From the NCBI GenBank assembly GCA_020049775.1, contig JAGVLO010000009.1:1-64000 (forward strand): a DNA stretch of 64,000 bases, written 5' to 3'. Made by a program: the position numbers and the translations under genes. Each line of letters opens with the position of its first letter. The stretch's first letter is position 1. Shown piece after piece: positions 1 through 64,000 of this stretch. The stretch is from Alphaproteobacteria bacterium. Its GTDB lineage: Bacteria > Pseudomonadota > Alphaproteobacteria > Rickettsiales > SXRF01. A model generated the notes under the pieces. The model saw only the letters and a list, made by a program, of their open reading frames with translations. It ran no database searches and had not been told where the DNA came from.

Positions 1-1
1 A

Positions 2-1204
2 CCACCACCACCGCCGCCGCCGCCGCCGCCGCGTCAGATGAGTGCGCCATTGCCGCCACCGCCACCACCGCCAGCACCACCTGGATCAGTAGCCGGTGGA
101 GGTGGAGGTGGATCTGGTGCAGCTGGTCAAGGTGAAGAGTATGCTGAAGGAGGCGGTGGCTCAGGCCCGCTCTCAGAAAATGCAGCAGGCATGGGCGTAG
201 ATGGTGGATCAGGAAAATCTGGCGCTGGCGCTGGAGCTGGAGGCAAGGGTGCAGGTGAAAAAGCAGGCAAAGACGGGCGCCCGGGTGGTATGCCATTGCC
301 GCCGCCACCGCCTAAACCACGCACACCGGGAGCAGCTGGTGCGCCGCCATCACTTGATGTACGCGGAATAGGCCCTGGTACAAATGACAAAGATGAACGC
401 AACCGCCTGCGCTCAAACATGCTGGTCATGGATAAGCAAAGTGGCAATCCTAACGCTGAAGCTGAACAGCAAGCAGCCGATGCATCGCTCGATAAAAGCG
501 ATCCAAACCGCCAATTTACCAACAGCGTAATAAAAGGATCACAGGCGGAAAAAGCTAGCGCTACGCGCCTAACCAACCTGAATGTCACGATTGCGCAAGG
601 CAAAATCATGGATGTGGTGCTGGAAACAGCCATTAATTCGGATTTGCCTGGTACATTACGCGGTATCGTCAGCCGCGACGTTTATGCAGAGGCGGGCCGT
701 GTAGTAATGATACCTAAGGGTTCACGACTAATCGGCACTTATAACACCGGTGTTTCTCGTGGGCAGCGTCGTCTGCTGATTGTGTGGACACGTCTTCTTC
801 GCCCAGATGGTATTGACATGCAGATTGGTTCACCTGGCGTAGATACAATGGGCCGCGGCGGTATTAAAGCCATGGTAGATAACAAATACACTGAAATATT
901 CAGTGCTGCTATCCTGACCAGCATTCTGAATATCGGCGTAGCTGTCGGCGCGAATGCCCTGATTCCTGAAGAATCCACTACCACCACTACCAATGCCAAC
1001 GGCACAACAACCAGCGGATCCGTTGCTTCGACATCTGCCTCAACCGCGGTTAATAGCTTAGGTGGCATCGGTAAGGACGTAGTGAACTCGTTCCTTGACC
1101 TGCGTCCGACGCTCACGGTTGATCAAGGTACGCGCATCATCGTGTTCGTTAACCGTGACCTGATATTCCCTAGAGAACTCTTGTTTGGTGCGCGAAATCC
1201 ATGA
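2..1204 (+). CDS. virB10: VirB10/TrbI-family type IV secretion protein, 5' partial
   Basis: This is the scaffold protein that spans the inner and outer membranes of a type IV secretion system. An ATG lies at position 38, but the codons before it are in frame, encode a run of prolines and stay open to the window edge. The true start, with the N-terminal membrane anchor, is therefore probably outside. The visible part begins with a long low-complexity linker of Pro, Gly and Ala (about residues 1-105 from the ATG), which is typical of periplasmic VirB10 linkers. It continues into the C-terminal beta-barrel-like TrbI domain, with the family features LRGIVSRDVYAEAGRVVMIP and KGSRLIGTY. The stop overlaps the virB11 start by four bases (ATGA). 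The family call is firm; the substrate of the system is unknown. Confidence 0.93.
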   Translation, partial: PPPPPPPPPPRQMSAPLPPPPPPPAPPGSVAGGGGGGSGAAGQGEEYAEGGGGSGPLSENAAGMGVDGGSGKSGAGAGAGGKGAGEKAGKDGRPGGMPLPPPPPKPRTPGAAGAPPSLDVRGIGPGTNDKDERNRLRSNMLVMDKQSGNPNAEAEQQAADASLDKSDPNRQFTNSVIKGSQAEKASATRLTNLNVTIAQGKIMDVVLETAINSDLPGTLRGIVSRDVYAEAGRVVMIPKGSRLIGTYNTGVSRGQRRLLIVWTRLLRPDGIDMQIGSPGVDTMGRGGIKAMVDNKYTEIFSAAILTSILNIGVAVGANALIPEESTTTTTNANGTTTSGSVASTSASTAVNSLGGIGKDVVNSFLDLRPTLTVDQGTRIIVFVNRDLIFPRELLFGARNP

Positions 1205-2184
1205 GTTTTACGGCTCTAGATACCTATCTCACGCCGCTGAAGAAATTTTTTGCTATGCCAACGGTAAGCGAAATTTCAATCAATCAGCCGAAGGAGGCTT
1301 GGGTGGAAATCGGCGGGGATATGTACCGCCATGAAATTCCCGAATTCGACCTCGAGCATCTCAAATCACTTGGCCGCCTAATTGCCCAGTCAACGGAACA
1401 AAAGATCAGTGAAGAAAACCCGCTACTTTCGGCAACATTGCCGGAAGGATATCGTATTCAGGTAGTATTCCCGCCCGCGGTGGAAGCCAGCACCATCGCT
1501 TTATCCATCCGCAAACAAACCATCATGAATCTGGACCTTGAACAATACGAAGCTATCGGTGCATTCCAGAACACCATCGTACGGCAGGAAGCCAATCCAG
1601 TTGATAAAAAGCTGCGGGCGCTGCTTAATGCCGGCGCAATTAAGGAATTTATTATCCAGGCGATTCTGGCAAAAAAGAATATTATTATCAGCGGTGGTAC
1701 ATCCACTGGTAAAACCACATTCTTTAACGCAGCACTCAAGGTAGTGCCAGAGACAGAACGTATCATTACCTGTGAAGATGCCCGAGAAATTATGATTCCG
1801 CACATCCATAATAAGGTGCATTTGGTTGCCTCCAAGGGCGGACAGGGCCGCGCACAGGTGAGTATGCAGGACCTTATTGAAGCTTGCCTGCGTCTGCGCC
1901 CGGACCGCCTCATGCTCGGCGAGTTACGTGGTAAAGAAGCATTCAGCTTTATGCGCGCGGTAAATACCGGCCACCCCGGATCGATTTCCACGCTGCACGC
2001 CGACACCCCCCAACTGGCCCTTGAACAGCTTATCCTGATGATTATGCAGGCGGGCCTTGGCATCACCCGTGACCAAATTAAGAGTTATGTGGAAGGGGTT
2101 ATCAATGTTATTATACAGCTCAAGCGCGGCGCGCGCGGGGTAAGGTATGTATCTGAGGTTTATTTTAAAGAAACTATGATATAA
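1201..2184 (+). CDS. virB11: VirB11 type IV secretion ATPase
   Basis: This is the hexameric traffic ATPase at the cytoplasmic base of the type IV secretion system. The length of 327 residues is normal for VirB11. A Walker A motif, GGTSTGKTT, lies near residue 165. It is followed by the Asp box ITCEDAREI and a Walker B-like segment RPDRLMLGELRGKEAF, then the His box GHPGSISTLHAD. The start ATG overlaps the virB10 stop, so the two genes are probably translationally coupled. All expected catalytic motifs are present, so the protein should be active. It is followed after 50 bases by virD4. Confidence 0.96.
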   Translation: MSFTALDTYLTPLKKFFAMPTVSEISINQPKEAWVEIGGDMYRHEIPEFDLEHLKSLGRLIAQSTEQKISEENPLLSATLPEGYRIQVVFPPAVEASTIALSIRKQTIMNLDLEQYEAIGAFQNTIVRQEANPVDKKLRALLNAGAIKEFIIQAILAKKNIIISGGTSTGKTTFFNAALKVVPETERIITCEDAREIMIPHIHNKVHLVASKGGQGRAQVSMQDLIEACLRLRPDRLMLGELRGKEAFSFMRAVNTGHPGSISTLHADTPQLALEQLILMIMQAGLGITRDQIKSYVEGVINVIIQLKRGARGVRYVSEVYFKETMI

Positions 2185-2234
2185 ATTTATTGGCACATAA
2201 TTCATTGGGACTGGCAGCCTAAGAAGACAGACAT

Positions 2235-4028
2235 ATGAGTAGTACGAAATCGCAAAATAAAAAACGGCAGGCATGGAACAGGGCGATCCTTCTAGCGATT
2301 GTCGTTACCATCCTCATTGTTCCGTTCTACGCAGGCATGGTCGGTGCGTTCGTACTCTATTACGGGCAGGATTATATCACCGCTGCCTTCGCGCCAGACT
2401 ACCTAGCGCTGCAATACTGGACATTATTTGAGTACTGGCTGCAATATTATGACCAGCTAGGCCATGAATTCGCTCTGCGCCTTGTTGGCCCAACGGCTGG
2501 CGCGATCCTGTTCAGCCTGCTGCTGCTCTATTTTGCCCGCGCCCCGCTGATTGATTTCCGTCCATTCAAGCTGATTGAAACTGTACACGGCGACGCGCAC
2601 TGGGCTACAGAAGGCGAAATCAGCAAAGCCAAGCTTCGCGCCAAAAGGGGCATATTGCTGGGTAACACCAAAAAAGGCTATCTCGTCGCAGACGACTTCC
2701 AGCACATCCTGCTCTTCGCACCAACCGGCGCCGGTAAGGGTGTGGGCTTCGTAATACCGAACCTGCTATACTGGGAACAGTCGGTAGTGGTGCATGACAT
2801 CAAAGGTGAAAACCATATGCTTTGCAGCGGGTATCGCGGCGCTGTGCTTAAGCAGGATATCTATTACTGGAACCCCGCCGACCCCGACGGTATCTCGCAC
2901 TGCTACAACCCTCTGGACTGGATTTCGACCAAGCCCGGCCAGATGGTGGATGACGTGCAGAAAATCTGTAACCTCATTCTTCCCGAGCAGGAATTCTGGC
3001 AGAACGAAGCGCGTTCGCTCATGCTGGGAGTTATTCTCTATCTCTGCGCTGTACCTGAAAAACCGCAATCATTCGGCGAAGTGGTGCGCACCATGCGTTC
3101 GGACGACGTGGTGTATAACCTCGCCGTTGTACTCGACACCATCGGCAAACGCATCCACCCCGTAGCCTACATGAATATTGCCGCGTTCTTGCAAAAAGCC
3201 GATAAGGAACGTTCAGGCGTTATTTCAACTCTCAACTCCGGCCTTGAACTCTGGGCGAACCCGCTCATCGACGCCACCACTGCACGTTCCGACTTCGATA
3301 TGCAGAATCTCAAGAAAAAGAAAATGAGCGTTTTCTGCGGTGTAACACCAGACAACTTGCAACGCTTAGAACCGCTGCTTAAAGTGTTCTATCAGCAGGC
3401 AACCGACTTCTTGACGCGTTCCATGCCGAAAAAAGACGAGACGCACGGCGTGCTATTCTTCATGGACGAGTTCCCGTCACTGGGTGAAATGCCACAATTC
3501 CAGGTCGGTATCGCGTATTTCCGCGGGTACCGCGTGAAGCTCTTTCTCATCGTACAAGATACACAGCAATTAAAGGGTATTTACGAAGAAGCGGGCATGA
3601 ACTCGTTCCTGTCTAACAGCTACTACCGCATTACTTTTGCGGCAAACAACGTGGAAACCGCTAATCTTATATCTCAGCTTATCGGTAACCGTACTGCCGA
3701 ACAGCACTCACATAACAAACCGAAATTCCTCGATATGAACCCCGGCGCGCGCACCGTAAACACCTCGGAAGTGCAACGCGCCCTGCTACTGCCGCAGGAA
3801 GTAATTACCCTGCCGCGCGACGAGCAGATTATCCTTATCGAAGCCTTCCCACCCATCCGGACAAAGAAAATCTTCTATTACAAGGACCGCTACTTCACCA
3901 AGCGCCTGCTGCCGCAGACAGAAGTACCCGTTCAGGAGCCGTATGACCCGCGCAAGAAAAAGGTCGCCGAGCCGCCAGCAGCTGGCGCAGCACCGGCTGA
4001 AGGACAGCCACAGGCTGCTGCTTCCTAA
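2235..4028 (+). CDS. virD4: VirD4/TraG type IV secretion coupling protein
   Basis: This coupling ATPase recruits substrates to the type IV secretion channel at the inner membrane. Two N-terminal hydrophobic segments (about residues 17-44 and 80-105) anchor it. The Walker A motif APTGAGKGVGF lies near residue 162, and the Walker B segment VLFFMDEFPSLG near residue 405. The length of 597 residues matches the VirD4 of Rickettsiales-type clusters. The C-terminus ends in a Pro/Ala/Gln-rich tail, of the kind often involved in substrate docking. The order virB10-virB11-virD4 resembles rvh clusters, in which virB8 and virB9 precede; these would lie left of the window. Confidence 0.95.
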   Translation: MSSTKSQNKKRQAWNRAILLAIVVTILIVPFYAGMVGAFVLYYGQDYITAAFAPDYLALQYWTLFEYWLQYYDQLGHEFALRLVGPTAGAILFSLLLLYFARAPLIDFRPFKLIETVHGDAHWATEGEISKAKLRAKRGILLGNTKKGYLVADDFQHILLFAPTGAGKGVGFVIPNLLYWEQSVVVHDIKGENHMLCSGYRGAVLKQDIYYWNPADPDGISHCYNPLDWISTKPGQMVDDVQKICNLILPEQEFWQNEARSLMLGVILYLCAVPEKPQSFGEVVRTMRSDDVVYNLAVVLDTIGKRIHPVAYMNIAAFLQKADKERSGVISTLNSGLELWANPLIDATTARSDFDMQNLKKKKMSVFCGVTPDNLQRLEPLLKVFYQQATDFLTRSMPKKDETHGVLFFMDEFPSLGEMPQFQVGIAYFRGYRVKLFLIVQDTQQLKGIYEEAGMNSFLSNSYYRITFAANNVETANLISQLIGNRTAEQHSHNKPKFLDMNPGARTVNTSEVQRALLLPQEVITLPRDEQIILIEAFPPIRTKKIFYYKDRYFTKRLLPQTEVPVQEPYDPRKKKVAEPPAAGAAPAEGQPQAAAS

Positions 4029-4049
4029 AATAAATATTATACGATATAG

Positions 4050-4841
4050 CTACGCACCAACTGCTGGCAGCAACCCTTGGTTGCTTGAGCTGGCGCTCGC
4101 CGATTCGCGCATGGGCATACGCCCTGCCCTGTAAGCCAGCCTTCCGGCAATCACCGCCGCCTTCATCGCCTCTGCCATCACCACTGGTTTTTGTGCAGCT
4201 GAAAGCGCTGTGTTGAGTAACACACCGGCACAGCCAAGCTCCATGGCAATGCACGCATCCGACGCCGTGCCGATGCCCGCATCCACAAGCACGGGTACTT
4301 TAAGTTCTTCTACTATTAACTTGATGTTCAATGGATTTTTGATGCCAAGCCCAGAACCGATGGGTGATGCCAGTGGCATCACGGCGACGCATCCGGCTTC
4401 TTCAAGACGCTTAGCAATGATGGGATCGTCGCTGGTATAGGCCATGACATCAAAACCATCCTTTATCAGAATTTCGGCGGCCTTGAGTGTCTGCTGCACA
4501 TCGGGGTAGAGTGTCTTGGGGTCACCGATGACTTCCAGCTTTACCAGCGTCCAGCCGCCCAACTCACGCGCAAGGCGAAGGGTGCGCACTGCCTCTTCCG
4601 CCGTGTAGCATCCGGCGCTGTTGGGGAGGTAGGTATAGTCTTTGGGGCTAAGTACATCCATAAGCGAATCCTCGCCTTTTTTGGTGAGGTCGGTGCGGCG
4701 CAGCGCCACAGTAATGATGTCGGCGCCGCTAGCTTCCACCGCCGCCTTCGTTTCGGCCATGCTCTTATATTTGCCAGTACCAACCAGCAGGCGCGAGCGG
4801 TAGGTTTTACCCGCCAATATGAAAAGATCTGCTGGCTGCAT
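4050..4841 (-). CDS. thiG: Thiazole synthase ThiG
   Basis: ThiG builds the thiazole phosphate ring of thiamine from 1-deoxyxylulose 5-phosphate, ThiS-thiocarboxylate and dehydroglycine or iminoglycine. I chose the ATG at 4841, which gives [11 protein letters not shown] and sits right after the thiS stop. An upstream in-frame start would overlap thiS. The TIM-barrel protein shows the family segments [23 protein letters not shown] and [20 protein letters not shown]. The catalytic lysine is expected in [12 protein letters not shown]. The gene ends 21 bases from the convergent virD4. No TPP riboswitch was seen upstream of the thiS-thiG pair. Confidence 0.95.
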
Positions 4842-4842
4842 A

Positions 4843-5043
4843 TCAGCCTCCCCCAATAAAATGGACGATTTCAATCTGGTCGCCGTCGGCCAGCGCTACC
4901 TCGGCATAGCGCGAACGTGGCACAATTTCGCAATTGCGCTCAACCGCCACCTGCTTGGGGTTAAGCTGAAGCAGCTCTGCCAGCGCAAGCACATTTAAGG
5001 GGGATTCAAACTCCCTATTCTCACCGTTTACTTTGATTTGCAT
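4843..5043 (-). CDS. thiS: Sulfur carrier protein ThiS
   Basis: ThiS is a small ubiquitin-fold protein that carries sulfur as a C-terminal thiocarboxylate to ThiG. The product is 66 residues and ends in the diagnostic [13 protein letters not shown], so the terminal Gly-Gly needed for adenylation is present. It begins [12 protein letters not shown], like other ThiS proteins. It is first in a two-gene operon with thiG, whose start codon touches its end. The 78 bases to the divergent aroQ must hold both promoters. Confidence 0.93.
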
Positions 5044-5121
5044 GGAAAAACACAGTTTTACTAATTCAATTTTAACGGATTCAGGCTAAATTCATTGGGT
5101 TAACGTATCAAAGGGTTAATT

Positions 5122-5568
5122 ATGCCGTCTTCCATCCTGCTCGTCAATGGGCCGAACCTGAATACGCTGGGTATGCGCGAACCGCATATTTACGGCCATG
5201 AGACCCTGAAGGAAATTGAGGCTAAATGCAAGCAGGCCGCTAAAAAACTCGGCATGTCACTGGAGTGCTTCCAGTCTAATTGCGAAGGTGAAATTATCAC
5301 AAAAATACAACAGGCTGTAAAAGGCTATCAGGGCGTCATCATCAACCCCGGCGCCTACACCCATACCTCAGTTGCGATTATGGACGCGTTGCTGCTCATC
5401 AAGTCCCCCATCATCGAGGTGCATTTGTCCAATATTTTCCAGCGGGAAGCTTTCCGCCATGAGTCGTATGTTTCGAAAGTCGCCAAAGGCGTGATTTGCG
5501 GTTTTGGTAGTAACGGATATCTGATGGCGCTTTCCGCCATGGCAGAGTTGGTGAAAAAAGGAAAATAA
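5122..5568 (+). CDS. aroQ: 3-dehydroquinate dehydratase, type II
   Basis: This enzyme converts 3-dehydroquinate to 3-dehydroshikimate in the shikimate pathway and works as a dodecamer in the cytosol. The protein has the normal type II length of 148 residues. Characteristic segments are LLVNGPNLNTLGMREPHIYG, with the active-site loop (Arg and Tyr), then INPGAYTHTSVAI and IIEVHLSNIFQREAFRHESY. The last holds the conserved His and Arg contacts. It stands alone, divergent from thiS, and is followed after 18 bases by a glycerophosphodiesterase gene. Confidence 0.96.
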   Translation: MPSSILLVNGPNLNTLGMREPHIYGHETLKEIEAKCKQAAKKLGMSLECFQSNCEGEIITKIQQAVKGYQGVIINPGAYTHTSVAIMDALLLIKSPIIEVHLSNIFQREAFRHESYVSKVAKGVICGFGSNGYLMALSAMAELVKKGK

Positions 5569-5586
5569 CGTAAGGCCCGGACAGCG

Positions 5587-6348
5587 ATGGTAGGCATCTA
5601 CACAGACTGGCATGACAACCCGGAATTCCATGTAAAGACCGGTGGCGACAACGCAACGCTCTGGCGAATCGGGCATCGCGGCGCCTGTGGCTACGCTCCT
5701 GAAAACACGCTGGTATCCATGCGCAAGGCGCTGGAAATGGGCGTACATGGTTTTGAATTCGATGTGCAGATGAGCAAGGATGGGGAGCCAGTCGTTATCC
5801 ACGACGACACGCTGGAGCGCACCACCACCGGCACAGGGCTGGTGTCTGACCATACCTTCCAGCAATTACAGGAATTCGAGGCCGGCAATGATAAATATTA
5901 TGGCGAGCGGATCCCTAGCCTGCGCAATGTACTCGACATGGTGGACAAACGCTGCCGCCTGTTCATCGAGCTGAAATCCGATCACGTCACGGAAGAAGTG
6001 GTTCGCATCATCAAATACTACACCGCCAATATGGGCTGGAACTATGAGCAGCTTTATGTGTGTTCGTTCGACCATCTGCAACTGATGGCGGTGCGCACCA
6101 TGGCGCCCTCCATACGCACCTGTGCGCTGATTGCGGGTATTCCGGTAAGCCTTGCCTCCATTGCTTCTGAGGCCAACGCATGGGCCATCAACCCCTGCAT
6201 ACAGCATATCAATCAGGGGCTGGTGGATGATGCCCATCGGCGCGGCTTACGCGTGATTGTGTGGACGGCGAATCATCCTGTAGATATTGCCAAGGCCAAA
6301 AAACTGCGCGTGGACGGCATCATCAGTGACTACCCCGACAGAATCTGA
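5587..6348 (+). CDS. ugpQ: Glycerophosphodiester phosphodiesterase
   Basis: The enzyme hydrolyses glycerophosphodiesters to glycerol 3-phosphate and an alcohol. The 253-residue protein has the GDPD-family TIM barrel. Catalytic segments are IGHRGACGYAPENTL (first His and Arg), EFDVQMSKDGEPVVIHDDTL (metal ligands and second His) and FIELKSD. There is no signal peptide, so a cytosolic UgpQ-like enzyme is likelier than the periplasmic GlpQ type. About 25 residues precede the usual start of the fold (MVGIYTDWHDNPEF). A start further in is possible, but no better ribosome binding site was seen. Confidence 0.93.
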   Translation: MVGIYTDWHDNPEFHVKTGGDNATLWRIGHRGACGYAPENTLVSMRKALEMGVHGFEFDVQMSKDGEPVVIHDDTLERTTTGTGLVSDHTFQQLQEFEAGNDKYYGERIPSLRNVLDMVDKRCRLFIELKSDHVTEEVVRIIKYYTANMGWNYEQLYVCSFDHLQLMAVRTMAPSIRTCALIAGIPVSLASIASEANAWAINPCIQHINQGLVDDAHRRGLRVIVWTANHPVDIAKAKKLRVDGIISDYPDRI

Positions 6349-6352
6349 ACCC

Positions 6353-6937
6353 ATGGAACCGCTAACGCCGGAATTGCTGCTAGCTGCTTATGCCAGCGGC
6401 TATTTCCCCATGGCAACAAGCCGCACGTCAAAGGAGCTGGATTGGTTTTATCCTGAAAAGCGCGGCATATTGCCGCTGGATAATTTCCATGTGCCGCGCA
6501 GCCTTGCCAAGCTGATACGAAAAACACCTTTTACTATAACTACCGACGCTGCGTTCCGCGAGGTGATGCTGGGCTGCACCGAACGCAAATCCACATGGAT
6601 TAATGACGAAATCATTTCGCTGTATTGCGAATTACACCGTATGGGTTTTGCGCATAGTGTGGAATGCTGGCAGGAAGGAAAGCTGGCGGGCGGTCTCTAC
6701 GGTGTGGTACTGGGATGTGCATTTTTCGGCGAAAGCATGTTCTCGCGCACGCCCAATGCCAGCCGCGTGGCGCTGGTATATCTGGTGCAACTGCTCAATG
6801 ACAAGGGTTACCATCTACTCGACACGCAATTCATCAACTATCATTTGAAGCAGTTCGGCGTCTTGGAAATTCCGCGTGCAGAATATCTGGATAAATTGAA
6901 AAAGGCGGTATCGGAACCGCCTGCGGAAAACTGGTAA
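6353..6937 (+). CDS. aat: Leucyl/phenylalanyl-tRNA--protein transferase
   Basis: Aat adds Leu or Phe from tRNA to N-terminal Arg or Lys of proteins and so marks them for ClpS/ClpAP degradation in the bacterial N-degron pathway. The start at 6353 gives MEPLTPELLLAAYASGYFPM, which fits the family; the longer open frame upstream lies inside the previous gene. The protein has 194 residues. Family features are the Trp and Pro-rich loop LDWFYPEKRGILPLD and the core segment GVVLGCAFFGESMFS, followed by LLDTQFINYHLKQFG. It begins five bases after the glycerophosphodiesterase stop. Confidence 0.95.
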   Translation: MEPLTPELLLAAYASGYFPMATSRTSKELDWFYPEKRGILPLDNFHVPRSLAKLIRKTPFTITTDAAFREVMLGCTERKSTWINDEIISLYCELHRMGFAHSVECWQEGKLAGGLYGVVLGCAFFGESMFSRTPNASRVALVYLVQLLNDKGYHLLDTQFINYHLKQFGVLEIPRAEYLDKLKKAVSEPPAENW

Positions 6938-6947
6938 GATAAAGTCG

Positions 6948-7535
6948 TTATGCGTGGCCAACGTCGGAAGAATAATGACCAAGGTCTATGCCCAGCGATG
7001 TCAGCGCGACGTTCCACTTAAGTTCATTGTCGGTATCAAACACCAGCTGTTTTGTTGCAGGTACGACAATCCAGCTGCCGGCCTCGATTTCCGATTCCAG
7101 TTGGCCGGGCGACCATCCGGCATAGCCAAGCACAAGCATGCCTTGCCGTGGGCCATTACCCTTGGCGAGATCCTGCAAAATAGAAAGGCTGGCGGTTACT
7201 GCCACACCGTTCTTGCGAATTAGGCTGTCGTCTGCGCTGTAATCTTCGTTATGCACCACAAACCCGCGGTTGGCTTCCACCGGTCCACCAAAGTGAATGG
7301 GAAACGCCGGCGAGCCGGAAGCCGTATCAATCTCGAGCTGCGCAAACACGTCGGCTATACTGACGGAAGAAACGGGATAGTTGACGATAATGCCCATGGC
7401 GCCTGACTCATTATGGGCGCAGAGATAAATCAGCGAGCGGGCAAAGCAGGATTCCTGAAGCGTCGGGGTGGCTGCCAGCAAACACCCTGCCAGCGGTCCG
7501 TTATATTCTTGCGTATGGTGTTTTCCATGTCCCAT
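6948..7535 (-). CDS. YqgE/AlgH family protein
   Basis: This belongs to the DUF179 (YqgE/AlgH) family, small cytosolic proteins of uncertain role often placed near redox or holliday-junction genes. The product is about 195 residues. Hallmarks are GPLAGCLLAATPTLQESCFA at the N-terminus, SGAMGIIVN and the segment VLGYAGWSPGQLESEIEAGS. The start is taken as the ATG at 7535, since the codon before it is GTG. It converges on aat with a 10-base gap and diverges from the PAP2 gene. Confidence 0.93.
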   Translation of the reverse strand: MGHGKHHTQEYNGPLAGCLLAATPTLQESCFARSLIYLCAHNESGAMGIIVNYPVSSVSIADVFAQLEIDTASGSPAFPIHFGGPVEANRGFVVHNEDYSADDSLIRKNGVAVTASLSILQDLAKGNGPRQGMLVLGYAGWSPGQLESEIEAGSWIVVPATKQLVFDTDNELKWNVALTSLGIDLGHYSSDVGHA

Positions 7536-7705
7536 CACTCATTATTATAATGCATCCGTTGCTAAAATAGTAGCACTCTTTATGCCGTGTTTCCTTGTAT
7601 ATGCCGCCATAATAGCCGGTTAACCTTAAATTAAGGGCAGATACCTAAAATTTTAGATATTCTTGCAGCCACCCACGGAATAACCAGTAACCAAACATCA
7701 CTGCC

Positions 7706-8659
7706 ATGCAACTTTCATCCGCGCCCGTCACTGCCCGCCAATATCATGTAAACAGGCTGATTTGGGCTGGTTTTCTGGTATTCGCCGTTATCGATGCCAT
7801 CTGGATAATTGCGGCAGGCATTACGATTGACCTTTCCGGATTCATGCCTTTGTTCATCAATCTTTCGCTATGTGCGCTGTTGTGCTTTTTTTACGGCTAC
7901 ATTCGCAAGGACGCAAATCTCTGGCTTGCCGGTCAGATTCTGGCGCAGATGTTACTATCGTCACCCATACTGGGCGGGTTCAGTTATCTTGGCGCGCGCC
8001 TCGCCCTTCCCCTGCTTGACGAGCAGCTGATAGCTATCGACAGCATGATGTTCTTCGACTGGCGCGGCTATATCGCATGGGTCAATTCCATGCCGTGGCT
8101 AGCCGACATACTCTCCATCGCTTATGATTATGCGATTGTATATATGGTACTGATTTTTGTGCTGCTGTTTTTGCTGCGCAACATGCTGCACCTACAATGC
8201 TTCGCAACCGCCTATCTTGTCACAGGGCTGGTGACAATTACGCTGTCCAGCCTGCTGCCTGCGGTCGCAGGCTATGTACATTACAATATCGACGTCAGCC
8301 AGTATGCCAACCTCCACCCCGCCGCAGAACGCGATCATGAGGAAGTTTATTTCGGAATGCGCAACCACACGCTGAACACGTTTGCGCTGCCGCTGAAAGG
8401 CATCGTCACCTTCCCGTCATTCCACGCCACGGTAGCTGTGCTGCTTATCTATGCCAGCTGGCCTGTGTTCATTCTTCGCTACCTGAGTATGGCGCTCACC
8501 CTTCTGGTACTGATGTCCACACCCGTGGACGGCGGCCATTACCTTATCGATGTAGTGGGCGGCGTAATTATCGCTTTTGCCGGAATCTGGCTGGTGGAAA
8601 AAGCGATTAGGCGTCCGTCGCTGCAACAGCGGGCATCCATTGCGGCAGCTGCGTCGTAA
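7706..8659 (+). CDS. PAP2-family membrane phosphatase/transferase
   Basis: This is a 317-residue polytopic inner-membrane protein with about six hydrophobic segments and a C-terminal PAP2 (type 2 phosphatidic acid phosphatase) motif. The pieces FPSFHATVAVLL and DGGHYLIDVVGG carry the two catalytic histidines and the Asp. Such proteins dephosphorylate lipid phosphates or transfer head groups at the outer leaflet. The PAP2_3 (inositol phosphotransferase-like) subgroup looks closest. The substrate cannot be told from sequence. Its last 53 bases overlap the convergent ygfZ gene. Confidence 0.82.
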   Translation: MQLSSAPVTARQYHVNRLIWAGFLVFAVIDAIWIIAAGITIDLSGFMPLFINLSLCALLCFFYGYIRKDANLWLAGQILAQMLLSSPILGGFSYLGARLALPLLDEQLIAIDSMMFFDWRGYIAWVNSMPWLADILSIAYDYAIVYMVLIFVLLFLLRNMLHLQCFATAYLVTGLVTITLSSLLPAVAGYVHYNIDVSQYANLHPAAERDHEEVYFGMRNHTLNTFALPLKGIVTFPSFHATVAVLLIYASWPVFILRYLSMALTLLVLMSTPVDGGHYLIDVVGGVIIAFAGIWLVEKAIRRPSLQQRASIAAAAS

Positions 8660-9470
8660 GCACGGCATCACCGGCAACCAGTTTGATTCCGGATTTTATA
8701 GCTTCGTCCAGCTCTGCCATGCGCAGCAGTGCAAGACCTTTGCCGCCAGAGGAAGAACGCATCTCGCCTACTACCACATCACCCGCGCGGATTTCCGTGC
8801 CTGCGGTCGGCAATGCGCCGGATAGTGCGCTGACCTGATACAGCGCTTTTTTGACCTGCCCGCGGTATTTGGTGCGAGCCGTCACTTCCTGCCCGACATA
8901 GCAGCCCTTTTTGAAATCCACGCCATGTAGCGCCTCGAGCCCGAATTCCAGCAGCAGTGATTTATCAAAGACCATGTCCTGTGCGCCGTCAGGTATGCCA
9001 AGCGAAATACGCATAGATTCGTAGTTTTCCCTGCTGGCTGTTGCGTCAACGGCTCCAAGTGCGGCCTGCTGGCCTATCACGCGGTAGCCCAGCGCAGCAT
9101 GGCGCGGATCAGAAAAAATGTGCATATCCGGTGCTGGCGCTAATGTCCCCTCGCCCCACGCTATCGCAACCGCCATATCCTGTACGAGCGCAATATCCAC
9201 CTTCGAGCGCAGGCGGTAGAGCGTCAGGCGTTTTTGCAGATCGTCAATGCGCGAGGCATCACAATCAATCCAGATATTTCCATGCCAGTTTATGATAAAA
9301 AAATCATGCAGGAACTTGCCCTGCGGCGAGAGCATAGACGCATAGCAGGCTTCGCCTTCTTTCAGGCGGCTAACATCATTGGTAACCAGCCCCTGCAGGA
9401 AGCTTAATGTGTCTTCGCCGTTGAGGCGCAATAATGCGCGGTGCGGTAAAATTGTATAGTGCATGACCAT
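8607..9470 (-). CDS. ygfZ: YgfZ/GcvT-fold iron-sulfur repair protein
   Basis: YgfZ is a tetrahydrofolate-binding protein related to the glycine cleavage T-protein. It helps maintain some iron-sulfur enzymes. The diagnostic motif KGCYVGQEVTART (consensus K-G-C-Y-x-G-Q-E) is present about two thirds along. The N-terminus shows LSFLQGLVTNDVSRL. The length of 287 residues is normal for alphaproteobacterial YgfZ. The 3' end overlaps the PAP2 gene by 53 bases in a convergent arrangement. The start could also be the second ATG, two codons in. Confidence 0.93.
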   Translation of the reverse strand: MVMHYTILPHRALLRLNGEDTLSFLQGLVTNDVSRLKEGEACYASMLSPQGKFLHDFFIINWHGNIWIDCDASRIDDLQKRLTLYRLRSKVDIALVQDMAVAIAWGEGTLAPAPDMHIFSDPRHAALGYRVIGQQAALGAVDATASRENYESMRISLGIPDGAQDMVFDKSLLLEFGLEALHGVDFKKGCYVGQEVTARTKYRGQVKKALYQVSALSGALPTAGTEIRAGDVVVGEMRSSSGGKGLALLRMAELDEAIKSGIKLVAGDAVLTTQLPQWMPAVAATDA

Positions 9471-9615
9471 GATATAGCGTTATCGCCCACGCATTTAAAG
9501 GGGCATTGCGGAGCATTGCGCACAAAATACCTAGCGCACTCTTTGTTACCTGCCATAATTACAAAAAATACACCTTATTTCAATGCTATAGACTTTGGCA
9601 ACACCCCCACCTGTT

Positions 9616-9632
9616 TGGCATAAATATTGCTC
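9616..9632 (+). promoter_or_regulatory. Sigma-54 promoter of flgE
   Basis: The sequence TTGGCATAAATATTGCTC has the -24 GG at 9617-9618 and the -12 GC at 9629-9630, separated by exactly ten bases, with both flanking elements near the consensus TGGCAy-N5-TTGC. Transcription would start near 9642, about 74 bases before the flgE ATG. Hook genes are sigma-54 dependent in Caulobacter, which supports the call. Confidence 0.85.
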
Positions 9633-9715
9633 ATATCTTCACTATAGATAACCGCGCATGACGACGGCTTTTGCCCTCGCCATGCGTATAACCATCTGTT
9701 TAGTAGGGGTTTGTA

Positions 9716-12700
9716 ATGGGTTTTTACGGAACACTCGGGATTGCAGTCACCGGTTTGCAGGCACAAAGCAACAAGATCGGCATCATCTCCGACAATATTT
9801 CCAACCTGAACACCATCGGCTACAAGGAAAGCTTCGCCAATTTCGGCAGCCTTGTCGTTAATGATCAGGAATCAATCTATAACGGACTTGGCGTGGCGTC
9901 ACGCAATGTGCAGCGCGTCAGCAAACAGGGTTTGTTGCAAAACACCAACTCCACCACCGACCTTGCCATTTCCGGCAACGGCTTTTTTATAGTCAACACC
10001 GCAAACGACGGCAGCGGGCAGACACAATACACGCGCGCCGGCTCATTTTCGCTGGACAGCGCCGGAAACTTCAAAAATTCTTCAGGCCTTTTTCTTCAGG
10101 CATGGGCGCTTGATAGGCAAGGCGTTCCCAACACCACGCTGCAATCTTTGAACATCACGGCACTGGGCGGTACAGCCACCGCCACCGACGCCATAGCGAT
10201 CGGTGTCAACCTCAATGCCAGCGAAGTGGCGGTGCTGGGTGCAGGATCTCCGGCAGAACTCGACCCGCTTGACCTGCTCAATACCGGTATTTCCGCAGGC
10301 GACATTATTGTTCCCAACAGCGTAAATAGCATTGAGCGCGGCGACGTGTTCAATATCACCACCGGTGGAGCGCTAAGTTATGATTTCAGATATGGCGGCT
10401 TTAGCATAGGCCGCAACGTTACCGACATTACAGCCGCAGGCAATGGTGATAATGGCCTCAATATTATTTCCTCGCCTACCACGCTGGGTACTGACCCCAT
10501 TACCAGCGTCGGCGCCGGCAGCGGTGATGTGGTTATCACCCACACAGCCCACGGTTTGCAGGCTGGCTCGGTTGTCGTACTCAACGGCGCAAGCGCCGTC
10601 GGCGCCATCACAGCCCCCCAACTCACCGGTACATTCATTGTCACCGCCGTAACACCCAACAGCTACACCATCACCACCACAGGTGTTGAACCCGGCGCAG
10701 CCGTTGCTGGCGGCGGCGCTGCCGTTATCGCCACCACACGCCCGTATGCCGGAAATATTTTTGATGCCACCAACGCAGCAGCAGCCTTCCTTGGCACTAC
10801 AGGCATTGGTAACATCGATACAGATGCACTGAACTTCACCATCACCACAGGCGCAGGCAGCGCCACCACATTTACCTACACTGCGGCATCGCCCAATGCA
10901 CTGCTGGGGCAATTCAACAACCTCAACAACCTTGCCACAGCCATCAACTCCGTAAGCGCACTGACCGCACGCGTGGTGAATGGAAGGCTGCATGTCGGCG
11001 CATCCGACAGCAACGATTCCATAACGTTTACAAACGGCCAAACCGCAGGCAGCTCCGGCCCGCCGGTTCAGTACGGCCTCGACTGGGTAGGCGAACTCGG
11101 CCTGATTGATATTGCGACAGGTACCAACCGCTTTTCAACACTTGAAAACCTTGCTGCAAATATCGATGCCAGCACAGGCCTTGAAGCAACCGTCATTAAT
11201 CCGCTTGGCGCATCCAGCCTTGAAATCAACCTTGATGACCCGCTCGATACCATTACCTTCAGCGACCGCTCTGTAGTGCTTCCGACAATATTGGGCGGCA
11301 GTGCTTATACTACCACGGCAGGCTCAAACCTTTTGACTATTACGTCATCCGTTGCTGGCCTCCAGCCTGGTGACGCCATCACGCTTTCCGGCCTACTGGT
11401 CGGCACATATAACGGTATTCCCGAAACCGCACTCAACGGCCAGTTTACAGTGCAGTCTGTCGGTGCCGGCACGTTCACCATCGCCATATCCGTTCCACCG
11501 GGAACGATCACTGCCGGTTCGTTCGGCGCTGGCACAGAAACGCTCTTTGCCGCAAGCAATCACGGTAGTTTGCTCGGGCAGCTTGGCATTACAGATTCGC
11601 TTAACAGCGCCCCTTTCCCCGCTGCTGATCCGGTGCCTACAACCGGTGTGCTTGGGCCAGCGTATGATCCTAACGGTACGTTTACACCTGCGCCGTTCCC
11701 ACTACTGTTAAACGGCTTTACCACAACTGCTGGTTCGAGCAGCATAGACATTACCGCCACCATACCGGGACTGCAGGTAGGTGACATTGTAACTATCTCT
11801 GGTTTAGCGGCTGGCACTTATAACGGCATTCCTGACACTGACCTGAACAATACATTTATCGTGCAGGCCGTTACTGGTACAACTATCAGCATCACCGTGC
11901 CGACAGACCCCACCAGCGTCACCGCCGGCAGTTTCGGTCTTGGCGGCGAATTGGTAACCACCATCAACGATAAAAACATGGCCAGCGGCGGCATAGCGCC
12001 ACAGTTCAGCCGTTCTATCACTGTGTATGATGATCTTGGCACCAGCCACGACCTGAATATCGGCTTCATCAAAACCGGCGTCAATGAATGGGCGGCAGAA
12101 GTTTATGCAGTGCCGAATACCTCGGTTACCACCACGGCAGGCGATGGCCTGCTCGCTTACGGACCTATCACCTTCAATGGCGACGGCACGCTTGCCACCA
12201 TCGACCCGCTGCTGACCACCGCTTTGAATATCGCATGGACGAATGGCGCCGCTGCCAGCACCATCACCGTCGATTGGGGTACGCTCGGCCTCAACGATGG
12301 GCTTGTACAAACAGCAGGCCCGTATAACACAACCTTTGCTACCCAGAACGGTGCGCCGGTAGGTGAGCTTATAAACATTACCGTCGCTGATAACGGCGAC
12401 GTTATCGGCAATTACAGCAATGGTGAAAACCAACGCCTGTTCCGTATCCCGCTCGCGCAGTTTGTAAACGTTGACGGCCTGCAGGCCATCAACGGCAGCG
12501 CATTCGTTGAAACCGAAGAATCAGGGTTCGCCGCACTCTTTGAAGCGAACAGCAACGGTTTGGGCATCATTTCCGCTTCGCAGCTGGAATCTTCAAACAC
12601 AGACCTTGCCACGCAGCTGACCGAGTTGATTGTCGCCCAGCGTTCCTACCAGTTCAACACGCGGCTGATTGAAACCACCGACACGCTGCTGGAAGACCTT

Positions 12701-12721
12701 GTGCGTATGGGTGGCAGCTAA
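9716..12721 (+). CDS. flgE: Flagellar hook protein FlgE, enlarged
   Basis: FlgE polymerises into the flagellar hook outside the cell. The N-terminus (MGFYGTLGIAVTGLQAQSNK, then DNISNLNTIGYKES) and the C-terminus (QLTELIVAQRSYQFNTRLIE) are the conserved rod/hook assembly helices. Segments such as ISGNGFFIV and MASGGIAPQFSRSITVYDDL are also typical. At 1001 residues it is more than twice the size of enterobacterial FlgE. The extra length includes three related beta-rich inserts at about residues 262-341, 532-606 and 668-745, the last two clearly duplicates (both contain AGTYNGIP-like and TAGSFG segments). A sigma-54 promoter lies upstream. No other flagellar gene is adjacent. Confidence 0.95.
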   Translation: MGFYGTLGIAVTGLQAQSNKIGIISDNISNLNTIGYKESFANFGSLVVNDQESIYNGLGVASRNVQRVSKQGLLQNTNSTTDLAISGNGFFIVNTANDGSGQTQYTRAGSFSLDSAGNFKNSSGLFLQAWALDRQGVPNTTLQSLNITALGGTATATDAIAIGVNLNASEVAVLGAGSPAELDPLDLLNTGISAGDIIVPNSVNSIERGDVFNITTGGALSYDFRYGGFSIGRNVTDITAAGNGDNGLNIISSPTTLGTDPITSVGAGSGDVVITHTAHGLQAGSVVVLNGASAVGAITAPQLTGTFIVTAVTPNSYTITTTGVEPGAAVAGGGAAVIATTRPYAGNIFDATNAAAAFLGTTGIGNIDTDALNFTITTGAGSATTFTYTAASPNALLGQFNNLNNLATAINSVSALTARVVNGRLHVGASDSNDSITFTNGQTAGSSGPPVQYGLDWVGELGLIDIATGTNRFSTLENLAANIDASTGLEATVINPLGASSLEINLDDPLDTITFSDRSVVLPTILGGSAYTTTAGSNLLTITSSVAGLQPGDAITLSGLLVGTYNGIPETALNGQFTVQSVGAGTFTIAISVPPGTITAGSFGAGTETLFAASNHGSLLGQLGITDSLNSAPFPAADPVPTTGVLGPAYDPNGTFTPAPFPLLLNGFTTTAGSSSIDITATIPGLQVGDIVTISGLAAGTYNGIPDTDLNNTFIVQAVTGTTISITVPTDPTSVTAGSFGLGGELVTTINDKNMASGGIAPQFSRSITVYDDLGTSHDLNIGFIKTGVNEWAAEVYAVPNTSVTTTAGDGLLAYGPITFNGDGTLATIDPLLTTALNIAWTNGAAASTITVDWGTLGLNDGLVQTAGPYNTTFATQNGAPVGELINITVADNGDVIGNYSNGENQRLFRIPLAQFVNVDGLQAINGSAFVETEESGFAALFEANSNGLGIISASQLESSNTDLATQLTELIVAQRSYQFNTRLIETTDTLLEDLVRMGGS

Positions 12722-12731
12722 GCGTAGCTGA

Positions 12732-13352
12732 TTAGCGTCCAGCCGGAGCAAGCTTTACCGCATCCGGCGCTTCGGATGCCGGTTCGTTTGCGGGCAACGC
12801 CTGTTTTGCCTGCATATTCATTTCAGGAATCGGGGTAGTCACCGGAATGCGGGTCAGCGCCGATAATTCCATTTTATCAACAATCACCCCATCAATTTTG
12901 TACAGAATTCCGCTGGTAAAGGACATGGTGTAGGTAATCGCCTTGCCACTTATGGAATAGTTATTCTTGTGCGGTTGCGCGATATTGATAACGCGCTGGT
13001 CGTTCATGCTGCGCAGGTTGGCAGTACGCGCCCTGTCCACAAAAATAGCACCCTCGACTATATGGTTGCGCAGAATGGCTGCAACTTCCTGTTTACACTC
13101 GGGAGCATAAAAGCAGGGGTATTTTTCCTTAGTGATTTTCTCAAACGCGTCGTTGGTGGGCGCAAAAATCGTGTAGTCCTTGCCGTCCTGCAGTTCATCG
13201 GCAACACCTGTATCCAGCAAGGCCTGATAGAACACGGACAGGTCATCACGCCGCTTGAGCGAGTCTTCCACTGTCGGGTTTTTGGCAATAGCCACGGACA
13301 GGCTCGTCGTTGCAACAGCAAATACAGTCGTTGCGAGTAATGCTCTTTTCAT
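12732..13352 (-). CDS. Secreted fasciclin (FAS1) domain protein
   Basis: This is a 206-residue exported protein with one fasciclin domain, a fold used in cell-surface adhesion and matrix contacts. The signal peptide covers about residues 1-23 (MKRALLATTVFAVATTSLSV, then AIA). FAS1 hallmarks are YTIFAPTNDAFEKI and ILRNHIVEGAI. The C-terminal 45 residues are Pro/Ala/Glu-rich. A strong ribosome binding site, GGGAGGAA, precedes the ATG. It converges on flgE with a 10-base gap. The binding partner is unknown. Confidence 0.9.
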   Translation of the reverse strand: MKRALLATTVFAVATTSLSVAIAKNPTVEDSLKRRDDLSVFYQALLDTGVADELQDGKDYTIFAPTNDAFEKITKEKYPCFYAPECKQEVAAILRNHIVEGAIFVDRARTANLRSMNDQRVINIAQPHKNNYSISGKAITYTMSFTSGILYKIDGVIVDKMELSALTRIPVTTPIPEMNMQAKQALPANEPASEAPDAVKLAPAGR

Positions 13353-13544
13353 AATTCCTCCCTAGATTTTAAAACGAAAGCCTACAACCCTGAAGCGAGC
13401 TGTCAAAGTAAAAATATAAATACCATTGAAATATATAGGCTTATTTATGTATATGCTTGTTTACACTTGCCTGCATAACCGTTAAATTCCCTTATCCTTT
13501 AAGGGGATATACACTAAACCGCTAAACTGAAATACACCACGCCA

Positions 13545-14636
13545 ATGCCCTCTCCCGTAAAATCCAGACATGAACATATCGCATCCCTTGAAGGCTGGCG
13601 CGGCGTTGTTTCGTTGCTGGTAGTCAACTTCCACTTGTATGCTTTGTTTTCGTCGCAGCAAATCGCAGCTTACGGCTATCTCGGTGTAGATTTCTTTTTT
13701 ATCCTTTCCGGTTTCATTATCGCCCGCCGGTATGAAACAGCCATTGCCACACGCAGCATCACCTTCACCCAGTTTGCCGTGCGCCGTTTAGCGCGACTTT
13801 ATCCGCTGTATATTTTCAGCATTGCTTTATTTCTCTATATCAACGCCACGTTAGTTGCGCCGCAACTGGCCGCCATGGGTACAAAAGCCATTGAATATGG
13901 CAAAGGGCCGGAAACGGGATGGATGGTGATTGTGCAACTGCTGATGATAAGCAACATCAGCGACATGGCCGCGCCATGGAACAGCGCCGCATGGTCGGTT
14001 TCTGTGGAGTGGATAGTCAACCTTATCTTCTTCGCCATCATTTTTATATTCAGAAAAATTCCAACATTGCTGCTCGGGCTTGCCATCATCTACTGCACGA
14101 TTTATTTGATGATTGTATCGCCGGATACGCTGAATCTGTTCCTTGCCACCCAGCCTTTATTCAACCCCACCATCGCACGCGGTATCGTCGGCTTTTCCAT
14201 CGGCATGCTGATTTGCCGCTACCATCATTCGTTTCCCGTGCTGACACCGTTCAAACTGCTTGTGATGGAACTGGTGTTCATGTTCGCGACATGGCAGCTG
14301 ATTGTGATGCACGGAAAGCCCTTCCCCATCAGTGTTGATTATGTGTTCCAGCTGGTGCTGTTTCCAGCGCTGATTATCCTGAGCTTGTACCCTAACGGCC
14401 TTATGTCTACCCTTGTGTCGTCATGGCCGTTTGCGTTCCTCGGGCGCATCAGTTATTCGCTGTACCTGCTGCATATCCCCATGGTGTATGCCTTTCAGTA
14501 TTCGCCTTATTTCGATATGTACGAAAGGCCAGTCAAGGGCGTGGTATTTTATATCGTGCTAATCAGTTTTTCAACACTCGTCTATTACCTGTTTGAAAAG
14601 CCCGCACGCGGTCTGGTGCGCAAGCTCAGCAACTAA
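13545..14636 (+). CDS. Acyltransferase 3 family membrane protein
   Basis: This is a 363-residue integral membrane acyltransferase of the OafA/YrhL type, which O-acylates sugars of cell-surface polysaccharides. The N-terminal SLEGWRGVVSLLVVNFH contains the conserved Arg and His, and GYLGVDFFFILSGFIIARR is the second family block. About ten membrane segments follow, and the late segment ISYSLYLLHIPMVY is also typical. There is no SGNH domain. It lies 1.7 kb from the end of the exopolysaccharide operon on the other strand, so it may modify that polymer; this is only an inference from position. Confidence 0.9.
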   Translation: MPSPVKSRHEHIASLEGWRGVVSLLVVNFHLYALFSSQQIAAYGYLGVDFFFILSGFIIARRYETAIATRSITFTQFAVRRLARLYPLYIFSIALFLYINATLVAPQLAAMGTKAIEYGKGPETGWMVIVQLLMISNISDMAAPWNSAAWSVSVEWIVNLIFFAIIFIFRKIPTLLLGLAIIYCTIYLMIVSPDTLNLFLATQPLFNPTIARGIVGFSIGMLICRYHHSFPVLTPFKLLVMELVFMFATWQLIVMHGKPFPISVDYVFQLVLFPALIILSLYPNGLMSTLVSSWPFAFLGRISYSLYLLHIPMVYAFQYSPYFDMYERPVKGVVFYIVLISFSTLVYYLFEKPARGLVRKLSN

Positions 14637-14692
14637 CAAATCAAAAATATTTTTGGAAAAAACACATCCGGAAAACTGGAGCAGAAACGAAT

Positions 14693-14731
14693 CTGCCTCT
14701 CCTGGTCCCTCTTGCGAGGGGGGAGAGGCAG
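14693..14731. repeat. Strong inverted repeat (hairpin)
   Basis: The arms CTGCCTCTCC (14693-14702) and GGAGAGGCAG (14722-14731) are a perfect ten-base inverted repeat enclosing a second stem CCCTC-TTGC-GAGGG. It sits between the convergent acyltransferase and the GC-rich secreted gene. No T-tract follows on either side, so a standard intrinsic terminator is not proven. Confidence 0.6.
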
Positions 14732-14759
14732 ACTGTTACGTCAGGTTGTCAGTACAGGT

Positions 14760-15260
14760 TCACTTGCCTTTCGGCAGCACCACCATGTACCCGGTGTGGG
14801 CCGTCGGCGGAGCGTAACCCCAACCGAGCAGCTTGCCGGCCTTGTCCGTGTTCTTGACCGCTCCGATCTTCACGGGGGCTTGGAAGCCTTCCGTGTCGTC
14901 GAACGCGACCCAGAGCACGGTGCGCTGCGAGACCAGTGCCAGACCGCTGCCGCCCTCACGGGTGGCAACGATGTCAGCACCGTCTTTCGCGCCCAAGTGC
15001 CCGGACTTCGCACCGAGGTGGATGTCCGTGCCAGACTTGGTGTTCTTCGCGACGATGAGCGTGGCCACGACCTTGCGGTTCTGGCCCTGCGTCGCCTGCG
15101 TGAACTCCTTGTCCTCGAGCTTGGCCGGATCGCCCCACTTCTTGATGGCGGCGACCTGATCGGCGGACAGCTTGACGTCGTCCTTCGGTTCCTGACCGGA
15201 GGTCAGGCTGGTGAAGGTGACCAGAGTGGCGAGCGCCACCAGCTTCAAAACGGTACGCAC
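14760..15260 (-). CDS. Small secreted protein, GC-rich, unrecognised
   Basis: I do not recognise this 166-residue protein. It starts at a GTG preceded by the good ribosome binding site GGAAGGAG. The first 22 or so residues form a signal peptide (MRTVLKLVALATLVTFTSLT), and the mature part starts near GQEPKDD. It is rich in Lys, Gly and Ala, with no cysteines. Codon third positions are strongly G or C, and the local base composition is clearly higher than in the neighbours, which suggests horizontal acquisition. The signal peptide style recalls planctomycete secreted proteins, but that is only an impression. Confidence 0.6.
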   Translation of the reverse strand: MRTVLKLVALATLVTFTSLTSGQEPKDDVKLSADQVAAIKKWGDPAKLEDKEFTQATQGQNRKVVATLIVAKNTKSGTDIHLGAKSGHLGAKDGADIVATREGGSGLALVSQRTVLWVAFDDTEGFQAPVKIGAVKNTDKAGKLLGWGYAPPTAHTGYMVVLPKGK

Positions 15261-15665
15261 GATGTTTCTCCTTCCCTTTCGGGAGGCTGAGGGCTATCGC
15301 TGGCGAAGTTGCCAGGAAGAGGTTGCCCGTAATTCCTCTCCATTTGCGTATGTCAAACACCGAACCTACACAGTCCGGTGATGTGACCAATTGAATGGTC
15401 GAAAACCGTTGGTTGCCCAACGTCTTAGAATCTCACCTCGTTAAAAGTGTGATTCACAAGTAATTACAGGATACCTTAAATAGCCCGCGCGGTCAATGAA
15501 GGTTAACGCCGTTTAATTCTAATTATATATTGAATTATATGAATATTTCATGATTTCATGCGGATATAACAGTCATAAAAATCCGTTTACCCACTGGCAG
15601 GAAAAGAAAAACCCCGCAAGCATAGAAGCTGCGGGGTTCTCTAAAAACCAACTTTTTATGATGTT
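15261..15665. other. Intergenic region with one terminator
   Basis: This 405-base stretch lies between two minus-strand genes. Its left 180 bases are mixed in composition and include the ribosome binding site of the GC-rich gene. The middle (about 15440-15600) is AT-rich and may hold that gene's promoter. The right end holds the terminator of the next gene. I found no supported coding sequence. Confidence 0.5.
15601..15640 (-). terminator. Intrinsic terminator of the 15666-16148 gene
   Basis: AACCCCGC (15610-15617) pairs with GCGGGGTT (15631-15638), with AGC/GCT extending the stem inside a small bulge. Read on the minus strand, the hairpin is followed by TTTTTCTTTTC, so it terminates leftward transcription from the small membrane protein gene. 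Confidence 0.85.
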
Positions 15666-16148
15666 CTACTGGCGTTTTGCTGCGGGTTTAGCAGTGGATT
15701 TGGCAGCAGGAGTTTCCGCTGGTTTAGCAGCAGGAGTAGAGGTCTTATTATGTTCTTCTTCGCGCCAACGTTCCATTTCAGTCATCATATTATTGACAAT
15801 TTCAGTGCATTGCTTTTGGCTTATCTGCTGATCAGCGCGATCCAACTCAAGCCCTTTGGTCGTTTCTTCGTCTGCCTTTAAATGCCTTGGCTTGTAGCAA
15901 ATCACCGGCTCTTCGGGGTTAGTCGTTTTACCGCAAAACTCAATAGCACCTGTGCGCTTGTCAAATTTCCAACCCATATAAGTGTCGTTGCCGCTCACCT
16001 GAATTTTGGAGAAGCTGTAACGGTCGGAGTCAAAATGGCTACCGATGTAATTATCAATCGCCCAGTAGATGAACAGGCAGCCGATAGTGAACAGCAGCAC
16101 AATCAGGAACAGGAAGCACAAGAGTGAACGGGAATAAGCGCGACGCAT
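15666..16148 (-). CDS. Small single-span membrane protein, unrecognised
   Basis: I do not recognise this 160-residue protein. A single transmembrane segment covers about residues 9-31 (LLCFLFLIVLLFTIGCLFIY). It is followed by a soluble domain of about 100 residues with three cysteines. The C-terminal tail is a low-complexity run of Ala, Pro, Lys and Thr, as in periplasm-spanning tails. The gene is monocistronic, with its own terminator just downstream. Confidence 0.7.
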   Translation of the reverse strand: MRRAYSRSLLCFLFLIVLLFTIGCLFIYWAIDNYIGSHFDSDRYSFSKIQVSGNDTYMGWKFDKRTGAIEFCGKTTNPEEPVICYKPRHLKADEETTKGLELDRADQQISQKQCTEIVNNMMTEMERWREEEHNKTSTPAAKPAETPAAKSTAKPAAKRQ

Positions 16149-16318
16149 AATTTTTACTTACATAGTTAAATGGTTAACAAAATTAAATAAATAGGCCGTT
16201 GTTTTACACGAATTAGCCCATATTGCAAAACATATGTTAAAAATAGGTTTTTCTTTCTGATTTATATCATATTTTCCTGCTTATTTTTGCCCTTCTGTGG
16301 CCACATTGCTATGAGTTG

Positions 16319-17116
16319 CTATGAGTTCCTTGGCCAGGTCATCGCCCACGCATACAGGCTTACAAAGATAAAGCTGTCGAACAAAAAGCTGAACACAATA
16401 TACAGCGTCGGCAGGAACAGCATGCTGACCTCACCCAATATCAATGAGTGCAGTAGGTACTGAAACGGCAGCATGATGATAAAATAGCCGAGGACAAGCA
16501 CTGTAAGCGCCACTTTATACCAGAAGTTCACATCAAAAATATAATAGATCATGGAAAGTATCGGCGGTGTGAGCAGCAACAGGTAAATGCCGAGCGTCAG
16601 CGACTGCGTGATATAAGTACCCAGCGTGTAAGGGAAGTAATCAGGGCTTATTAAAAAATACACTGACGCCGTCAACTGTATGAACAGGATAAACCGTAGC
16701 AGGAAGGTCAGGGGTAAAAAATTTGATGGAATCAGATTGGACAGCAGCATTACGATAATGCAGGCCACCATATTAATCCAGACCGCGCTCTGCTCGGGTA
16801 GTAACGCAGGCAAATCCGGATAAGGCATATCCATTACGCCCCACAGCATTTCCTGCCCGAGTGTTTCGACCGTGCCTACCATATCCATCGCCTGCATCCA
16901 GTAAGCGAATATCCATGCCCAAAAGTCTGTGATGTTCTCGAGGTTGAACCAGAGTAGCAAATCAAACGCCAGTGGCAAAAACAAGATAGTGTATTGTGTG
17001 CGGCGATCGAGAGGCAGATTCCACAGCGAACGATGCATCAGGATAGGCGTACCCTTGGCGCCCGTGCGCCGCTTTTGTAATAGCTGGTCTTCTGCCGTAG
17101 GTAGTTTAGAACTCAT
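16319..17116 (-). CDS. Polytopic membrane protein of the polysaccharide operon
   Basis: I do not recognise a family for this 265-residue protein. A hydrophilic N-terminus of about 40 residues is followed by six or seven hydrophobic segments, with the last loop ending in AWAMTWPRNS. It is the last gene of a six-gene overlapping operon, and its start overlaps the end of the outer-membrane protein gene by 11 bases. Its place suggests a role in assembly or export of the polysaccharide made by the upstream synthase. This is inference from context only. Confidence 0.7.
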   Translation of the reverse strand: MSSKLPTAEDQLLQKRRTGAKGTPILMHRSLWNLPLDRRTQYTILFLPLAFDLLLWFNLENITDFWAWIFAYWMQAMDMVGTVETLGQEMLWGVMDMPYPDLPALLPEQSAVWINMVACIIVMLLSNLIPSNFLPLTFLLRFILFIQLTASVYFLISPDYFPYTLGTYITQSLTLGIYLLLLTPPILSMIYYIFDVNFWYKVALTVLVLGYFIIMLPFQYLLHSLILGEVSMLFLPTLYIVFSFLFDSFIFVSLYAWAMTWPRNS

Positions 17117-18020
17117 AGAATACGCCTAATGAACCGCCGGTACGGTTGTAGAAAGGATTGTGGTAGTAGTCTGCCTGTGCATTGAAGCCCCAGTTTTCAC
17201 CCAGCCATTTCCGCCAGCCAAGCAATATAGCATGGCTGTTAAAATCGGTAATGGTGTTGCCCGAGTTGATGACCTGATAGGCTTCCCTGCCATAGTCGAA
17301 TCTTATATTGAAGAATTGGTCTTTGTTGGTGCCATACATCACGCCAACGAACCCAGACGCGGAATTGACGCCGCCCGGGCTGCTGCGGTTGAGCCACACG
17401 CCTCCCTGCAATATCCATAGCTCGGGGAAATAATAGGTCGCGCCCAGCAATATGCTGTTGCTGTAGTTACGCCCCATGGAATCGAAATACATATAGCCCA
17501 GCGTGGTAAGCAGGCGTTGCTCGCGCCACATGCGGTTAATAGAGGCATCCACACGGGTACGCGGCAGGAACGAACCTTTCATACCGCCACTGATACCGAT
17601 GGTGGTGTACATATCCTCGTTCCACAGGTGGGTGTTGCCTATGCCGCCATACGTGCCATTTTCGTGGAATTTATGCTGGTGTCCTGCTTCCGCATTCCAG
17701 CGGTTTTTGGGATCGGTTTGCACTTCACCGCGCACATACTGGCCAAAGCCATTGCCATAATCATTCGTTGCACGCGATGCATTGAGGCCGCCTTCAACAT
17801 AACCGGTGGGCTTGAATTCAGGGATTTTTTCTGCTTCTTCCTGCTTGTCATGCTCCTTTGCCTCACGCGCCAGCGCATCCATGTCGGCCTTCATGATTGC
17901 CGCATCATCCGGTGGAATCACATAGCTGCGGTTATATTCCTGCGCGGATGCAAAGCCGGGATATGCCATCAGCACCGCCGCACACACAGAGTTACGCCAT
18001 AATTTGCCCATCATACTCAT
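17106..18020 (-). CDS. YaiO-like outer-membrane beta-barrel protein
   Basis: This is a 304-residue exported protein with a signal peptide (residues 1-26, ending GFASAQEY), a charged linker and a C-terminal set of alternating beta strands that ends in Phe (GSLGVFYEF), as in outer-membrane barrels. The strand pattern and size are like the YaiO family, which occurs with exopolysaccharide secretion genes. It could form the outer-membrane part of an export pore. The start ATG overlaps the wecB stop (ATGA). The barrel call is good; the YaiO assignment is from pattern recognition. Confidence 0.75.
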   Translation of the reverse strand: MSMMGKLWRNSVCAAVLMAYPGFASAQEYNRSYVIPPDDAAIMKADMDALAREAKEHDKQEEAEKIPEFKPTGYVEGGLNASRATNDYGNGFGQYVRGEVQTDPKNRWNAEAGHQHKFHENGTYGGIGNTHLWNEDMYTTIGISGGMKGSFLPRTRVDASINRMWREQRLLTTLGYMYFDSMGRNYSNSILLGATYYFPELWILQGGVWLNRSSPGGVNSASGFVGVMYGTNKDQFFNIRFDYGREAYQVINSGNTITDFNSHAILLGWRKWLGENWGFNAQADYYHNPFYNRTGGSLGVFYEF

Positions 18021-19246
18021 GACCCCGCTATTGTTTTAGGCAGGTTCTCGTTCGAACCACTGCCTGCCAGTAATATTTCACAGATACACTTTGCCGCCGT
18101 GCCGTTACCAAATGGATTTTCCACCTGTCGCCACGATTCACGCTTGCTCGGGTTACGGTAAAAACTTGCCACATGGTGCAGGATGCTGCCTTTTTCAGTG
18201 CCGGCAAGAATACCTATGCCTGCCTCGACTACCTCGGGACGTTCGGTCGTATCGCGCAGAATCAGCACGGGAATGTGCAACGCCACCGACTCTTCCTGAA
18301 TGCCACCTGAATCGGTCAGCACCAGCCACGCATGCTGCATCACCCACAGGAACAGCGGATACGAAAGCGGCTTTAGCAGGTGCAGGCGCGAAATAGTATT
18401 ATCGGCGCTGTCGCCAATCACATTATGGATAGCGGCGCGTATCTTCGGGTTCGGGTGAATTGGCCAGACCACCAGCATATCTTCGTATTTCTCCAGCAGC
18501 TCTTTAATCGCCGACGTAATCTGCATGACATTGGATGCCTGATTCTCGCGACGGTGCATGGTAACCATGACAATTTTTTTCTGTTCATGCTGGCCGATAA
18601 TATCCTTGAGGAACTGGTATTCGCTATTCTGTGCGGCCTGCAGGTATTTAGGCAGGCGCTCAATGCCAAGGCGCGTTGCCTCAATGATAGTGTTTCCCAC
18701 GACATGGATTTTTTCCTTGGCGATACCTTCTGCCAGCAAATTCTTTTGCGCACGCTGCGTCGGTGCAAAATGCCAGCGTGCGAGGCGCGCCATCATTACG
18801 CGGTTCATTTCCTCAGGGAATGGATTATACTCATTATGCGAACGCAAGCCTGCCTCGACATGTGCAATCGGCACCTGATGGTAAAACGCTGCCAGCGCCC
18901 CCATCAGCCCGCTGCTGGTATCGCCATGCACCAATACGGTGGAAGGACTCGCACTAACGATTAACTCTGAAATCTTGTTCAGAAGCTCACCGCTGAGTGT
19001 GGACAGATCATGCCCAGGGTTATAAGGTTTTTCAGGGTACAAAATATGGTTGCGCTGAAGATCGACAATGTAATCCGGCTTGATATCAAAAAATTCATAT
19101 TGCGGCATTGCCAGTTCGTTATGCTGGCCGGTATGCAGCAATAACGGATCAATGCCCCGCTGCCTCAGTTCATAATAAATCGGCGCCATCTTTATGATTT
19201 CCGGCCGCGTACCCATGACCATGAGTATTCTGGGTTTGATGCTCAT
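18017..19246 (-). CDS. wecB: UDP-N-acetylglucosamine 2-epimerase
   Basis: The enzyme interconverts UDP-GlcNAc and UDP-ManNAc, giving a ManNAc donor for surface polysaccharides. I chose the ATG at 19246, which gives MSIKPRILMVMGTRPEIIKM and overlaps the preceding stop by four bases. Family blocks are LLHTGQHNELA, VLVHGDTSSGLMGALAAFYH, HVEAGLRSHNEYNPFPEEMN and LTDSGGIQEESVAL. The last two hold the catalytic His, Glu and Asp residues. Its place inside the synthase operon suggests that ManNAc, or a sugar derived from it, is a building block of the polymer. Confidence 0.95.
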   Translation of the reverse strand: MSIKPRILMVMGTRPEIIKMAPIYYELRQRGIDPLLLHTGQHNELAMPQYEFFDIKPDYIVDLQRNHILYPEKPYNPGHDLSTLSGELLNKISELIVSASPSTVLVHGDTSSGLMGALAAFYHQVPIAHVEAGLRSHNEYNPFPEEMNRVMMARLARWHFAPTQRAQKNLLAEGIAKEKIHVVGNTIIEATRLGIERLPKYLQAAQNSEYQFLKDIIGQHEQKKIVMVTMHRRENQASNVMQITSAIKELLEKYEDMLVVWPIHPNPKIRAAIHNVIGDSADNTISRLHLLKPLSYPLFLWVMQHAWLVLTDSGGIQEESVALHIPVLILRDTTERPEVVEAGIGILAGTEKGSILHHVASFYRNPSKRESWRQVENPFGNGTAAKCICEILLAGSGSNENLPKTIAGS

Positions 19247-20253
19247 AGGGCAACCCCGTCGATGCAAGCCGTACCGGCGCTATTCCCCATTTTGCTGAGC
19301 TTCCACTCAATATGCTGCAGCGCTGCCTCTTCCATCACGTTCCAGAATTTACGGTCGCTGTGATGTATCATCATATTGCGCCAGCAGGATGCCGTATCAG
19401 AATCACCCACCGCCAGCGAAATAACCGCAAGTAAACCCCACGGGTAATTCTGGTTCAGTTTTGCGAACCATTCCTTGCGGTGGCTGCGAATCCACTCTTT
19501 GTATTTTTCGACCAGTATTTTCTTGTCTTCAAATACATATGGCATAGAGAAAATATAGGCGACCTTATCGGGATAAAATTCTTTTTCGGTGCGTGGCTGC
19601 GTGGTTATCAGGCACTGAGCGCTGTCCGTGGGGTTGAACACCTTCAATATGCCCTGATGCAATTTTTCGGCCTTTTGGGCATATTGCTTTGACTTGCTGT
19701 GCTGGCCAAGGCGTTTTGCGTCTTTCGATATGTTTTCAAACGCCGTGTATATCTCGATATTATCCATCAGCAGCCCCACCGGCAGTGCCTGCGAAATATG
19801 GTAAATGCCTGATTCCTTGTTATAGAGCTTTTCAAGCTGCTCTTCTGCCTTCTTTGCGCTTTCCTGCCACGCTGCGGGCAGGCCTTCACGCGGGGCAAGT
19901 GAATATAAAAGCTGTATCCAGATAGCCAGCATAGCGTCGTCGGCATCGGCCTCGGCATAAGATTTCCATTGTTTGTTTTCATCGAGCTTGTAGCGCTCAA
20001 ACAAACCGTCCGGCTTCTGAATTTTAAGCATCCATTCTACCCACGCCATCGCAGGCTTACGGATGGAAAGTCCAGCATCTTTTGCCATCAGCAGTGCCTT
20101 CATGGCAAAATACGGATCAACCACGCCGCTGCCATGCCATGTCACGATAGCGCCATCCGGCTCCTGATATTTCGACAGGTCAAAATCTGCCGCCATAGCC
20201 GCTGCAGGCTGCGTCGCAAGCAATAATGAAACCAGCAGGCCGCGCATTTTCAT
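19243..20253 (-). CDS. Exported (alpha/alpha)-barrel-like protein, possible glycosidase
   Basis: This is a 336-residue protein with a signal peptide (MKMRGLLVSLLLATQPAAAM). The mature part is helical with repeated Trp- and Asp-rich segments, such as WVEWMLKIQKPDGLFERY and EADADDAMLAIW, as in six-hairpin glycosidases of the (alpha/alpha)6 type. The start at 20253 overlaps the preceding stop (ATGA) and removes 16 improbable residues. In cellulose-type systems a periplasmic hydrolase of this fold (BcsZ, family GH8) trims the polymer, and this gene occupies the same position. The catalytic residues are not certain, and no activity is proven. Confidence 0.65.
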   Translation of the reverse strand: MKMRGLLVSLLLATQPAAAMAADFDLSKYQEPDGAIVTWHGSGVVDPYFAMKALLMAKDAGLSIRKPAMAWVEWMLKIQKPDGLFERYKLDENKQWKSYAEADADDAMLAIWIQLLYSLAPREGLPAAWQESAKKAEEQLEKLYNKESGIYHISQALPVGLLMDNIEIYTAFENISKDAKRLGQHSKSKQYAQKAEKLHQGILKVFNPTDSAQCLITTQPRTEKEFYPDKVAYIFSMPYVFEDKKILVEKYKEWIRSHRKEWFAKLNQNYPWGLLAVISLAVGDSDTASCWRNMMIHHSDRKFWNVMEEAALQHIEWKLSKMGNSAGTACIDGVAL

Positions 20254-21347
20254 GCTACCGCGCTTTCTGGCGTGATTACCAGCGCACGCTCCAGCGCCCA
20301 CACACTGCCATACACTATTGTACCCGTAGTCACCGCAACTACCGGAGCAGTTACCGTTGTAAGCAATAACTCCGTGCCGATGCTGTTTCCCGAACCAATG
20401 ATGATTTGCTCTTCGGCAATTACCGGGCCTTTTATTTTGCAGCCGTTACCCGTCGTGATGTTACCGGTACTGACGGCGGAACCTTCGATGCAGACTTTGT
20501 CTTCAAGCGTGAGGTTGCGGTTGCTTTTTACGCTACCCTTGATGAATGAGCCACGGCCGATGATGATATCCTGCGTGGCGATGATATCGCCTTCGAAATA
20601 GCTGTTTTCCGGCAGGGTAATGCTGCCGTCAATCACCCAGCGGTTATTGTATTTAAAGCTGATGTTGGGTGGCTCGGCCAGTGGCTGCAGTGTGTTTTTG
20701 TCCCATGTGGTTATATGCGCGAGTGTTTCTTCACCGAATACAAGCATGGGCGCCGAAATACGTTCGAACTCGCACTGCTCTGCCAACTGCATCATGCCAT
20801 CTGCCGACGCGCGGCCATACAGTCGGCATTCCTTGCCAACCTTCAGCGCCTTTGCACTATGCACCCAGCGCAGCAGCGTGCATGACTTATCGAGTACGAT
20901 ATTTCCTTCTGCGAGCAGAGCGCGGTAATGACCATCTGCAGCGGCAGTGATGTCTTCCGTGCTATAAATTTCGCGGTCGAAAGAATAACGCGCCGGAAGT
21001 TTCAGGGGAGCCGTGGAAATAATAACCTTCTGCGTGGAAAGCGCTGTTTTCTCAAGCATGCTGAATTCGGGTGCGTTATCGCGCCCCAATACCTGAAACG
21101 GCGCGCCGTCAGCAAAATTGCCTTCCTGAAAGGCAACACCTTCGGCCAGCACATGATGGAAATTTTCGCCAAACTGCTTTTGCAGGTAGCTTTTAAAGCC
21201 GTTGGCAAAATGGCGTATGTCGGTGTCGTATTCCTGTACAATCCGCAGCGGCTTGTTATCGGTGGGATACGCAAATTCCAGAATAGCCGGAAGCAGCGGC
21301 AGCATAAAAAGCAGCAATGTAATAAGCAGGAATACCAGCAAACTCAT
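20250..21347 (-). CDS. Membrane-anchored polymer-forming (bactofilin-like) protein
   Basis: This is a 365-residue protein with one N-terminal membrane segment (residues 3-25, rich in Leu) and a long C-terminal half of short beta repeats. Examples are GDIIATQDIIIGRGSFIKGS, then VKSNRNLTLEDKV and GNITTGNGCKIKGPVIAEEQ. These are typical of the polymer-forming cytoskeletal (bactofilin) beta helix. Bactofilins localise wall and polysaccharide enzymes; here the anchor would place it beside the synthase. The gene overlaps its upstream neighbour by four bases. The call rests on the repeat pattern. Confidence 0.75.
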   Translation of the reverse strand: MSLLVFLLITLLLFMLPLLPAILEFAYPTDNKPLRIVQEYDTDIRHFANGFKSYLQKQFGENFHHVLAEGVAFQEGNFADGAPFQVLGRDNAPEFSMLEKTALSTQKVIISTAPLKLPARYSFDREIYSTEDITAAADGHYRALLAEGNIVLDKSCTLLRWVHSAKALKVGKECRLYGRASADGMMQLAEQCEFERISAPMLVFGEETLAHITTWDKNTLQPLAEPPNISFKYNNRWVIDGSITLPENSYFEGDIIATQDIIIGRGSFIKGSVKSNRNLTLEDKVCIEGSAVSTGNITTGNGCKIKGPVIAEEQIIIGSGNSIGTELLLTTVTAPVVAVTTGTIVYGSVWALERALVITPESAVA

Positions 21348-22624
21348 GACAGCCCCGTTGTTGTTCCGGCACTGCGGAAGCGGTCAGTCTTCTTCCATAC
21401 CACCGCTCTTTTACGCGAACGGAAAATCTGGAACAAGCTTGCCTGACAGACAGACACCATGCTGATAAAAAAATTTATCTGGTTGAGCGGCAAAAGGCGT
21501 ATGCGGTTTTTGCTGCGGTCAAGATAGGCAGCCGTTGCGATTTCAAAGAAGGCGGCAAAATTTCCCACAGCGCCGTATGACGCAACCATCATCAGCGCCA
21601 GCGGTCCCATAATAATATTGTTCTCGCCAAGGTAAAACAACAAGATGGCGATAATCCAGCCCACCAGCATCACCAGCGACATGGCATACACGCCAAGCAG
21701 CAGCATGCCGTCAATGCGCTGCGACGGGCGCATTTTTTCATTGTTCAGGCACTTCATGGCGTAACGCCCAAGCGTCTGGTTATGACCCTTGGCCCAGCGC
21801 TTGATCTGGTGAATGCGTACCGGCCATGTTTCCGGCGCTTCTTCAAAACATTCCGAACGGTTCTGGTACACCGACTTCCAGCCTTTAAGCACGGCGCGGT
21901 AAGTAATATCGGTATCTTCCGCCAGTGTATCATCCAGCCAGCCGCCCACGTCCTTTAGTGTGGCAATCCTCACACCGCCCACCGTGCCGCCATACTGCGG
22001 CACAAGATTTAAATTCATGCGTGCCTGCTGATCCACCTGATAGCCGCCTGCGCGCTCAAGGTCCATCAGGCGTGTAAGCAGGTTGGTGGCGAGGTTGATA
22101 GGCACTACGCGCCCCATCACCAGCCCTACCTCGGGGTCAAAGAACGGCGCTGCCAATTGTTTGATCAGCCCACGGCCAGGAATATAGTCGGCATCGAATA
22201 CGATGATAATATCGCTGCTAACACGCAAGGTGGCGTCTTTCAGTGCCGGCGCTTTGCCGCCAATGCCTTCCTGCCGGTGAAACGGGATAATCAGGTCGGG
22301 GAAACGTGCAGCAAAATCATCGACAATCGCAGCCGTATTATCTTTTGAGCGGTCATTAACAACAATCACCTTGAGTTTTTCGCGCGGGTAATGCACCTGT
22401 GTCAGCGCCTGCAGCGAATCCGCTATCACCGCTTCTTCGTTATGTGCGGGGACAAGAATGGTGACGCTCGGCCAGTCGGCTACATCGACATTAATGTAAG
22501 GCTGGCGCTGCTTGCCGAAAAGACGGTTCAGAGTGAAATAGTAATGCCGCACCGTATAGACGATGATCAGCAGCACGATTGCCACCAGCAGGATTTTCAG
22601 TAATGCCACAATAAAATAATACAT
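21344..22624 (-). CDS. Family 2 polysaccharide synthase (glycosyltransferase)
   Basis: This is a 426-residue processive-type glycosyltransferase of the BcsA/PgaC/hyaluronan-synthase group. One N-terminal membrane span is followed by the GT-A domain with the full motif set: VTILVPAHNEE, VVNDRSKDNT (first Asp), VFDADYIPG (DxD), LAEDTDITYR (catalytic Asp) and QIKRWAKG (Q-x-x-R-W). About four C-terminal spans follow. It is the first gene of six overlapping genes, so it is very likely the polymerising enzyme of that system. The polymer is unknown; ManNAc content is suggested by the co-transcribed epimerase. Confidence 0.92.
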   Translation of the reverse strand: MYYFIVALLKILLVAIVLLIIVYTVRHYYFTLNRLFGKQRQPYINVDVADWPSVTILVPAHNEEAVIADSLQALTQVHYPREKLKVIVVNDRSKDNTAAIVDDFAARFPDLIIPFHRQEGIGGKAPALKDATLRVSSDIIIVFDADYIPGRGLIKQLAAPFFDPEVGLVMGRVVPINLATNLLTRLMDLERAGGYQVDQQARMNLNLVPQYGGTVGGVRIATLKDVGGWLDDTLAEDTDITYRAVLKGWKSVYQNRSECFEEAPETWPVRIHQIKRWAKGHNQTLGRYAMKCLNNEKMRPSQRIDGMLLLGVYAMSLVMLVGWIIAILLFYLGENNIIMGPLALMMVASYGAVGNFAAFFEIATAAYLDRSKNRIRLLPLNQINFFISMVSVCQASLFQIFRSRKRAVVWKKTDRFRSAGTTTGLS

Positions 22625-22967
22625 TGAGAAAACTAAAGTTTATTTGACCCTACCATGATGTGGCAAACCGATTAACAAAGGCCGAAAAACTCGTTAAGAA
22701 ACTCAGAACAACACGCAAAAAGTCAGGGCTTTCTGCAGACTGTGGATAACTTATAACCGGCGAGGGGCGCTTGGTATCCCATAAACCCTGCCATGTCAAT
22801 GAATATTAAAGAATATTAAGGTATGCATCAAGCTCGCCAAAGGCTTGATAAAATGGCTTATAAGTCAGGAGTATGCGAATATCCGGCCTATAAAATCAGC
22901 AATTTATATACCTCTGTAAAAACATGTTATTTTTTGATTATCAACAATAAACGGTATAAAATACCCT
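22625..22967. other. Intergenic promoter region, AT-rich
   Basis: This 343-base stretch separates the divergent polysaccharide operon and an orphan gene, so it should hold both promoters. It is AT-rich at the right end and contains two copies of GAATATTAA one base apart (22801-22819). No coding sequence or structured RNA was recognised. Confidence 0.5.
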
Positions 22968-23975
22968 ATGACAAAAAATGATAAAGACTCAGCGCGCTAC
23001 ATTGTGCGCAACGTGCAGTACCCGCAATCGGAGGCATACTCCGTTGCCTGCCAAAGCATTGCCGACAAGCTTTATTCCCGAAACTTCAGGGATCTCTACA
23101 GCTTTATTGATCACACCGCCGAGCATATGCGCGATAAACGCATTGCGCTGCGCGGCAACAACCCTGACCCCGACGATGATTACGCACTGCCGCGTACCAG
23201 CGCCTTCATGGCGACACCACATCTGGAAATGCAGGAAAACAGGCTGTGGAAAGCGTTCAAGGCCTTCCGCAAGATGCTGCCGGGCGATACATCAGCCGTG
23301 TACCGCGCGGCATTTTACGACGAACGCGGTGAAAAACCGCTCAAGCTTACCGAGATAAGCAACCTCGTTCCACACCTTCGCAAACACAAGGACACGTGGC
23401 CGTTGCCACTCAATGAAATGGATGCGGGCGGCGCGAAAGTCGAGCATTACGACATGCAGGGTCAGGTGGTGCGCGACAACCATATGCTGATTCACCCTAT
23501 CTACAGCAACAATGAGGAAACAGAAGCCAAGCTGCGCGATCACCTTACCCCGCGCCTGCTGGAAACAATGGCGCGCATGGAACCTATCGTCAGCCGTGCC
23601 AATGAAAACTTCCGCAAGGCCATGGACCGCGAGCTGTCACCAAAAAAACGCGAAGCCGCCGCCTATGATTGCTATGCGCTGCTTTCCCACTCGGTACGCA
23701 TGGAACGTGGCACCGCCACCATGGCGCGCATCGCACTGGATTATCTCAGCAACAAAATCGGCTTTGAAGTACCCTACACCAAAGAGGATGTTGACCTCAA
23801 CACCACCGCGCTATTCACCAACCCCAAGGATTTCACGCGCCTTGCCATGCAGCCTGTGGACGGCGCACATCCCTTTTTTGATGACAGCATTACCGGACAG
23901 GAAGTGCGGCAGTGGCAGAAAAATATCATCCGCCAGCGCCAGACCGCCGAAAAAGACAAAAACCGCGGCGGTTGA
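22968..23975 (+). CDS. Orphan cytosolic protein, unrecognised
   Basis: I do not recognise this 335-residue protein. It has no signal peptide or membrane span, is predicted largely helical, and is rich in Arg, Asp and His. A conspicuous block is SHSVRMERGTATMARIALDY near residue 245, which could be an active-site or binding segment. The gene follows an AT-rich promoter region and converges on a YaiI-family gene with a four-base gap. Codon use is like its neighbours, so it is a real gene. A link to the type IV secretion system as an effector is possible but unsupported. Confidence 0.7.
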   Translation: MTKNDKDSARYIVRNVQYPQSEAYSVACQSIADKLYSRNFRDLYSFIDHTAEHMRDKRIALRGNNPDPDDDYALPRTSAFMATPHLEMQENRLWKAFKAFRKMLPGDTSAVYRAAFYDERGEKPLKLTEISNLVPHLRKHKDTWPLPLNEMDAGGAKVEHYDMQGQVVRDNHMLIHPIYSNNEETEAKLRDHLTPRLLETMARMEPIVSRANENFRKAMDRELSPKKREAAAYDCYALLSHSVRMERGTATMARIALDYLSNKIGFEVPYTKEDVDLNTTALFTNPKDFTRLAMQPVDGAHPFFDDSITGQEVRQWQKNIIRQRQTAEKDKNRGG

Positions 23976-23979
23976 GACA

Positions 23980-24423
23980 TTACATTTTCTGAATAAGCAT
24001 ATCCAGCGATTGAAGAAACTGGGAGCGGTCCTTTTTGGAAAAGGCCGGATTGAATCCTTTTATGTCGCCAGTCTCACGCAAATGGGCATTGAGGGCGCGC
24101 ATGGACAAAGCCGAGCCGATATTCTGCGAAGTAAATACATGACCTGCCGAATTCAGCGCCTTGCAGCCCTTGTCCAGACAGCGGGCCGCGAGCTGGATAT
24201 CGGACGTCACAACAATATCATTCGTGCCGGCATGCTCTACAATCCAGTCGTCCGCAGCGTCGAATTGCGCACCTACGACCACTTGCCTGACATTGGGTGC
24301 GGCGACAGGGCGCATCCCCTGATTGCTCACCAGCGTCACCTGTAATTTATAGCGCGCCGCTACCCGCAGAACTTCTTCTTTGACAGGACAGGCGTCGTTA
24401 TCCACAAAAAGCTGTATGGGCAT
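23980..24423 (-). CDS. YaiI/YqxD family (DUF188) protein
   Basis: This is a 147-residue member of the DUF188 family, which has a PIN-like nuclease fold and unproven function. Hallmarks are FVDNDACPVKEEVLRVA at the N-terminus, NDIVVTSDIQLAARCLDKG in the middle and FSKKDRSQFLQSLD at the end. The acidic residues expected of a PIN-like active site are present. It overlaps the stop of the GIY-YIG gene upstream and so is probably co-transcribed with it. Confidence 0.93.
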   Translation of the reverse strand: MPIQLFVDNDACPVKEEVLRVAARYKLQVTLVSNQGMRPVAAPNVRQVVVGAQFDAADDWIVEHAGTNDIVVTSDIQLAARCLDKGCKALNSAGHVFTSQNIGSALSMRALNAHLRETGDIKGFNPAFSKKDRSQFLQSLDMLIQKM

Positions 24424-24680
24424 TAGCTGCTTACCGCAATCGTCGCCGCCAATTGCAGTTTCCGGTCTCTTCCAAATGATTTGATTTCAGCCTCCCGTTT
24501 CAAGGCGCTGCTTTTTGTATCGTGAAGCTCGGTATAGAGGATGTGATAGGGCGCGCGGCCGCGTGTGTATTTCGCGCCCGTGCCTTTTTCATGCTTGGCG
24601 ATACGGGTCTCCATATCGGTGGTGATGCCGGTATAGAGCGTTTTATCCGCGCATTGTAAAATATAGACCGTCCAGGGCAA
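24423..24680 (-). CDS. GIY-YIG domain protein
   Basis: This is a short single-domain GIY-YIG protein of the UPF0213 type (85 residues). The fold signature is WTVYILQCADKTLYTGITTD, where the usual GIY and YIG triplets appear as VYI and YTG. It is followed by Arg in METRIAKHEKG, and the acidic residue lies in LKREAEIKSF. Members are presumed structure-selective nucleases. It is the first gene of a pair with the DUF188 gene. Confidence 0.92.
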   Translation of the reverse strand: MPWTVYILQCADKTLYTGITTDMETRIAKHEKGTGAKYTRGRAPYHILYTELHDTKSSALKREAEIKSFGRDRKLQLAATIAVSS

Positions 24681-24790
24681 ATGCCGCTCCTTAAATTTGT
24701 GATCACCAAAGAATGGTCATAATATTATATATATTTCAATTGATTATTAAATAAGAAAAATTTCTCCTTGCTATTTGCCGACTAATTCAA

Positions 24791-24806
24791 GAATATGTAC
24801 ATATTC
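24791..24806. promoter_or_regulatory. Perfect 16-bp palindrome, candidate operator
   Basis: GAATATGTACATATTC is its own reverse complement. It ends 26 bases before the ATG of the UmuD/LexA-like gene, in an AT-rich region where the promoter should be. It is not an exact LexA box of E. coli, Bacillus or the usual alphaproteobacterial GTTC-N7-GTTC type. Autoregulation is an inference. Confidence 0.55.
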
Positions 24807-24832
24807 AAACTTGATTTATTGGAATAGCCGTT

Positions 24833-25444
24833 ATGTCGCAGTGGGGAGGATCAAGAAAAGGCGCTGGCCGTAAAAAAGGCAGCCCTAACCAGCCCAAATC
24901 AGAAGTCATCGCTTTTACTGGCAAACGCGGGGGAGCGCGCCCCGGCAGCGGCCCTAAAAGCAAGTACGGCGAACCGACTAAGGCGCTGCGTATTCCCGCC
25001 AGCATGGAACAGTCTGTCATGAACTATGTCGAGCATAAGGGCTTCAACCTGCCTGTGTATGCCATGAAAGTTCCCATGGGACTTATGAAGGCCAGCATCG
25101 ATTATGTGGACCGCACCCTGAACCTCAATGAGCTTATCAGGCATCCCGACAAGACGTTTTTTCATCCGGTGGAGGGAGATTCTATGGAACCTACCGTATT
25201 TGCCGGTGACCTTGCCATGATTGATGGGGGCATCGAAGCCATGCACGGAGATGTGGTGCTGGCTTCCATTGACGGCAATCTGGCGCTAAAGCGCCTTGTG
25301 AAGCTGCGCAACCGTGTCTGGCTGGAATCGGATAACAAAAAATACGATCCGATTATTCTGGACGCCGAACTGGAAAACATTATCTGCGGCGTGATGCTTG
25401 TGTCGATCCGGCCCATCAGCACGAATCATATTAAATCATTCTAG
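24833..25444 (+). CDS. UmuD/LexA-like S24 serine peptidase with basic N-terminus
   Basis: This is a 203-residue protein whose C-terminal 125 residues match the UmuD/LexA self-cleaving fold. The catalytic serine is Ser117 in PVEGDSMEPTVFAGDLAMID and the lysine is Lys153 in LALKRLVK, 36 residues apart. The usual Cys-Gly or Ala-Gly cleavage site appears as Met82-Gly83, at about the same distance from the serine as in UmuD. The N-terminal 80 residues hold two Gly/Arg/Lys motifs (GGSRKGAGRKKG and GGARPGSGPKSK) that look like AT-hook-style DNA contacts. There is no umuC next to it. It may be a regulator or a polymerase accessory factor. Confidence 0.85.
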   Translation: MSQWGGSRKGAGRKKGSPNQPKSEVIAFTGKRGGARPGSGPKSKYGEPTKALRIPASMEQSVMNYVEHKGFNLPVYAMKVPMGLMKASIDYVDRTLNLNELIRHPDKTFFHPVEGDSMEPTVFAGDLAMIDGGIEAMHGDVVLASIDGNLALKRLVKLRNRVWLESDNKKYDPIILDAELENIICGVMLVSIRPISTNHIKSF

Positions 25445-25457
25445 AAAGGAAATATTT

Positions 25458-25526
25458 ATGCCCGCACTACGCTCACTACGCCGCCTGCTGTTCCTGCTGC
25501 AGTCACCAGGGCCGATATTAAGGTAG
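25458..25526 (+). CDS. Possible 22-residue peptide
   Basis: A 22-codon open frame begins with ATG seven bases after AGAAAGGA, just behind the UmuD-like gene. The product (MPALRSLRRLLFLLQSPGPI plus two residues) is basic and hydrophobic. It could be a small membrane peptide or chance; only the ribosome binding site supports it. Confidence 0.3.
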   Translation: MPALRSLRRLLFLLQSPGPILR

Positions 25527-25550
25527 GAGTGCTACATTATAGCAGGAAAA

Positions 25551-25625
25551 TGGTGCTGCTGAGAGGAATCGGACCTCCGACCCCGTCATTACCAATGACG
25601 TGCTCTACCACTGAGCTACAGCAGC
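25551..25625 (-). tRNA. tRNA-Thr (anticodon GGT)
   Basis: Read on the minus strand, the sequence folds as a cloverleaf. The acceptor is GCTGCTG/CAGCAGC with encoded CCA. The D arm contains AGCTCAGTGGTAGAGC, the anticodon stem CGTCA/TGACG encloses the loop TTGGTAA, and the T arm contains GGTCCGATTCC. The anticodon GGT reads ACC and ACT threonine codons. Confidence 0.96.
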
Positions 25626-25818
25626 GTATCCATTTCTCCGGTACAAGCCAGTATGTTGCACCTGAAGGCAAAATCAGGCGCGGAAAATGCCACAGCTAAC
25701 CCCCAATGGCAAGTCCTGATTGCTATTGGTTGAATAATCTAATAGATAATTGCGCAATTCTGATAGTTTATACAAAATGAATGCTGTGAAAACAGCACTT
25801 TAAAATATTTAGGACGCA

Positions 25819-25989
25819 ATGAACCATTCCGAACCAACTGCAGGTAGCTCCGCGCAGGAAAAGCTGTCCGGCGGAGACAACGAAAAGACCGCAAAGGAAA
25901 AGCGGCTGGCGGATGCCTTGCGCAAAAATTTGCTGCGCCGTAAAGCGTGCGCCAAGACAGGCGACAACCCCGCTGAAGGCAGCAGGTAA
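25819..25989 (+). CDS. Small basic protein, 56 residues
   Basis: A 56-codon gene with an AGGA ribosome binding site five bases upstream. The product is hydrophilic, with the segment RLADALRKNLLRRKACAKTG. This resembles short basic proteins (ADALRxNLxRRK pattern) that are common in Alphaproteobacteria, often near murA. The function is unknown. It is followed after eight bases by another charged small gene, so the two may be co-transcribed. Confidence 0.65.
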   Translation: MNHSEPTAGSSAQEKLSGGDNEKTAKEKRLADALRKNLLRRKACAKTGDNPAEGSR

Positions 25990-25996
25990 CCGCGCC

Positions 25997-26305
25997 ATGA
26001 AGCATGTTTTCCTTACTAAAAAAGAAAAGAAAAAACTACAGAACAAGAAAAACCGCCACCAGCAGGAGCTGTATAATATCGTACGCCTGCAGCGGCTGGA
26101 CGAAGACCGCGTAGAGGCGCTGGAAGAAGACCGCAAACCCAAGCGCAACCGAGAGGGAAAACAAAAAAAAGAAGACGGGGACGACAAGGTCTGGAGCGAA
26201 AAAATGGTTACCATACGCAACAGGCTGACCAATAAAAAGCGCGACTCAAAGGAACGCTGGAACCGCTTTGCAGGCACGTCTGATGCCGGCAGCCGCGGGT
26301 TATAA
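25997..26305 (+). CDS. Highly charged small protein, unrecognised
   Basis: This is a 102-residue protein of extreme Lys/Glu/Arg/Asp content, for example FLTKKEKKKLQNKKNRHQQE. It is predicted as a long charged helix without membrane segments. I chose the ATG at 25997 because the longer frame overlaps the preceding small gene in a different frame. The function is unknown; an RNA- or DNA-binding role is plausible from the charge only. Confidence 0.6.
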   Translation: MKHVFLTKKEKKKLQNKKNRHQQELYNIVRLQRLDEDRVEALEEDRKPKRNREGKQKKEDGDDKVWSEKMVTIRNRLTNKKRDSKERWNRFAGTSDAGSRGL

Positions 26306-26476
26306 AACAACACCGCATTATCCAATTGATATTATTGACTATAAACGCCCATAGCGAGCCATTGCCCCGGTCGCATTAATCTTTTGCCTCCGAGCTGCAG
26401 GATTGCCTCGCAAAAAACACGCCTTATCGCTTGAAACTGCCAGCAAAATCGCTAGGATTGCGCCCTCTGATTAACC

Positions 26477-27370
26477 TTGAAGGCCAAACGCGTGTCCCTG
26501 CCGTTCCAGCAACTCATCCTCAACCTGCACCAGTTCTGGGCAAATCAGGGCTGCGTGATATTGCAACCTTACGACATGGAAGTCGGCGCCGGCACATTTC
26601 ACCCCGCCACCTGCCTTGGTGCGCTGGGAAGCAAGCCGTCGAGCGTTGCCTATGTGCAGCCATCGCGCCGCCCGAAAGACGGCCGCTACGGTGAAAACCC
26701 CAACCGTTTGCAGCACTACTACCAGTATCAGGTGATACTGAAACCCTCGCCTGACAATATTCAGGAACTCTATCTGGAAAGTTTGAAGATGATCGGCATC
26801 AACCCCGCCGACCACGACATACGCTTTGTGGAAGATGACTGGGAATCACCCACGCTCGGCGCATGGGGGTTGGGCTGGGAAGTATGGTGCGACGGCATGG
26901 AAGTGACGCAGTTCACTTATTTCCAGCAGGTCGGCGGCATTGAGTGCAAGCCGGTATCCGGTGAAATCACCTACGGGCTGGAGCGCCTCGCCATGTACAT
27001 CCAAGGCAAGGAAAATGTCTATGACCTCGACTTCAACGGCAAAGGTGTAAAATACGGCGACGTGTTTTTGCAGAACGAGCAAGAATTTTCAGCGTATAAT
27101 CTTGAGGCAGCAAATACAGAACAATTACTGAAGCAGTTTGAAGATGCCGAGAAAGAATGCACTGCACTGCTGAATTTCAAACGTGGCGGCGTGCCTGCAC
27201 CGCTGGCCCTGCCCGCTTATGACCAGTGCATCAAAGCCAGCCACCGTTTCAACCTGCTCGATGCGCGCGGCGTGATTTCCGTGACCGAACGCGCCGCCTA
27301 TATTGGCCGTGTGCGCGCACTGGCCAAGGCCTGCTGCGAAGCCTATGTGGCAAGTCAGGAGGCCGCGTGA
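26477..27370 (+). CDS. glyQ: Glycyl-tRNA synthetase alpha subunit
   Basis: This is the catalytic subunit of the alpha2-beta2 glycyl-tRNA synthetase. The 297-residue protein contains the strongly conserved [20 protein letters not shown], then [16 protein letters not shown] and [20 protein letters not shown], then [12 protein letters not shown]. The start is a TTG codon at 26477; a GTG at 26492 is an alternative. It opens a long co-directional block and overlaps the phzF-like gene by four bases. The beta subunit glyS follows after two more genes. Confidence 0.97.
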
Positions 27371-28203
27371 AAGACGGCATCTGGATAGTGGACGCCTTCA
27401 CGCCGGTTGCTTTCCGTGGCAATGCTGCTGCCGTATGCATGTTTGATGCGTTTCCGTCTGACAAGGAATTGCAATTGATTGCCGCGCAGATGAATTTGTC
27501 GGAAACCGCGTTCCTCGTGAACACAGGCCCGCTGGCCTACAAGCTGCGCTGGTTCACGCCGGATGTGGAAGTAAAACTCTGCGGCCATGCCTCGCTTGCC
27601 GCCACCCATGTGCTGCACCAGTCCGGCCTGCTGAAAAAGGGCGAGCTTGTTACCTACGACACACTCAGCGGAAAACTCACCGCCCGCGTGCTGGATAACG
27701 GAATCGAGATGGATTTTCCGGCCCTGCCCGGCACAGTTGTCAAAGCGCCCGCTGCACTGAAAGCGCTCGGCGTGGATATACTTGCCTGTGAGCAAAACCG
27801 CGACAATTACCTCGTCGAAGTGAAGGATTACGAAACGCTGCTCGCCTGCGCGCCCAGCTTCAAAAAGCTCGCCAAGCTGGAATGCGTCGGCGTTATTGTC
27901 ACCACGAATAAAGACGTGGAAGGGTTTGACTTTGCCTCGCGTTATTTCGCACCCGCCGTCGGTGTCAATGAAGATCCCGCCACCGGCTCTGCCCATTGTT
28001 TCCTCGGCCCTTACTGGGCGAAGAAAACGGGAAAGCAGCAATTCCACGCCATTCAGGCGTCCAAGGGGCGCGGCATCATCGATGTCACCGTCAAGGGTGA
28101 GCGCGTATTGCTCACCGGACAGGCCGTGACCACCCTCAAAGGCCATATCCGCACTACAAACCCAAAACAACAAAAGCAAAAAAAGGAAACAGTCGCATGC
28201 TGA
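27367..28203 (+). CDS. PhzF-family isomerase-like protein
   Basis: This is a 278-residue member of the PhzF/YddE (diaminopimelate epimerase-like) family. The start is the GTG at 27367, overlapping the glyQ stop as GTGA. Family blocks are [28 protein letters not shown] with the conserved Glu, [13 protein letters not shown], and [17 protein letters not shown] near the end. Members isomerise phenazine precursors or act on unknown metabolites. There is no phenazine cluster here, so this is a general metabolic paralogue of unknown substrate. Confidence 0.93.
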
Positions 28204-28568
28204 TTACCATGCTGCATAGCAAAATCCACCGCGCCCGCGTCACCCACAGCGAACTGCATTATAACGGCTCTATGGGCATCGACCGCGACTATATCGACGC
28301 CGCAGGCATGATGGCAGGCCAGCAGATTGACGTGCTGAACATCAATAACGGCGAGCGTTTCACCACCTACATCATCGAAGAAGAGCGCGGCTCGAAAAAA
28401 TTCGGCGTTTACGGCGCCGCCGCCCATCTCGTTGACCCGGGCGACCGCGTTATCGTCATCGCCTACGCGCAGATGGAACCCGCCGAAGCCAAGAAATTTG
28501 AACCCAAGGTACTCATCATGAACGATGACAACGCCATCGCCTCCATAGGAACCAATCCTCATGGCTGA
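28197..28568 (+). CDS. panD: Aspartate 1-decarboxylase
   Basis: PanD makes beta-alanine from aspartate for pantothenate and coenzyme A. It is a pyruvoyl enzyme that cleaves itself at Gly-Ser. The site is visible as LHYNGSMGIDRDYIDAAG, with Ser25 the future pyruvoyl group. The residues after the serine differ slightly from the usual GSI or GSV. The N-terminus [17 protein letters not shown] includes the conserved Lys9. The length of 123 residues is normal. It overlaps the genes on both sides by seven or eight bases. Confidence 0.96.
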   Translation: MLITMLHSKIHRARVTHSELHYNGSMGIDRDYIDAAGMMAGQQIDVLNINNGERFTTYIIEEERGSKKFGVYGAAAHLVDPGDRVIVIAYAQMEPAEAKKFEPKVLIMNDDNAIASIGTNPHG

Positions 28569-30753
28569 TTTGCTGCTAGAGCTTTTCTCGGAAGAAATAC
28601 CGGCGCGCATGCAGGCGGACGCGGTTGAGCATTTACGCGAATCGTTAGTTAATGCACTGCGTAAAAATGGCCTCGATGATGGCAAGATTGCGTTTCAAGC
28701 AAGATCCTATGTTACTCCCCGCCGTTTAGCTGTTTGGCTTAACAACCTTCCTATCGCATCAGAATCAACTGAAACCGAACTCAAAGGCCCGAAGGTCGGT
28801 GCGCCCGATGCTGCTGTGCAGGGTTTCCTGAAAAAAACGGGACTCGCGCAAAAAGACCTGACCGAGCGTGACGGCGTCTATTTCGCGATTGTGCGCAAAG
28901 AAGGCCAGCAAACCGCTGACCTGCTGAAGAGTGCTATTGAACACACGCTCGCCTCCTTCCCGTGGCCGAAATCCATGCGCTGGGGCAGTGGCGAGGCGAC
29001 ATGGGTGCGCCCGCTGCATTCCATCCTGTGCATCTTTGACGGCAAGGTGATTCCGGTATCGTTCGCTGGCGTGACGGCTGGCAATACCACGCGCGGCCAC
29101 CGCTTCCTTGCGCCGGACGCCATCACCATCAACAGCCCTGCTGATTATGAGGCTGCGCTGAAAAAAGCGTATGTGCTTGCTGACCGCGAAGCGCGCAAGG
29201 CGGAGATTTTGAAACAGGCCGAGGCCGCTGCCAAGGGCGCAGGCCTTGTGCTCAAAAAAGATGAAGGCTTGCTCGAAGAAGTCACCGGACTTGTCGAATG
29301 GCCGACCGTGCTGGTTGGCACTATCGATGCGAAATACATGGACCTGCCGAAGGAAGTGCTGGTGTCTGAAATGCGCGCGCACCAGAAATATTTCGCGCTG
29401 GAAAAAGCTGATGGCGCACTGTCTGACAAATTCCTGATTACCAGCAACATGATTGCCAAGGACGGCGGCAAAGCCATCATCGCAGGCAATGAGCGCGTGC
29501 TGCGCGCCCGCCTCGCCGATGGCCGCTTCTTCTGGGATACCGACCGCAAGAAAACCCTCGACGCATGGGCCGAAGGCCTCAAGACCGTCACCTACCACGC
29601 CAAGCTCGGCAGCATTGCCGACAAGGTGGAGCGCATCACCGCTTTGGCCGTAAAACTGGCCGACAGCGTGAAGGCTGATAAAAAGCTGACGGAGCGTGCC
29701 GCCCGCCTGTGCAAGGCGGATTTGGTGACCGGCATGGTCGGCGAGTTCCCCGAGCTTCAGGGCGTGATGGGGCGGTATTATGCTGCGCAGCAAAAAGAAG
29801 ATGCTGCAGTGGCCGATGCCATCCGCGACCATTACCTGCCGCTTGGCCCAACAACCGATGTACCGAAACAGCCTGTGTCTTATTGCGTGGCGCTGGCCGA
29901 CAAGCTGGACACGCTGGTAAGCATGTTCGCCATCGGCGAAAAACCCACCGGCAGCAAAGACCCGTTTGCGCTGCGCCGCGCCGCACTGGGCGTTATCCGT
30001 ATTGTGCTGGAAAACAACATCCGCCTGCCGCTGAAGGACATTTTCGCCGAGCCGCCCGTAAAAGCCATTGCGCTACACAGCGCACATAAAAAACTAGTGG
30101 AAAAAACCGAAGCGGCGCTTCATGCCCCCGACAAGGTCGGCAAATACCTGACCGTCAATGAGGTAGCCTGTGAAGACAAACCCGTGGCCGATGACCTAAG
30201 CGCCATGCTCTATGACTTCTTCATCGACCGCCTGAAGGTGCAGCTCAAGGATCAGGGCATCCGCCATGACGTGATTTCTGCTGTAGTCGCCAACGGCGAC
30301 GACGACCTCGTGCGCATTGTCGAACGCGCCAAGGCCGTTCAGGATTTTCTGGCTACGGAAGATGGAAAGTCACTGTTGGCAGGCTATAAGCGGGCAGCAA
30401 ACATTTTAGCTATCGAAGAAAAGAAAGATAACAGACAATATAATAAGCCCGTTAATTCTGATGAATTAAAACTTGCAGAAGAGCTGATGCTGAATCAATC
30501 GCTCAGCCAAACGACATTGAGTGTAACATCGTCACTTGAAGATGACAATTTTACCGCGGCGATGTCAGTGTTCAGCAAACTGCGTACACCAGTCGATGCG
30601 TTTTTTGACAAAGTGATGGTCAATGATACGGACGCAAAAACGCGTGAATTACGTTTAAATTTACTATCTCGATTAAAACGTACTCTCAATGCGGTTGCAG
30701 ATTTTTCACTGATCGAAGGCGATACCAAAGAACAAAAAAAGAAGGCAGCATGA
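28561..30753 (+). CDS. glyS: Glycyl-tRNA synthetase beta subunit
   Basis: This is the tRNA-binding subunit of the glycyl-tRNA synthetase. The 730-residue protein begins [18 protein letters not shown] and carries [29 protein letters not shown] and [12 protein letters not shown], all diagnostic. The C-terminal anticodon-binding region includes [19 protein letters not shown]. The first 150 and last 380 bases look AT-richer than the middle, and codon choice shifts there. Its stop overlaps ppdK (ATGA). Together with glyQ it should give a full enzyme. Confidence 0.97.
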
Positions 30754-33431
30754 CTATGAACGCAAAAAGCAACGCACAAACGAAGGTGGATATGGCCCAA
30801 ACCGATAGTTCATCTAAATTGATTTACAGCTTTGGTGATGGCAGTGCCGAGGGCAAGGCCGACATGAAAAACCTGCTCGGCGGCAAGGGCGCTAACCTCG
30901 CTGAAATGTGTTCGCTCGGTCTGCCTGTGCCTCCGGGCTTCACCATCACCACCGAAGTCTGCGTGGCTTATTACGCGCAGAGCAAAAAACTGCCCGCAGG
31001 ACTGGAATCGCAGCTGAAAGACGCCATGGCGCAGATGGAAAAGAAAGCCGGCGCCAAGTTCGGCGACAGCGCCAATCCGCTGCTGGTCTCCGTGCGCTCA
31101 GGCGCGCGCGCGTCGATGCCGGGCATGATGGATACCGTACTCAACCTCGGCCTCAATGACGTAACCGTACAGGCCATGGCCAAGAAAACCGGCAATGAGC
31201 GCTTCGCTTACGATAGCTACCGCCGCTTTATCCAGATGTATTCCGACGTAGTGCTGGACGTTGACCACTATCATTTCGAGGAAATGCTGGAGCAGAAAAA
31301 GCAGGACAATAATATCGAGCTCGACACTGAACTCACCGCCGATGACCTGAAAGACCTTGTGAAGCAATACAAGGACAAAGTCGCCGAAGAACTGGGCAAA
31401 CCCTTCCCCGAGTCGGTGACCGACCAGCTCTGGGGCGCTATCATGGCCGTGTTCAACTCGTGGATGAACCCACGCGCCAACACTTACCGCAAGCTGCACG
31501 ACATCCCCGAAAGCTGGGGTACGGCTGTTACCGTGCAATCGATGGTGTTCGGTAATATGGGCAATGACTGCGCCACCGGCGTGACTTTCACGCGCGACCC
31601 GAGTACAGGAGAGAAAAAATATTACGGCGAATTTCTGGTCAATGCTCAGGGCGAAGACGTGGTGGCCGGTATCCGCACCCCGCTGCCGCTTTCGGAAATG
31701 CCCGCCGTCATGCCCGACGTGTATAAGCAGCTCATCGGCGTATTCGACAAGCTGGAAGCGCATTACCGCGACATGCAGGACATCGAGTTCACCATACAGA
31801 ACAACAAGCTGTGGATGCTGCAAACCCGCAACGGCAAGCGCACCGCCGCCGCCGCTGTGAAAATCGCCGTCGATATGGTGAAGGAAAAACGCATTACCCA
31901 GAAAGAAGCGCTCAAGCGCATCGACCCGCTTTCGCTCGACCAGCTCCTGCACCCCACGCTCGATCCCAAGGCGGCAAAGACCGTGCTGGCGCATGGCCTG
32001 CCCGCATCACCCGGCGCTGCATCAGGCAAGGTAGTATTCACCGCCGAAGATGCCGAACGCATGGCGCTCGACCACAAGGAAAAGGTGATTCTGGTGCGCA
32101 TCGAAACCTCACCGGAAGATATTCACGGCATGCACGCCGCACAGGGCATCCTTACCGCCCGTGGCGGTATGACCAGCCACGCCGCCGTAGTAGCGCGCGG
32201 CATGGGTAAGCCCTGCGTTTCCGGCGCCGGCGAACTGCGCATCGATTATAATGCCAAAGCATTTCAGGTGATGGGCCACAGCATTAAAGAAGGCGACATC
32301 GTCACCATCAACGGCTCTACCGGTGAAGTAATGCTCGGTGAAATCCCGACCGTGCAGCCCAAGCTATCCGACGACTTCGCCACACTGATGCAGTGGGCGG
32401 ATGAAGTGCGTAAACTTAAAGTGCGCACCAACGCCGAAACCCCGCTGGATGCGGAAACCGCACGCAAGTTCGGCGCCGAAGGCATTGGCCTGTGCCGTAC
32501 CGAACATATGTTCTTTGATAGTGAACGCATCATCGCCATGCGCGAAATGATTGTGGCGCAAAACGTGGAAGGCCGTAAAGCCGCACTCGCCAAGCTGCTG
32601 CCCATGCAGAGGGGCGACTTCGCGGCACTGTTTACCATCATGCGCGGCCTGCCGGTAACAATTCGCTTGCTCGACCCGCCGCTACACGAGTTCCTGCCGC
32701 ACACGGAAGAAGACATCAAGCAGGTGGCCAAAGCCGCAGGCGTGAGTGTCGATGTGGTGCGCCAGCGCTCGCATGAGCTGGAAGAACAAAACCCCATGCT
32801 CGGCCATCGTGGCTGCCGCCTGGGCGTGACGTATCCCGAAATCTACGAAATGCAGGCACAGGCGATTTTTGAAGCCGCCGCCCAAGTGATGAAGGAAAAG
32901 AAGGAAACCGTGGTGCCGGAAATCATGGTGCCGCTGGTGATGATGCCCAAGGAACTCGAGCTGATGAAAGCCATCATCGACCGCGTGGCAAACGAAGTCA
33001 TGGAAAAAACCAAGACCAAAATTTCCTACATGGTCGGCACGATGATTGAATTGCCGCGCGCGGCGCTGCGCGCAGGCGATATAGCTGGCATGGCCGAATT
33101 CTTCAGCTTCGGCACTAACGACCTGACGCAGACTACGCTCGGCATTTCGCGTGATGACTCGGCCAACTTCATCGAGATTTACAAACAGCGCGGCATCGTT
33201 GAGCATGACCCGTTCGTCACACTCGACCAGAGCGGCGTCGGCGAACTCATCCAGATTGCCGCCGACCGTGGCCGCAAAGCGCGCCCGGGCCTGAAACTCG
33301 GCATCTGCGGCGAGCATGGCGGCGACCCCGCATCCATCGCTTTCTGCCAGAAAGTCGGCCTTGATTATGTTTCCTGCTCGCCCTACCGCGTTCCCGTGGC
33401 AAGGCTGGCAGCGGCACAGGCTGCGCTGTAA
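30750..33431 (+). CDS. ppdK: Pyruvate, phosphate dikinase
   Basis: The enzyme interconverts pyruvate, ATP and phosphate with phosphoenolpyruvate, AMP and pyrophosphate. It works in gluconeogenesis or PPi-linked glycolysis. The 893-residue protein has an N-terminal ATP-grasp domain ([20 protein letters not shown]), a central domain with the phosphorylated histidine in [13 protein letters not shown] (about residue 476), and a C-terminal PEP-binding barrel with [11 protein letters not shown] (about residue 852, catalytic Cys). The start is the ATG overlapping the glyS stop; another ATG lies two codons on. Gene order glyS-ppdK is common in Alphaproteobacteria. Confidence 0.97.
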
Positions 33432-33434
33432 ACA

Positions 33435-34742
33435 ATGAGCGTCAAAGTCCGCTTTGCCCCCTCGCCTACCGGTTTCCTGCATGTAGGCAACGTGCGCACG
33501 GCACTGGTCAATTGGCTGTTCGCCCGTAAGCATGGCGGGCATTTTCTATTAAGAATAGATGACACGGATATTGAGCGCTCCAAGGATGAATATACCACGG
33601 CCATCCGCGAGGATTTAGGCTGGCTGGGTATCACATGGGATTCCGAGGAACACCAGTCCAAACGCTTTGACCGCTACGCGCTCGCCGCCGAGAAACTTCG
33701 CACACAAAACAGGCTTTATGCCTGCTACGAGACACCGGAAGAACTCGACATACAGCGCAAGATGCAGGCTTCGCGTGGCCTGCCACCGATTTATAAAAGG
33801 CCGACGGAAGAACAAAATAAAAAATACGAGGTCGAAGGCCGCAAACCGCATTACCGTTTTTTACTCAATGACGAGGAAGTGGCGTGGGATGATTTGATAC
33901 GCGGCAAGGTAGCCATGCGCGCCACCACCATGAGCGATCCCGTGCTGCTGCGCGCTGACGGCGTGCCGGTTTACACGCTGGCTTCGGTAGTGGATGACGG
34001 CGAGCTGAACATCACCCATGTCATACGCGGCGAAGACCATGTCAGCAACACTGCCGTGCAGGTGCAGCTCTATAAGGCGCTGGGATATAAAGTGCCTGAA
34101 TTCGCGCATATGGCGCTGCTCAAAACCAAGGAAGGCGAGATGTCCAAACGCCTAGGCGGCAACGACATACGCGCCCTGCGCGAGGCGGGCATATTGCCGA
34201 TGGCGGTTAATTCATTGCTGGCGCGCATCGGCACGTCCGACGCCGTGGAAGCATTCGCCGATATGAAACCGCTGACAGACAGCTTTGACTTCAAACGCTT
34301 TGGCCGCGCACCCGCCAATTATGACGTAGCCGAGCTGGAAAAACTCAACGAGAAATTGCTGCACCAGCTGCCGTTTGCAGCCGTGAAAGACAAGATTACC
34401 TTTGCTGATGAGCAATTCTGGCTGTCGGTGCGCAACAACATCAAGACCCTTGCCGAGGTGCAGCAATGGTTCGCCATCATGCACGAAAATGTGGAAGCAT
34501 CACTTAACCATGACGAGCGCGCTTTCATCCGCTCCGTGGTTAACCAGCTTCCCGCCGAGCCATGGAGTGAAAGCACCTATGACGCGTGGATTGCCGCCAT
34601 CAAACCAACCACGCAGCGCAAGGGCAAGGAACTGTTCATGCCGCTGCGCCTGGCGCTGACTGGCCGCGACCATGGGCCGGAGCTGAAAAAACTGCTGCCG
34701 CTTTTGGGGCGCAAGAAGGTGGTGGAAAGACTTTCTGCATGA
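33435..34742 (+). CDS. gltX: Glutamyl-tRNA synthetase
   Basis: This class I aminoacyl-tRNA synthetase charges tRNA with glutamate. The 435-residue protein has the HIGH-type motif in FAPSPTGFLHVGNVRTALVN and the KMSKS-type motif as GEMSKRLGG. The block NITHVIRGEDHVSNT lies between. It is slightly shorter than E. coli GltX (471). Alphaproteobacteria often have two GltX copies, one of which also charges tRNA-Gln; which type this is cannot be told here. It starts three bases after ppdK and overlaps cysS by four bases. Confidence 0.96.
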   Translation: MSVKVRFAPSPTGFLHVGNVRTALVNWLFARKHGGHFLLRIDDTDIERSKDEYTTAIREDLGWLGITWDSEEHQSKRFDRYALAAEKLRTQNRLYACYETPEELDIQRKMQASRGLPPIYKRPTEEQNKKYEVEGRKPHYRFLLNDEEVAWDDLIRGKVAMRATTMSDPVLLRADGVPVYTLASVVDDGELNITHVIRGEDHVSNTAVQVQLYKALGYKVPEFAHMALLKTKEGEMSKRLGGNDIRALREAGILPMAVNSLLARIGTSDAVEAFADMKPLTDSFDFKRFGRAPANYDVAELEKLNEKLLHQLPFAAVKDKITFADEQFWLSVRNNIKTLAEVQQWFAIMHENVEASLNHDERAFIRSVVNQLPAEPWSESTYDAWIAAIKPTTQRKGKELFMPLRLALTGRDHGPELKKLLPLLGRKKVVERLSA

Positions 34743-36130
34743 ACGTCTTATTCTATAATACGCTGACCCGTAAGCACGAGGTCTTCACGCCGATTGATGA
34801 CAAAAACGTGCGCATGTATGTGTGCGGACCCACGGTCTATGACCGCCCGCATCTTGGCAATGCGCGCTCGGTGGTGGTGTATGACGTGCTGTACCGCATG
34901 CTAATGATGGTCTATGGGCCACAGCATGTCACTTATGTGCGTAACATCACCGATGTTGATGATAAAATCAACGCCGCCGCCAAAACGAATGGTGAGCCGA
35001 TTTCAGCGCTGACCAAGCGTGTCGATGGCTGGTTTCATGAGGATATTGCTGCATTGGGTGTGCTGCCTGCCACCAAAAACCTGACCGGAAAAGAAACAGT
35101 AAAAGATGCCAAGGGCATCATGGGCGAGCCGCACGCCACTCACCATATCCCGCACATGGTGGCCATGATCGAAAAACTGATTGCCAATGGCAATGCATAT
35201 GTTTCGCAAGGCCATGTACTGTTTGCGGTAAATAGCTACAAGGATTACGGCCAGCTCTCGGGCCGCAAGCTGGATGAACTGGTAGCGGGTGCACGCGTGG
35301 AGGTGGAATCGTACAAGAAACATCCGGGTGATTTTGTGTTGTGGAAACCTGCTGACGCGGAGGATGACGCCAGCAGCGTGTTCCCAAGCCCGTGGAGCGC
35401 TGGCAGACCGGGCTGGCATATCGAATGTTCGGCCATGAGCAGCAATTATTTAGGCGACCATTTCGACATTCATGGCGGCGGCGCAGATTTGATGTTCCCG
35501 CACCATGAAAACGAAATCGCACAGAGCCGCTGCGCCATGCCGGACAGCAAATTTGCCAATTATTGGGTGCATAACGGCTTCCTCACCGTCGGCGGCGAGA
35601 AGATGAGCAAGAGCCTTGGCAACTTCACCACCGTGCGCGATTTGCTGGACAAGGGTGTAAAGGGTGAAGTAATACGCCTTGCGCTGCTCTCTGCCAAATA
35701 CAACGAGCCACTGGATTGGAATGAAAACTTGGTGCATAATGCCAAACAGACGCTCGATCACTGGTATCGTACAATGATACCGACCTCAGAAGAATACGTA
35801 AGTTCAATATGGAATTCCGTATTTGTTCACACCTTAACAAAAGACCTTAACGTACCAAGTGCCATAAGCCAAATGTTTGGCGGTTCTCCTCATGACCTAT
35901 ACGCCAAGGGACGAATACTTGGATTTTTTAATATGACTGCCGATGAATGGTTCAAAGGCACTGACAATAGTGTGAACAAACAGCATATTGAATTTCTTAT
36001 AAATAACCGCATTGCCGCCAAAAAATCCAAGAACTGGGCCGAGGCCGATAAAATCCGTAAAGAGCTTGCCGAACAAGGGATTATCCTAGAAGATAGGCCC
36101 GACGGAACGACTGACTGGAGAAAGGCTTGA
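34739..36130 (+). CDS. cysS: Cysteinyl-tRNA synthetase
   Basis: This class I synthetase is a 463-residue protein. It shows YVCGPTVYDRPHLGNARS (zinc Cys and HIGH-type motif), NITDVDDKI, GWHIECSAMS (zinc ligands), DIHGGGADLMFPHHENE and the KMSKS motif in GGEKMSKSLGNF. The ATG at 34739 overlaps the gltX stop; a longer in-frame opening upstream lies inside gltX and is ignored. A segment near 35760-36000, in the C-terminal helical domain, is AT-rich compared with the rest. Confidence 0.97.
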   Translation: MNVLFYNTLTRKHEVFTPIDDKNVRMYVCGPTVYDRPHLGNARSVVVYDVLYRMLMMVYGPQHVTYVRNITDVDDKINAAAKTNGEPISALTKRVDGWFHEDIAALGVLPATKNLTGKETVKDAKGIMGEPHATHHIPHMVAMIEKLIANGNAYVSQGHVLFAVNSYKDYGQLSGRKLDELVAGARVEVESYKKHPGDFVLWKPADAEDDASSVFPSPWSAGRPGWHIECSAMSSNYLGDHFDIHGGGADLMFPHHENEIAQSRCAMPDSKFANYWVHNGFLTVGGEKMSKSLGNFTTVRDLLDKGVKGEVIRLALLSAKYNEPLDWNENLVHNAKQTLDHWYRTMIPTSEEYVSSIWNSVFVHTLTKDLNVPSAISQMFGGSPHDLYAKGRILGFFNMTADEWFKGTDNSVNKQHIEFLINNRIAAKKSKNWAEADKIRKELAEQGIILEDRPDGTTDWRKA

Positions 36131-36135
36131 AGCTT

Positions 36136-36585
36136 ATGCCCGCACGTGACCAACTCATCAACCGCCGCAGCAAATTGTTGCAGCAATACAGCGTTCCCAA
36201 GCTGGAAGAATTCCAGAAAGCCGCCCATGAAAAAATCGACCAGCTGCAGCTGACTGGCAGCAGCCTGTCGCGCTACGATTTCGCCGCCATGCACCAGTCC
36301 GTTGACGGGCTTTTCAGCGAACTGACGGACGCCCAGCGCGCACTGAACCAGTCCATCAAAACACTATCTGACGACGAGCTGGAAGAATGCTGCAACAATG
36401 CCGACCCCGAATCGCTGCTTAACCGCCGCCGCAAGCTATATACTGACCGCAGCATCACCTCGCAGCGCCGCGTCAACGCCGATACTGTGTTTAAAACGCT
36501 CGCCGAATTGATGCATGTCACGCTGGAAGAAATCCCCGTGGAAGTAAAACAACCCGTATTAAAACAAGTGGCTGGCCGTGGCTGA
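36136..36585 (+). CDS. Helical protein between cysS and cimA, unrecognised
   Basis: I do not recognise this protein of about 149 residues. It is hydrophilic and predicted all-helical, with a likely coiled coil early (NRRSKLLQQYSVPKLEEFQ) and a pair of cysteines in LEECCNNAD. A TTG nine bases upstream would overlap the cysS stop and is an alternative start. It overlaps cimA by eight bases, so all three are probably one transcript. The function is unknown. Confidence 0.6.
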   Translation: MPARDQLINRRSKLLQQYSVPKLEEFQKAAHEKIDQLQLTGSSLSRYDFAAMHQSVDGLFSELTDAQRALNQSIKTLSDDELEECCNNADPESLLNRRRKLYTDRSITSQRRVNADTVFKTLAELMHVTLEEIPVEVKQPVLKQVAGRG

Positions 36586-38176
36586 GCGCGTTTACCTCTA
36601 TGATTCCACATTGCGCGACGGTGCGCAGGCACGCGGCGTAGATTTTACCGTTGCCGACAAGCAGGCCATCGCCCGCGAGCTGGACAAGCTCGGCATTGAC
36701 TATATCGAGGGCGGCTGGCCGGGTGCAAACCCGAATGACGACGCGTTTTTTGCCGAACCCCCCGCCCTTTCCAAAGCCCGCCTTTCCGCCTTTGGCATGA
36801 CACGCCGCTCCGGCCGCTCTGCCGATAATGACCCCGGCCTTTCTTCGCTACTGGAAAGCGGCGCGAAATCCATTTGCCTAGTAGGCAAAAGCTGGGACAA
36901 ACAGGTGAAATCCGCACTGGGTATCTCGGAAAAAGAAAATATACGCATGATCGGCGAATCCATTGCCCATGTGGTAAAGCACAAGCGCGAGGCGCTCTAC
37001 GACGCAGAACATTTTTTTGATGGCTATAAGGCCAACCCCGAATTTGCTCTTGCCTGCCTGAAGGCCGCCTATGACAACGGCGCACGCTGGATTGTGCTGT
37101 GCGACACTAACGGCGGCTCGCTGCCATTCGACGTGGAAAAAATCGTCGGCGCAATCACCAAGCATATTCCGGGCGCAAATCTCGGCATACATTGCCATAA
37201 CGACACGGAAAGCGCTGTCGCCAATTCGCTGGCCGCCGTGCGCGCAGGCGCAAGGCAGGTGCAAGGCACAATCAACGGCGTCGGCGAGCGCTGCGGCAAC
37301 GCCAACCTGATTTCCGTTATCCCCAACCTTGTGCTGAAAATGGGCTTTACCACCGGTGTGGCCAAGGACAAACTGGCGCAGTTGACGCATGTGTCGCGCT
37401 TCCTTGATGAACGCCTGAACCGCGCACCCAACCAGCACGCGCCGTTTGTCGGCTCGGCTGCGTTTGCCCATAAGGGCGGGCTGCATGTGTCGGCCATGGC
37501 CAAGGACTCTTCGTCCTATGAACATATCGACCCCGCGCTGGTGGGTAATGTGCGCACCGTGCTGGTGTCGGATAAGGCGGGTAAATCCAATATAATCGAC
37601 CGCATGAAGCAGTTCGGCATCACCATCAAGGACGATGACGAACGCATCAGCGATCTAGTGCATGAAGTCAAGCAGCGCGAAAAGCAGGGCTATGCCTATG
37701 AAGCGGCGGAGGCCAGCTTCGAGCTGCTAGCGCGGCGCACACTCGGCACGGTAAAAGATTATTTCGATGTGCTCAGCTTCCGCGTTATCGGCGAGCGCAG
37801 GCACAACGCCAAAGGCAAGCTTATCAGCGTGTCGGAAGCCACCATCAAGGTGGACATAGGCGGCGAGGAAATCATGACGGTGGCTGAAGGTAACGGCCCT
37901 GTAAACGCGCTGGACGGCGCGCTGCGCAAGGCACTCTCCGGCCATTACCCCATACTCAAAGACATTCAGCTCACCGACTATAAGGTGCGCATCCTGACAC
38001 CCGGTGAAGGCACGAAGGCGGTGACACGCGTAATGATCGAATCACGCGACAGCCCTAATAATAAGGGTGGGGGCAAGGTATGGAACACCATCGGCGTTTC
38101 CACCAACGTGATTGACGCGTCGTTCAACGCGCTGCATGATTCCGTCACCTACAAGCTGCTGAACGCCAAGCGCTAA
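36578..38176 (+). CDS. cimA: Citramalate synthase
   Basis: CimA condenses acetyl-CoA with pyruvate to (R)-citramalate, the first step of a threonine-independent route to isoleucine. The 532-residue protein starts at a GTG overlapping the previous gene. The N-terminal HMGL-like barrel shows LYDSTLRDGAQARGVDF (metal Asp and Arg), IEGGWPGANPND, LGIHCHNDTESAVANSLAAV (metal His pair) and INGVGERCGNANL. The C-terminal LeuA-type regulatory domain follows from about residue 400. The length fits CimA rather than isopropylmalate synthase. Confidence 0.95.
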   Translation: MAERVYLYDSTLRDGAQARGVDFTVADKQAIARELDKLGIDYIEGGWPGANPNDDAFFAEPPALSKARLSAFGMTRRSGRSADNDPGLSSLLESGAKSICLVGKSWDKQVKSALGISEKENIRMIGESIAHVVKHKREALYDAEHFFDGYKANPEFALACLKAAYDNGARWIVLCDTNGGSLPFDVEKIVGAITKHIPGANLGIHCHNDTESAVANSLAAVRAGARQVQGTINGVGERCGNANLISVIPNLVLKMGFTTGVAKDKLAQLTHVSRFLDERLNRAPNQHAPFVGSAAFAHKGGLHVSAMAKDSSSYEHIDPALVGNVRTVLVSDKAGKSNIIDRMKQFGITIKDDDERISDLVHEVKQREKQGYAYEAAEASFELLARRTLGTVKDYFDVLSFRVIGERRHNAKGKLISVSEATIKVDIGGEEIMTVAEGNGPVNALDGALRKALSGHYPILKDIQLTDYKVRILTPGEGTKAVTRVMIESRDSPNNKGGGKVWNTIGVSTNVIDASFNALHDSVTYKLLNAKR

Positions 38177-38177
38177 C

Positions 38178-38906
38178 ATGAAACGCCCCGCCGTTATCCT
38201 TGTGCGCCCGCAGATGGGCGAAAATATCGGCGCTGTTGCCCGCGCCATGAGCAATTTCGGCCTGAGCGAACTTCGCCTCGCCGCCCCGCGCGACGGCTGG
38301 CCGAACCCGAAAGCGCTGGAAATGGCCGCAGGCGCTGAAAACATCATCAATAGCGCGCAGGTGTTTCCTGATTTTACAGCGGCTGCTGCCGACCTGCAAT
38401 TGCTCTACGCCACCACCGCCCGCCCGCGCGACATGGAAAAAAAGGTGTTGCCACCGCAAGCCGCCATGCAGTCGCTCGCCGCTGAAACTAAAGCTGGCAT
38501 GCGCGCAGGCATCGTATTCGGCCCTGAACGCTCCGGCCTCGAGAATGAAGAAATCATCCGCTGCGACACGCTGATTACCATTGCCACCGCGCCGGAAAAC
38601 TGGTCGCTCAATATTGCACAGTCCGCCGTCATCATCGGCTATGAATGGTTTCGCAGCCAGCAGGATGAAAAAGCCGTGGCGCGCGACTTCCCCGATATTG
38701 CACCCAAAGAAGAATGGGACGGCATGTTCAGCCAGCTGGAAAACTATCTCGATGAATGCGAGTATTTCCGTGTGGAGCATAAAAAACCCATCATGTGGCA
38801 GAACCTGCGCAACATGCTGCAACGCAGTGCCATGAGTGGGCAGGAACTGCGTACTTTCAGGGGTATGCTACGCTCGTTATGGGAAAAAAACTCGCCAAAA
38901 ACCTAG
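38178..38906 (+). CDS. trmJ: SPOUT tRNA/rRNA methyltransferase, TrmJ-like
   Basis: This is a 242-residue SpoU/TrmH-class 2'-O-methyltransferase, closest to TrmJ, which methylates position 32 of tRNAs. Motif 1 is PQMGENIGAVARAMSNFGL, motif 2 is IVFGPERSGLENEEI and motif 3 is SLNIAQSAVIIGYEW. Together these form the trefoil knot that binds S-adenosylmethionine. It starts two bases after cimA and ends the co-directional block. The exact RNA target is inferred from family. Confidence 0.9.
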   Translation: MKRPAVILVRPQMGENIGAVARAMSNFGLSELRLAAPRDGWPNPKALEMAAGAENIINSAQVFPDFTAAAADLQLLYATTARPRDMEKKVLPPQAAMQSLAAETKAGMRAGIVFGPERSGLENEEIIRCDTLITIATAPENWSLNIAQSAVIIGYEWFRSQQDEKAVARDFPDIAPKEEWDGMFSQLENYLDECEYFRVEHKKPIMWQNLRNMLQRSAMSGQELRTFRGMLRSLWEKNSPKT

Positions 38907-39000
38907 CGTTTACTGGGATTTCTGGCTATTAACCTTTCCACAACTAAATTTTGCTAGTGTTTAAGGTGGAATATTTCTGTTTTACAACCACCTGTCACCC

Positions 39001-40176
39001 ATGATCGATAATTTTTACGAAAACCTGAAAGGCTTCAGCCAGTTCTCGCAACTGACCGACGAAAGCTATTATGTACCTGCGCCGGATGACTGGTATGTGG
39101 TCATCACCGATGTGAAAGGCTCTACGCAAGCCATCGCCGACGGGCGTTATAAAGAAGTAAACCTTGTGGGTGCGGCAGCGATTATCGCTGTGTTGAACAC
39201 TACCGGCCGTATCCCCATCCCTTACGCATTTGGCGGTGACGGTGCTACCATGCTGATTCCAGCCCACATGATCGATAGCGTCAAAGAAACCCTGTCTGCG
39301 GTACAGGCCAAGGTAAAAGCCATTTTTGACATGGAACTGCGCGCAGGCTGTGTGAAAATTTCTGATCTCTATGCAAAAAAAGCGTGGCTGAAAGTCGCCA
39401 AATTCCACCTGTCCCCCGCAATATCACAGGCCGCCTTTCAGGGGACTGCTCTCGCGCTTGCCGAAACATGGCTTAAAAAAGGCGGCGGGCCGGTTATTAA
39501 TTGTACGGCAACAAATGCTGACGATGCCAACCTGGAGGGACTGGAGTGCCGCTGGCAACCCATCCAGAACCGCCACGGCACTATGGTGAGCCTGCTGGTG
39601 CGCGTTACGCCGGAGCACGAGGCCAATGCATGGAATCTTTACGGCGATATCATGAAGCAGATTGCAGACATTTATCCGGAAGCACCCGACGCCTTCCCCG
39701 TACAGGCCAACCGCATGCAGATGACCTTTGACTATAGCAAGCTCAGCAAAGAAGCTAAAATCCGTGCGGGACAAAACCCTGTTTCCTACGCCATCTATCT
39801 TTTGCTAATGTATATCCAGAATATGCTGGGTTCATATTCTTTCCGCACAGGCAAAAAGGTTGGCACATTCGACGGCCAAAAATACCTTGCGGAAATGGCC
39901 GCTAACAGCGACGCAAAGAAATTTGACGAAATGCTGCGCATGGTACTCGACAGTACCATTGAGCAAAAAGCATCGTTGGAAAGTATGCTGAAAGTACGCC
40001 AGAAGAAGGGCGAAATCGTTTATGGCATCCATGAATCATCGCAGGCACTAATGACCTGCCTGGTGTTCAGCTTAGCCGGAAACCATGTGCATTTTGTCGA
40101 TGGCGCGGACGGCGGCTATGCGCTGGCTGCAAAACAGATGAAACAACAAATTGCAAAAACGGCGGAAGTAGCCTGA
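39001..40176 (+). CDS. DUF3095 family protein, possible nucleotide-cyclase relative
   Basis: This is a 391-residue member of the DUF3095 family, whose function is not established. The N-terminal half has VITDVKGSTQAIADGRYKEV and YAFGGDGATMLIP. These recall the metal-binding Asp and Gly-Gly-Asp blocks of class III nucleotide cyclases, so a cyclase-like fold is plausible. There is no membrane segment. It is followed by a metallo-beta-lactamase-fold gene after nine bases and then by an HD-GYP gene, which points to nucleotide signalling. Confidence 0.8.
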   Translation: MIDNFYENLKGFSQFSQLTDESYYVPAPDDWYVVITDVKGSTQAIADGRYKEVNLVGAAAIIAVLNTTGRIPIPYAFGGDGATMLIPAHMIDSVKETLSAVQAKVKAIFDMELRAGCVKISDLYAKKAWLKVAKFHLSPAISQAAFQGTALALAETWLKKGGGPVINCTATNADDANLEGLECRWQPIQNRHGTMVSLLVRVTPEHEANAWNLYGDIMKQIADIYPEAPDAFPVQANRMQMTFDYSKLSKEAKIRAGQNPVSYAIYLLLMYIQNMLGSYSFRTGKKVGTFDGQKYLAEMAANSDAKKFDEMLRMVLDSTIEQKASLESMLKVRQKKGEIVYGIHESSQALMTCLVFSLAGNHVHFVDGADGGYALAAKQMKQQIAKTAEVA

Positions 40177-40185
40177 AGGAAATGC

Positions 40186-41028
40186 ATGACAAGCAATAAG
40201 GGATTTACTGCAACATTCTGGGGCGTACGCGGCACCTTTCCCATTACCGGCTCTTCTGTCATGCAGTATGGCGGAAACACATCCTGCATCGAGTTAAACT
40301 GCAATGGCGTTTCCATCATTCTCGACGCCGGAACCGGCATCCGCAATCTTGGCGAAAAAATTCAGGAGAAACACATCGACATACTGCTCAGCCATAGCCA
40401 TATTGACCATATATCAGGCCTTCCCTTCTTCAAACCCGCCTATGATAGCGCGCGGAGAATCGACGTATGGGCAGGACACCTGAAACCCGAACACAGCCTG
40501 CCGCAGGTCATTTCGCATATCATGTCGCCGCCCATTTTCCCGATTACGGACGCAGCCTTCAAAGCAAAAATGCACTATCACGATTTCACCGCAGGCGGCG
40601 AGCTTAGGGAAGAACGCTGGGAAAAAGCAGGCATACAGATTACCACCTTGCCGTTGAACCACCCCGACCGCGCTACCGGTTACCGCATTGAATATAACGG
40701 TCACAGCCTATGCTACATTACCGACATCGAACATGTACCCGGCAAAATAAATAATGATTTGGTGAAATTCGTTGGTAAGGCGGACTATCTGGTGTATGAC
40801 GCCACCTATACCGACGAAACATTCCAGCAATATAAAGGCTGGGGTCATTCCACATGGCAGGAAGCCGTGCGCATCGCCGATGCCGCTGGCGTCAGAAACC
40901 TTGTCCTCTTCCACCACGATCCGGAAGCAACAGATGCAATACTCGACAAGCGTGCCTTGCAAATTGAAAAAGCGCGAAAGGGTACTTTATTGGCTAAAGA
41001 AGGGTTGAAACTATCGATATGCCCGTAA
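40186..41028 (+). CDS. Metallo-beta-lactamase-fold hydrolase
   Basis: This is a 280-residue MBL-fold protein of the RNase Z/phosphodiesterase-like branch. The metal motif is LLSHSHIDHISGLPFF (H-x-H-x-D-H, about residue 70). Further ligands are expected in PLNHPDRATGYRIE, YITDIEH, and VLFHHDPEATD near the end. The N-terminus ATFWGVRGTFPITG is typical of this branch. Such enzymes cleave phosphodiesters, including cyclic nucleotides. It overlaps the start of the HD-GYP gene by ten bases. Confidence 0.9.
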   Translation: MTSNKGFTATFWGVRGTFPITGSSVMQYGGNTSCIELNCNGVSIILDAGTGIRNLGEKIQEKHIDILLSHSHIDHISGLPFFKPAYDSARRIDVWAGHLKPEHSLPQVISHIMSPPIFPITDAAFKAKMHYHDFTAGGELREERWEKAGIQITTLPLNHPDRATGYRIEYNGHSLCYITDIEHVPGKINNDLVKFVGKADYLVYDATYTDETFQQYKGWGHSTWQEAVRIADAAGVRNLVLFHHDPEATDAILDKRALQIEKARKGTLLAKEGLKLSICP

Positions 41029-42632
41029 ATGAACCTCTTAAACTTGTAGAAAGATTAACTTCGATTGGCATTGCGCTATCGAACGAAAATAACCTCGACC
41101 GCTTGCTGGAAATCATTCTGCTGGAGGCCATCGACCTTTCGCATTCCGAGGGCGGCACGCTCTATCACCTCACCGAGGATAATCGGCTGGAGTTTGCAAT
41201 TATACGCAACAATACACTTAAAATCGCTTACGGCGGCTCAACCGGAACTAAAGTACCGATTCCACCACTGCAGATATACGACCCTAAAACCAATGAGCCG
41301 AATTACGCGGTGCAGGCCGTGTTTGCCACGCTGATGAAAAAACCCATCAATATTCCGGATGTCTATACATCCGATGATTTTGACTTTGACGGTGTGAAGA
41401 AATTCGACAAGGAACATAACTACCGAACACATTCGATGCTCACCATTCCGTTACTGAACCATAAGAAAGAAGCGCTCGGCTGCCTGCAGCTTATCAATGC
41501 ACGCAATCCGGAGAGCGGAAAAGTGGTTCCCTTCAGCCCGCAGCTGCGCCAGATAATGCAATCACTTGCCTCACAAGCCGCCATCACGCTCGACAATAAA
41601 ATGCTGATTGTAGCGCAGAAGGATCTTCTGGAATCGTTCATCAAACTCATCGCCAAGGCGATTGATGCCAAATCACCCTACACGGGTGCGCATTGCGAGC
41701 GCGTACCCGTACTCACCAACATGCTGGCTAAAGCGGCATGTGACGCAACAGATGGCATATTCAGCGATTTCAGCCTGACAGATGAAGAAAAATACGAGCT
41801 GCATATCGCGGGCTGGCTGCATGATTGCGGCAAGGTTACCACGCCCGTGCATATCATGGACAAGGCCACCAAGCTCGAAGCCATCTATGACCGTGTAAAC
41901 ACTATTCGCGGGCGATTTGAAATACTCAAGCGCGAGACACGCATCACCATGATGGAAGCGCTGCAGAAAAAAAATGCAGACAGCAACGCCGTAAAACAAA
42001 ACTACGAAGCACGCATAAAACAACTGGATGACGACATGGCCTTTATCGCCAAGGCCAATATCGGCGGCGAGTTCATGTCTGACGCCGACCTTGAGCGCCT
42101 GAAGCTGATTGCACAAAATTATACGCTGGATGATGGTACAGGCATTATCCCCGCCCTGTCGGAAAACGAACTCTACAACTTGAGCATACGCCGTGGAACG
42201 CTGACGGCAGAGGACCGCAAAATCATGGAAGATCACATGGTACATACCTGCGCCATGCTGGAAGCCCTGCCCTTTCCTAAACATTTAAGGCGTGTGCCTG
42301 AGTATGCCGGAGGCCACCACGAACGCATGGATGGCAAGGGCTACCCCAAGGGCATCAAGGCCGGCACCATGTCAGTACCTGCACGCATGATGGCAATTGC
42401 CGACGTGTTCGAGGCGCTTACCGCCAAAGACCGCCCCTACAAGCCTGCCAAAAAGCTGTCGGAGTCGATGCAGATAATCGGCCAGATGAAGAAACAGCAC
42501 CATCTTGACCCTGATATTGTTGATTTTTTTGTAACTTCGCGAGTATATCTCGACTTTGCCCGCAAATATCTGGATTCGCACCTTATCGACGAAGTGGACG
42601 AAGCCACAATTCTGGCTATAAAGCCTGTATAA
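41019..42632 (+). CDS. GAF / HD-GYP domain phosphodiesterase
   Basis: This is a 537-residue signalling protein. An N-terminal GAF sensor domain (about residues 10-190) is followed by an HD-GYP domain. The HD pair is in AGWLHDCGKV (about residue 268) and the GYP block in GGHHERMDGKGYPKG (about residue 435). HD-GYP enzymes hydrolyse cyclic di-GMP or related nucleotides. About 100 residues between the HD and GYP parts are longer than usual and look coiled. It is the last of three linked genes with a DUF3095 and an MBL-fold protein. The ligand of the GAF domain is unknown. Confidence 0.92.
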   Translation: MPVNEPLKLVERLTSIGIALSNENNLDRLLEIILLEAIDLSHSEGGTLYHLTEDNRLEFAIIRNNTLKIAYGGSTGTKVPIPPLQIYDPKTNEPNYAVQAVFATLMKKPINIPDVYTSDDFDFDGVKKFDKEHNYRTHSMLTIPLLNHKKEALGCLQLINARNPESGKVVPFSPQLRQIMQSLASQAAITLDNKMLIVAQKDLLESFIKLIAKAIDAKSPYTGAHCERVPVLTNMLAKAACDATDGIFSDFSLTDEEKYELHIAGWLHDCGKVTTPVHIMDKATKLEAIYDRVNTIRGRFEILKRETRITMMEALQKKNADSNAVKQNYEARIKQLDDDMAFIAKANIGGEFMSDADLERLKLIAQNYTLDDGTGIIPALSENELYNLSIRRGTLTAEDRKIMEDHMVHTCAMLEALPFPKHLRRVPEYAGGHHERMDGKGYPKGIKAGTMSVPARMMAIADVFEALTAKDRPYKPAKKLSESMQIIGQMKKQHHLDPDIVDFFVTSRVYLDFARKYLDSHLIDEVDEATILAIKPV

Positions 42633-42672
42633 ATAGACTTTTATCCCCGCCAAATGATGCTATATCGATGCC

Positions 42673-44529
42673 ATGGCGGAACGATTACTCATAAATCTTG
42701 AAGACGTATCACTGACCTTTGGCGGAAAACCATTGTTCGAAGGCCTGCGCATGAATATCTGCGAGGGCGATAAAATCTGCCTTGTCGGCAGAAACGGCGC
42801 GGGCAAAACCACATTGATGAGGCTGATTACCGGCGATCTGGAAATTGACGCAGGTGTGCGCTTCATGCTGCCCGGCCTGAACTTTGGCTATCTCGCACAG
42901 AAGGTAGATACCAACCCGCAGCATACGGTGCGGGAGTTCGTGCTGTCCGGCCTGAGAGACATCTCGGAAATCGAATATCGCGGCCATCTGGCAGACATGA
43001 TGATGGAGCCGCTGGAACTGGTGCCGGATGCCACCATGAACACGCTTTCCGGTGGGCAGCTGCGCCGCGCCGCGCTAGCACGCGCGCTGATTGAAGAACC
43101 GGACGTGCTGCTGCTGGACGAGCCGACCAACCATCTGGACATATCAGCCATCGAGTGGCTGGAGAATTACCTGCGGCAATATCGCGGCGCACTGGTATGC
43201 GTCAGCCACGACCGCACATTCCTCAACGCCATATCGCAAAAAGTGTTCTGGATAGACCATCATAAAATCCGAATTTGCCCCTATGGTTATAAGCAGTTCG
43301 ACGACTGGGCGGAGCTAGTGGTGCAGCAAGAAGCGCGCGAAATCCAGAATATGCAGAAAAAACTGGCTGCCGAAGTGGATTGGACGCAAGGTGGCGTCAC
43401 CGGCCGCCGCAAACGCAACCAGCGCCGCCTGGGCGAACTGTACCGACTGCGCGATAAACTAAAAACTGACAAGGCCGCATACAACCAGCGCATGCGCGTG
43501 ATTGAGACTGACACGCTTAAGCCGGTGCAGGCATCAAAAATTATTGCCGAGTTCAAACATGTCAGCAAATCCTTCACGCGCGATGGTGTGGTTACACCCA
43601 TACTGGATGATTTCAGTTTTAGAATATTGCGCGGCGACCGCATCGGTATTGTGGGCAAGAACGGCTCCGGAAAATCTACTGTTATACGGCTGCTGATTGG
43701 TGAAATGGAAGCCGATAGCGGCAGGGTAGCACGCGGGAAAAATATCGAGATCGCCTATTTCGACCAGAACCGCGTAGAGCTTAACCCCAACAAGACATTG
43801 TGGGATACGCTCTGCCCCAGCGGCGGGGATTATGTATTCCTTGGCAGCGGCGATGGCCAGCGCCCCATCCATGTCTGCGGCTATTTGAAAAACTTCCTGT
43901 TTGATCCGCGCATCGCCCGCGACCGCGTAGGTACGCTCTCCGGCGGCCAGCAAAACCGCCTGATGCTCGCCAAGCTGATGACCAACCCCGGCAACCTGCT
44001 CATACTCGACGAACCCACCAACGACCTCGATATGGACACGCTCGATATGCTGCAGGAAATGCTCTCGGACTATAAGGGTACGCTAATTATCGTCAGTCAC
44101 GACCGTGACTTCCTCGACCGCACCGTAACCGAAATACTGGCGTTTGAAGGAGATGCAAAGATAGAGGGATTTATCGGCGGCTATAGCGATTATTACGCGG
44201 CAAAACAAAAAAGAAACGCGCCTGCACCCCAGAAGAAAGCAGCAAAAGCAGTTGCAGCACCCGAACCATCAGACTCCGCAAGCAAGCAGAAATCAAAAAT
44301 GGCCTATACGTTGCTGCATGAGCTGGAAAGCCTTCCGGATAAAATCCACTCGCTGGAAAATGAAATCCAGCAGCTCAACGACAGGCTACTTGAACCCGAT
44401 CTTTATATCAGCGACCCAGCCGCTTTTGATGCGGCCACGAAGCGTATCGGCAAAGCGCAAAAAGAACTGGAACGCGCTGAAGCCCGCTGGGTTGAGCTTG
44501 AGGAGATGAAGCAAGGTTCTGAAGCCTAA
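42673..44529 (+). CDS. uup: ABC-F ATPase, Uup-like
   Basis: This is a 618-residue cytosolic tandem ABC ATPase of the ABC-F class, which acts on the ribosome or DNA rather than in transport. Two Walker A motifs are present (GRNGAGKTT and GKNGSGKST). Two signature/Walker B blocks are also present (LSGGQLRRAALARAL with LLLDEPTNHLD, and LSGGQQNRLMLAKLM with LILDEPTNDLD). The C-terminal 80 residues form the coiled coil typical of Uup. The stop overlaps the convergent ATP-grasp gene by four bases. Confidence 0.93.
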   Translation: MAERLLINLEDVSLTFGGKPLFEGLRMNICEGDKICLVGRNGAGKTTLMRLITGDLEIDAGVRFMLPGLNFGYLAQKVDTNPQHTVREFVLSGLRDISEIEYRGHLADMMMEPLELVPDATMNTLSGGQLRRAALARALIEEPDVLLLDEPTNHLDISAIEWLENYLRQYRGALVCVSHDRTFLNAISQKVFWIDHHKIRICPYGYKQFDDWAELVVQQEAREIQNMQKKLAAEVDWTQGGVTGRRKRNQRRLGELYRLRDKLKTDKAAYNQRMRVIETDTLKPVQASKIIAEFKHVSKSFTRDGVVTPILDDFSFRILRGDRIGIVGKNGSGKSTVIRLLIGEMEADSGRVARGKNIEIAYFDQNRVELNPNKTLWDTLCPSGGDYVFLGSGDGQRPIHVCGYLKNFLFDPRIARDRVGTLSGGQQNRLMLAKLMTNPGNLLILDEPTNDLDMDTLDMLQEMLSDYKGTLIIVSHDRDFLDRTVTEILAFEGDAKIEGFIGGYSDYYAAKQKRNAPAPQKKAAKAVAAPEPSDSASKQKSKMAYTLLHELESLPDKIHSLENEIQQLNDRLLEPDLYISDPAAFDAATKRIGKAQKELERAEARWVELEEMKQGSEA

Positions 44530-45467
44530 GCCTTGGGAAGGTGTTGTGCAATCATGCGCGCAATATGCTGCGCCCATGAGCCTTTGCCTGCACGCTCAAA
44601 ACAATCGGGATACAGGCCGGGAATAGTGTTTTCATCCACGATAAGATATTTGTTCAAGCGCTCCGAAAAAATACAATCAAAGCCAATCATATCCGCCCCC
44701 AGCACCTCGCAGGCCGCTTTTACAAGTCCAACGACCGGTGCGGGATCGGCATAATCTGCCGCGCCGCCTACACGCCCCGGATCATACACCTTCCATCCAT
44801 CAACGAAACGCTCCGGCCGTTTGCGGTATCCATAGACCAGTTCGCGATCTATCATCACCACACTTATCCAGCGGCTGATATCGTTTGGCTCAAAGCGCTC
44901 GCAATATATTTGTATAGGCTGTGCATGAAACGAAGCGGCGTATTGCACGATATCCAGCAGTTCCTGCCGCGTCTTTACCATGGTCACGCCATGGCCGAAA
45001 CTTCCCATCACCGGCTTGAGCAACAGCTTGCCCCACTGTTCGAGCAAATGGCCCATAGACTCAACATCATCAGAACTGAACTGGCAAAATTCAGGGACAC
45101 CGATCCCCTTTGCCGCAAGCAAGCTATGGGCGGAAAATTTGTTCCAGCTGCGCTCAACCGCATACGGATCAGGCAATACGCGCATATGCTGCGAAAGGGA
45201 TTTAAGGCAGTGCATGTCAGCGGACTGCATATCTTCCGGCAAAATGTAGAACCAGTATAGCAGGTCAAAATCCGCCTTGCTTCCATCTCCAAGGCAAATA
45301 CCTGTATCACGGACGTCAGATTGTGGTAAGTCCACATGCGTGTAGCCAATGCCCGCACTTTCCAGATGCGCCTGCAGCTCCCGCAACACAGAAGACGGCA
45401 TAATGCCTTTATGTATGCTGTCGCCTTCTTCCCTTATGGGGATATACAACCCAACGCGCTTGCGCAC
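44526..45467 (-). CDS. ATP-grasp ligase in small-peptide operon
   Basis: This is a 313-residue ATP-grasp protein of the RimK/D-Ala-D-Ala ligase type. The ATP-binding part includes KLLLKPVMGSFGHGVTMV (Lys and Gly-rich loop), and the metal site is IVDENTIPGLYPD (Asp and Asn). ATP-grasp enzymes of this type join a carboxylate to an amine through an acyl phosphate. The start is a GTG. It lies 72 bases behind two tandem genes for 42-residue exported peptides on the same strand. Ligation or modification of those peptides is possible (compare graspetide ligases), but a glutathione-synthetase-like role cannot be excluded. Confidence 0.8.
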   Translation of the reverse strand: MRKRVGLYIPIREEGDSIHKGIMPSSVLRELQAHLESAGIGYTHVDLPQSDVRDTGICLGDGSKADFDLLYWFYILPEDMQSADMHCLKSLSQHMRVLPDPYAVERSWNKFSAHSLLAAKGIGVPEFCQFSSDDVESMGHLLEQWGKLLLKPVMGSFGHGVTMVKTRQELLDIVQYAASFHAQPIQIYCERFEPNDISRWISVVMIDRELVYGYRKRPERFVDGWKVYDPGRVGGAADYADPAPVVGLVKAACEVLGADMIGFDCIFSERLNKYLIVDENTIPGLYPDCFERAGKGSWAQHIARMIAQHLPKA

Positions 45468-45539
45468 CCCGACACCCTACCATTTGTTTACGCCACCATA
45501 GTAATGGCAGAATGTTATGGCTTGGTTAACGCCCGCCCG

Positions 45540-45668
45540 CTAAGGCGTGGTAAGGCACATAAGGTCAGTGGGATCACACTGCGCCTGCGCAACAGCAACC
45601 ATGCCAACCGCACCCAGCGCCAGTAACACCGCCGCGGCAAGTACATATATTCTACGACGTGACGCCAT
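45540..45668 (-). CDS. Exported 42-residue peptide, copy 2
   Basis: This small gene encodes a basic N-terminus, a hydrophobic segment (about residues 8-26) and an AQA-Q signal peptidase I site. The predicted mature peptide has 13 residues starting QCDPTDLMC, with cysteines at positions 31 and 38. It is a clear paralogue of the gene 12 bases upstream, with identical length and Cys spacing. A weak ribosome binding site, AGCAGG, precedes the ATG. It is not a lipoprotein, since the residue before the cysteine is Gln. The function is unknown. Confidence 0.75.
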   Translation of the reverse strand: MASRRRIYVLAAAVLLALGAVGMVAVAQAQCDPTDLMCLTTP

Positions 45669-45680
45669 AAAAACCTGCTT

Positions 45681-45809
45681 CTACGGCGTACTCATGCACA
45701 TAAGATCCATGGGGCCGCACTGCGCCTGCGCAGTGGCAACAACACCGATGGCGCCCACCAATACCAGCAATACGGCAAGCATGATGTATTTCTTGTAATG
45801 CGGTAACAT
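45681..45809 (-). CDS. Exported 42-residue peptide, copy 1
   Basis: This small gene has a good ribosome binding site (GGAG, nine bases before the ATG). The product begins MLPHYKKYIMLAVLLVLVG, then has AQA-Q as the likely cleavage site. The mature peptide would be QCGPMDLMCMSTP, with Cys31 and Cys38 able to form a seven-residue disulfide ring. Copy 2 follows 12 bases downstream and keeps the pattern C-x-P-x-D-L-M-C-x-x-T-P. Two paralogues with conserved ends argue that these are real genes. The role is unknown: secreted signal, toxin or envelope peptide. Confidence 0.78.
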   Translation of the reverse strand: MLPHYKKYIMLAVLLVLVGAIGVVATAQAQCGPMDLMCMSTP

Positions 45810-45835
45810 AATATTACTCCTTCACTGTTACATTA

Positions 45836-45955
45836 TCAAAAAATTCCCTGTACGCCCCTGCTGACCAGCAGGATAATGAAGATAAATAACGCTATTATCA
45901 ACCAGAACGACAGGCGACACGAATGGCGCGATTCCGTTTTTCTATCCGTTTGCAT
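45836..45955 (-). CDS. Small single-span membrane protein, 39 residues
   Basis: I chose the ATG at 45955, preceded by GTGGAAG. The product is a basic N-terminus (MQTDRKTESRHSCRL), one membrane span (FWLIIALFIFIILLV) and a short tail, SRGVQGIF. The start overlaps the end of the upstream small gene by 14 bases in another frame. It lies 26 bases before the first 42-residue peptide gene on the same strand. The function is unknown. Confidence 0.6.
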   Translation of the reverse strand: MQTDRKTESRHSCRLSFWLIIALFIFIILLVSRGVQGIF

Positions 45956-46145
45956 GTCTTCCACTCCCCACCATCGCTTCGCAATCCGGCTCCTCTTCAA
46001 GCACATTATAAACATATTGCACCACATCGTGCCTCTGGCACAGACGCGCTGAAACTACAGGCCCCATACGCTGTATTGCTTCCTTTGCGTGGTCAATGAC
46101 CTCCAGCACATATGCGTCCGCAAGATGTATCATGCTATGCCCCAC
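45942..46145 (-). CDS. Small soluble protein, 67 residues
   Basis: I do not recognise this protein. It is predicted helical, with VLEVIDHAKEAIQRMG and a cysteine in SARLCQRHD. The start is a GTG that shares a base with the preceding stop (TAGTG); an ATG four codons in is an alternative. It is the second gene of the minus-strand small-protein operon. No membrane segment is seen. Confidence 0.55.
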   Translation of the reverse strand: MGHSMIHLADAYVLEVIDHAKEAIQRMGPVVSARLCQRHDVVQYVYNVLEEEPDCEAMVGSGRHANG

Positions 46146-46324
46146 TAATCCGCCAACAGTCCCAAGGCGGCATGCCCCCTCAAACGGCTGGCATACTCTT
46201 CGATCTCGCTGATGGTCAGACTTTCGATATCACCTACCAAAGCGCATTCCATAGAATGTAACGCCTTAAAAGCCTCTATATTTCTATAATTCAATGTATT
46301 TTCAGTTATTTCCTTGCTAGCCAT
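46145..46324 (-). CDS. Small soluble protein, 59 residues
   Basis: First gene of the minus-strand operon. The ATG at 46324 follows GAGG by five bases. The product is acidic and helical (MASKEITENTLNYRNIEAF, then LTISEIEEYASRLRGHAALG), without membrane segments. The promoter is probably the class II arrangement formed by the TTGAC-N4-GTCAA box at 46392-46405 and a TATGAT -10 element at 46370-46365. I do not recognise the family. Confidence 0.6.
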   Translation of the reverse strand: MASKEITENTLNYRNIEAFKALHSMECALVGDIESLTISEIEEYASRLRGHAALGLLAD

Positions 46325-46364
46325 ACACACCTCGCTTAGCCTCCCTTGTCTTGATTATATGGGC

Positions 46365-46405
46365 ATCATAGGCCTGTGGGCATAAAAGCATTTGACTATG
46401 GTCAA
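46365..46405 (-). promoter_or_regulatory. Fnr-type box and -10 element of the small-peptide operon
   Basis: The palindrome TTGAC-TATG-GTCAA lies at 46392-46405 (centre 46398.5). On the minus strand TATGAT occupies 46370-46365, giving a start near 46357 and a box centred at -41.5, the class II activation position. The box also lies 48 bases before the divergent regulator gene, where a comparable -10 is not obvious, so autoregulation is possible but weaker. Confidence 0.72.
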
Positions 46406-46452
46406 CGGAGGTAAAATAATGCTTCTTTCTAACAAACCTTTGTAATTTAACT

Positions 46453-47211
46453 ATGTCTACCACCGTTGCACCACAAACCATCCACGCCATGCTACTCTTC
46501 GCCGGACTGAGCGAGAATGAAAAGAACGAACTGATAAAAGGCGGCCGCCTACGCCAGTGTTCACGCGGGGAACATCTGTTCCTGCATGGGGATCCTGTAA
46601 AATCGTTCTACATCATCAGTAAAGGTACCGTACAGCTGTTCCGCGAAACACCAGACGGTCATGAAAAAACCATCGACGTCGTCAAATCAGGACAGACGAT
46701 GTGTGAAAGCGAAATTTTGGATTCCTGCCGTAATCACCGCGTCAATGCCATGGCGCTTAATGATGTAACAGTCATGGAGTTTCCGGTAGCGTGGTTGAAA
46801 GATAGTGCGCGCAAATATAGTGCGTTCGCGCTTAACCTGTTATCACACATTGCGCAGCAAGCGCATATGGCAGAGGTGGAAGCCGAACAACGCGCCAATA
46901 TGAAAGCGGCACAGCTAGTTGCATGTTTCCTGCAACGCATGTGTGTACTCTATGATTTCGACCCCAAAGGATTTGAACTCCCCTACAGCAAAACCATCAT
47001 AGCAAGCCGTATCGGTATGGAGCTGGAAACATTCTCGCGCACGCTTGCGAAATTGAAAGAGCATGGCATACTTGTGAAAGGCTCTCACGTTTCCATTACC
47101 GACCTTGCTAGCGTTGAACAATATGTGTGCGCTGCCTGCTCAATTGCAGAAGACTGCCCGACACATAAAGAAATGGAACGCAAAAGCAGCAACAAGTCTG
47201 GCGACGCGTAG
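46453..47211 (+). CDS. Crp/Fnr-family transcription regulator
   Basis: This is a 252-residue regulator with an N-terminal cyclic-nucleotide-binding-like beta roll (GEHLFLHGDPVKSFYIISKG) and a C-terminal winged helix (SKTIIASRIGMELETFSRTL). The recognition helix has E-x-x-S-R, the set that reads TTGA half sites. There is no N-terminal Cys cluster as in Fnr. Instead Cys226, Cys229 and Cys235 form CAACSIAEDC near the end, which is unusual. Three TTGAC-N4-GTCAA boxes lie around the gene, so it or a paralogue probably controls the neighbouring operons and ccoN. Confidence 0.9.
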   Translation: MSTTVAPQTIHAMLLFAGLSENEKNELIKGGRLRQCSRGEHLFLHGDPVKSFYIISKGTVQLFRETPDGHEKTIDVVKSGQTMCESEILDSCRNHRVNAMALNDVTVMEFPVAWLKDSARKYSAFALNLLSHIAQQAHMAEVEAEQRANMKAAQLVACFLQRMCVLYDFDPKGFELPYSKTIIASRIGMELETFSRTLAKLKEHGILVKGSHVSITDLASVEQYVCAACSIAEDCPTHKEMERKSSNKSGDA

Positions 47212-47265
47212 CCATCCCTGAGTCACTTTCTTCATTCTGAATATTTTCAATATCATTTTTGTTTC

Positions 47266-47306
47266 TTGACTGGCGTCAAATACTCGCACGCCATTTAGCG
47301 ATAAAA
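47266..47306 (+). promoter_or_regulatory. Fnr-type box and -10 element of the small RNA candidate
   Basis: TTGAC-TGGC-GTCAA at 47266-47279 is centred at 47272.5. ATAAAA at 47301-47306 fits a -10 element, which predicts a start near 47314 and a class II box position of -41.5. Confidence 0.65.
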
Positions 47307-47313
47307 AGAACGC

Positions 47314-47379
47314 ACCTGTTTATATTCAAATGACCCCTGCCCTGATGGCACAAGGCTCCCCGCCTTGTGCCATTTTTTT
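47314..47379 (+). ncRNA. Candidate oxygen-regulated small RNA, C-rich
   Basis: A transcript of about 66 bases is predicted between the Fnr-type promoter and the terminator. Its 5' part is unpaired and contains the C-rich run ATGACCCCTGCCCTG, of the kind that base-pairs with Shine-Dalgarno sequences. Its 3' part is the terminator hairpin. No open frame of value is present. By analogy E. coli FnrS and Pseudomonas PhrS are Fnr/Anr-activated small RNAs. It could instead be only the 3' end of the regulator mRNA. Confidence 0.5.
47345..47379 (+). terminator. Perfect intrinsic terminator
   Basis: ATGGCACAAGGC (47345-47356) and GCCTTGTGCCAT (47362-47373) form a perfect 12-pair stem with a TCCCC loop, followed by seven Ts. 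It ends the small RNA candidate and any read-through from the regulator gene. Confidence 0.95.
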
Positions 47380-47463
47380 AGCGCATGACCTCACAACATT
47401 ATATTTGATGCCGCCGATAAGATGATAGCCGAATCTAGTAATCTTTTCATGTTGTTAGATGTA

Positions 47464-47505
47464 TTGACCGTGGTCAAATACATGCGAGGCAGCACATAGT
47501 AGCCT
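47464..47505 (+). promoter_or_regulatory. Fnr-type box of the cco cluster
   Basis: TTGAC-CGTG-GTCAA at 47464-47477 is centred at 47470.5. TAGCCT at 47500-47505 lies where the -10 element should be, so transcription would start near 47512, 22 bases before the small gene that leads into ccoN. Fnr/FixK control of cbb3 operons through such boxes is well known in Alphaproteobacteria. Confidence 0.78.
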
Positions 47506-47533
47506 AGCAATTCCATACAGTATTGAGGGGGTT

Positions 47534-47677
47534 ATGTTTTATCGTTTTCTTATGATACTCAGCGTGGTGATAGTCACGGCACATTGCGACAAGCTGCTTT
47601 ACAAAAAGGATGCGGAGGAAGCGCCGCAAGACACACAAACGCCGCAGCAACAATCCAGTGAGCGGGAAGCCACATGA
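47534..47677 (+). CDS. Small protein leading the cco operon, 47 residues
   Basis: An ATG behind GAGGGGG starts a 47-codon gene whose stop overlaps the ccoN start (ATGA). The first 18 residues are hydrophobic ([18 protein letters not shown]) and act as a signal or membrane anchor. The rest is polar, rich in Gln, Glu and Pro ([19 protein letters not shown]). The residues before the cysteine (TAH) do not form a good lipobox. I know of no named cco gene at this place. It may help assemble the oxidase; that is inference from coupling. Confidence 0.65.
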
Positions 47678-49089
47678 GCACAAGGCCCTTACCCGATTAT
47701 AACGATGACATAGTAAAATTATTCACCCTCGCCTCCGTATTCTGGGGAGTGGTGGGTATGCTGGTAGGGCTGGTGATTGCCCTGCAGCTGTGTTTTCCGT
47801 GGCTGAACTTTGAACCCTATTTTTCCTTTGGACGCCTGCGCCCTGTCCATACATCGGGGGTTATTTTTGCGTTTGGCGGCAACGTGCTTTTCGCCACCAG
47901 CTATTTTGTCGTCCAGCGCACCTGCCGCACGCGGCTATGGAACGACAAGCTGGCGTTTTTTACTTTCTGGGGATACCAACTGTTCATTGTAATGGCCGCC
48001 GTAGGCTATGTGTTTGGCGTCACGCAGAGTAAGGAATATGCCGAACCGGAATGGTATGCCGATCTATGGCTGACGCTAGTCTGGGTTTCTTATCTGCTGA
48101 TTTTTATGATGACGCTTCGCAACCGAGAAGAACCGCATATTTACGTCGCCAACTGGTTTTATCTGGGATTCATCGCCACGGTTGCCGTGCTGCACCTTGT
48201 CAACAACGTCTCACTGCCCGTATCGCTCATGGATGCTAAAAGTTATTCACTGTGGTCTGGCGTGCAGAGCGCTATGATTCAATGGTGGTATGCGCACAAC
48301 GCTGTTGGTTTTTTCCTGACGGCAGGATTCCTTGGCATCATGTATTATTTTATACCCAAGCGCGCCAACCGCCCGATTTATTCTTACCGTCTTTCTATCC
48401 TGCATTTCTGGTCGCTTATTTTTATCTATATGTGGGCGGGACCGCACCATTTACTCTATACAGCGCTGCCAGATTGGGCGCAGACGCTGGGCATGACCTT
48501 TTCCATTATGCTGTGGATGCCATCATGGGGCGGCATGATTAACGGTATCATGACGCTGTCCGGCGCATGGCACAAGTTGCGTGAAGACCCGGTGCTACAA
48601 TTCATGATTATCGCCCTGGCATTCTACGGCATGAGTACGTTTGAAGGCCCGCTGATGTCGATTAAGGAAGTGAACGCCCTGTCGCATTATACCGACTGGA
48701 CCATCGGCCATGTGCATTCAGGCGCTTTGGGCTGGGTCGCGTTTATCAGCTTTGGCGCACTGTACCATCTTGTTCCGGTATTGTGGAAACGCCCCGAGCT
48801 GTACTCCATGCGCCTTGTCAGCTTTCATCTGTGGATTTCCACTTTTGGCATCGTGCTATACATCACCGCCATGTGGATTGCCGGTATCATGCAGGGGCTG
48901 ATGTGGAGGTCATACGATGATATGGGCTTCCTCACCTATTCCTTTGCAGAAACCGTACAGGCCTTGCATCCCTACTATCTGATACGCGCACTCGGTGGGG
49001 CGCTCTATCTGGCTGGCATGCTGATCATGGTCTATAACTTGTACAAGACCATTTGCCCTGGTTGCCGGAAGGAGACCGCAGCATGCTAG
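47674..49089 (+). CDS. ccoN: Cytochrome cbb3 oxidase subunit I
   Basis: This is the catalytic subunit of the high-affinity cbb3-type terminal oxidase in the inner membrane. It reduces oxygen at the heme b3/CuB site and pumps protons. The 471-residue protein has about 12 membrane segments. Heme and copper ligands are visible in [43 protein letters not shown] and [11 protein letters not shown]. It is translationally coupled to the small gene upstream and overlaps ccoO by seven bases. Confidence 0.97.
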
Positions 49090-49835
49090 ACAACCATAAA
49101 AAAATTGAAAAAAATTCCCTGTTGCTTCTGGTGTTGTCACTGCTGGTCGTGTCGATTGGCGGTTTGGTGGAAATCGTGCCGTTGTTTCGTATTGAAACCA
49201 CCATCGAGCCGGTCAAGGGCGTACGCCCCTATACCCCACTGGAACTGGCAGGGCAAAACATCTACATCCGCGAAAACTGCTCCAGCTGCCACAGCCAGCA
49301 AATCCGCACACTTCGCGACGAAGTGGCACGTTACGGCCATTATTCACTCGCCGCAGAAAGCATGTATGATCATCCCTTCCTGTGGGGCAGCAAGCGCACA
49401 GGGCCAGACCTTGCGCGCGTAGGCGGTAAGTATTCCGACGAGTGGCATGTAGCACATTTGAAAGACCCGCGCTCGGTAGTGCCGGAATCCATCATGCCTA
49501 CCTATGCGTTTCTGATGAATCAGGGTGCTGACCTGCGCCGCATCGCCGACCACCTGAAAACACTCAGGGCAGCGGGCGTTCCCTATACGGACGACATGAT
49601 TGAAAACGCCTATAACGATGCTATCGGCCAAGCTTCCGGCGAAGCCATGGCGGAGGGCTTGCGCCAACGTTATGGCAAGAAGGTCACCGCGCGCGATTTC
49701 GATGACCAACCCAACCTGGTATCGGAGATGGATGCGCTGGTGGCCTATTTGCAAAAGCTGGGAACGGACATCGATTTCAAGGATTACGATCCGGATATGA
49801 TGCCCCAGAACCCTGTAAATGCCAAGGATAAGTGA
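49083..49835 (+). CDS. ccoO: Cytochrome cbb3 oxidase subunit II
   Basis: This is the membrane-anchored mono-heme cytochrome c subunit of the cbb3 oxidase. I chose the ATG at 49083 ([20 protein letters not shown]). The upstream extension lies inside ccoN. One membrane span is followed by the heme c site [14 protein letters not shown] (C-x-x-C-H, about residue 65). The Met ligand is expected in the segment [12 protein letters not shown]. The length of 250 residues is normal. Confidence 0.96.
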
Positions 49836-49836
49836 T

Positions 49837-49995
49837 ATGAGTTTTCTTTTGATGAATACCGGACTGATTGCAACGCTGCTGTTTTTCGGCGTGTTTTCCG
49901 GCATTGTGCTGTGGGCATACTGGCCCGCCAATAAGGAGCGCCTGCAGAACCATGCCTATATTCCGCTGAAGGAGGGTGAACATGGCGGGCAATAA
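49837..49995 (+). CDS. ccoQ: Cytochrome cbb3 oxidase subunit CcoQ
   Basis: This is a 52-residue single-span protein, MSFLLMNTGLIATLLFFGVF with the polar tail YWPANKERLQNHAYIPLKEG. CcoQ stabilises the cbb3 complex. It starts one base after ccoO and overlaps ccoP by 14 bases. The position and pattern are diagnostic although the family is poorly conserved. Confidence 0.9.
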   Translation: MSFLLMNTGLIATLLFFGVFSGIVLWAYWPANKERLQNHAYIPLKEGEHGGQ

Positions 49996-50857
49996 AGAAA
50001 AAGACCCCATAAGCGGCGCGGAAACCACCGGCCATGAATGGGATGGGCTGAAAGAACTCAATATTCCCGCACCGCGCTGGTGGCTGTGGGTTTTCTTGAT
50101 TACCATCATCTGGGCCGTCGGCTACTGGGTACTCTATCCTGCATGGCCGACACTCACCGGCAACACTAAAGGCGCAAAGGAATGGACACAGCATAGAGAG
50201 CTGCAGGAAAAGCAGGCGCTGATTGCCGAACGCCAGCAGAAATACCTTGAGCAGTTCCGTAAGGTAAAACTGGAAGACATTACTAAAAACCGTGAAATCT
50301 ATGAGTTCGCCCGCGCAGGTGGCGCTGCCGCATTCAAGGAACATTGCGCGGCCTGCCACGGCACGGGTGCTGCCGGAAGCAAAGGTTATCCTAACCTCAA
50401 TGACGATGACTGGCTGTGGGGCGGTACGCTGGCCGAAATCTACACCACACTGAAAACCGGTATTCGTTCTGACCATCCAGATACACACTTTGCGCAGATG
50501 CCCGCGTTCGGCAGGGACGGATTGCTGAAACCGTCCGAGGTACGCGACGTGGTAGAGTTTGTGCAGAAGCTGCATGAAGGCGGCAAAGCAGAGCAAACGC
50601 CAAGTTACCTCAATGGCAAAACAATTTATACCGCGCAGTGCGCCGCCTGTCACGGAGAACAGGGACAAGGCGACCGCAGCAAGGGCGCGCCCAAACTTAA
50701 CGACGCCATCTGGCTGTATGGCAATGACAAGGCATCGATTATTGAAACCATCACCAATGCCAGAAACGGCGTGATGCCTACATGGGAAAACCGCCTGAGC
50801 GACGATACGCTGCGCCAGTTGACCATCTACATCCATTCGCTGGGCGGAGGGGAATAG
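49982..50857 (+). CDS. ccoP: Cytochrome cbb3 oxidase subunit III
   Basis: This is the di-heme cytochrome c subunit that feeds electrons to CcoO and CcoN. The ATG at 49982 is preferred to a GTG two codons earlier. The N-terminal span is WWLWVFLITIIWAVGYWVLY. It is followed by two C-x-x-C-H sites, HCAACHGTG (about residue 122) and QCAACHGEQG (about residue 220). The length of 291 residues is normal for CcoP. Confidence 0.96.
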   Translation: MAGNKEKDPISGAETTGHEWDGLKELNIPAPRWWLWVFLITIIWAVGYWVLYPAWPTLTGNTKGAKEWTQHRELQEKQALIAERQQKYLEQFRKVKLEDITKNREIYEFARAGGAAAFKEHCAACHGTGAAGSKGYPNLNDDDWLWGGTLAEIYTTLKTGIRSDHPDTHFAQMPAFGRDGLLKPSEVRDVVEFVQKLHEGGKAEQTPSYLNGKTIYTAQCAACHGEQGQGDRSKGAPKLNDAIWLYGNDKASIIETITNARNGVMPTWENRLSDDTLRQLTIYIHSLGGGE

Positions 50858-50863
50858 CAAGCC

Positions 50864-52276
50864 ATGTCCGATGGCGTCAACCTATTTGCCAAGCAGCGCA
50901 GCATTTACCCGCGGCGTGTGTGGGGTAAATACCGCAAGCTGAAATGGGTGAGCATGATCACTCTGCTGTTCATATATTATTTTACGCCATGGCTACGCTG
51001 GGATCGTGGCCTCAATGCGCCGGACCAGGCCATACTGATTGATATGCCCGGGCGGCGCGCCTATTTCTTTTTTATCGAAATCTGGCCGCAGGAAGTTTAT
51101 TACCTGACAGGTATCTTGATTTTAGCTGCCATCGGATTATTTTTTGTCACATCACTTTTTGGCCGCGTATGGTGCGGCTATGCCTGCCCGCAGACCGTGT
51201 GGACCGATCTGTTTATCTGGGTGGAACGCATTGTGCAGGGTGACCGCAACGCCCGCATGAAGCTCGACCAGTCAAAGCTCACCTTCGAGAAAATCTGGAA
51301 AAAAGGACTGACGCACATCATATGGCTGTTCATTGGATTATGCACCGGCGGCGCATGGGTATTTTATTTCAATGACGCTCCTACACTCTTTGAGCAAATT
51401 ATCCATTTTGATGTACCGTGGAGTGTCGGCAGCTGGATTCTTGCCTTGACATTCTCTACGTATCTCATGGCTGGCTATGCACGCGAACAGGTCTGCACCT
51501 ATATGTGCCCTTATGCGCGGTTTCAGTCCGCCATGTTCGACAAGGACACACTGGTTATTTCTTACGACAAGGACCGCGGCGAACCGCGCGGCAAGCACAA
51601 GCAGGGCGACAGCTGGGAAGGACGCGGCCATTGCATTGATTGTGACTCCTGCGTCATTGTCTGTCCTATGGGTATTGATATACGCAATGGCCTGCAGATG
51701 GAATGTATCGCCTGCGGCCTGTGCGTGGACGCATGCAATAATGTGATGGAAAAGATCGGCCTACCCCAAGGACTGATACGCTATGACACACAAAGCAACT
51801 ATGAAGCGCGCAAATCAGGCAGCAGCGTTGCCAGCAGGCTGCAACTTATGCGCCCGCGCACTGTTTACTATGCAGTCATATTGTCCATCGTCGGTGGCAT
51901 CATGCTATACGGCTTGCTGATGCGATCGCCGCTGGAACTCAACGTTATCCACGCCCGCAACCCGCTGTTCGTGCAGCTATCTGACGGCAGCATCCGCAAC
52001 AACTATACCATCAAAATACTGAACAAAACGCATGACGACCGCAGCTATACATTGACTGTAGAGGGTATCGGCGCTGCGGCCATGAAAGTGGAAGCAGCGG
52101 GCGAAGTACAAACCGATGCCATACCGGTATTTGCAGACAGTGTTGGTGAATTCAGGGTGTTGCTCGCGGCCATGCCGGGTGGCAGCCAGATACGTCACAA
52201 GATAATCTTTACGATTACCGATAACCAGACTAAACAAAGCTATAGCCACGAAAGCATATTTATTGCCGGGCAGTAA
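50864..52276 (+). CDS. ccoG: Cytochrome oxidase accessory protein CcoG (FixG/RdxA)
   Basis: This is a membrane polyferredoxin needed for copper handling during cbb3 assembly. The 470-residue protein has about five membrane spans and the NapH-like segment WCGYACPQTVWTDLFIW. Two 4Fe-4S sites are formed by CIDCDSCVIVCPMG and CIACGLCVDACN. A C-terminal Ig-like periplasmic domain follows. It starts six bases after ccoP. Confidence 0.96.
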   Translation: MSDGVNLFAKQRSIYPRRVWGKYRKLKWVSMITLLFIYYFTPWLRWDRGLNAPDQAILIDMPGRRAYFFFIEIWPQEVYYLTGILILAAIGLFFVTSLFGRVWCGYACPQTVWTDLFIWVERIVQGDRNARMKLDQSKLTFEKIWKKGLTHIIWLFIGLCTGGAWVFYFNDAPTLFEQIIHFDVPWSVGSWILALTFSTYLMAGYAREQVCTYMCPYARFQSAMFDKDTLVISYDKDRGEPRGKHKQGDSWEGRGHCIDCDSCVIVCPMGIDIRNGLQMECIACGLCVDACNNVMEKIGLPQGLIRYDTQSNYEARKSGSSVASRLQLMRPRTVYYAVILSIVGGIMLYGLLMRSPLELNVIHARNPLFVQLSDGSIRNNYTIKILNKTHDDRSYTLTVEGIGAAAMKVEAAGEVQTDAIPVFADSVGEFRVLLAAMPGGSQIRHKIIFTITDNQTKQSYSHESIFIAGQ

Positions 52277-52281
52277 CCGCT

Positions 52282-52767
52282 ATGCAGAATTCGACCCCAC
52301 GCCCATCCGACCGCTGGATACCATGGATTATCGTATCCTTCTTTGTTGCGTTTATTATTCCGCTGGCATGGTTTACATGGCTTTCGGTTGATACCTACAC
52401 CGGACAGGTCACCAGCAACGCCTACGAGAAGGGCCTGACGTATAATAGCACCATCGCCCATGCCGAAGCACAGCAACAGCTGGGCTGGAAAACGGACGTA
52501 AAAACAAAAGCCGATGCAGACGGCGTACAGGTGCGTTTCCAACTCAAGGATAAACAAGGCCAACCTGTTAACGACGCCGCTGTACTTGTCCGTTTCACCC
52601 GCACAACCCAAAGTGGCCATGACAGTGAAATCACCCTGAAACCGCAGGCGCAAGGCACTTATGAAGGCAGCATCAAGCTGGAACTGCCCGGATTGTGGAA
52701 CATGCGTATTTCCGTGAGCAAAGGCGAGCATAACTACCAGCAATCACAAAATATCACAGTCCAATGA
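52282..52767 (+). CDS. ccoH: Cytochrome oxidase assembly protein CcoH (FixH)
   Basis: This is a 161-residue FixH-family protein. A single N-terminal membrane span (WIIVSFFVAFIIPLAWFTWL) is followed by a periplasmic beta domain with YEKGLTYNSTIAHAEAQQQL near its start, typical of FixH. It helps assemble the cbb3 oxidase. The stop overlaps the ccoI start by four bases. Confidence 0.93.
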   Translation: MQNSTPRPSDRWIPWIIVSFFVAFIIPLAWFTWLSVDTYTGQVTSNAYEKGLTYNSTIAHAEAQQQLGWKTDVKTKADADGVQVRFQLKDKQGQPVNDAAVLVRFTRTTQSGHDSEITLKPQAQGTYEGSIKLELPGLWNMRISVSKGEHNYQQSQNITVQ

Positions 52768-54935
52768 ACACACAGGCAGATGTTTCCCATTTCGTGGATC
52801 ATGATGTAAAGGACGGCAGCAACCGCCTGTACCTGATGGTAGACGGCATGCGCTGCGCCTCCTGCGCGTGGGCGATTGAATCGGCACTGAATTCAGAAAA
52901 CAATGTTAATGCACGCATCAACCTGTCCACCAAACGTTTGGTCGTAACCTGGAAAGGTGCTGCCGAAAAAGGTAACGCGCTGGTTGCTAAAGTCACGGCG
53001 CTTGGCTATCGATTTACCCCGTTTGATGCCGGAGCGCAGAAAAGCGCCGAAGCTTCGGAAGAAAAATTCCTGCTTAAATGTATTGCCGTTTCCGGATTTG
53101 CGTCCGGAAACATCATGCTGTTCTCGCTCGCGCTGTGGTTTTCCAGCCATGACGGCATGGACGTCGCCACACGTGACATGATGCACTGGGTATCGGGCCT
53201 GATTGCCCTGCCCGCCATCATCTACTCCGGCATCCCTTACTATATTTCCGCATGGAATGCACTCAGGCGCGGTCACACCAACATGGACGTACCCATATCG
53301 CTGGCTGTCATACTTGCAACGGCTATGAGCATTTTAGAAACCTTCCGCCATGGTGATTATGTCTATTTCGATTCGGCCACCATGTTGCTTTTTTTCCTGC
53401 TGATAGGACGCTATCTGGACAAAAAGGCGCGCGGGCAGGCACGCGCAGCTGCGCAGGATTTATTGGCCATGATGCAGGGCTTCGCCACCATCCGCGAAGG
53501 GCAGACAACGCGCAGCATCCCCATACGCGACGTCATGGCCGGCATGCAGTTGGTAGTTGCCGCCGGTGAAAAAATTGCCGCTGACGGTGAGGTAACATCC
53601 GGCATTTCCGATGTGGATACCAGCCTGATTACCGGCGAAACCATTCCCCAGCCTGTGCAGACGGGCACAAAACTTTTCTCCGGCACCGTGAATATCACCG
53701 CACCTATTGAGGTAAAAGTATCTGCCGCCAGTGAACATAGCCTGCTTGCCGACATCATCCGCCTGATGGAAAATGCCGAACAGGGGCAGGCCAATTATGT
53801 GCGTCTCGCCGACAGGGTCGCGCACTATTACACGCCGGTGGTGCATATACTGGCGCTGGCGGCGTTCCTTGGCTGGCTGGCTGCGGGCATGGCGTGGCAA
53901 CCGGCATTGATGATTGCTACCACCGTACTCATCATCACCTGCCCGTGTGCGCTTGGGCTTGCCGTGCCTGCCGTGCAGGTGCTTGCCAGCAGCCGCCTGT
54001 TCAGGCAGGGCATGTTGCTCAAGTCGGGCGACGCGCTGGAGCGGCTGGCCGCCATCGATACCGTGGTATTCGATAAAACCGGCACGCTGACGCTTGGCAG
54101 GCCGCAGCTGGCCAACCGCGAATCTATCAGCGACCATGACCTGCAGCTTGCCGCCTCGCTCGCCGCCCACAGCAGGCACCCTCTCTCGCAAGCAGTAGCA
54201 AAAGCATGGCAGGGCAATATACTGCCTATGGCCATCACCGAAGAGCCAGGCAAAGGGCTATCCGCCACTTACGAAGGAGAGACGATTCAGTTAGGCAGGC
54301 GCAGCTGGTGCGGTGATGATGACGCCGCAAGCGATGCCACGCTGGAGCTGTGGCTGGCGGCAGAAGGCAGCCCGCCTGTGCGTTTCACCTTTACCGATAT
54401 GCTGCGCGTTGATGCCAAAGACGTGGTGGCTAAGTTGCAGCAGAAAGGACTACATATTGTGCTGCTTTCAGGTGACCGGATGGAAGTAGTGCAATCAGTC
54501 GCACAAACACTCGGTATCAGCGATTTTGCAGCGGCCGTTACGCCTATTGAAAAAAGCGCGCGCATCAAGGCCCTGTCAGAGCAGGGGCGCCGCGTGCTGA
54601 TGGTGGGTGACGGATTGAACGACGCGCCGTCGCTTGCCAGCGCTTACGTTTCCATATCCCCCTCCTCCGCCATTGATATTACGCAGAACGCCGCCGACAT
54701 CGTCTTTCAGGGCGAAAAACTACGGGCCATAACGGAAGCTTATTTCATAGCCTGCGCCAGCACAAAGCTGGTGAAGCAGAATTTTGTGCTTTCAATTGCC
54801 TATAATATCATTGCCGTTCCGGCGGCGGTGCTTGGCTACGTCACGCCATTGATTGCCGCTGTTGCCATGTCCAGTTCATCACTGATTGTAGTGGCTAATG
54901 CCATGCGCCTTAAAGCCATGAACAAGAAAATATAG
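52764..54935 (+). CDS. ccoI: Copper-transporting P-type ATPase CcoI (FixI)
   Basis: CcoI delivers copper for the CuB centre of the cbb3 oxidase. The 723-residue P1B-ATPase has an N-terminal heavy-metal domain (GMRCASCAWAIES), the transport motif CPCALGLAVPA (about residue 394), the phosphorylation site DKTGTLTLG (about residue 438), SRHPLSQAV and the hinge GDGLNDAPSLA. Eight membrane segments are expected. The low-affinity export type is inferred from the gene context. Confidence 0.96.
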   Translation: MNTQADVSHFVDHDVKDGSNRLYLMVDGMRCASCAWAIESALNSENNVNARINLSTKRLVVTWKGAAEKGNALVAKVTALGYRFTPFDAGAQKSAEASEEKFLLKCIAVSGFASGNIMLFSLALWFSSHDGMDVATRDMMHWVSGLIALPAIIYSGIPYYISAWNALRRGHTNMDVPISLAVILATAMSILETFRHGDYVYFDSATMLLFFLLIGRYLDKKARGQARAAAQDLLAMMQGFATIREGQTTRSIPIRDVMAGMQLVVAAGEKIAADGEVTSGISDVDTSLITGETIPQPVQTGTKLFSGTVNITAPIEVKVSAASEHSLLADIIRLMENAEQGQANYVRLADRVAHYYTPVVHILALAAFLGWLAAGMAWQPALMIATTVLIITCPCALGLAVPAVQVLASSRLFRQGMLLKSGDALERLAAIDTVVFDKTGTLTLGRPQLANRESISDHDLQLAASLAAHSRHPLSQAVAKAWQGNILPMAITEEPGKGLSATYEGETIQLGRRSWCGDDDAASDATLELWLAAEGSPPVRFTFTDMLRVDAKDVVAKLQQKGLHIVLLSGDRMEVVQSVAQTLGISDFAAAVTPIEKSARIKALSEQGRRVLMVGDGLNDAPSLASAYVSISPSSAIDITQNAADIVFQGEKLRAITEAYFIACASTKLVKQNFVLSIAYNIIAVPAAVLGYVTPLIAAVAMSSSSLIVVANAMRLKAMNKKI

Positions 54936-54936
54936 C

Positions 54937-55101
54937 ATGGGCATATTGATGTATCTTGTGCCTATCGCACTGACGCTCGGGTTGCTCGGGCTATATGGTT
55001 TTTTCTGGGCGCTGAACAACAACCAGTTTGACGATCCGGAAGGCAACGCCCAGCGCATACTACGCGACGATGACGAAACCCCGCCAGCAAAAAAAGATTA
55101 G
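54937..55101 (+). CDS. ccoS: Cytochrome oxidase maturation protein CcoS
   Basis: This is a 54-residue single-span protein (MGILMYLVPIALTLGLLGLY) followed by FFWALNNNQFDDPEGNAQRI, the diagnostic CcoS segment. CcoS is needed for cofactor insertion into the cbb3 oxidase. It starts one base after ccoI and closes the ccoNOQP-GHIS set. Its stop overlaps the convergent 450-residue gene by four bases. Confidence 0.95.
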   Translation: MGILMYLVPIALTLGLLGLYGFFWALNNNQFDDPEGNAQRILRDDDETPPAKKD

Positions 55102-56450
55102 CCGATACCGTTGCCCTGCCCGCTAGCGCGCTGATCACGGTCACGCTGGGCATCAAGGCGCTGCGCGACGCTCTGCTCAGGCCGCAATACAGACTGCAGC
55201 TGGTCAATGGCCGCCACCACACTGCCAAAGCCTTTTTCGGCGGCCAGCTGGCGGCTATTCATAAACGTGCGCTGCAGTTCTACATCCTGTGACATGTCCG
55301 CCACAAGCTGCTGCAACTGTGTATATTGCGCCGCTTTCTGCGCATATTCCTGCAGTTTTCGGCCCAGCGTATCACCCGTATCTTCACGCGCAAAACGCCT
55401 GTCTATGGCATATAGCAGCAGCGCTACTTCCATGGCATCCTGCGGCGCGCCCATCACCGGTTCTTCGCCTGCCATGCGCGCAAACAATGCTAAATCATCA
55501 TACAATGTTTTATATCCACAATCAGCGATGCGGCAGAATTCCAGCACCTGCTGCACGGCACGCACATGCTTTTTGAGCATGCCGGAAAGCTGGCCACGAT
55601 TCAGGCCACAGCCTGCAAACTGTGCGCCGCATGCGGCTTTCCCGCAATCGAGCAAGCCCTGCATCGTGTCGCTGATGACGGACTCCACGCCGACAATATC
55701 GGAGATACGACGGAATTCAGCAGGCGGCCTGCGGTTGCGGTCTATGCCTTCCTTGCCGATGGAACGCAGTGCAAACAACACAAACGCAGGGTAGGAATCC
55801 GGCTGCATCGGGTTTACCGGCTTGTCATTGGGCAGTGTGTATTGTGTGCTGTCCACGATTATCGAAACGCTCGGCAATGCTTTCAGCGCACTGAACAAAC
55901 GATCGGCTACCTCCTGATAAGCCCGCGTGTATTCCTGTTTTGCCGATTCCGGCACCTGTGAATGATCGCCGTACGACTTCACCAGTTCCTTGTAGCGGCG
56001 GATCATATCTGCATATTCTTCAAACAAAAGCTCCATGCCGTCAGGCACAACAAACATATTACCCATCATGTTGCCCTGCCTGCGCAGCATGACGTGCAAA
56101 TCATCAGACAGTACAGTTACGGGCGCACGCTTATCCAGACGCGGAATAGGCATGTCCGAGCGCCTGTAGGACGACGCGCCGCGCGGATCATTGATGATTT
56201 CCTGCATGAATGCAGGACCGCTGGGGATGTGTGTATGCGTGGTGGGATTGACGGCAACGTCAATATGCGGATCACCACCGATGCGGTTCATGAATATCAT
56301 GGCATCAGTCAATGTCTCCAGCATATGGCCAAGCTGCTTCGACTCCACGTCATCCACCGAAACAGACGGACGCTCCGCCGTGCGGTAAGTAAGACGCCGC
56401 CGGAATTGCGGGCTGGCGAGATGTGCTTCCAACTCTCTATACGTTGTCAT
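55098..56450 (-). CDS. Large soluble protein, unrecognised
   Basis: I do not recognise this 450-residue protein. There is no signal peptide or membrane segment. It is mainly helical and has a cluster of cysteines in the middle: CGKAACGAQFAGCGL, then EFCRIADCGYKT. The C-terminal 100 residues are Gln- and Ala-rich and end in low-complexity sequence (QRDRDQRASGQGNG). Codon use matches the neighbours, so it is a real gene. Its convergent overlap with ccoS says nothing about function. Confidence 0.7.
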   Translation of the reverse strand: MTTYRELEAHLASPQFRRRLTYRTAERPSVSVDDVESKQLGHMLETLTDAMIFMNRIGGDPHIDVAVNPTTHTHIPSGPAFMQEIINDPRGASSYRRSDMPIPRLDKRAPVTVLSDDLHVMLRRQGNMMGNMFVVPDGMELLFEEYADMIRRYKELVKSYGDHSQVPESAKQEYTRAYQEVADRLFSALKALPSVSIIVDSTQYTLPNDKPVNPMQPDSYPAFVLFALRSIGKEGIDRNRRPPAEFRRISDIVGVESVISDTMQGLLDCGKAACGAQFAGCGLNRGQLSGMLKKHVRAVQQVLEFCRIADCGYKTLYDDLALFARMAGEEPVMGAPQDAMEVALLLYAIDRRFAREDTGDTLGRKLQEYAQKAAQYTQLQQLVADMSQDVELQRTFMNSRQLAAEKGFGSVVAAIDQLQSVLRPEQSVAQRLDAQRDRDQRASGQGNGIG

Positions 56451-56610
56451 TACGCAATCCCTGTTGCTCTAGTATTTGCGTTTAATCTGCCGCACTTTTT
56501 ATTATTGATTTTATACGCGCTGCACAGGGCTAAAATACTAGCATCACCCAGTCCTGACTAGAAAAAATATGCGGCTTTATTTTGGTCTTTTATTTCAGGC
56601 GATTATGCGT

Positions 56611-57066
56611 TCAGCGATACTCTTTGAGGCATGTTTCGGCCTTAGGTTCGGGCTTTGGCCAGAATAGCTGCTCAACACGCTTTATGAAGCACAGTAGCGC
56701 GCCTTCCTCGGTATAGGTATCATGATCATTGCAAATACTGGTTTTCACATGTTTCAGCAGCTCGCTGGGAACTGCTGATTTCAGAATATCCATACCGTCT
56801 GCCTCTGCCACCAGCAGGATAGGACACAGACCGCTTTCATCCATCAACGCGCGAAGCACCGTGACCAGTTGATCGGGCGTGTAGTAAATATGTTCGTCAT
56901 CCATCGGCACAAGCATCAGCCGCTTGCGGCTTTTCTCAAACAGGGCAATATGGAGGGCATCACCCGTTACCACCCATACGTCCGGCTTATCACCGCATGC
57001 ACCGCCGCACATCTCCGAGCAGGAACGCGGCAATGACGACAGCATTATGCCAAATCTTTTCATCAA
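56611..57066 (-). CDS. Small protein, possible host-attachment (baeRF-like) fold
   Basis: This 151-residue protein starts with MMKRFGIMLSSLPRSCSEMC; the N-terminal 28 residues are Cys- and Gly-rich (CSEMCGGACGDK). From VWVVTGDALHIALFE to ILLVAEADGMDILKSAVP the layout resembles the small host-attachment (archaeal release factor-like, baeRF) family, in which a variable strand leads to an L-L-V-A-x-x-x motif. The resemblance is weak. The gene is monocistronic, and the function is unknown. Confidence 0.5.
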   Translation of the reverse strand: MMKRFGIMLSSLPRSCSEMCGGACGDKPDVWVVTGDALHIALFEKSRKRLMLVPMDDEHIYYTPDQLVTVLRALMDESGLCPILLVAEADGMDILKSAVPSELLKHVKTSICNDHDTYTEEGALLCFIKRVEQLFWPKPEPKAETCLKEYR

Positions 57067-57398
57067 TCAATACCCATGTACATCCAGACATAATTTCTGC
57101 GCTAAATAGTAATGGCGTGGCTAACTGCTACCTTGATAAATATCAAATGACTCCGGCAATCGGCGCGAAACCACCCGTTCATTGCTGTTAACGCAATGAA
57201 TTATAATGAATTATTGTGCTTATGGCTTTGGGGGTTGTCTTCCGGCACTTTTGGTGTATAAGCACTATTCATATTTCAGCTGATTTGTTGTATATTCAGC
57301 GATGCAGGGTGGTGAAAGTCCATCGTAGCATCAGCGAAAGGGGAAGCAGCCCTTATTCAAACTGCCGGAACGCAACTAGTGTTCTGTATTCATGGTGA
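57067..57398. other. Intergenic region before tRNA-fMet, RNA-like segment
   Basis: This 332-base stretch has no supported protein gene. Positions about 57300-57385 are unusually rich in short complementary runs and GNRA-like loops (GGTGGTGAAAGTCC, GCGAAAGGGG, AGCAGCCC), which suggests a structured RNA or the remnant of one. It matches no RNA family that I can name with confidence. The tRNA promoter must also lie here. Confidence 0.35.
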
Positions 57399-57475
<77 letters not shown>

Positions 57476-57817
57476 ACACCAGAGCCAGTTTCCGAAGATT
57501 TCACCCTCCTAAGTAAAATTTCAAAGTAAGCGTATAGTAAGCTAACTACAGGGCATTTTGTAGGGCTGCATAGTATTGCTATGTTTTGATCTAGGCTCAT
57601 TCTGCATGTCAGCACCACTATCATATTTATACATCTATGTTCAATTCCTGCCACCCTATAAAAATTAGCAATATACTGTATAATATATGTAATTTGACAT
57701 TTCTCATTAAGCATGCTATAGTAAAATTGCGCAATGTCTAAGCACATTTGCGCTTTTTTTATGCGCTGTAATTAGCAACAGCACATTTTTCCAATCAACA
57801 TTTTTAGAGGGGTTACT
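57476..57817. other. AT-rich junction between tRNA and recombinase
   Basis: This 342-base stretch is clearly more AT-rich than the chromosome to the left and holds no supported gene. It is a good place for an attachment junction and the recombinase promoter. I found no second copy of the tRNA 3' end in the window. Confidence 0.5.
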
Positions 57818-58399
57818 ATGGCTGGCAAGCAAGCCAAGCTGTTGACCAATAGCATGGTCACAGCAACGATTAAACACGTCCGGAAAAAACGTTACCCTGC
57901 ACGCGATAGCGTCATGATTCTACTTTCAGTGAAGGCGGGACTACGGGCGGGTGAAATCGCCAAACTGACATGGCCTATGGTGCTCGATGCCAATGGCAAG
58001 ATCGGCAAGACAATAGAACTGCATAACATAGCAGCCAAGAAATTACATGGCCGAACCATACCGATCAATCCATATCTCAAGAAAGCATTGGCAAAGTTGC
58101 ACCGAATACAAAAGTTCCCGATTGAGGGAAATATCGTATTTAGCGAACGCGGTAAGGCTATGACTCCTGCCAGTGTCGTGAAATGGTTCAAATCCATCTA
58201 TGGAGAGCTGGGCTTTAAAGGATGTAGTAGCCATTCTGGGCGGCGCAGCTTCGTGACTAGGGCAGCCCGCTCAATTCATCTAGTGGGAGGCAGTCTATTG
58301 GATGTTCAGCAATTAGCCGGGCATAGATCATTAGAGACTACGCAAGCCTACATTGAAGGCGACAGCCGTATTAAACACCGACTTGTTGCCAGATTGTAG
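57818..58399 (+). CDS. Tyrosine recombinase, catalytic domain only
   Basis: This is a 193-residue site-specific recombinase. The catalytic set is present: Arg in GLRAGEIAKLTW, the H-x-x-R in SSHSGRRSFVTRAA, then QQLAGHRSLETTQAY with the His and the nucleophilic Tyr. The N-terminal core-binding (SAM-like) domain of normal phage integrases is missing, so it is either a minimal recombinase or acts with a partner. The gene has an AGAGGGG ribosome binding site. It follows an initiator tRNA by 342 bases, which suggests an integrated element. It is followed by a peptidase-like gene after nine bases. Confidence 0.9.
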   Translation: MAGKQAKLLTNSMVTATIKHVRKKRYPARDSVMILLSVKAGLRAGEIAKLTWPMVLDANGKIGKTIELHNIAAKKLHGRTIPINPYLKKALAKLHRIQKFPIEGNIVFSERGKAMTPASVVKWFKSIYGELGFKGCSSHSGRRSFVTRAARSIHLVGGSLLDVQQLAGHRSLETTQAYIEGDSRIKHRLVARL

Positions 58400-58408
58400 G
58401 GGGTGATT

Positions 58409-59050
58409 ATGGCACGAATCATAGATTTCGATGAATACCGTAAACACAATAGGCTGCGTCAGCCGATCAAGATCATAAAAATGCCTCCCGAGACACGAAG
58501 GAAAAAATACAAAAAACCAGACAGACAGGGGCATCTGGATAGTCTTTGCGGTGTTTATAGTATTATCAATGCTGTTAATGCTGTGTATCGACTCAGCGAG
58601 TCAGAACGAGAGAAATTATTCAAACGGCTGATAGCTAGACTTGGTAAGGATAAACATGTGGCTAAAGCACTGGTTGGAGGCACCAGTAAAAAACATTTAG
58701 AAGCGATGCTTGATGAAGCCATCGATTATGTGAGCGAAAGGCATGGTGTTACGCTTGCCGTAAAACCCCTATTCCGGCGCGGCGTTGATATGTGCCTAAC
58801 CTTATATTGGCATACAGTGTTTCAATTTCTTCACGCCACTAAAAAACGCTCTGTTATCATTGGAATTAATGGTCGAGATGATCACTGGACGTGCGTAAGA
58901 GCAATGTCGCACTACTCCATGAAGCTACTCGACTCCAGTGGAGCTAAACGTCTACGTAGGCGACTTTGCCGTATCGGCAAACCCTATAGCCATAAGTGGT
59001 ATCATCTCATCCCCACTCAAGCCTGGGGCATCAGCCTTAAAAAAGACTAA
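58409..59050 (+). CDS. Papain-like cysteine peptidase candidate (C39-like)
   Basis: This is a 213-residue protein. The block HLDSLCGVYSIINAVNAVY looks like the catalytic cysteine helix of C39 or related papain-like peptidases. DDHWTCVRAMSHYSMKLLDS supplies the candidate His and Asp. The N-terminus is basic and the C-terminus is rich in Arg and Lys. There is no export signal, so an intracellular target is likely. The ATG at 58409 is preferred to a GTG two codons earlier. It forms a two-gene unit with the recombinase upstream. The peptidase activity is inferred from motifs. Confidence 0.65.
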   Translation: MARIIDFDEYRKHNRLRQPIKIIKMPPETRRKKYKKPDRQGHLDSLCGVYSIINAVNAVYRLSESEREKLFKRLIARLGKDKHVAKALVGGTSKKHLEAMLDEAIDYVSERHGVTLAVKPLFRRGVDMCLTLYWHTVFQFLHATKKRSVIIGINGRDDHWTCVRAMSHYSMKLLDSSGAKRLRRRLCRIGKPYSHKWYHLIPTQAWGISLKKD

Positions 59051-59133
59051 CAACCCAAACAACTAATTATCAAATACCACCTTCAAGCTTGTCGGTGGCC
59101 GCTCTTCATTTGTAATCTATCAAGGGAGTTTTT

Positions 59134-59457
59134 ATGAATATTGAGAAAATACGCCAGTTAAACGATCAATTGCGAAAATATGGAACTGGAGGAAAGATAT
59201 TGCTCACGCGTGGCATTTTAGCTTTAGGAGAAGAAGCTATCCTGCATATCATGACTTTAATGCAGTGTTACTCTGACTTTTCCGAGGATAACGATCCATA
59301 TGGAGAACATGATTTTGGCGTTATTTTCCATGAAGGAAAGAAGTGCTTCTGGAAGATCGACTATTACGACCAGCAATATAGCTGGCACTCATCTGACCCC
59401 GCCAATCCAGACGTCACTTGCCGCATGCTTACACTGATGCTGGCAGAGGAGTACTGA
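59134..59457 (+). CDS. DUF3768 family protein
   Basis: This is a 107-residue member of DUF3768, a family found mainly on alphaproteobacterial plasmids and islands, with unknown function. The diagnostic part is FSEDNDPYGEHDFGVIFHEG followed by KKCFWKIDYYD and the end CRMLTLMLAEEY. A GGGAG ribosome binding site is present. Its presence supports the accessory nature of this region. Confidence 0.92.
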   Translation: MNIEKIRQLNDQLRKYGTGGKILLTRGILALGEEAILHIMTLMQCYSDFSEDNDPYGEHDFGVIFHEGKKCFWKIDYYDQQYSWHSSDPANPDVTCRMLTLMLAEEY

Positions 59458-59458
59458 T

Positions 59459-59524
59459 ATGTCTAAATGGCTAATATTCTGGCTTGTAACAGTTTATTTT
59501 TATTCAGAACCGTATCGCCAATAA
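59459..59524 (+). CDS. Possible 21-residue hydrophobic peptide
   Basis: A 21-codon frame (MSKWLIFWLVTVYFYSEPYR plus one residue) begins three bases after the DUF3768 stop, with GGCAGAGGAG as a possible ribosome binding site. It could be a small membrane peptide. Only its spacing supports it. Confidence 0.25.
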   Translation: MSKWLIFWLVTVYFYSEPYRQ

Positions 59525-59562
59525 TGATGTATATCAGACAGCTATTTCCTGATATTTATGCG

Positions 59563-60225
59563 TTAGTACGTTAATATTCCACCATTCTTATCCAATTTAT
59601 GGACAGCGCCATAATCATAGCGGTATTGTGCATTAGTGAGATTAAGCTCTATCCTATCACGGTCTTCCGTAACCGTAACGATTCCTGCACACTCGCCAAA
59701 CTGATTGCTGACCTGCACTTCATTGCTTGTAACCGTAATCATACGATAATTGCCAATTTCACAAATATTCCCTCCTGAAATTTGCGTCACTAAAACGACA
59801 ACGCCATCTGAAATCCTGAACTCTCTCTCATAATTCAGAGCGAATGTATTGCCACTGCTATCCTGAACACTGTCATCAAAGATTATTTGGCCATCCACTT
59901 TAATCTGATTCTGGTGGCGTTCCACAGCTTCAATCACAAAAGACCGTATCGTTCCATCAGGTAATTTCAGGAGATGCTCTTCTACTATAGGATATACTGG
60001 CTGCAGTAGTCTGCCAAATACGTGTATAGTAGCACATTTCTTCTGGAGGCAATGCTCGTTATAGCTTCCTTCCAATCCGAGCACGTATGCCTTGCTGTTA
60101 TAAACGGCCTGCTTATACATAACGGACAGATGCGGCAAAACATATTTTGGCAATGAATCTACGACAGCTGCTATCAATATAAAAAAGCCTATTGATGCAG
60201 GTATAATGTATTTTTTCTGAATCAT
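59563..60225 (-). CDS. Membrane-anchored exported protein, unrecognised
   Basis: I do not recognise this 220-residue protein. It has an N-terminal anchor or signal (IIPASIGFFILIAAVVDSLP) and a beta-rich periplasmic part with paired cysteines (EHCLQKKCATIHVFG, and later GGNICEIG and FGECAGIV). It follows the 268-residue membrane protein gene after 12 bases on the same strand, so the two are probably one transcript. Base composition is more AT-rich than in the chromosome to the left. Confidence 0.65.
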   Translation of the reverse strand: MIQKKYIIPASIGFFILIAAVVDSLPKYVLPHLSVMYKQAVYNSKAYVLGLEGSYNEHCLQKKCATIHVFGRLLQPVYPIVEEHLLKLPDGTIRSFVIEAVERHQNQIKVDGQIIFDDSVQDSSGNTFALNYEREFRISDGVVVLVTQISGGNICEIGNYRMITVTSNEVQVSNQFGECAGIVTVTEDRDRIELNLTNAQYRYDYGAVHKLDKNGGILTY

Positions 60226-60237
60226 AAAATTGCCTAA

Positions 60238-61044
60238 TTAATAGTCTAAAAACCGGCCTTCCAGATACAGGACATCACCTGATCCATGAAACAGCCTAAA
60301 ATGAAAATGCTGTTCACCCTTATTGGTCAAAACGGTGGAACTACAGAACGTCTCCTTATCTTTAGGTTTTACCGGTCTATCGTCTACGATTTTCTCGATA
60401 GAAAAGACCTTATAGGTAACAAAAGCATTGGACATGCTTTGTTCGATGGTTTGCTTGATAAGGTATTTAGATGCCTCAGAGTTGCAGCTAGGGAGGCCAT
60501 TTATGCCTTTTTCCTGATTAGCACCGCTATGGTTGAGGTATGAACCCAAAGCAAATAAACCGAGCATCACAACAACAATGGCACGTAATATCCATAAGAG
60601 CGATTCATGGTGTTTTGGCTTAGTGGCGATAATACCAATTTGACCCGATGTGGGTACTAGCGTATCCGTAGAACCAGAAGTTGGAGCAATATTGATTCCC
60701 CAGTGCTGCATAGCCGTTTTAGTAAATTCACTGTCCGGTTCGGCCAATATCCAGCCAATATCGAGATAATTTTTTGCTGTCATCTCATTGCCTTTACACC
60801 CTATCCAAATGGATAGGGGCACAAAGGCAATAGATATAACAGTGGCCACATCCGGCATTGCCTGATGCGTAACAAGATGAATTACCCAAAACAATAGAAA
60901 AACACTGCCCCAAACATTTAACTTGCGAAGAAACAGAGGAATGCCAAAAACACCTGAGAATAAAAGAAGTGTCCAACTAAAGCCTAACTCGACTCTCTTG
61001 ATTTCACCAGTTCTTGGATTTTTGAATGGGATTAATACACGCAT
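60238..61044 (-). CDS. Polytopic membrane protein, DUF2628-like N-terminus
   Basis: This is a 268-residue protein. The N-terminus NPRTGEIKRVELGFSWTLLL with two or three membrane segments resembles DUF2628-type small membrane proteins. A linker with Thr and Ser follows (SGSTDTLVPTSGQ). One further span (IVVVMLGLFALGSYL) leads to a C-terminal domain with two cysteines. The gene diverges from the controller-protein gene, with a C-box in between (61110-61132). Regulation by that protein is possible. The function is unknown. Confidence 0.6.
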   Translation of the reverse strand: MRVLIPFKNPRTGEIKRVELGFSWTLLLFSGVFGIPLFLRKLNVWGSVFLLFWVIHLVTHQAMPDVATVISIAFVPLSIWIGCKGNEMTAKNYLDIGWILAEPDSEFTKTAMQHWGINIAPTSGSTDTLVPTSGQIGIIATKPKHHESLLWILRAIVVVMLGLFALGSYLNHSGANQEKGINGLPSCNSEASKYLIKQTIEQSMSNAFVTYKVFSIEKIVDDRPVKPKDKETFCSSTVLTNKGEQHFHFRLFHGSGDVLYLEGRFLDY

Positions 61045-61109
61045 ATAGTATGACCTCTAAAACGAAGATGACTATAAGTGACATTCATTTGATGTGCAAG
61101 CATAATTCC

Positions 61110-61132
61110 ACTCATAGTCTGTAGACTCATAG
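61110..61132. promoter_or_regulatory. C-box operator
   Basis: ACTCATAGTCTGTAGACTCATAG agrees with the known C-box pattern of restriction-modification controller genes (ACTyATAGTCyGTrGACTyATAG). The AGTCT-GT-AGACT core is an inverted repeat. It ends 26 bases before the controller gene and 65 bases before the divergent membrane protein gene. Confidence 0.78.
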
Positions 61133-61158
61133 CCATCATAATTTGACAATCCGGCTTC

Positions 61159-61389
61159 ATGAAAGAAGCTGACTTAAAGAAGATCCGAAAATCGTTTGGA
61201 GTGCGCATACGTACGTTGCGTAAAGCCAAGGGATTCTCGCAAGAAGAATTTGCCTATGAATGCAGCTTACATCGCACCTACATGGGTGATATAGAACGTG
61301 GTGAACGTAATGTATCGATAGACAATATCGCTAAAATTGCCGCTACGCTGCATATGAGTATCAGTGAATTATTCAGTGGAATTAAGTAA
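61159..61389 (+). CDS. Xre-family controller (C) protein
   Basis: This is a 76-residue single-domain helix-turn-helix protein. The fold is clear from [20 protein letters not shown] and the recognition segment [16 protein letters not shown], followed by [14 protein letters not shown]. Size and sequence match the C proteins that time expression of restriction enzymes. A matching C-box lies just upstream, so it probably controls its own promoter. No methyltransferase or restriction enzyme gene is visible nearby. Confidence 0.88.
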
Positions 61390-61390
61390 C

Positions 61391-61789
61391 TCAGTACTTT
61401 TGGGTATAATCCAGCCAGAGTATTTTTGCATCGTTAGGCTTTTCTTCCTGAGTAGATAAAGTTACAGCCTGATCAACCACTGACGGGGTAAAGATTTCTA
61501 TTAAACTTTTCTGTAAATGAATCTCGTAGCATAAGTAAATTGCGTTATTTGAGGGATGACGATTTACCGGATCAATTAGGGGGGCTTTAAGAAGAGTTAT
61601 ATATCCCTTGTTTTGTAGACCTTTTAATATGCTGCGGATCTGCGGTGTGGGAACAGATCGCAGATGTCCATCATTAGGGCTTAGGTATATTGTTTCGCTT
61701 TGTGTGCTATCCCATAATGCTTTTATAGCATTTAAAACTTCATTATATTCCGATCCAGCCATACATTTTTCCGTACATACATCTTTCAA
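61391..61789 (-). CDS. Possible winged-helix protein, unrecognised
   Basis: This 132-residue protein converges on the controller gene with one base between stops. The middle part, TPQIRSILKGLQNKGYITLL, has the layout of a winged helix recognition helix and wing. There are three cysteines and no membrane segment. An ATG ten codons in (MAGSEYNEV) is an alternative start. Without homologues I cannot name it. It could be a regulator of the accessory region. Confidence 0.5.
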   Translation of the reverse strand: MKDVCTEKCMAGSEYNEVLNAIKALWDSTQSETIYLSPNDGHLRSVPTPQIRSILKGLQNKGYITLLKAPLIDPVNRHPSNNAIYLCYEIHLQKSLIEIFTPSVVDQAVTLSTQEEKPNDAKILWLDYTQKY

Positions 61790-62312
61790 AAAAGCCTACT
61801 TGAAAACAATCGCACTACATGTGTTGTTGACATTATATGGTATATAAGGCAACCACACAACCCCTACATTATGTGTTTATTATTAAAATTCATTGGCTAA
61901 AGGACTTCATCCACAGCTACAAATGCCTTAAATTTGGGGTAGTCGTGGGTTTGAATCCGTACATAGGATTGCCCACAAGAAAAGGCTCTGCAGTGACCAA
62001 GGGAACGCCTTGGGTACAGATTCCCATCTATAATGTTTTCCTAACGAAGTCAGCAATAGCATCCGCTGCATTCAGGCTATGAGTTGGATTTCTACATATA
62101 TCTATTTGATATTTCAATCTACTTCTGTTGCATCCTTGTCTGTGTGTTTTCTGTTGTATCCTTGTCTGTGTGTTGATAATAGTGCAATCAGCCATACTCT
62201 TGTCATCTACACGGGGTCAGACATACCTATTACCTTCACGGCATTTGCCGTTGACATATGAAAATGCGCAAGTATTTGTAAAGATAATGCAACTTAACCA
62301 AGGGGAATTGGA
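61790..62312. other. Intergenic region with a tandem repeat
   Basis: This 523-base stretch is AT-rich and has no supported gene. It includes a short tandem repeat (62123-62173) and a T-arm-like string, GGGTTTGAATCC, near 61946 that does not extend into a tRNA. The promoter of the DUF3015 gene must lie at the right end. Confidence 0.5.
62123..62173. repeat. Two-copy tandem repeat, period 26
   Basis: Two 25-base copies (TTCTGTTGyATCCTTGTCTG then TGTGT) differ by one base and are separated by one T. The role is unknown; it may be a duplication scar. Confidence 0.8.
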
Positions 62313-62846
62313 ATGAATATTTTGAAACTATCAGCTCTCACTTTCGTAATGGTGCCATTTGTAGCGTTTGCGGACGCTGCACCAAAGACTGACACTGCTC
62401 CAAAGGCCGAAAAGACCCAAGGCAGCGGACCAAATCCGTACGTTGAATGCGGTATTGGCGCGGCGTTGTTTCCTACCACCAATTGGGCCGCTGTTACATC
62501 AAATGCGATTTGGGACCTAGGCTCTACAGCCATTACCTCCGCCATCTCGTCGCCTGAAACCTGCAGTGCAAAAAAGATGAAAACAGCCAAGCTGATCCTA
62601 GAAACGCTGCCGGAACTTGAAAAAGATGTTGCCGCAGGAGAAGGCAAATACATCACTGCGCTGTTGGCGACCGCAGGCTGTGACGCATCAAGTAAAGGTG
62701 CGATCACCGCTAACATGCGTTCAAGCTATGCCACAATGGTAAGCGCCGGTGATTATGCAGATAAGTCCCGCATCGATCGCGCTGCGAGCTTTTACTCCAG
62801 CACCAAGGATGCAATGACTGCCGCTAACTGCAACGTTGTACTCTAA
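62313..62846 (+). CDS. DUF3015 secreted protein
   Basis: This is a 177-residue exported protein with a signal peptide (MNILKLSALTFVMVPFVAFA) and a Pro/Lys-rich linker. The DUF3015 domain is recognised by GPNPYVECGIGAALFPTTNW, then AVTSNAIWDLGSTAITSAIS and SSPETCSAKK. Three further cysteines suggest disulfides. The function is unknown. In several Gram-negative genomes DUF3015 genes sit beside DUF4105 genes, as here. A GGGGAA ribosome binding site precedes the ATG. Confidence 0.9.
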   Translation: MNILKLSALTFVMVPFVAFADAAPKTDTAPKAEKTQGSGPNPYVECGIGAALFPTTNWAAVTSNAIWDLGSTAITSAISSPETCSAKKMKTAKLILETLPELEKDVAAGEGKYITALLATAGCDASSKGAITANMRSSYATMVSAGDYADKSRIDRAASFYSSTKDAMTAANCNVVL

Positions 62847-64000
62847 TCGTCGCAAAGATCAGCATCATTCTGAAAGCCAGTTTTCTTCTCGGAGAAAACT
62901 GGCTTTTTGTGTTTGTATCCTATTTTGCCAATGCGCTCCTTCTGCATTCGCGTTGGAGTTAAGTAGATCAGAAACACTAGCGAGACTCCCGCAATGGCTG
63001 TCACTTAATTACTACCACAAGGGCAGTGACGGTCGCTTTACCAGTGAAATCATCAACGATGATTATTTCGTCGCTCCGAATGGCAGCACCAATCCGCACT
63101 CTGAACTGGTTGCCTTCCAGCAAGCGATGGTGCGGCAAATGGAAGTAGGTGGACAAGAAGATGTCTTATGCCGCTTCCCTGCACGGATGACCTTCATGCA
63201 GAAATCGGACCCCCAATTTAGCGACTTTATCAGGCCGGTCTGCGAGACTTATGATTCCGTCAACAGGCCTGACAAGATTACCTCGGTGTCGATTGTGTTT
63301 GCCAGCGGGCATTTCGATAACCCCAGCTCATACTATGGTCATCAAATGCTCAAATTTAATTACGGCGATGATGTCTTAGACCAGCCAACACTAGATGCCA
63401 GCCTCAATTATGGTGCAAATAATACGGATAACCCTGGGCCCCTTTACATCATCAGAGGAGTGTTCGGGGGGTATGAAGCACAGTACAAGCGAAATAACGA
63501 GTTCCTCAATACGCATTCTTACACCAACGTACAGGTCCGCGATGTATGGGAATACACGCTGGACCTAACACCTGAACAGAGAACGTTCATCGTTGAGCAC
63601 AGCTGGGAGGTGATGAGGGCTAAATTCAGTTACTATTTCTTTAATGACAATTGCGCACACCGAATTGCACGACTTGTGGAAAACGCGACGGGGCGCGATC
63701 TTACCAATGTGTCTGGTTTCTGGTTGCTGCCGACACAAGTGATTCGCCAAATGGACAATAAGGGTAGTACGACGTTGGTTAAGGGGGAGACCTATGTCCC
63801 TTCGCTCAAGACCGTGTTTTCGAAGCGGTACGCGCAATTGAGTGGAAATCAAAAGGAGCAACTACAGGCATACTTGGAGGCCGAGAATGATATGCGTAAG
63901 GCAAGTGTATTGCAAATAGACGCTGCCGTTCTTTTTGGATTACTTGACTACTATGACCTGGAGCTTGCAAAGCTTAAGGAAGATCAAGAGAAAGCGGAGC
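62836..64000 (+). CDS. DUF4105 exported protein, 3' partial, start unclear
   Basis: This open frame continues beyond the window. It encodes a DUF4105 protein, known by SVSIVFASGHFDNPSSYYGH (conserved Gly-His-Asn), then YYFFNDNCAHRIARLVENAT with the candidate catalytic Asn-Cys. A convincing signal peptide is encoded at about 62887-62952 (SSRRKLAFCVCILFCQ then CAPSAFA). The reading frame before it has no ATG or GTG; the only usual initiator is the TTG at 62836, inside the end of the DUF3015 gene and without a good ribosome binding site. A TTG at 62953 would lose the signal. Either a rare start is used or the gene has lost its start. Confidence 0.7.
   Translation, partial: MYSNRRKDQHHSESQFSSRRKLAFCVCILFCQCAPSAFALELSRSETLARLPQWLSLNYYHKGSDGRFTSEIINDDYFVAPNGSTNPHSELVAFQQAMVRQMEVGGQEDVLCRFPARMTFMQKSDPQFSDFIRPVCETYDSVNRPDKITSVSIVFASGHFDNPSSYYGHQMLKFNYGDDVLDQPTLDASLNYGANNTDNPGPLYIIRGVFGGYEAQYKRNNEFLNTHSYTNVQVRDVWEYTLDLTPEQRTFIVEHSWEVMRAKFSYYFFNDNCAHRIARLVENATGRDLTNVSGFWLLPTQVIRQMDNKGSTTLVKGETYVPSLKTVFSKRYAQLSGNQKEQLQAYLEAENDMRKASVLQIDAAVLFGLLDYYDLELAKLKEDQEKAE
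62873..62909 (+). terminator. Intrinsic terminator after DUF3015
   Basis: AAGCCAGTTTTCT pairs with AGAAAACTGGCTT around a TCTCGG loop, and TTTT follows. It lies 27 bases after the DUF3015 stop but inside the apparent signal-peptide region of the DUF4105 frame, so it may act as a terminator or attenuator between the two genes. Confidence 0.85.

Follow-up and report, generated by a model that had tools for sequence, protein, structure and literature searches.

In this alphaproteobacterial genome, an FNR-type box, weak -10 candidates and a terminator hairpin all lie between a CRP/FNR-type regulator gene and a cbb3 oxidase operon. We tentatively suggest, with somewhat less than even confidence, that together they specify a discrete, box-driven and lineage-specific small RNA in the 3' untranslated region of the regulator gene, sharing the regulator's terminator (Table 1). 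The DNA comes from Alphaproteobacteria bacterium (Rickettsiales; SXRF01; assembly GCA_020049775.1), and the window, by which we mean the whole 64-kb stretch analysed, covers positions 1-64,000 of contig JAGVLO010000009.1. In the proposed mechanism, the regulator would bind three boxes around its own gene, and the middle one (box 2) would activate a promoter inside the regulator's 3' untranslated region, from which RNA polymerase would start at ~47312-47314 (or 47333) and stop at the hairpin end (47379), yielding an RNA of 47-68 bases. Its synthesis would follow activation of the regulator, which probably occurs at low oxygen; Hfq would bind the U-tail, and the RNA would mask the G-rich ribosome-binding sites of target mRNAs, with the same hairpin also terminating the regulator mRNA. 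A shared hairpin combined with a promoter of its own would make the candidate a small RNA of the 3'-UTR type.

Table 1 Features of the region between the regulator gene and the cbb3 operon, in window coordinates
Feature	Position	Strand	Basis
Box 1, TTGACTATGGTCAA, upstream of regulator gene	46392-46405	+	Pattern match
CRP/FNR-type regulator, 252 aa, C-terminal CX2CX5C	46453-47211	+	Pfam cNMP_binding and HTH_Crp_2, cysteines
Box 2, TTGACTGGCGTCAA, 54 bases past regulator stop codon	47266-47279	+	Pattern match, shuffles
Weak -10 candidates GATAAA / TAAAAA (4/6), putative start ~47312-47314	47300-47307	+	
Alternative -10 TATATT (5/6), putative start ~47333	47321-47326	+	
Candidate small RNA, 66-68 bases (47 if the start is 47333)	47312-47379	+	Inferred
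Terminator, 13-pair hairpin and seven T	47344-47379	+	
Box 3, TTGACCGTGGTCAA, upstream of cbb3 operon	47464-47477	+	Pattern match
47-aa ORF, stop overlapping ccoN start	47534-47677	+	Pfam: no match
ccoN, first main gene of cbb3 oxidase operon	47674-49089	+	Pfam COX1

The Fnr-type box claimed in the initial annotation is borne out, and box 2 is beyond chance, because dinucleotide shuffling of the 132 bases from the regulator stop codon to the hairpin produced a site of the strict TTGAC-N4-GTCAA type in 4 of 20,000 rounds (43 of 20,000 for the looser TTGAY-N4-RTCAA type). The looser pattern is found four times in the window versus 0.23 expected and 17 times in the whole genome, where the reversed control pattern gives 4 matches. 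Strict sites number four genome-wide, three of which surround this regulator gene; the fourth lies inside a called ORF on contig C5. Among the 15 of 17 genome boxes that were read, box 2 alone is followed by a terminator less than or equal to 110 bases downstream. The -35 element of a near-consensus promoter (TTGACT, 17 bases, AATAAT; 46392-46420) overlaps box 1, suggesting autorepression by the regulator.

With three of the four strict sites around its gene, and as the only protein in the genome with HTH_Crp_2 above the Pfam cut-off (one weak match reaches 17.5 bits versus 27), the regulator would be the natural reader of boxes 1-3. Its recognition helix carries ETFSR, which from knowledge of FNR we take to fit a TTGA half-site, and a box is found within 300 bases upstream of the gene in 8 of the 17 other aligned regulator-family sequences. 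The NCBIfam models FtrB, Fnr, FixK and FnrL all scored the regulator far under their cut-offs (Fnr: 57.5 versus 228), and among solved structures those closest to it are 3fx3/3h3z and DNR of Pseudomonas. DNR senses nitric oxide, and by analogy the regulator may do the same. In E. coli FNR the cluster ligands form an N-terminal CX2CX5C; no such N-terminal motif was found in the regulator, where CX2CX5C sits at the C-terminus. An alignment of 18 family sequences, its own among them, shows this motif conserved in 13 and a further CX5C pair in 14. Bacillus Fnr, as described in the accessible part of PMC3520743, also has a C-terminal [4Fe-4S] site, with CX2CX4C and an aspartate as ligands, a cysteine spacing that differs by one from that of the regulator. 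Because such a site is known there, oxygen sensing by the regulator is plausible, and it is a possible alphaproteobacterial case of an iron-sulfur sensor whose site is C-terminal.

The hairpin (47344-47374) has a loop of 5 and 13 pairs, and seven T at 47373-47379 overlap its end. It had been called a perfect terminator; it is indeed strong, on the plus strand only, but one of the 13 pairs, at the base, is G-U and the other 12 are Watson-Crick. The segment 47314-47380 is predicted to fold at -23.0 kcal/mol (z -6.87), with none of 200 shuffles as stable, and all predicted pairs fall within the terminator, leaving the first 30 bases unpaired. The C-rich stretch noted earlier is present but short (ACCCCTGCCC); the unpaired 5' part contains ACCCCUGCCC. 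The statement that no protein is encoded stands as well: four frames of 22-31 aa overlap 47290-47385, none of them convincing, and the sole plus-strand frame starting inside the candidate region (47330) continues through the hairpin. No second copy of the candidate was found in its own genome, and a 24-base partial match on contig C7 proved, on reading, not to be this hairpin.

Sequence comparison found no DNA homologue of the candidate in 54 relatives (55 genomes including its own) or in 384 genomes of the class (385 including its own). With the threshold at E 1, 45 of the 54 relatives gave nothing beyond short pieces, the best scoring 37.4 bits over 20 bases; with it at E 0.01, 9 of the 384 class genomes gave matches 26-45 bases long. 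All of these were taken for chance. The layout was compared before ccoN, which is present in 59 of 174 genomes; of the 30 loci compared, one is the window's own, two (L074 and L076) had no locatable ccoN and one (L056) comprises only ~260 upstream bases. A TTGA-N6-TCAA box lies within 900 bases before ccoN in 23 of the 27 readable relatives, at 67-857 bases, but in none of the 27 does a terminator follow it closely: seven carry a terminator-like hairpin, never in the 200 bases after a box. A membrane-protein ORF directly before ccoN, found in 12 of 13 relatives' loci read, is absent at the present locus; the one tested (L055) is DsbD_2 by Pfam (PF13386). In the relatives read, a DsbD_2-type or similar ORF takes the place of the 47-aa ORF, which has a hydrophobic start and one cysteine and is lipoprotein-like by eye. 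The genus has one further genome in the set (74% complete), in which ccoN was not found and no box lies within 400 bases after the regulator.

With no homologue and no like layout before ccoN in relatives, the candidate is, as far as these genomes tell, limited to its own genome. As the turnover of small RNAs is rapid, this absence weakens the claim of a small RNA without excluding it. An order-wide pattern of a box followed by T6 matched at least 119 of 174 genomes, many matches being AT-rich stretches, and was set aside. Among the matches listed for family-wide patterns, 94 box directions (the window's own absent) included two with a hairpin of at least 7 pairs. One of these two (L163) lies inside a called ORF. 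At the other (L200; genome G005, contig C47), a 10-pair terminator-like hairpin, divergent from that relative's cco box, lies 75-102 bases from the box (near locus position 1623), possibly another box-driven short RNA, or chance. In a further relative (L041), the stop codon of a paralogous regulator is followed after 72 bases by a box, but by no strong terminator by eye.

A -10 element at the right distance had been claimed, and GATAAA (47300-47305) and TAAAAA (47302-47307) do match at four of six positions, placing the centre of box 2 at -39.5 and -41.5, respectively, but both are weak and are equalled on the minus strand by AATATT and CAGAAT (4/6 each), and the best hexamer, TATATT, has no good -35 and would put box 2 at -60.5. 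A promoter profile built from the cco boxes of 23 relatives (6 of 29 loci without a box being left out) scored +1.73 on the plus strand and +2.56 on the minus strand at box 2, and as high at 11% and 6%, respectively, of 4000 random window positions; it did not separate the two directions. The -10 is weak and undirected, the plus strand being no better than the minus strand, and the sequence would fit more than one start site, and either direction, for a putative independent transcript. Transcription from box 2 on the minus strand, as an antisense RNA that starts at ~47231 and enters the regulator gene from its 3' side, would suit the symmetry of the box, the minus-strand hexamers and the slightly higher minus-strand score. 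We nevertheless regard it as quite unlikely, given that the strong terminator serves the plus strand only and that no strong minus-strand terminator was seen near box 2 in the regulator gene, where only a 7-pair one (~46654-46675) was found.

A more serious rival, which we consider possible though doubtful, is that the hairpin is the regulator's terminator and nothing else, and that box 2 is an extra operator from which no stable RNA starts; it could act, for instance, as a roadblock or as a second site close to the promoter of the cbb3 operon, 198 bases further on. The hairpin, 132 bases past the regulator stop codon, also fits as the terminator of that gene and, so placed, would end the regulator mRNA in any case. 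Across 464 kb, nine of the 14 strong intergenic terminators lie within 60 bases past a stop codon (heuristic gene calls), a point for the small RNA; that two of the 14, the present one included, lie at 100-400 bases counts for the rival, as do the weak -10 matches and the layout's lack of conservation in relatives. The rival, however, leaves a chance-rare box, placed exactly where the stop codon and the hairpin enclose it, with no promoter to serve. We find it very unlikely that box 2 survives from an older or duplicated promoter of the cbb3 operon, stranded by a change in the genes that precede ccoN: the relatives' membrane-protein ORF is missing here and ATAC directly follows both box 2 and box 3, but the flanks of the two boxes show little likeness (identity at 13 of 40 bases upstream, 19 of 60 downstream) and box 2 itself is intact. 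The reading as an Fnr-activated small RNA, as first annotated, keeps in its favour the FNR-type operator, the sRNA-like terminator and the Hfq encoded in the genome, but has against it the weak, undirected -10 and the lack of a homologue.

FnrS of Escherichia coli combines an FNR-type box, a short RNA and a terminator, and PhrS of Pseudomonas is a short RNA under Anr-type control. The initial annotation had assigned the candidate the layout of these two RNAs, and the layouts are alike, but in an Rfam scan of 46300-47700 (E up to 5) no family reached its curated score, and FnrS and PhrS, models of which Rfam presumably includes, were not listed. Sub-threshold matches were SdsR_RyeB (20.8 bits, cut-off 38), Atu_C9 on the minus strand (14.8, cut-off 40) and TeloSII_ncR30 (12.9, cut-off 86). 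The likeness to FnrS and PhrS is one of layout only, and the neighbourhood differs from that of FnrS. Two features common to FNR-type-regulated sRNAs were found, namely the upstream FNR-type box and an intrinsic terminator with a U-tail, which may equally belong to the regulator mRNA; a conserved pairing region or targets, also expected of such sRNAs, were not found for the candidate. The accessible part of PMC8139620 describes FnrS as an sRNA under FNR control in anaerobiosis, PcrZ of Rhodobacter sphaeroides as having a PrrA site and depending on PrrA and, perhaps indirectly, FnrL, and NarS of E. coli as an FNR-dependent sRNA from the 3' end of narK mRNA. PcrZ targets photosynthesis genes, and its likeness to the candidate is one of layout, the sequences having been compared by the Rfam scan alone. 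Like NarS, the candidate is located 3'-terminally in the mRNA of another gene, but that gene is in this case the regulator itself, and a separate promoter is proposed. A literature search joining small RNA, Fnr, Alphaproteobacteria, cbb3 and terminator returned no report, and the accessible parts of PMC8139620, PMC9723704, PMC4842269 and PMC3520743 hold nothing on the present locus.

Hfq-type sRNAs act by pairing with G-rich ribosome-binding sites, and by analogy ACCCCUGCCC of the candidate RNA could pair with such sites. Across 405 start regions, predicted duplexes showed no excess over shuffled RNA, the five best averaging -25.3 versus -23.8 (s.d. 1.5) for 100 shuffles; gene starts were heuristic, and that of ccoN was entered as 47758 instead of 47674. 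The 47-aa cbb3 leader ORF ranked 83 of 405 at -15.5 kcal/mol, as low as in 20 of 100 shuffles, and Pfam gave no match for three of the five top-ranked target genes. Since targets are not in excess, a PcrZ-like incoherent loop on the cbb3 oxidase stays a guess.

If real, the small RNA would be part of a highly compact circuit for responding to oxygen, with regulator, small RNA and oxidase run from three like boxes in 1.1 kb, in an alphaproteobacterial lineage that has been little studied, and would be a clear case of a small RNA born where a regulator's own site precedes its own terminator. Elsewhere in the window, the minus strand carries two tandem 42-aa ORFs (45540-45668 and 45681-45809), which have no match among 15 other family genomes; each has a hydrophobic stretch, and their tails are alike (CDPTDLMCLTTP and CGPMDLMCMSTP).
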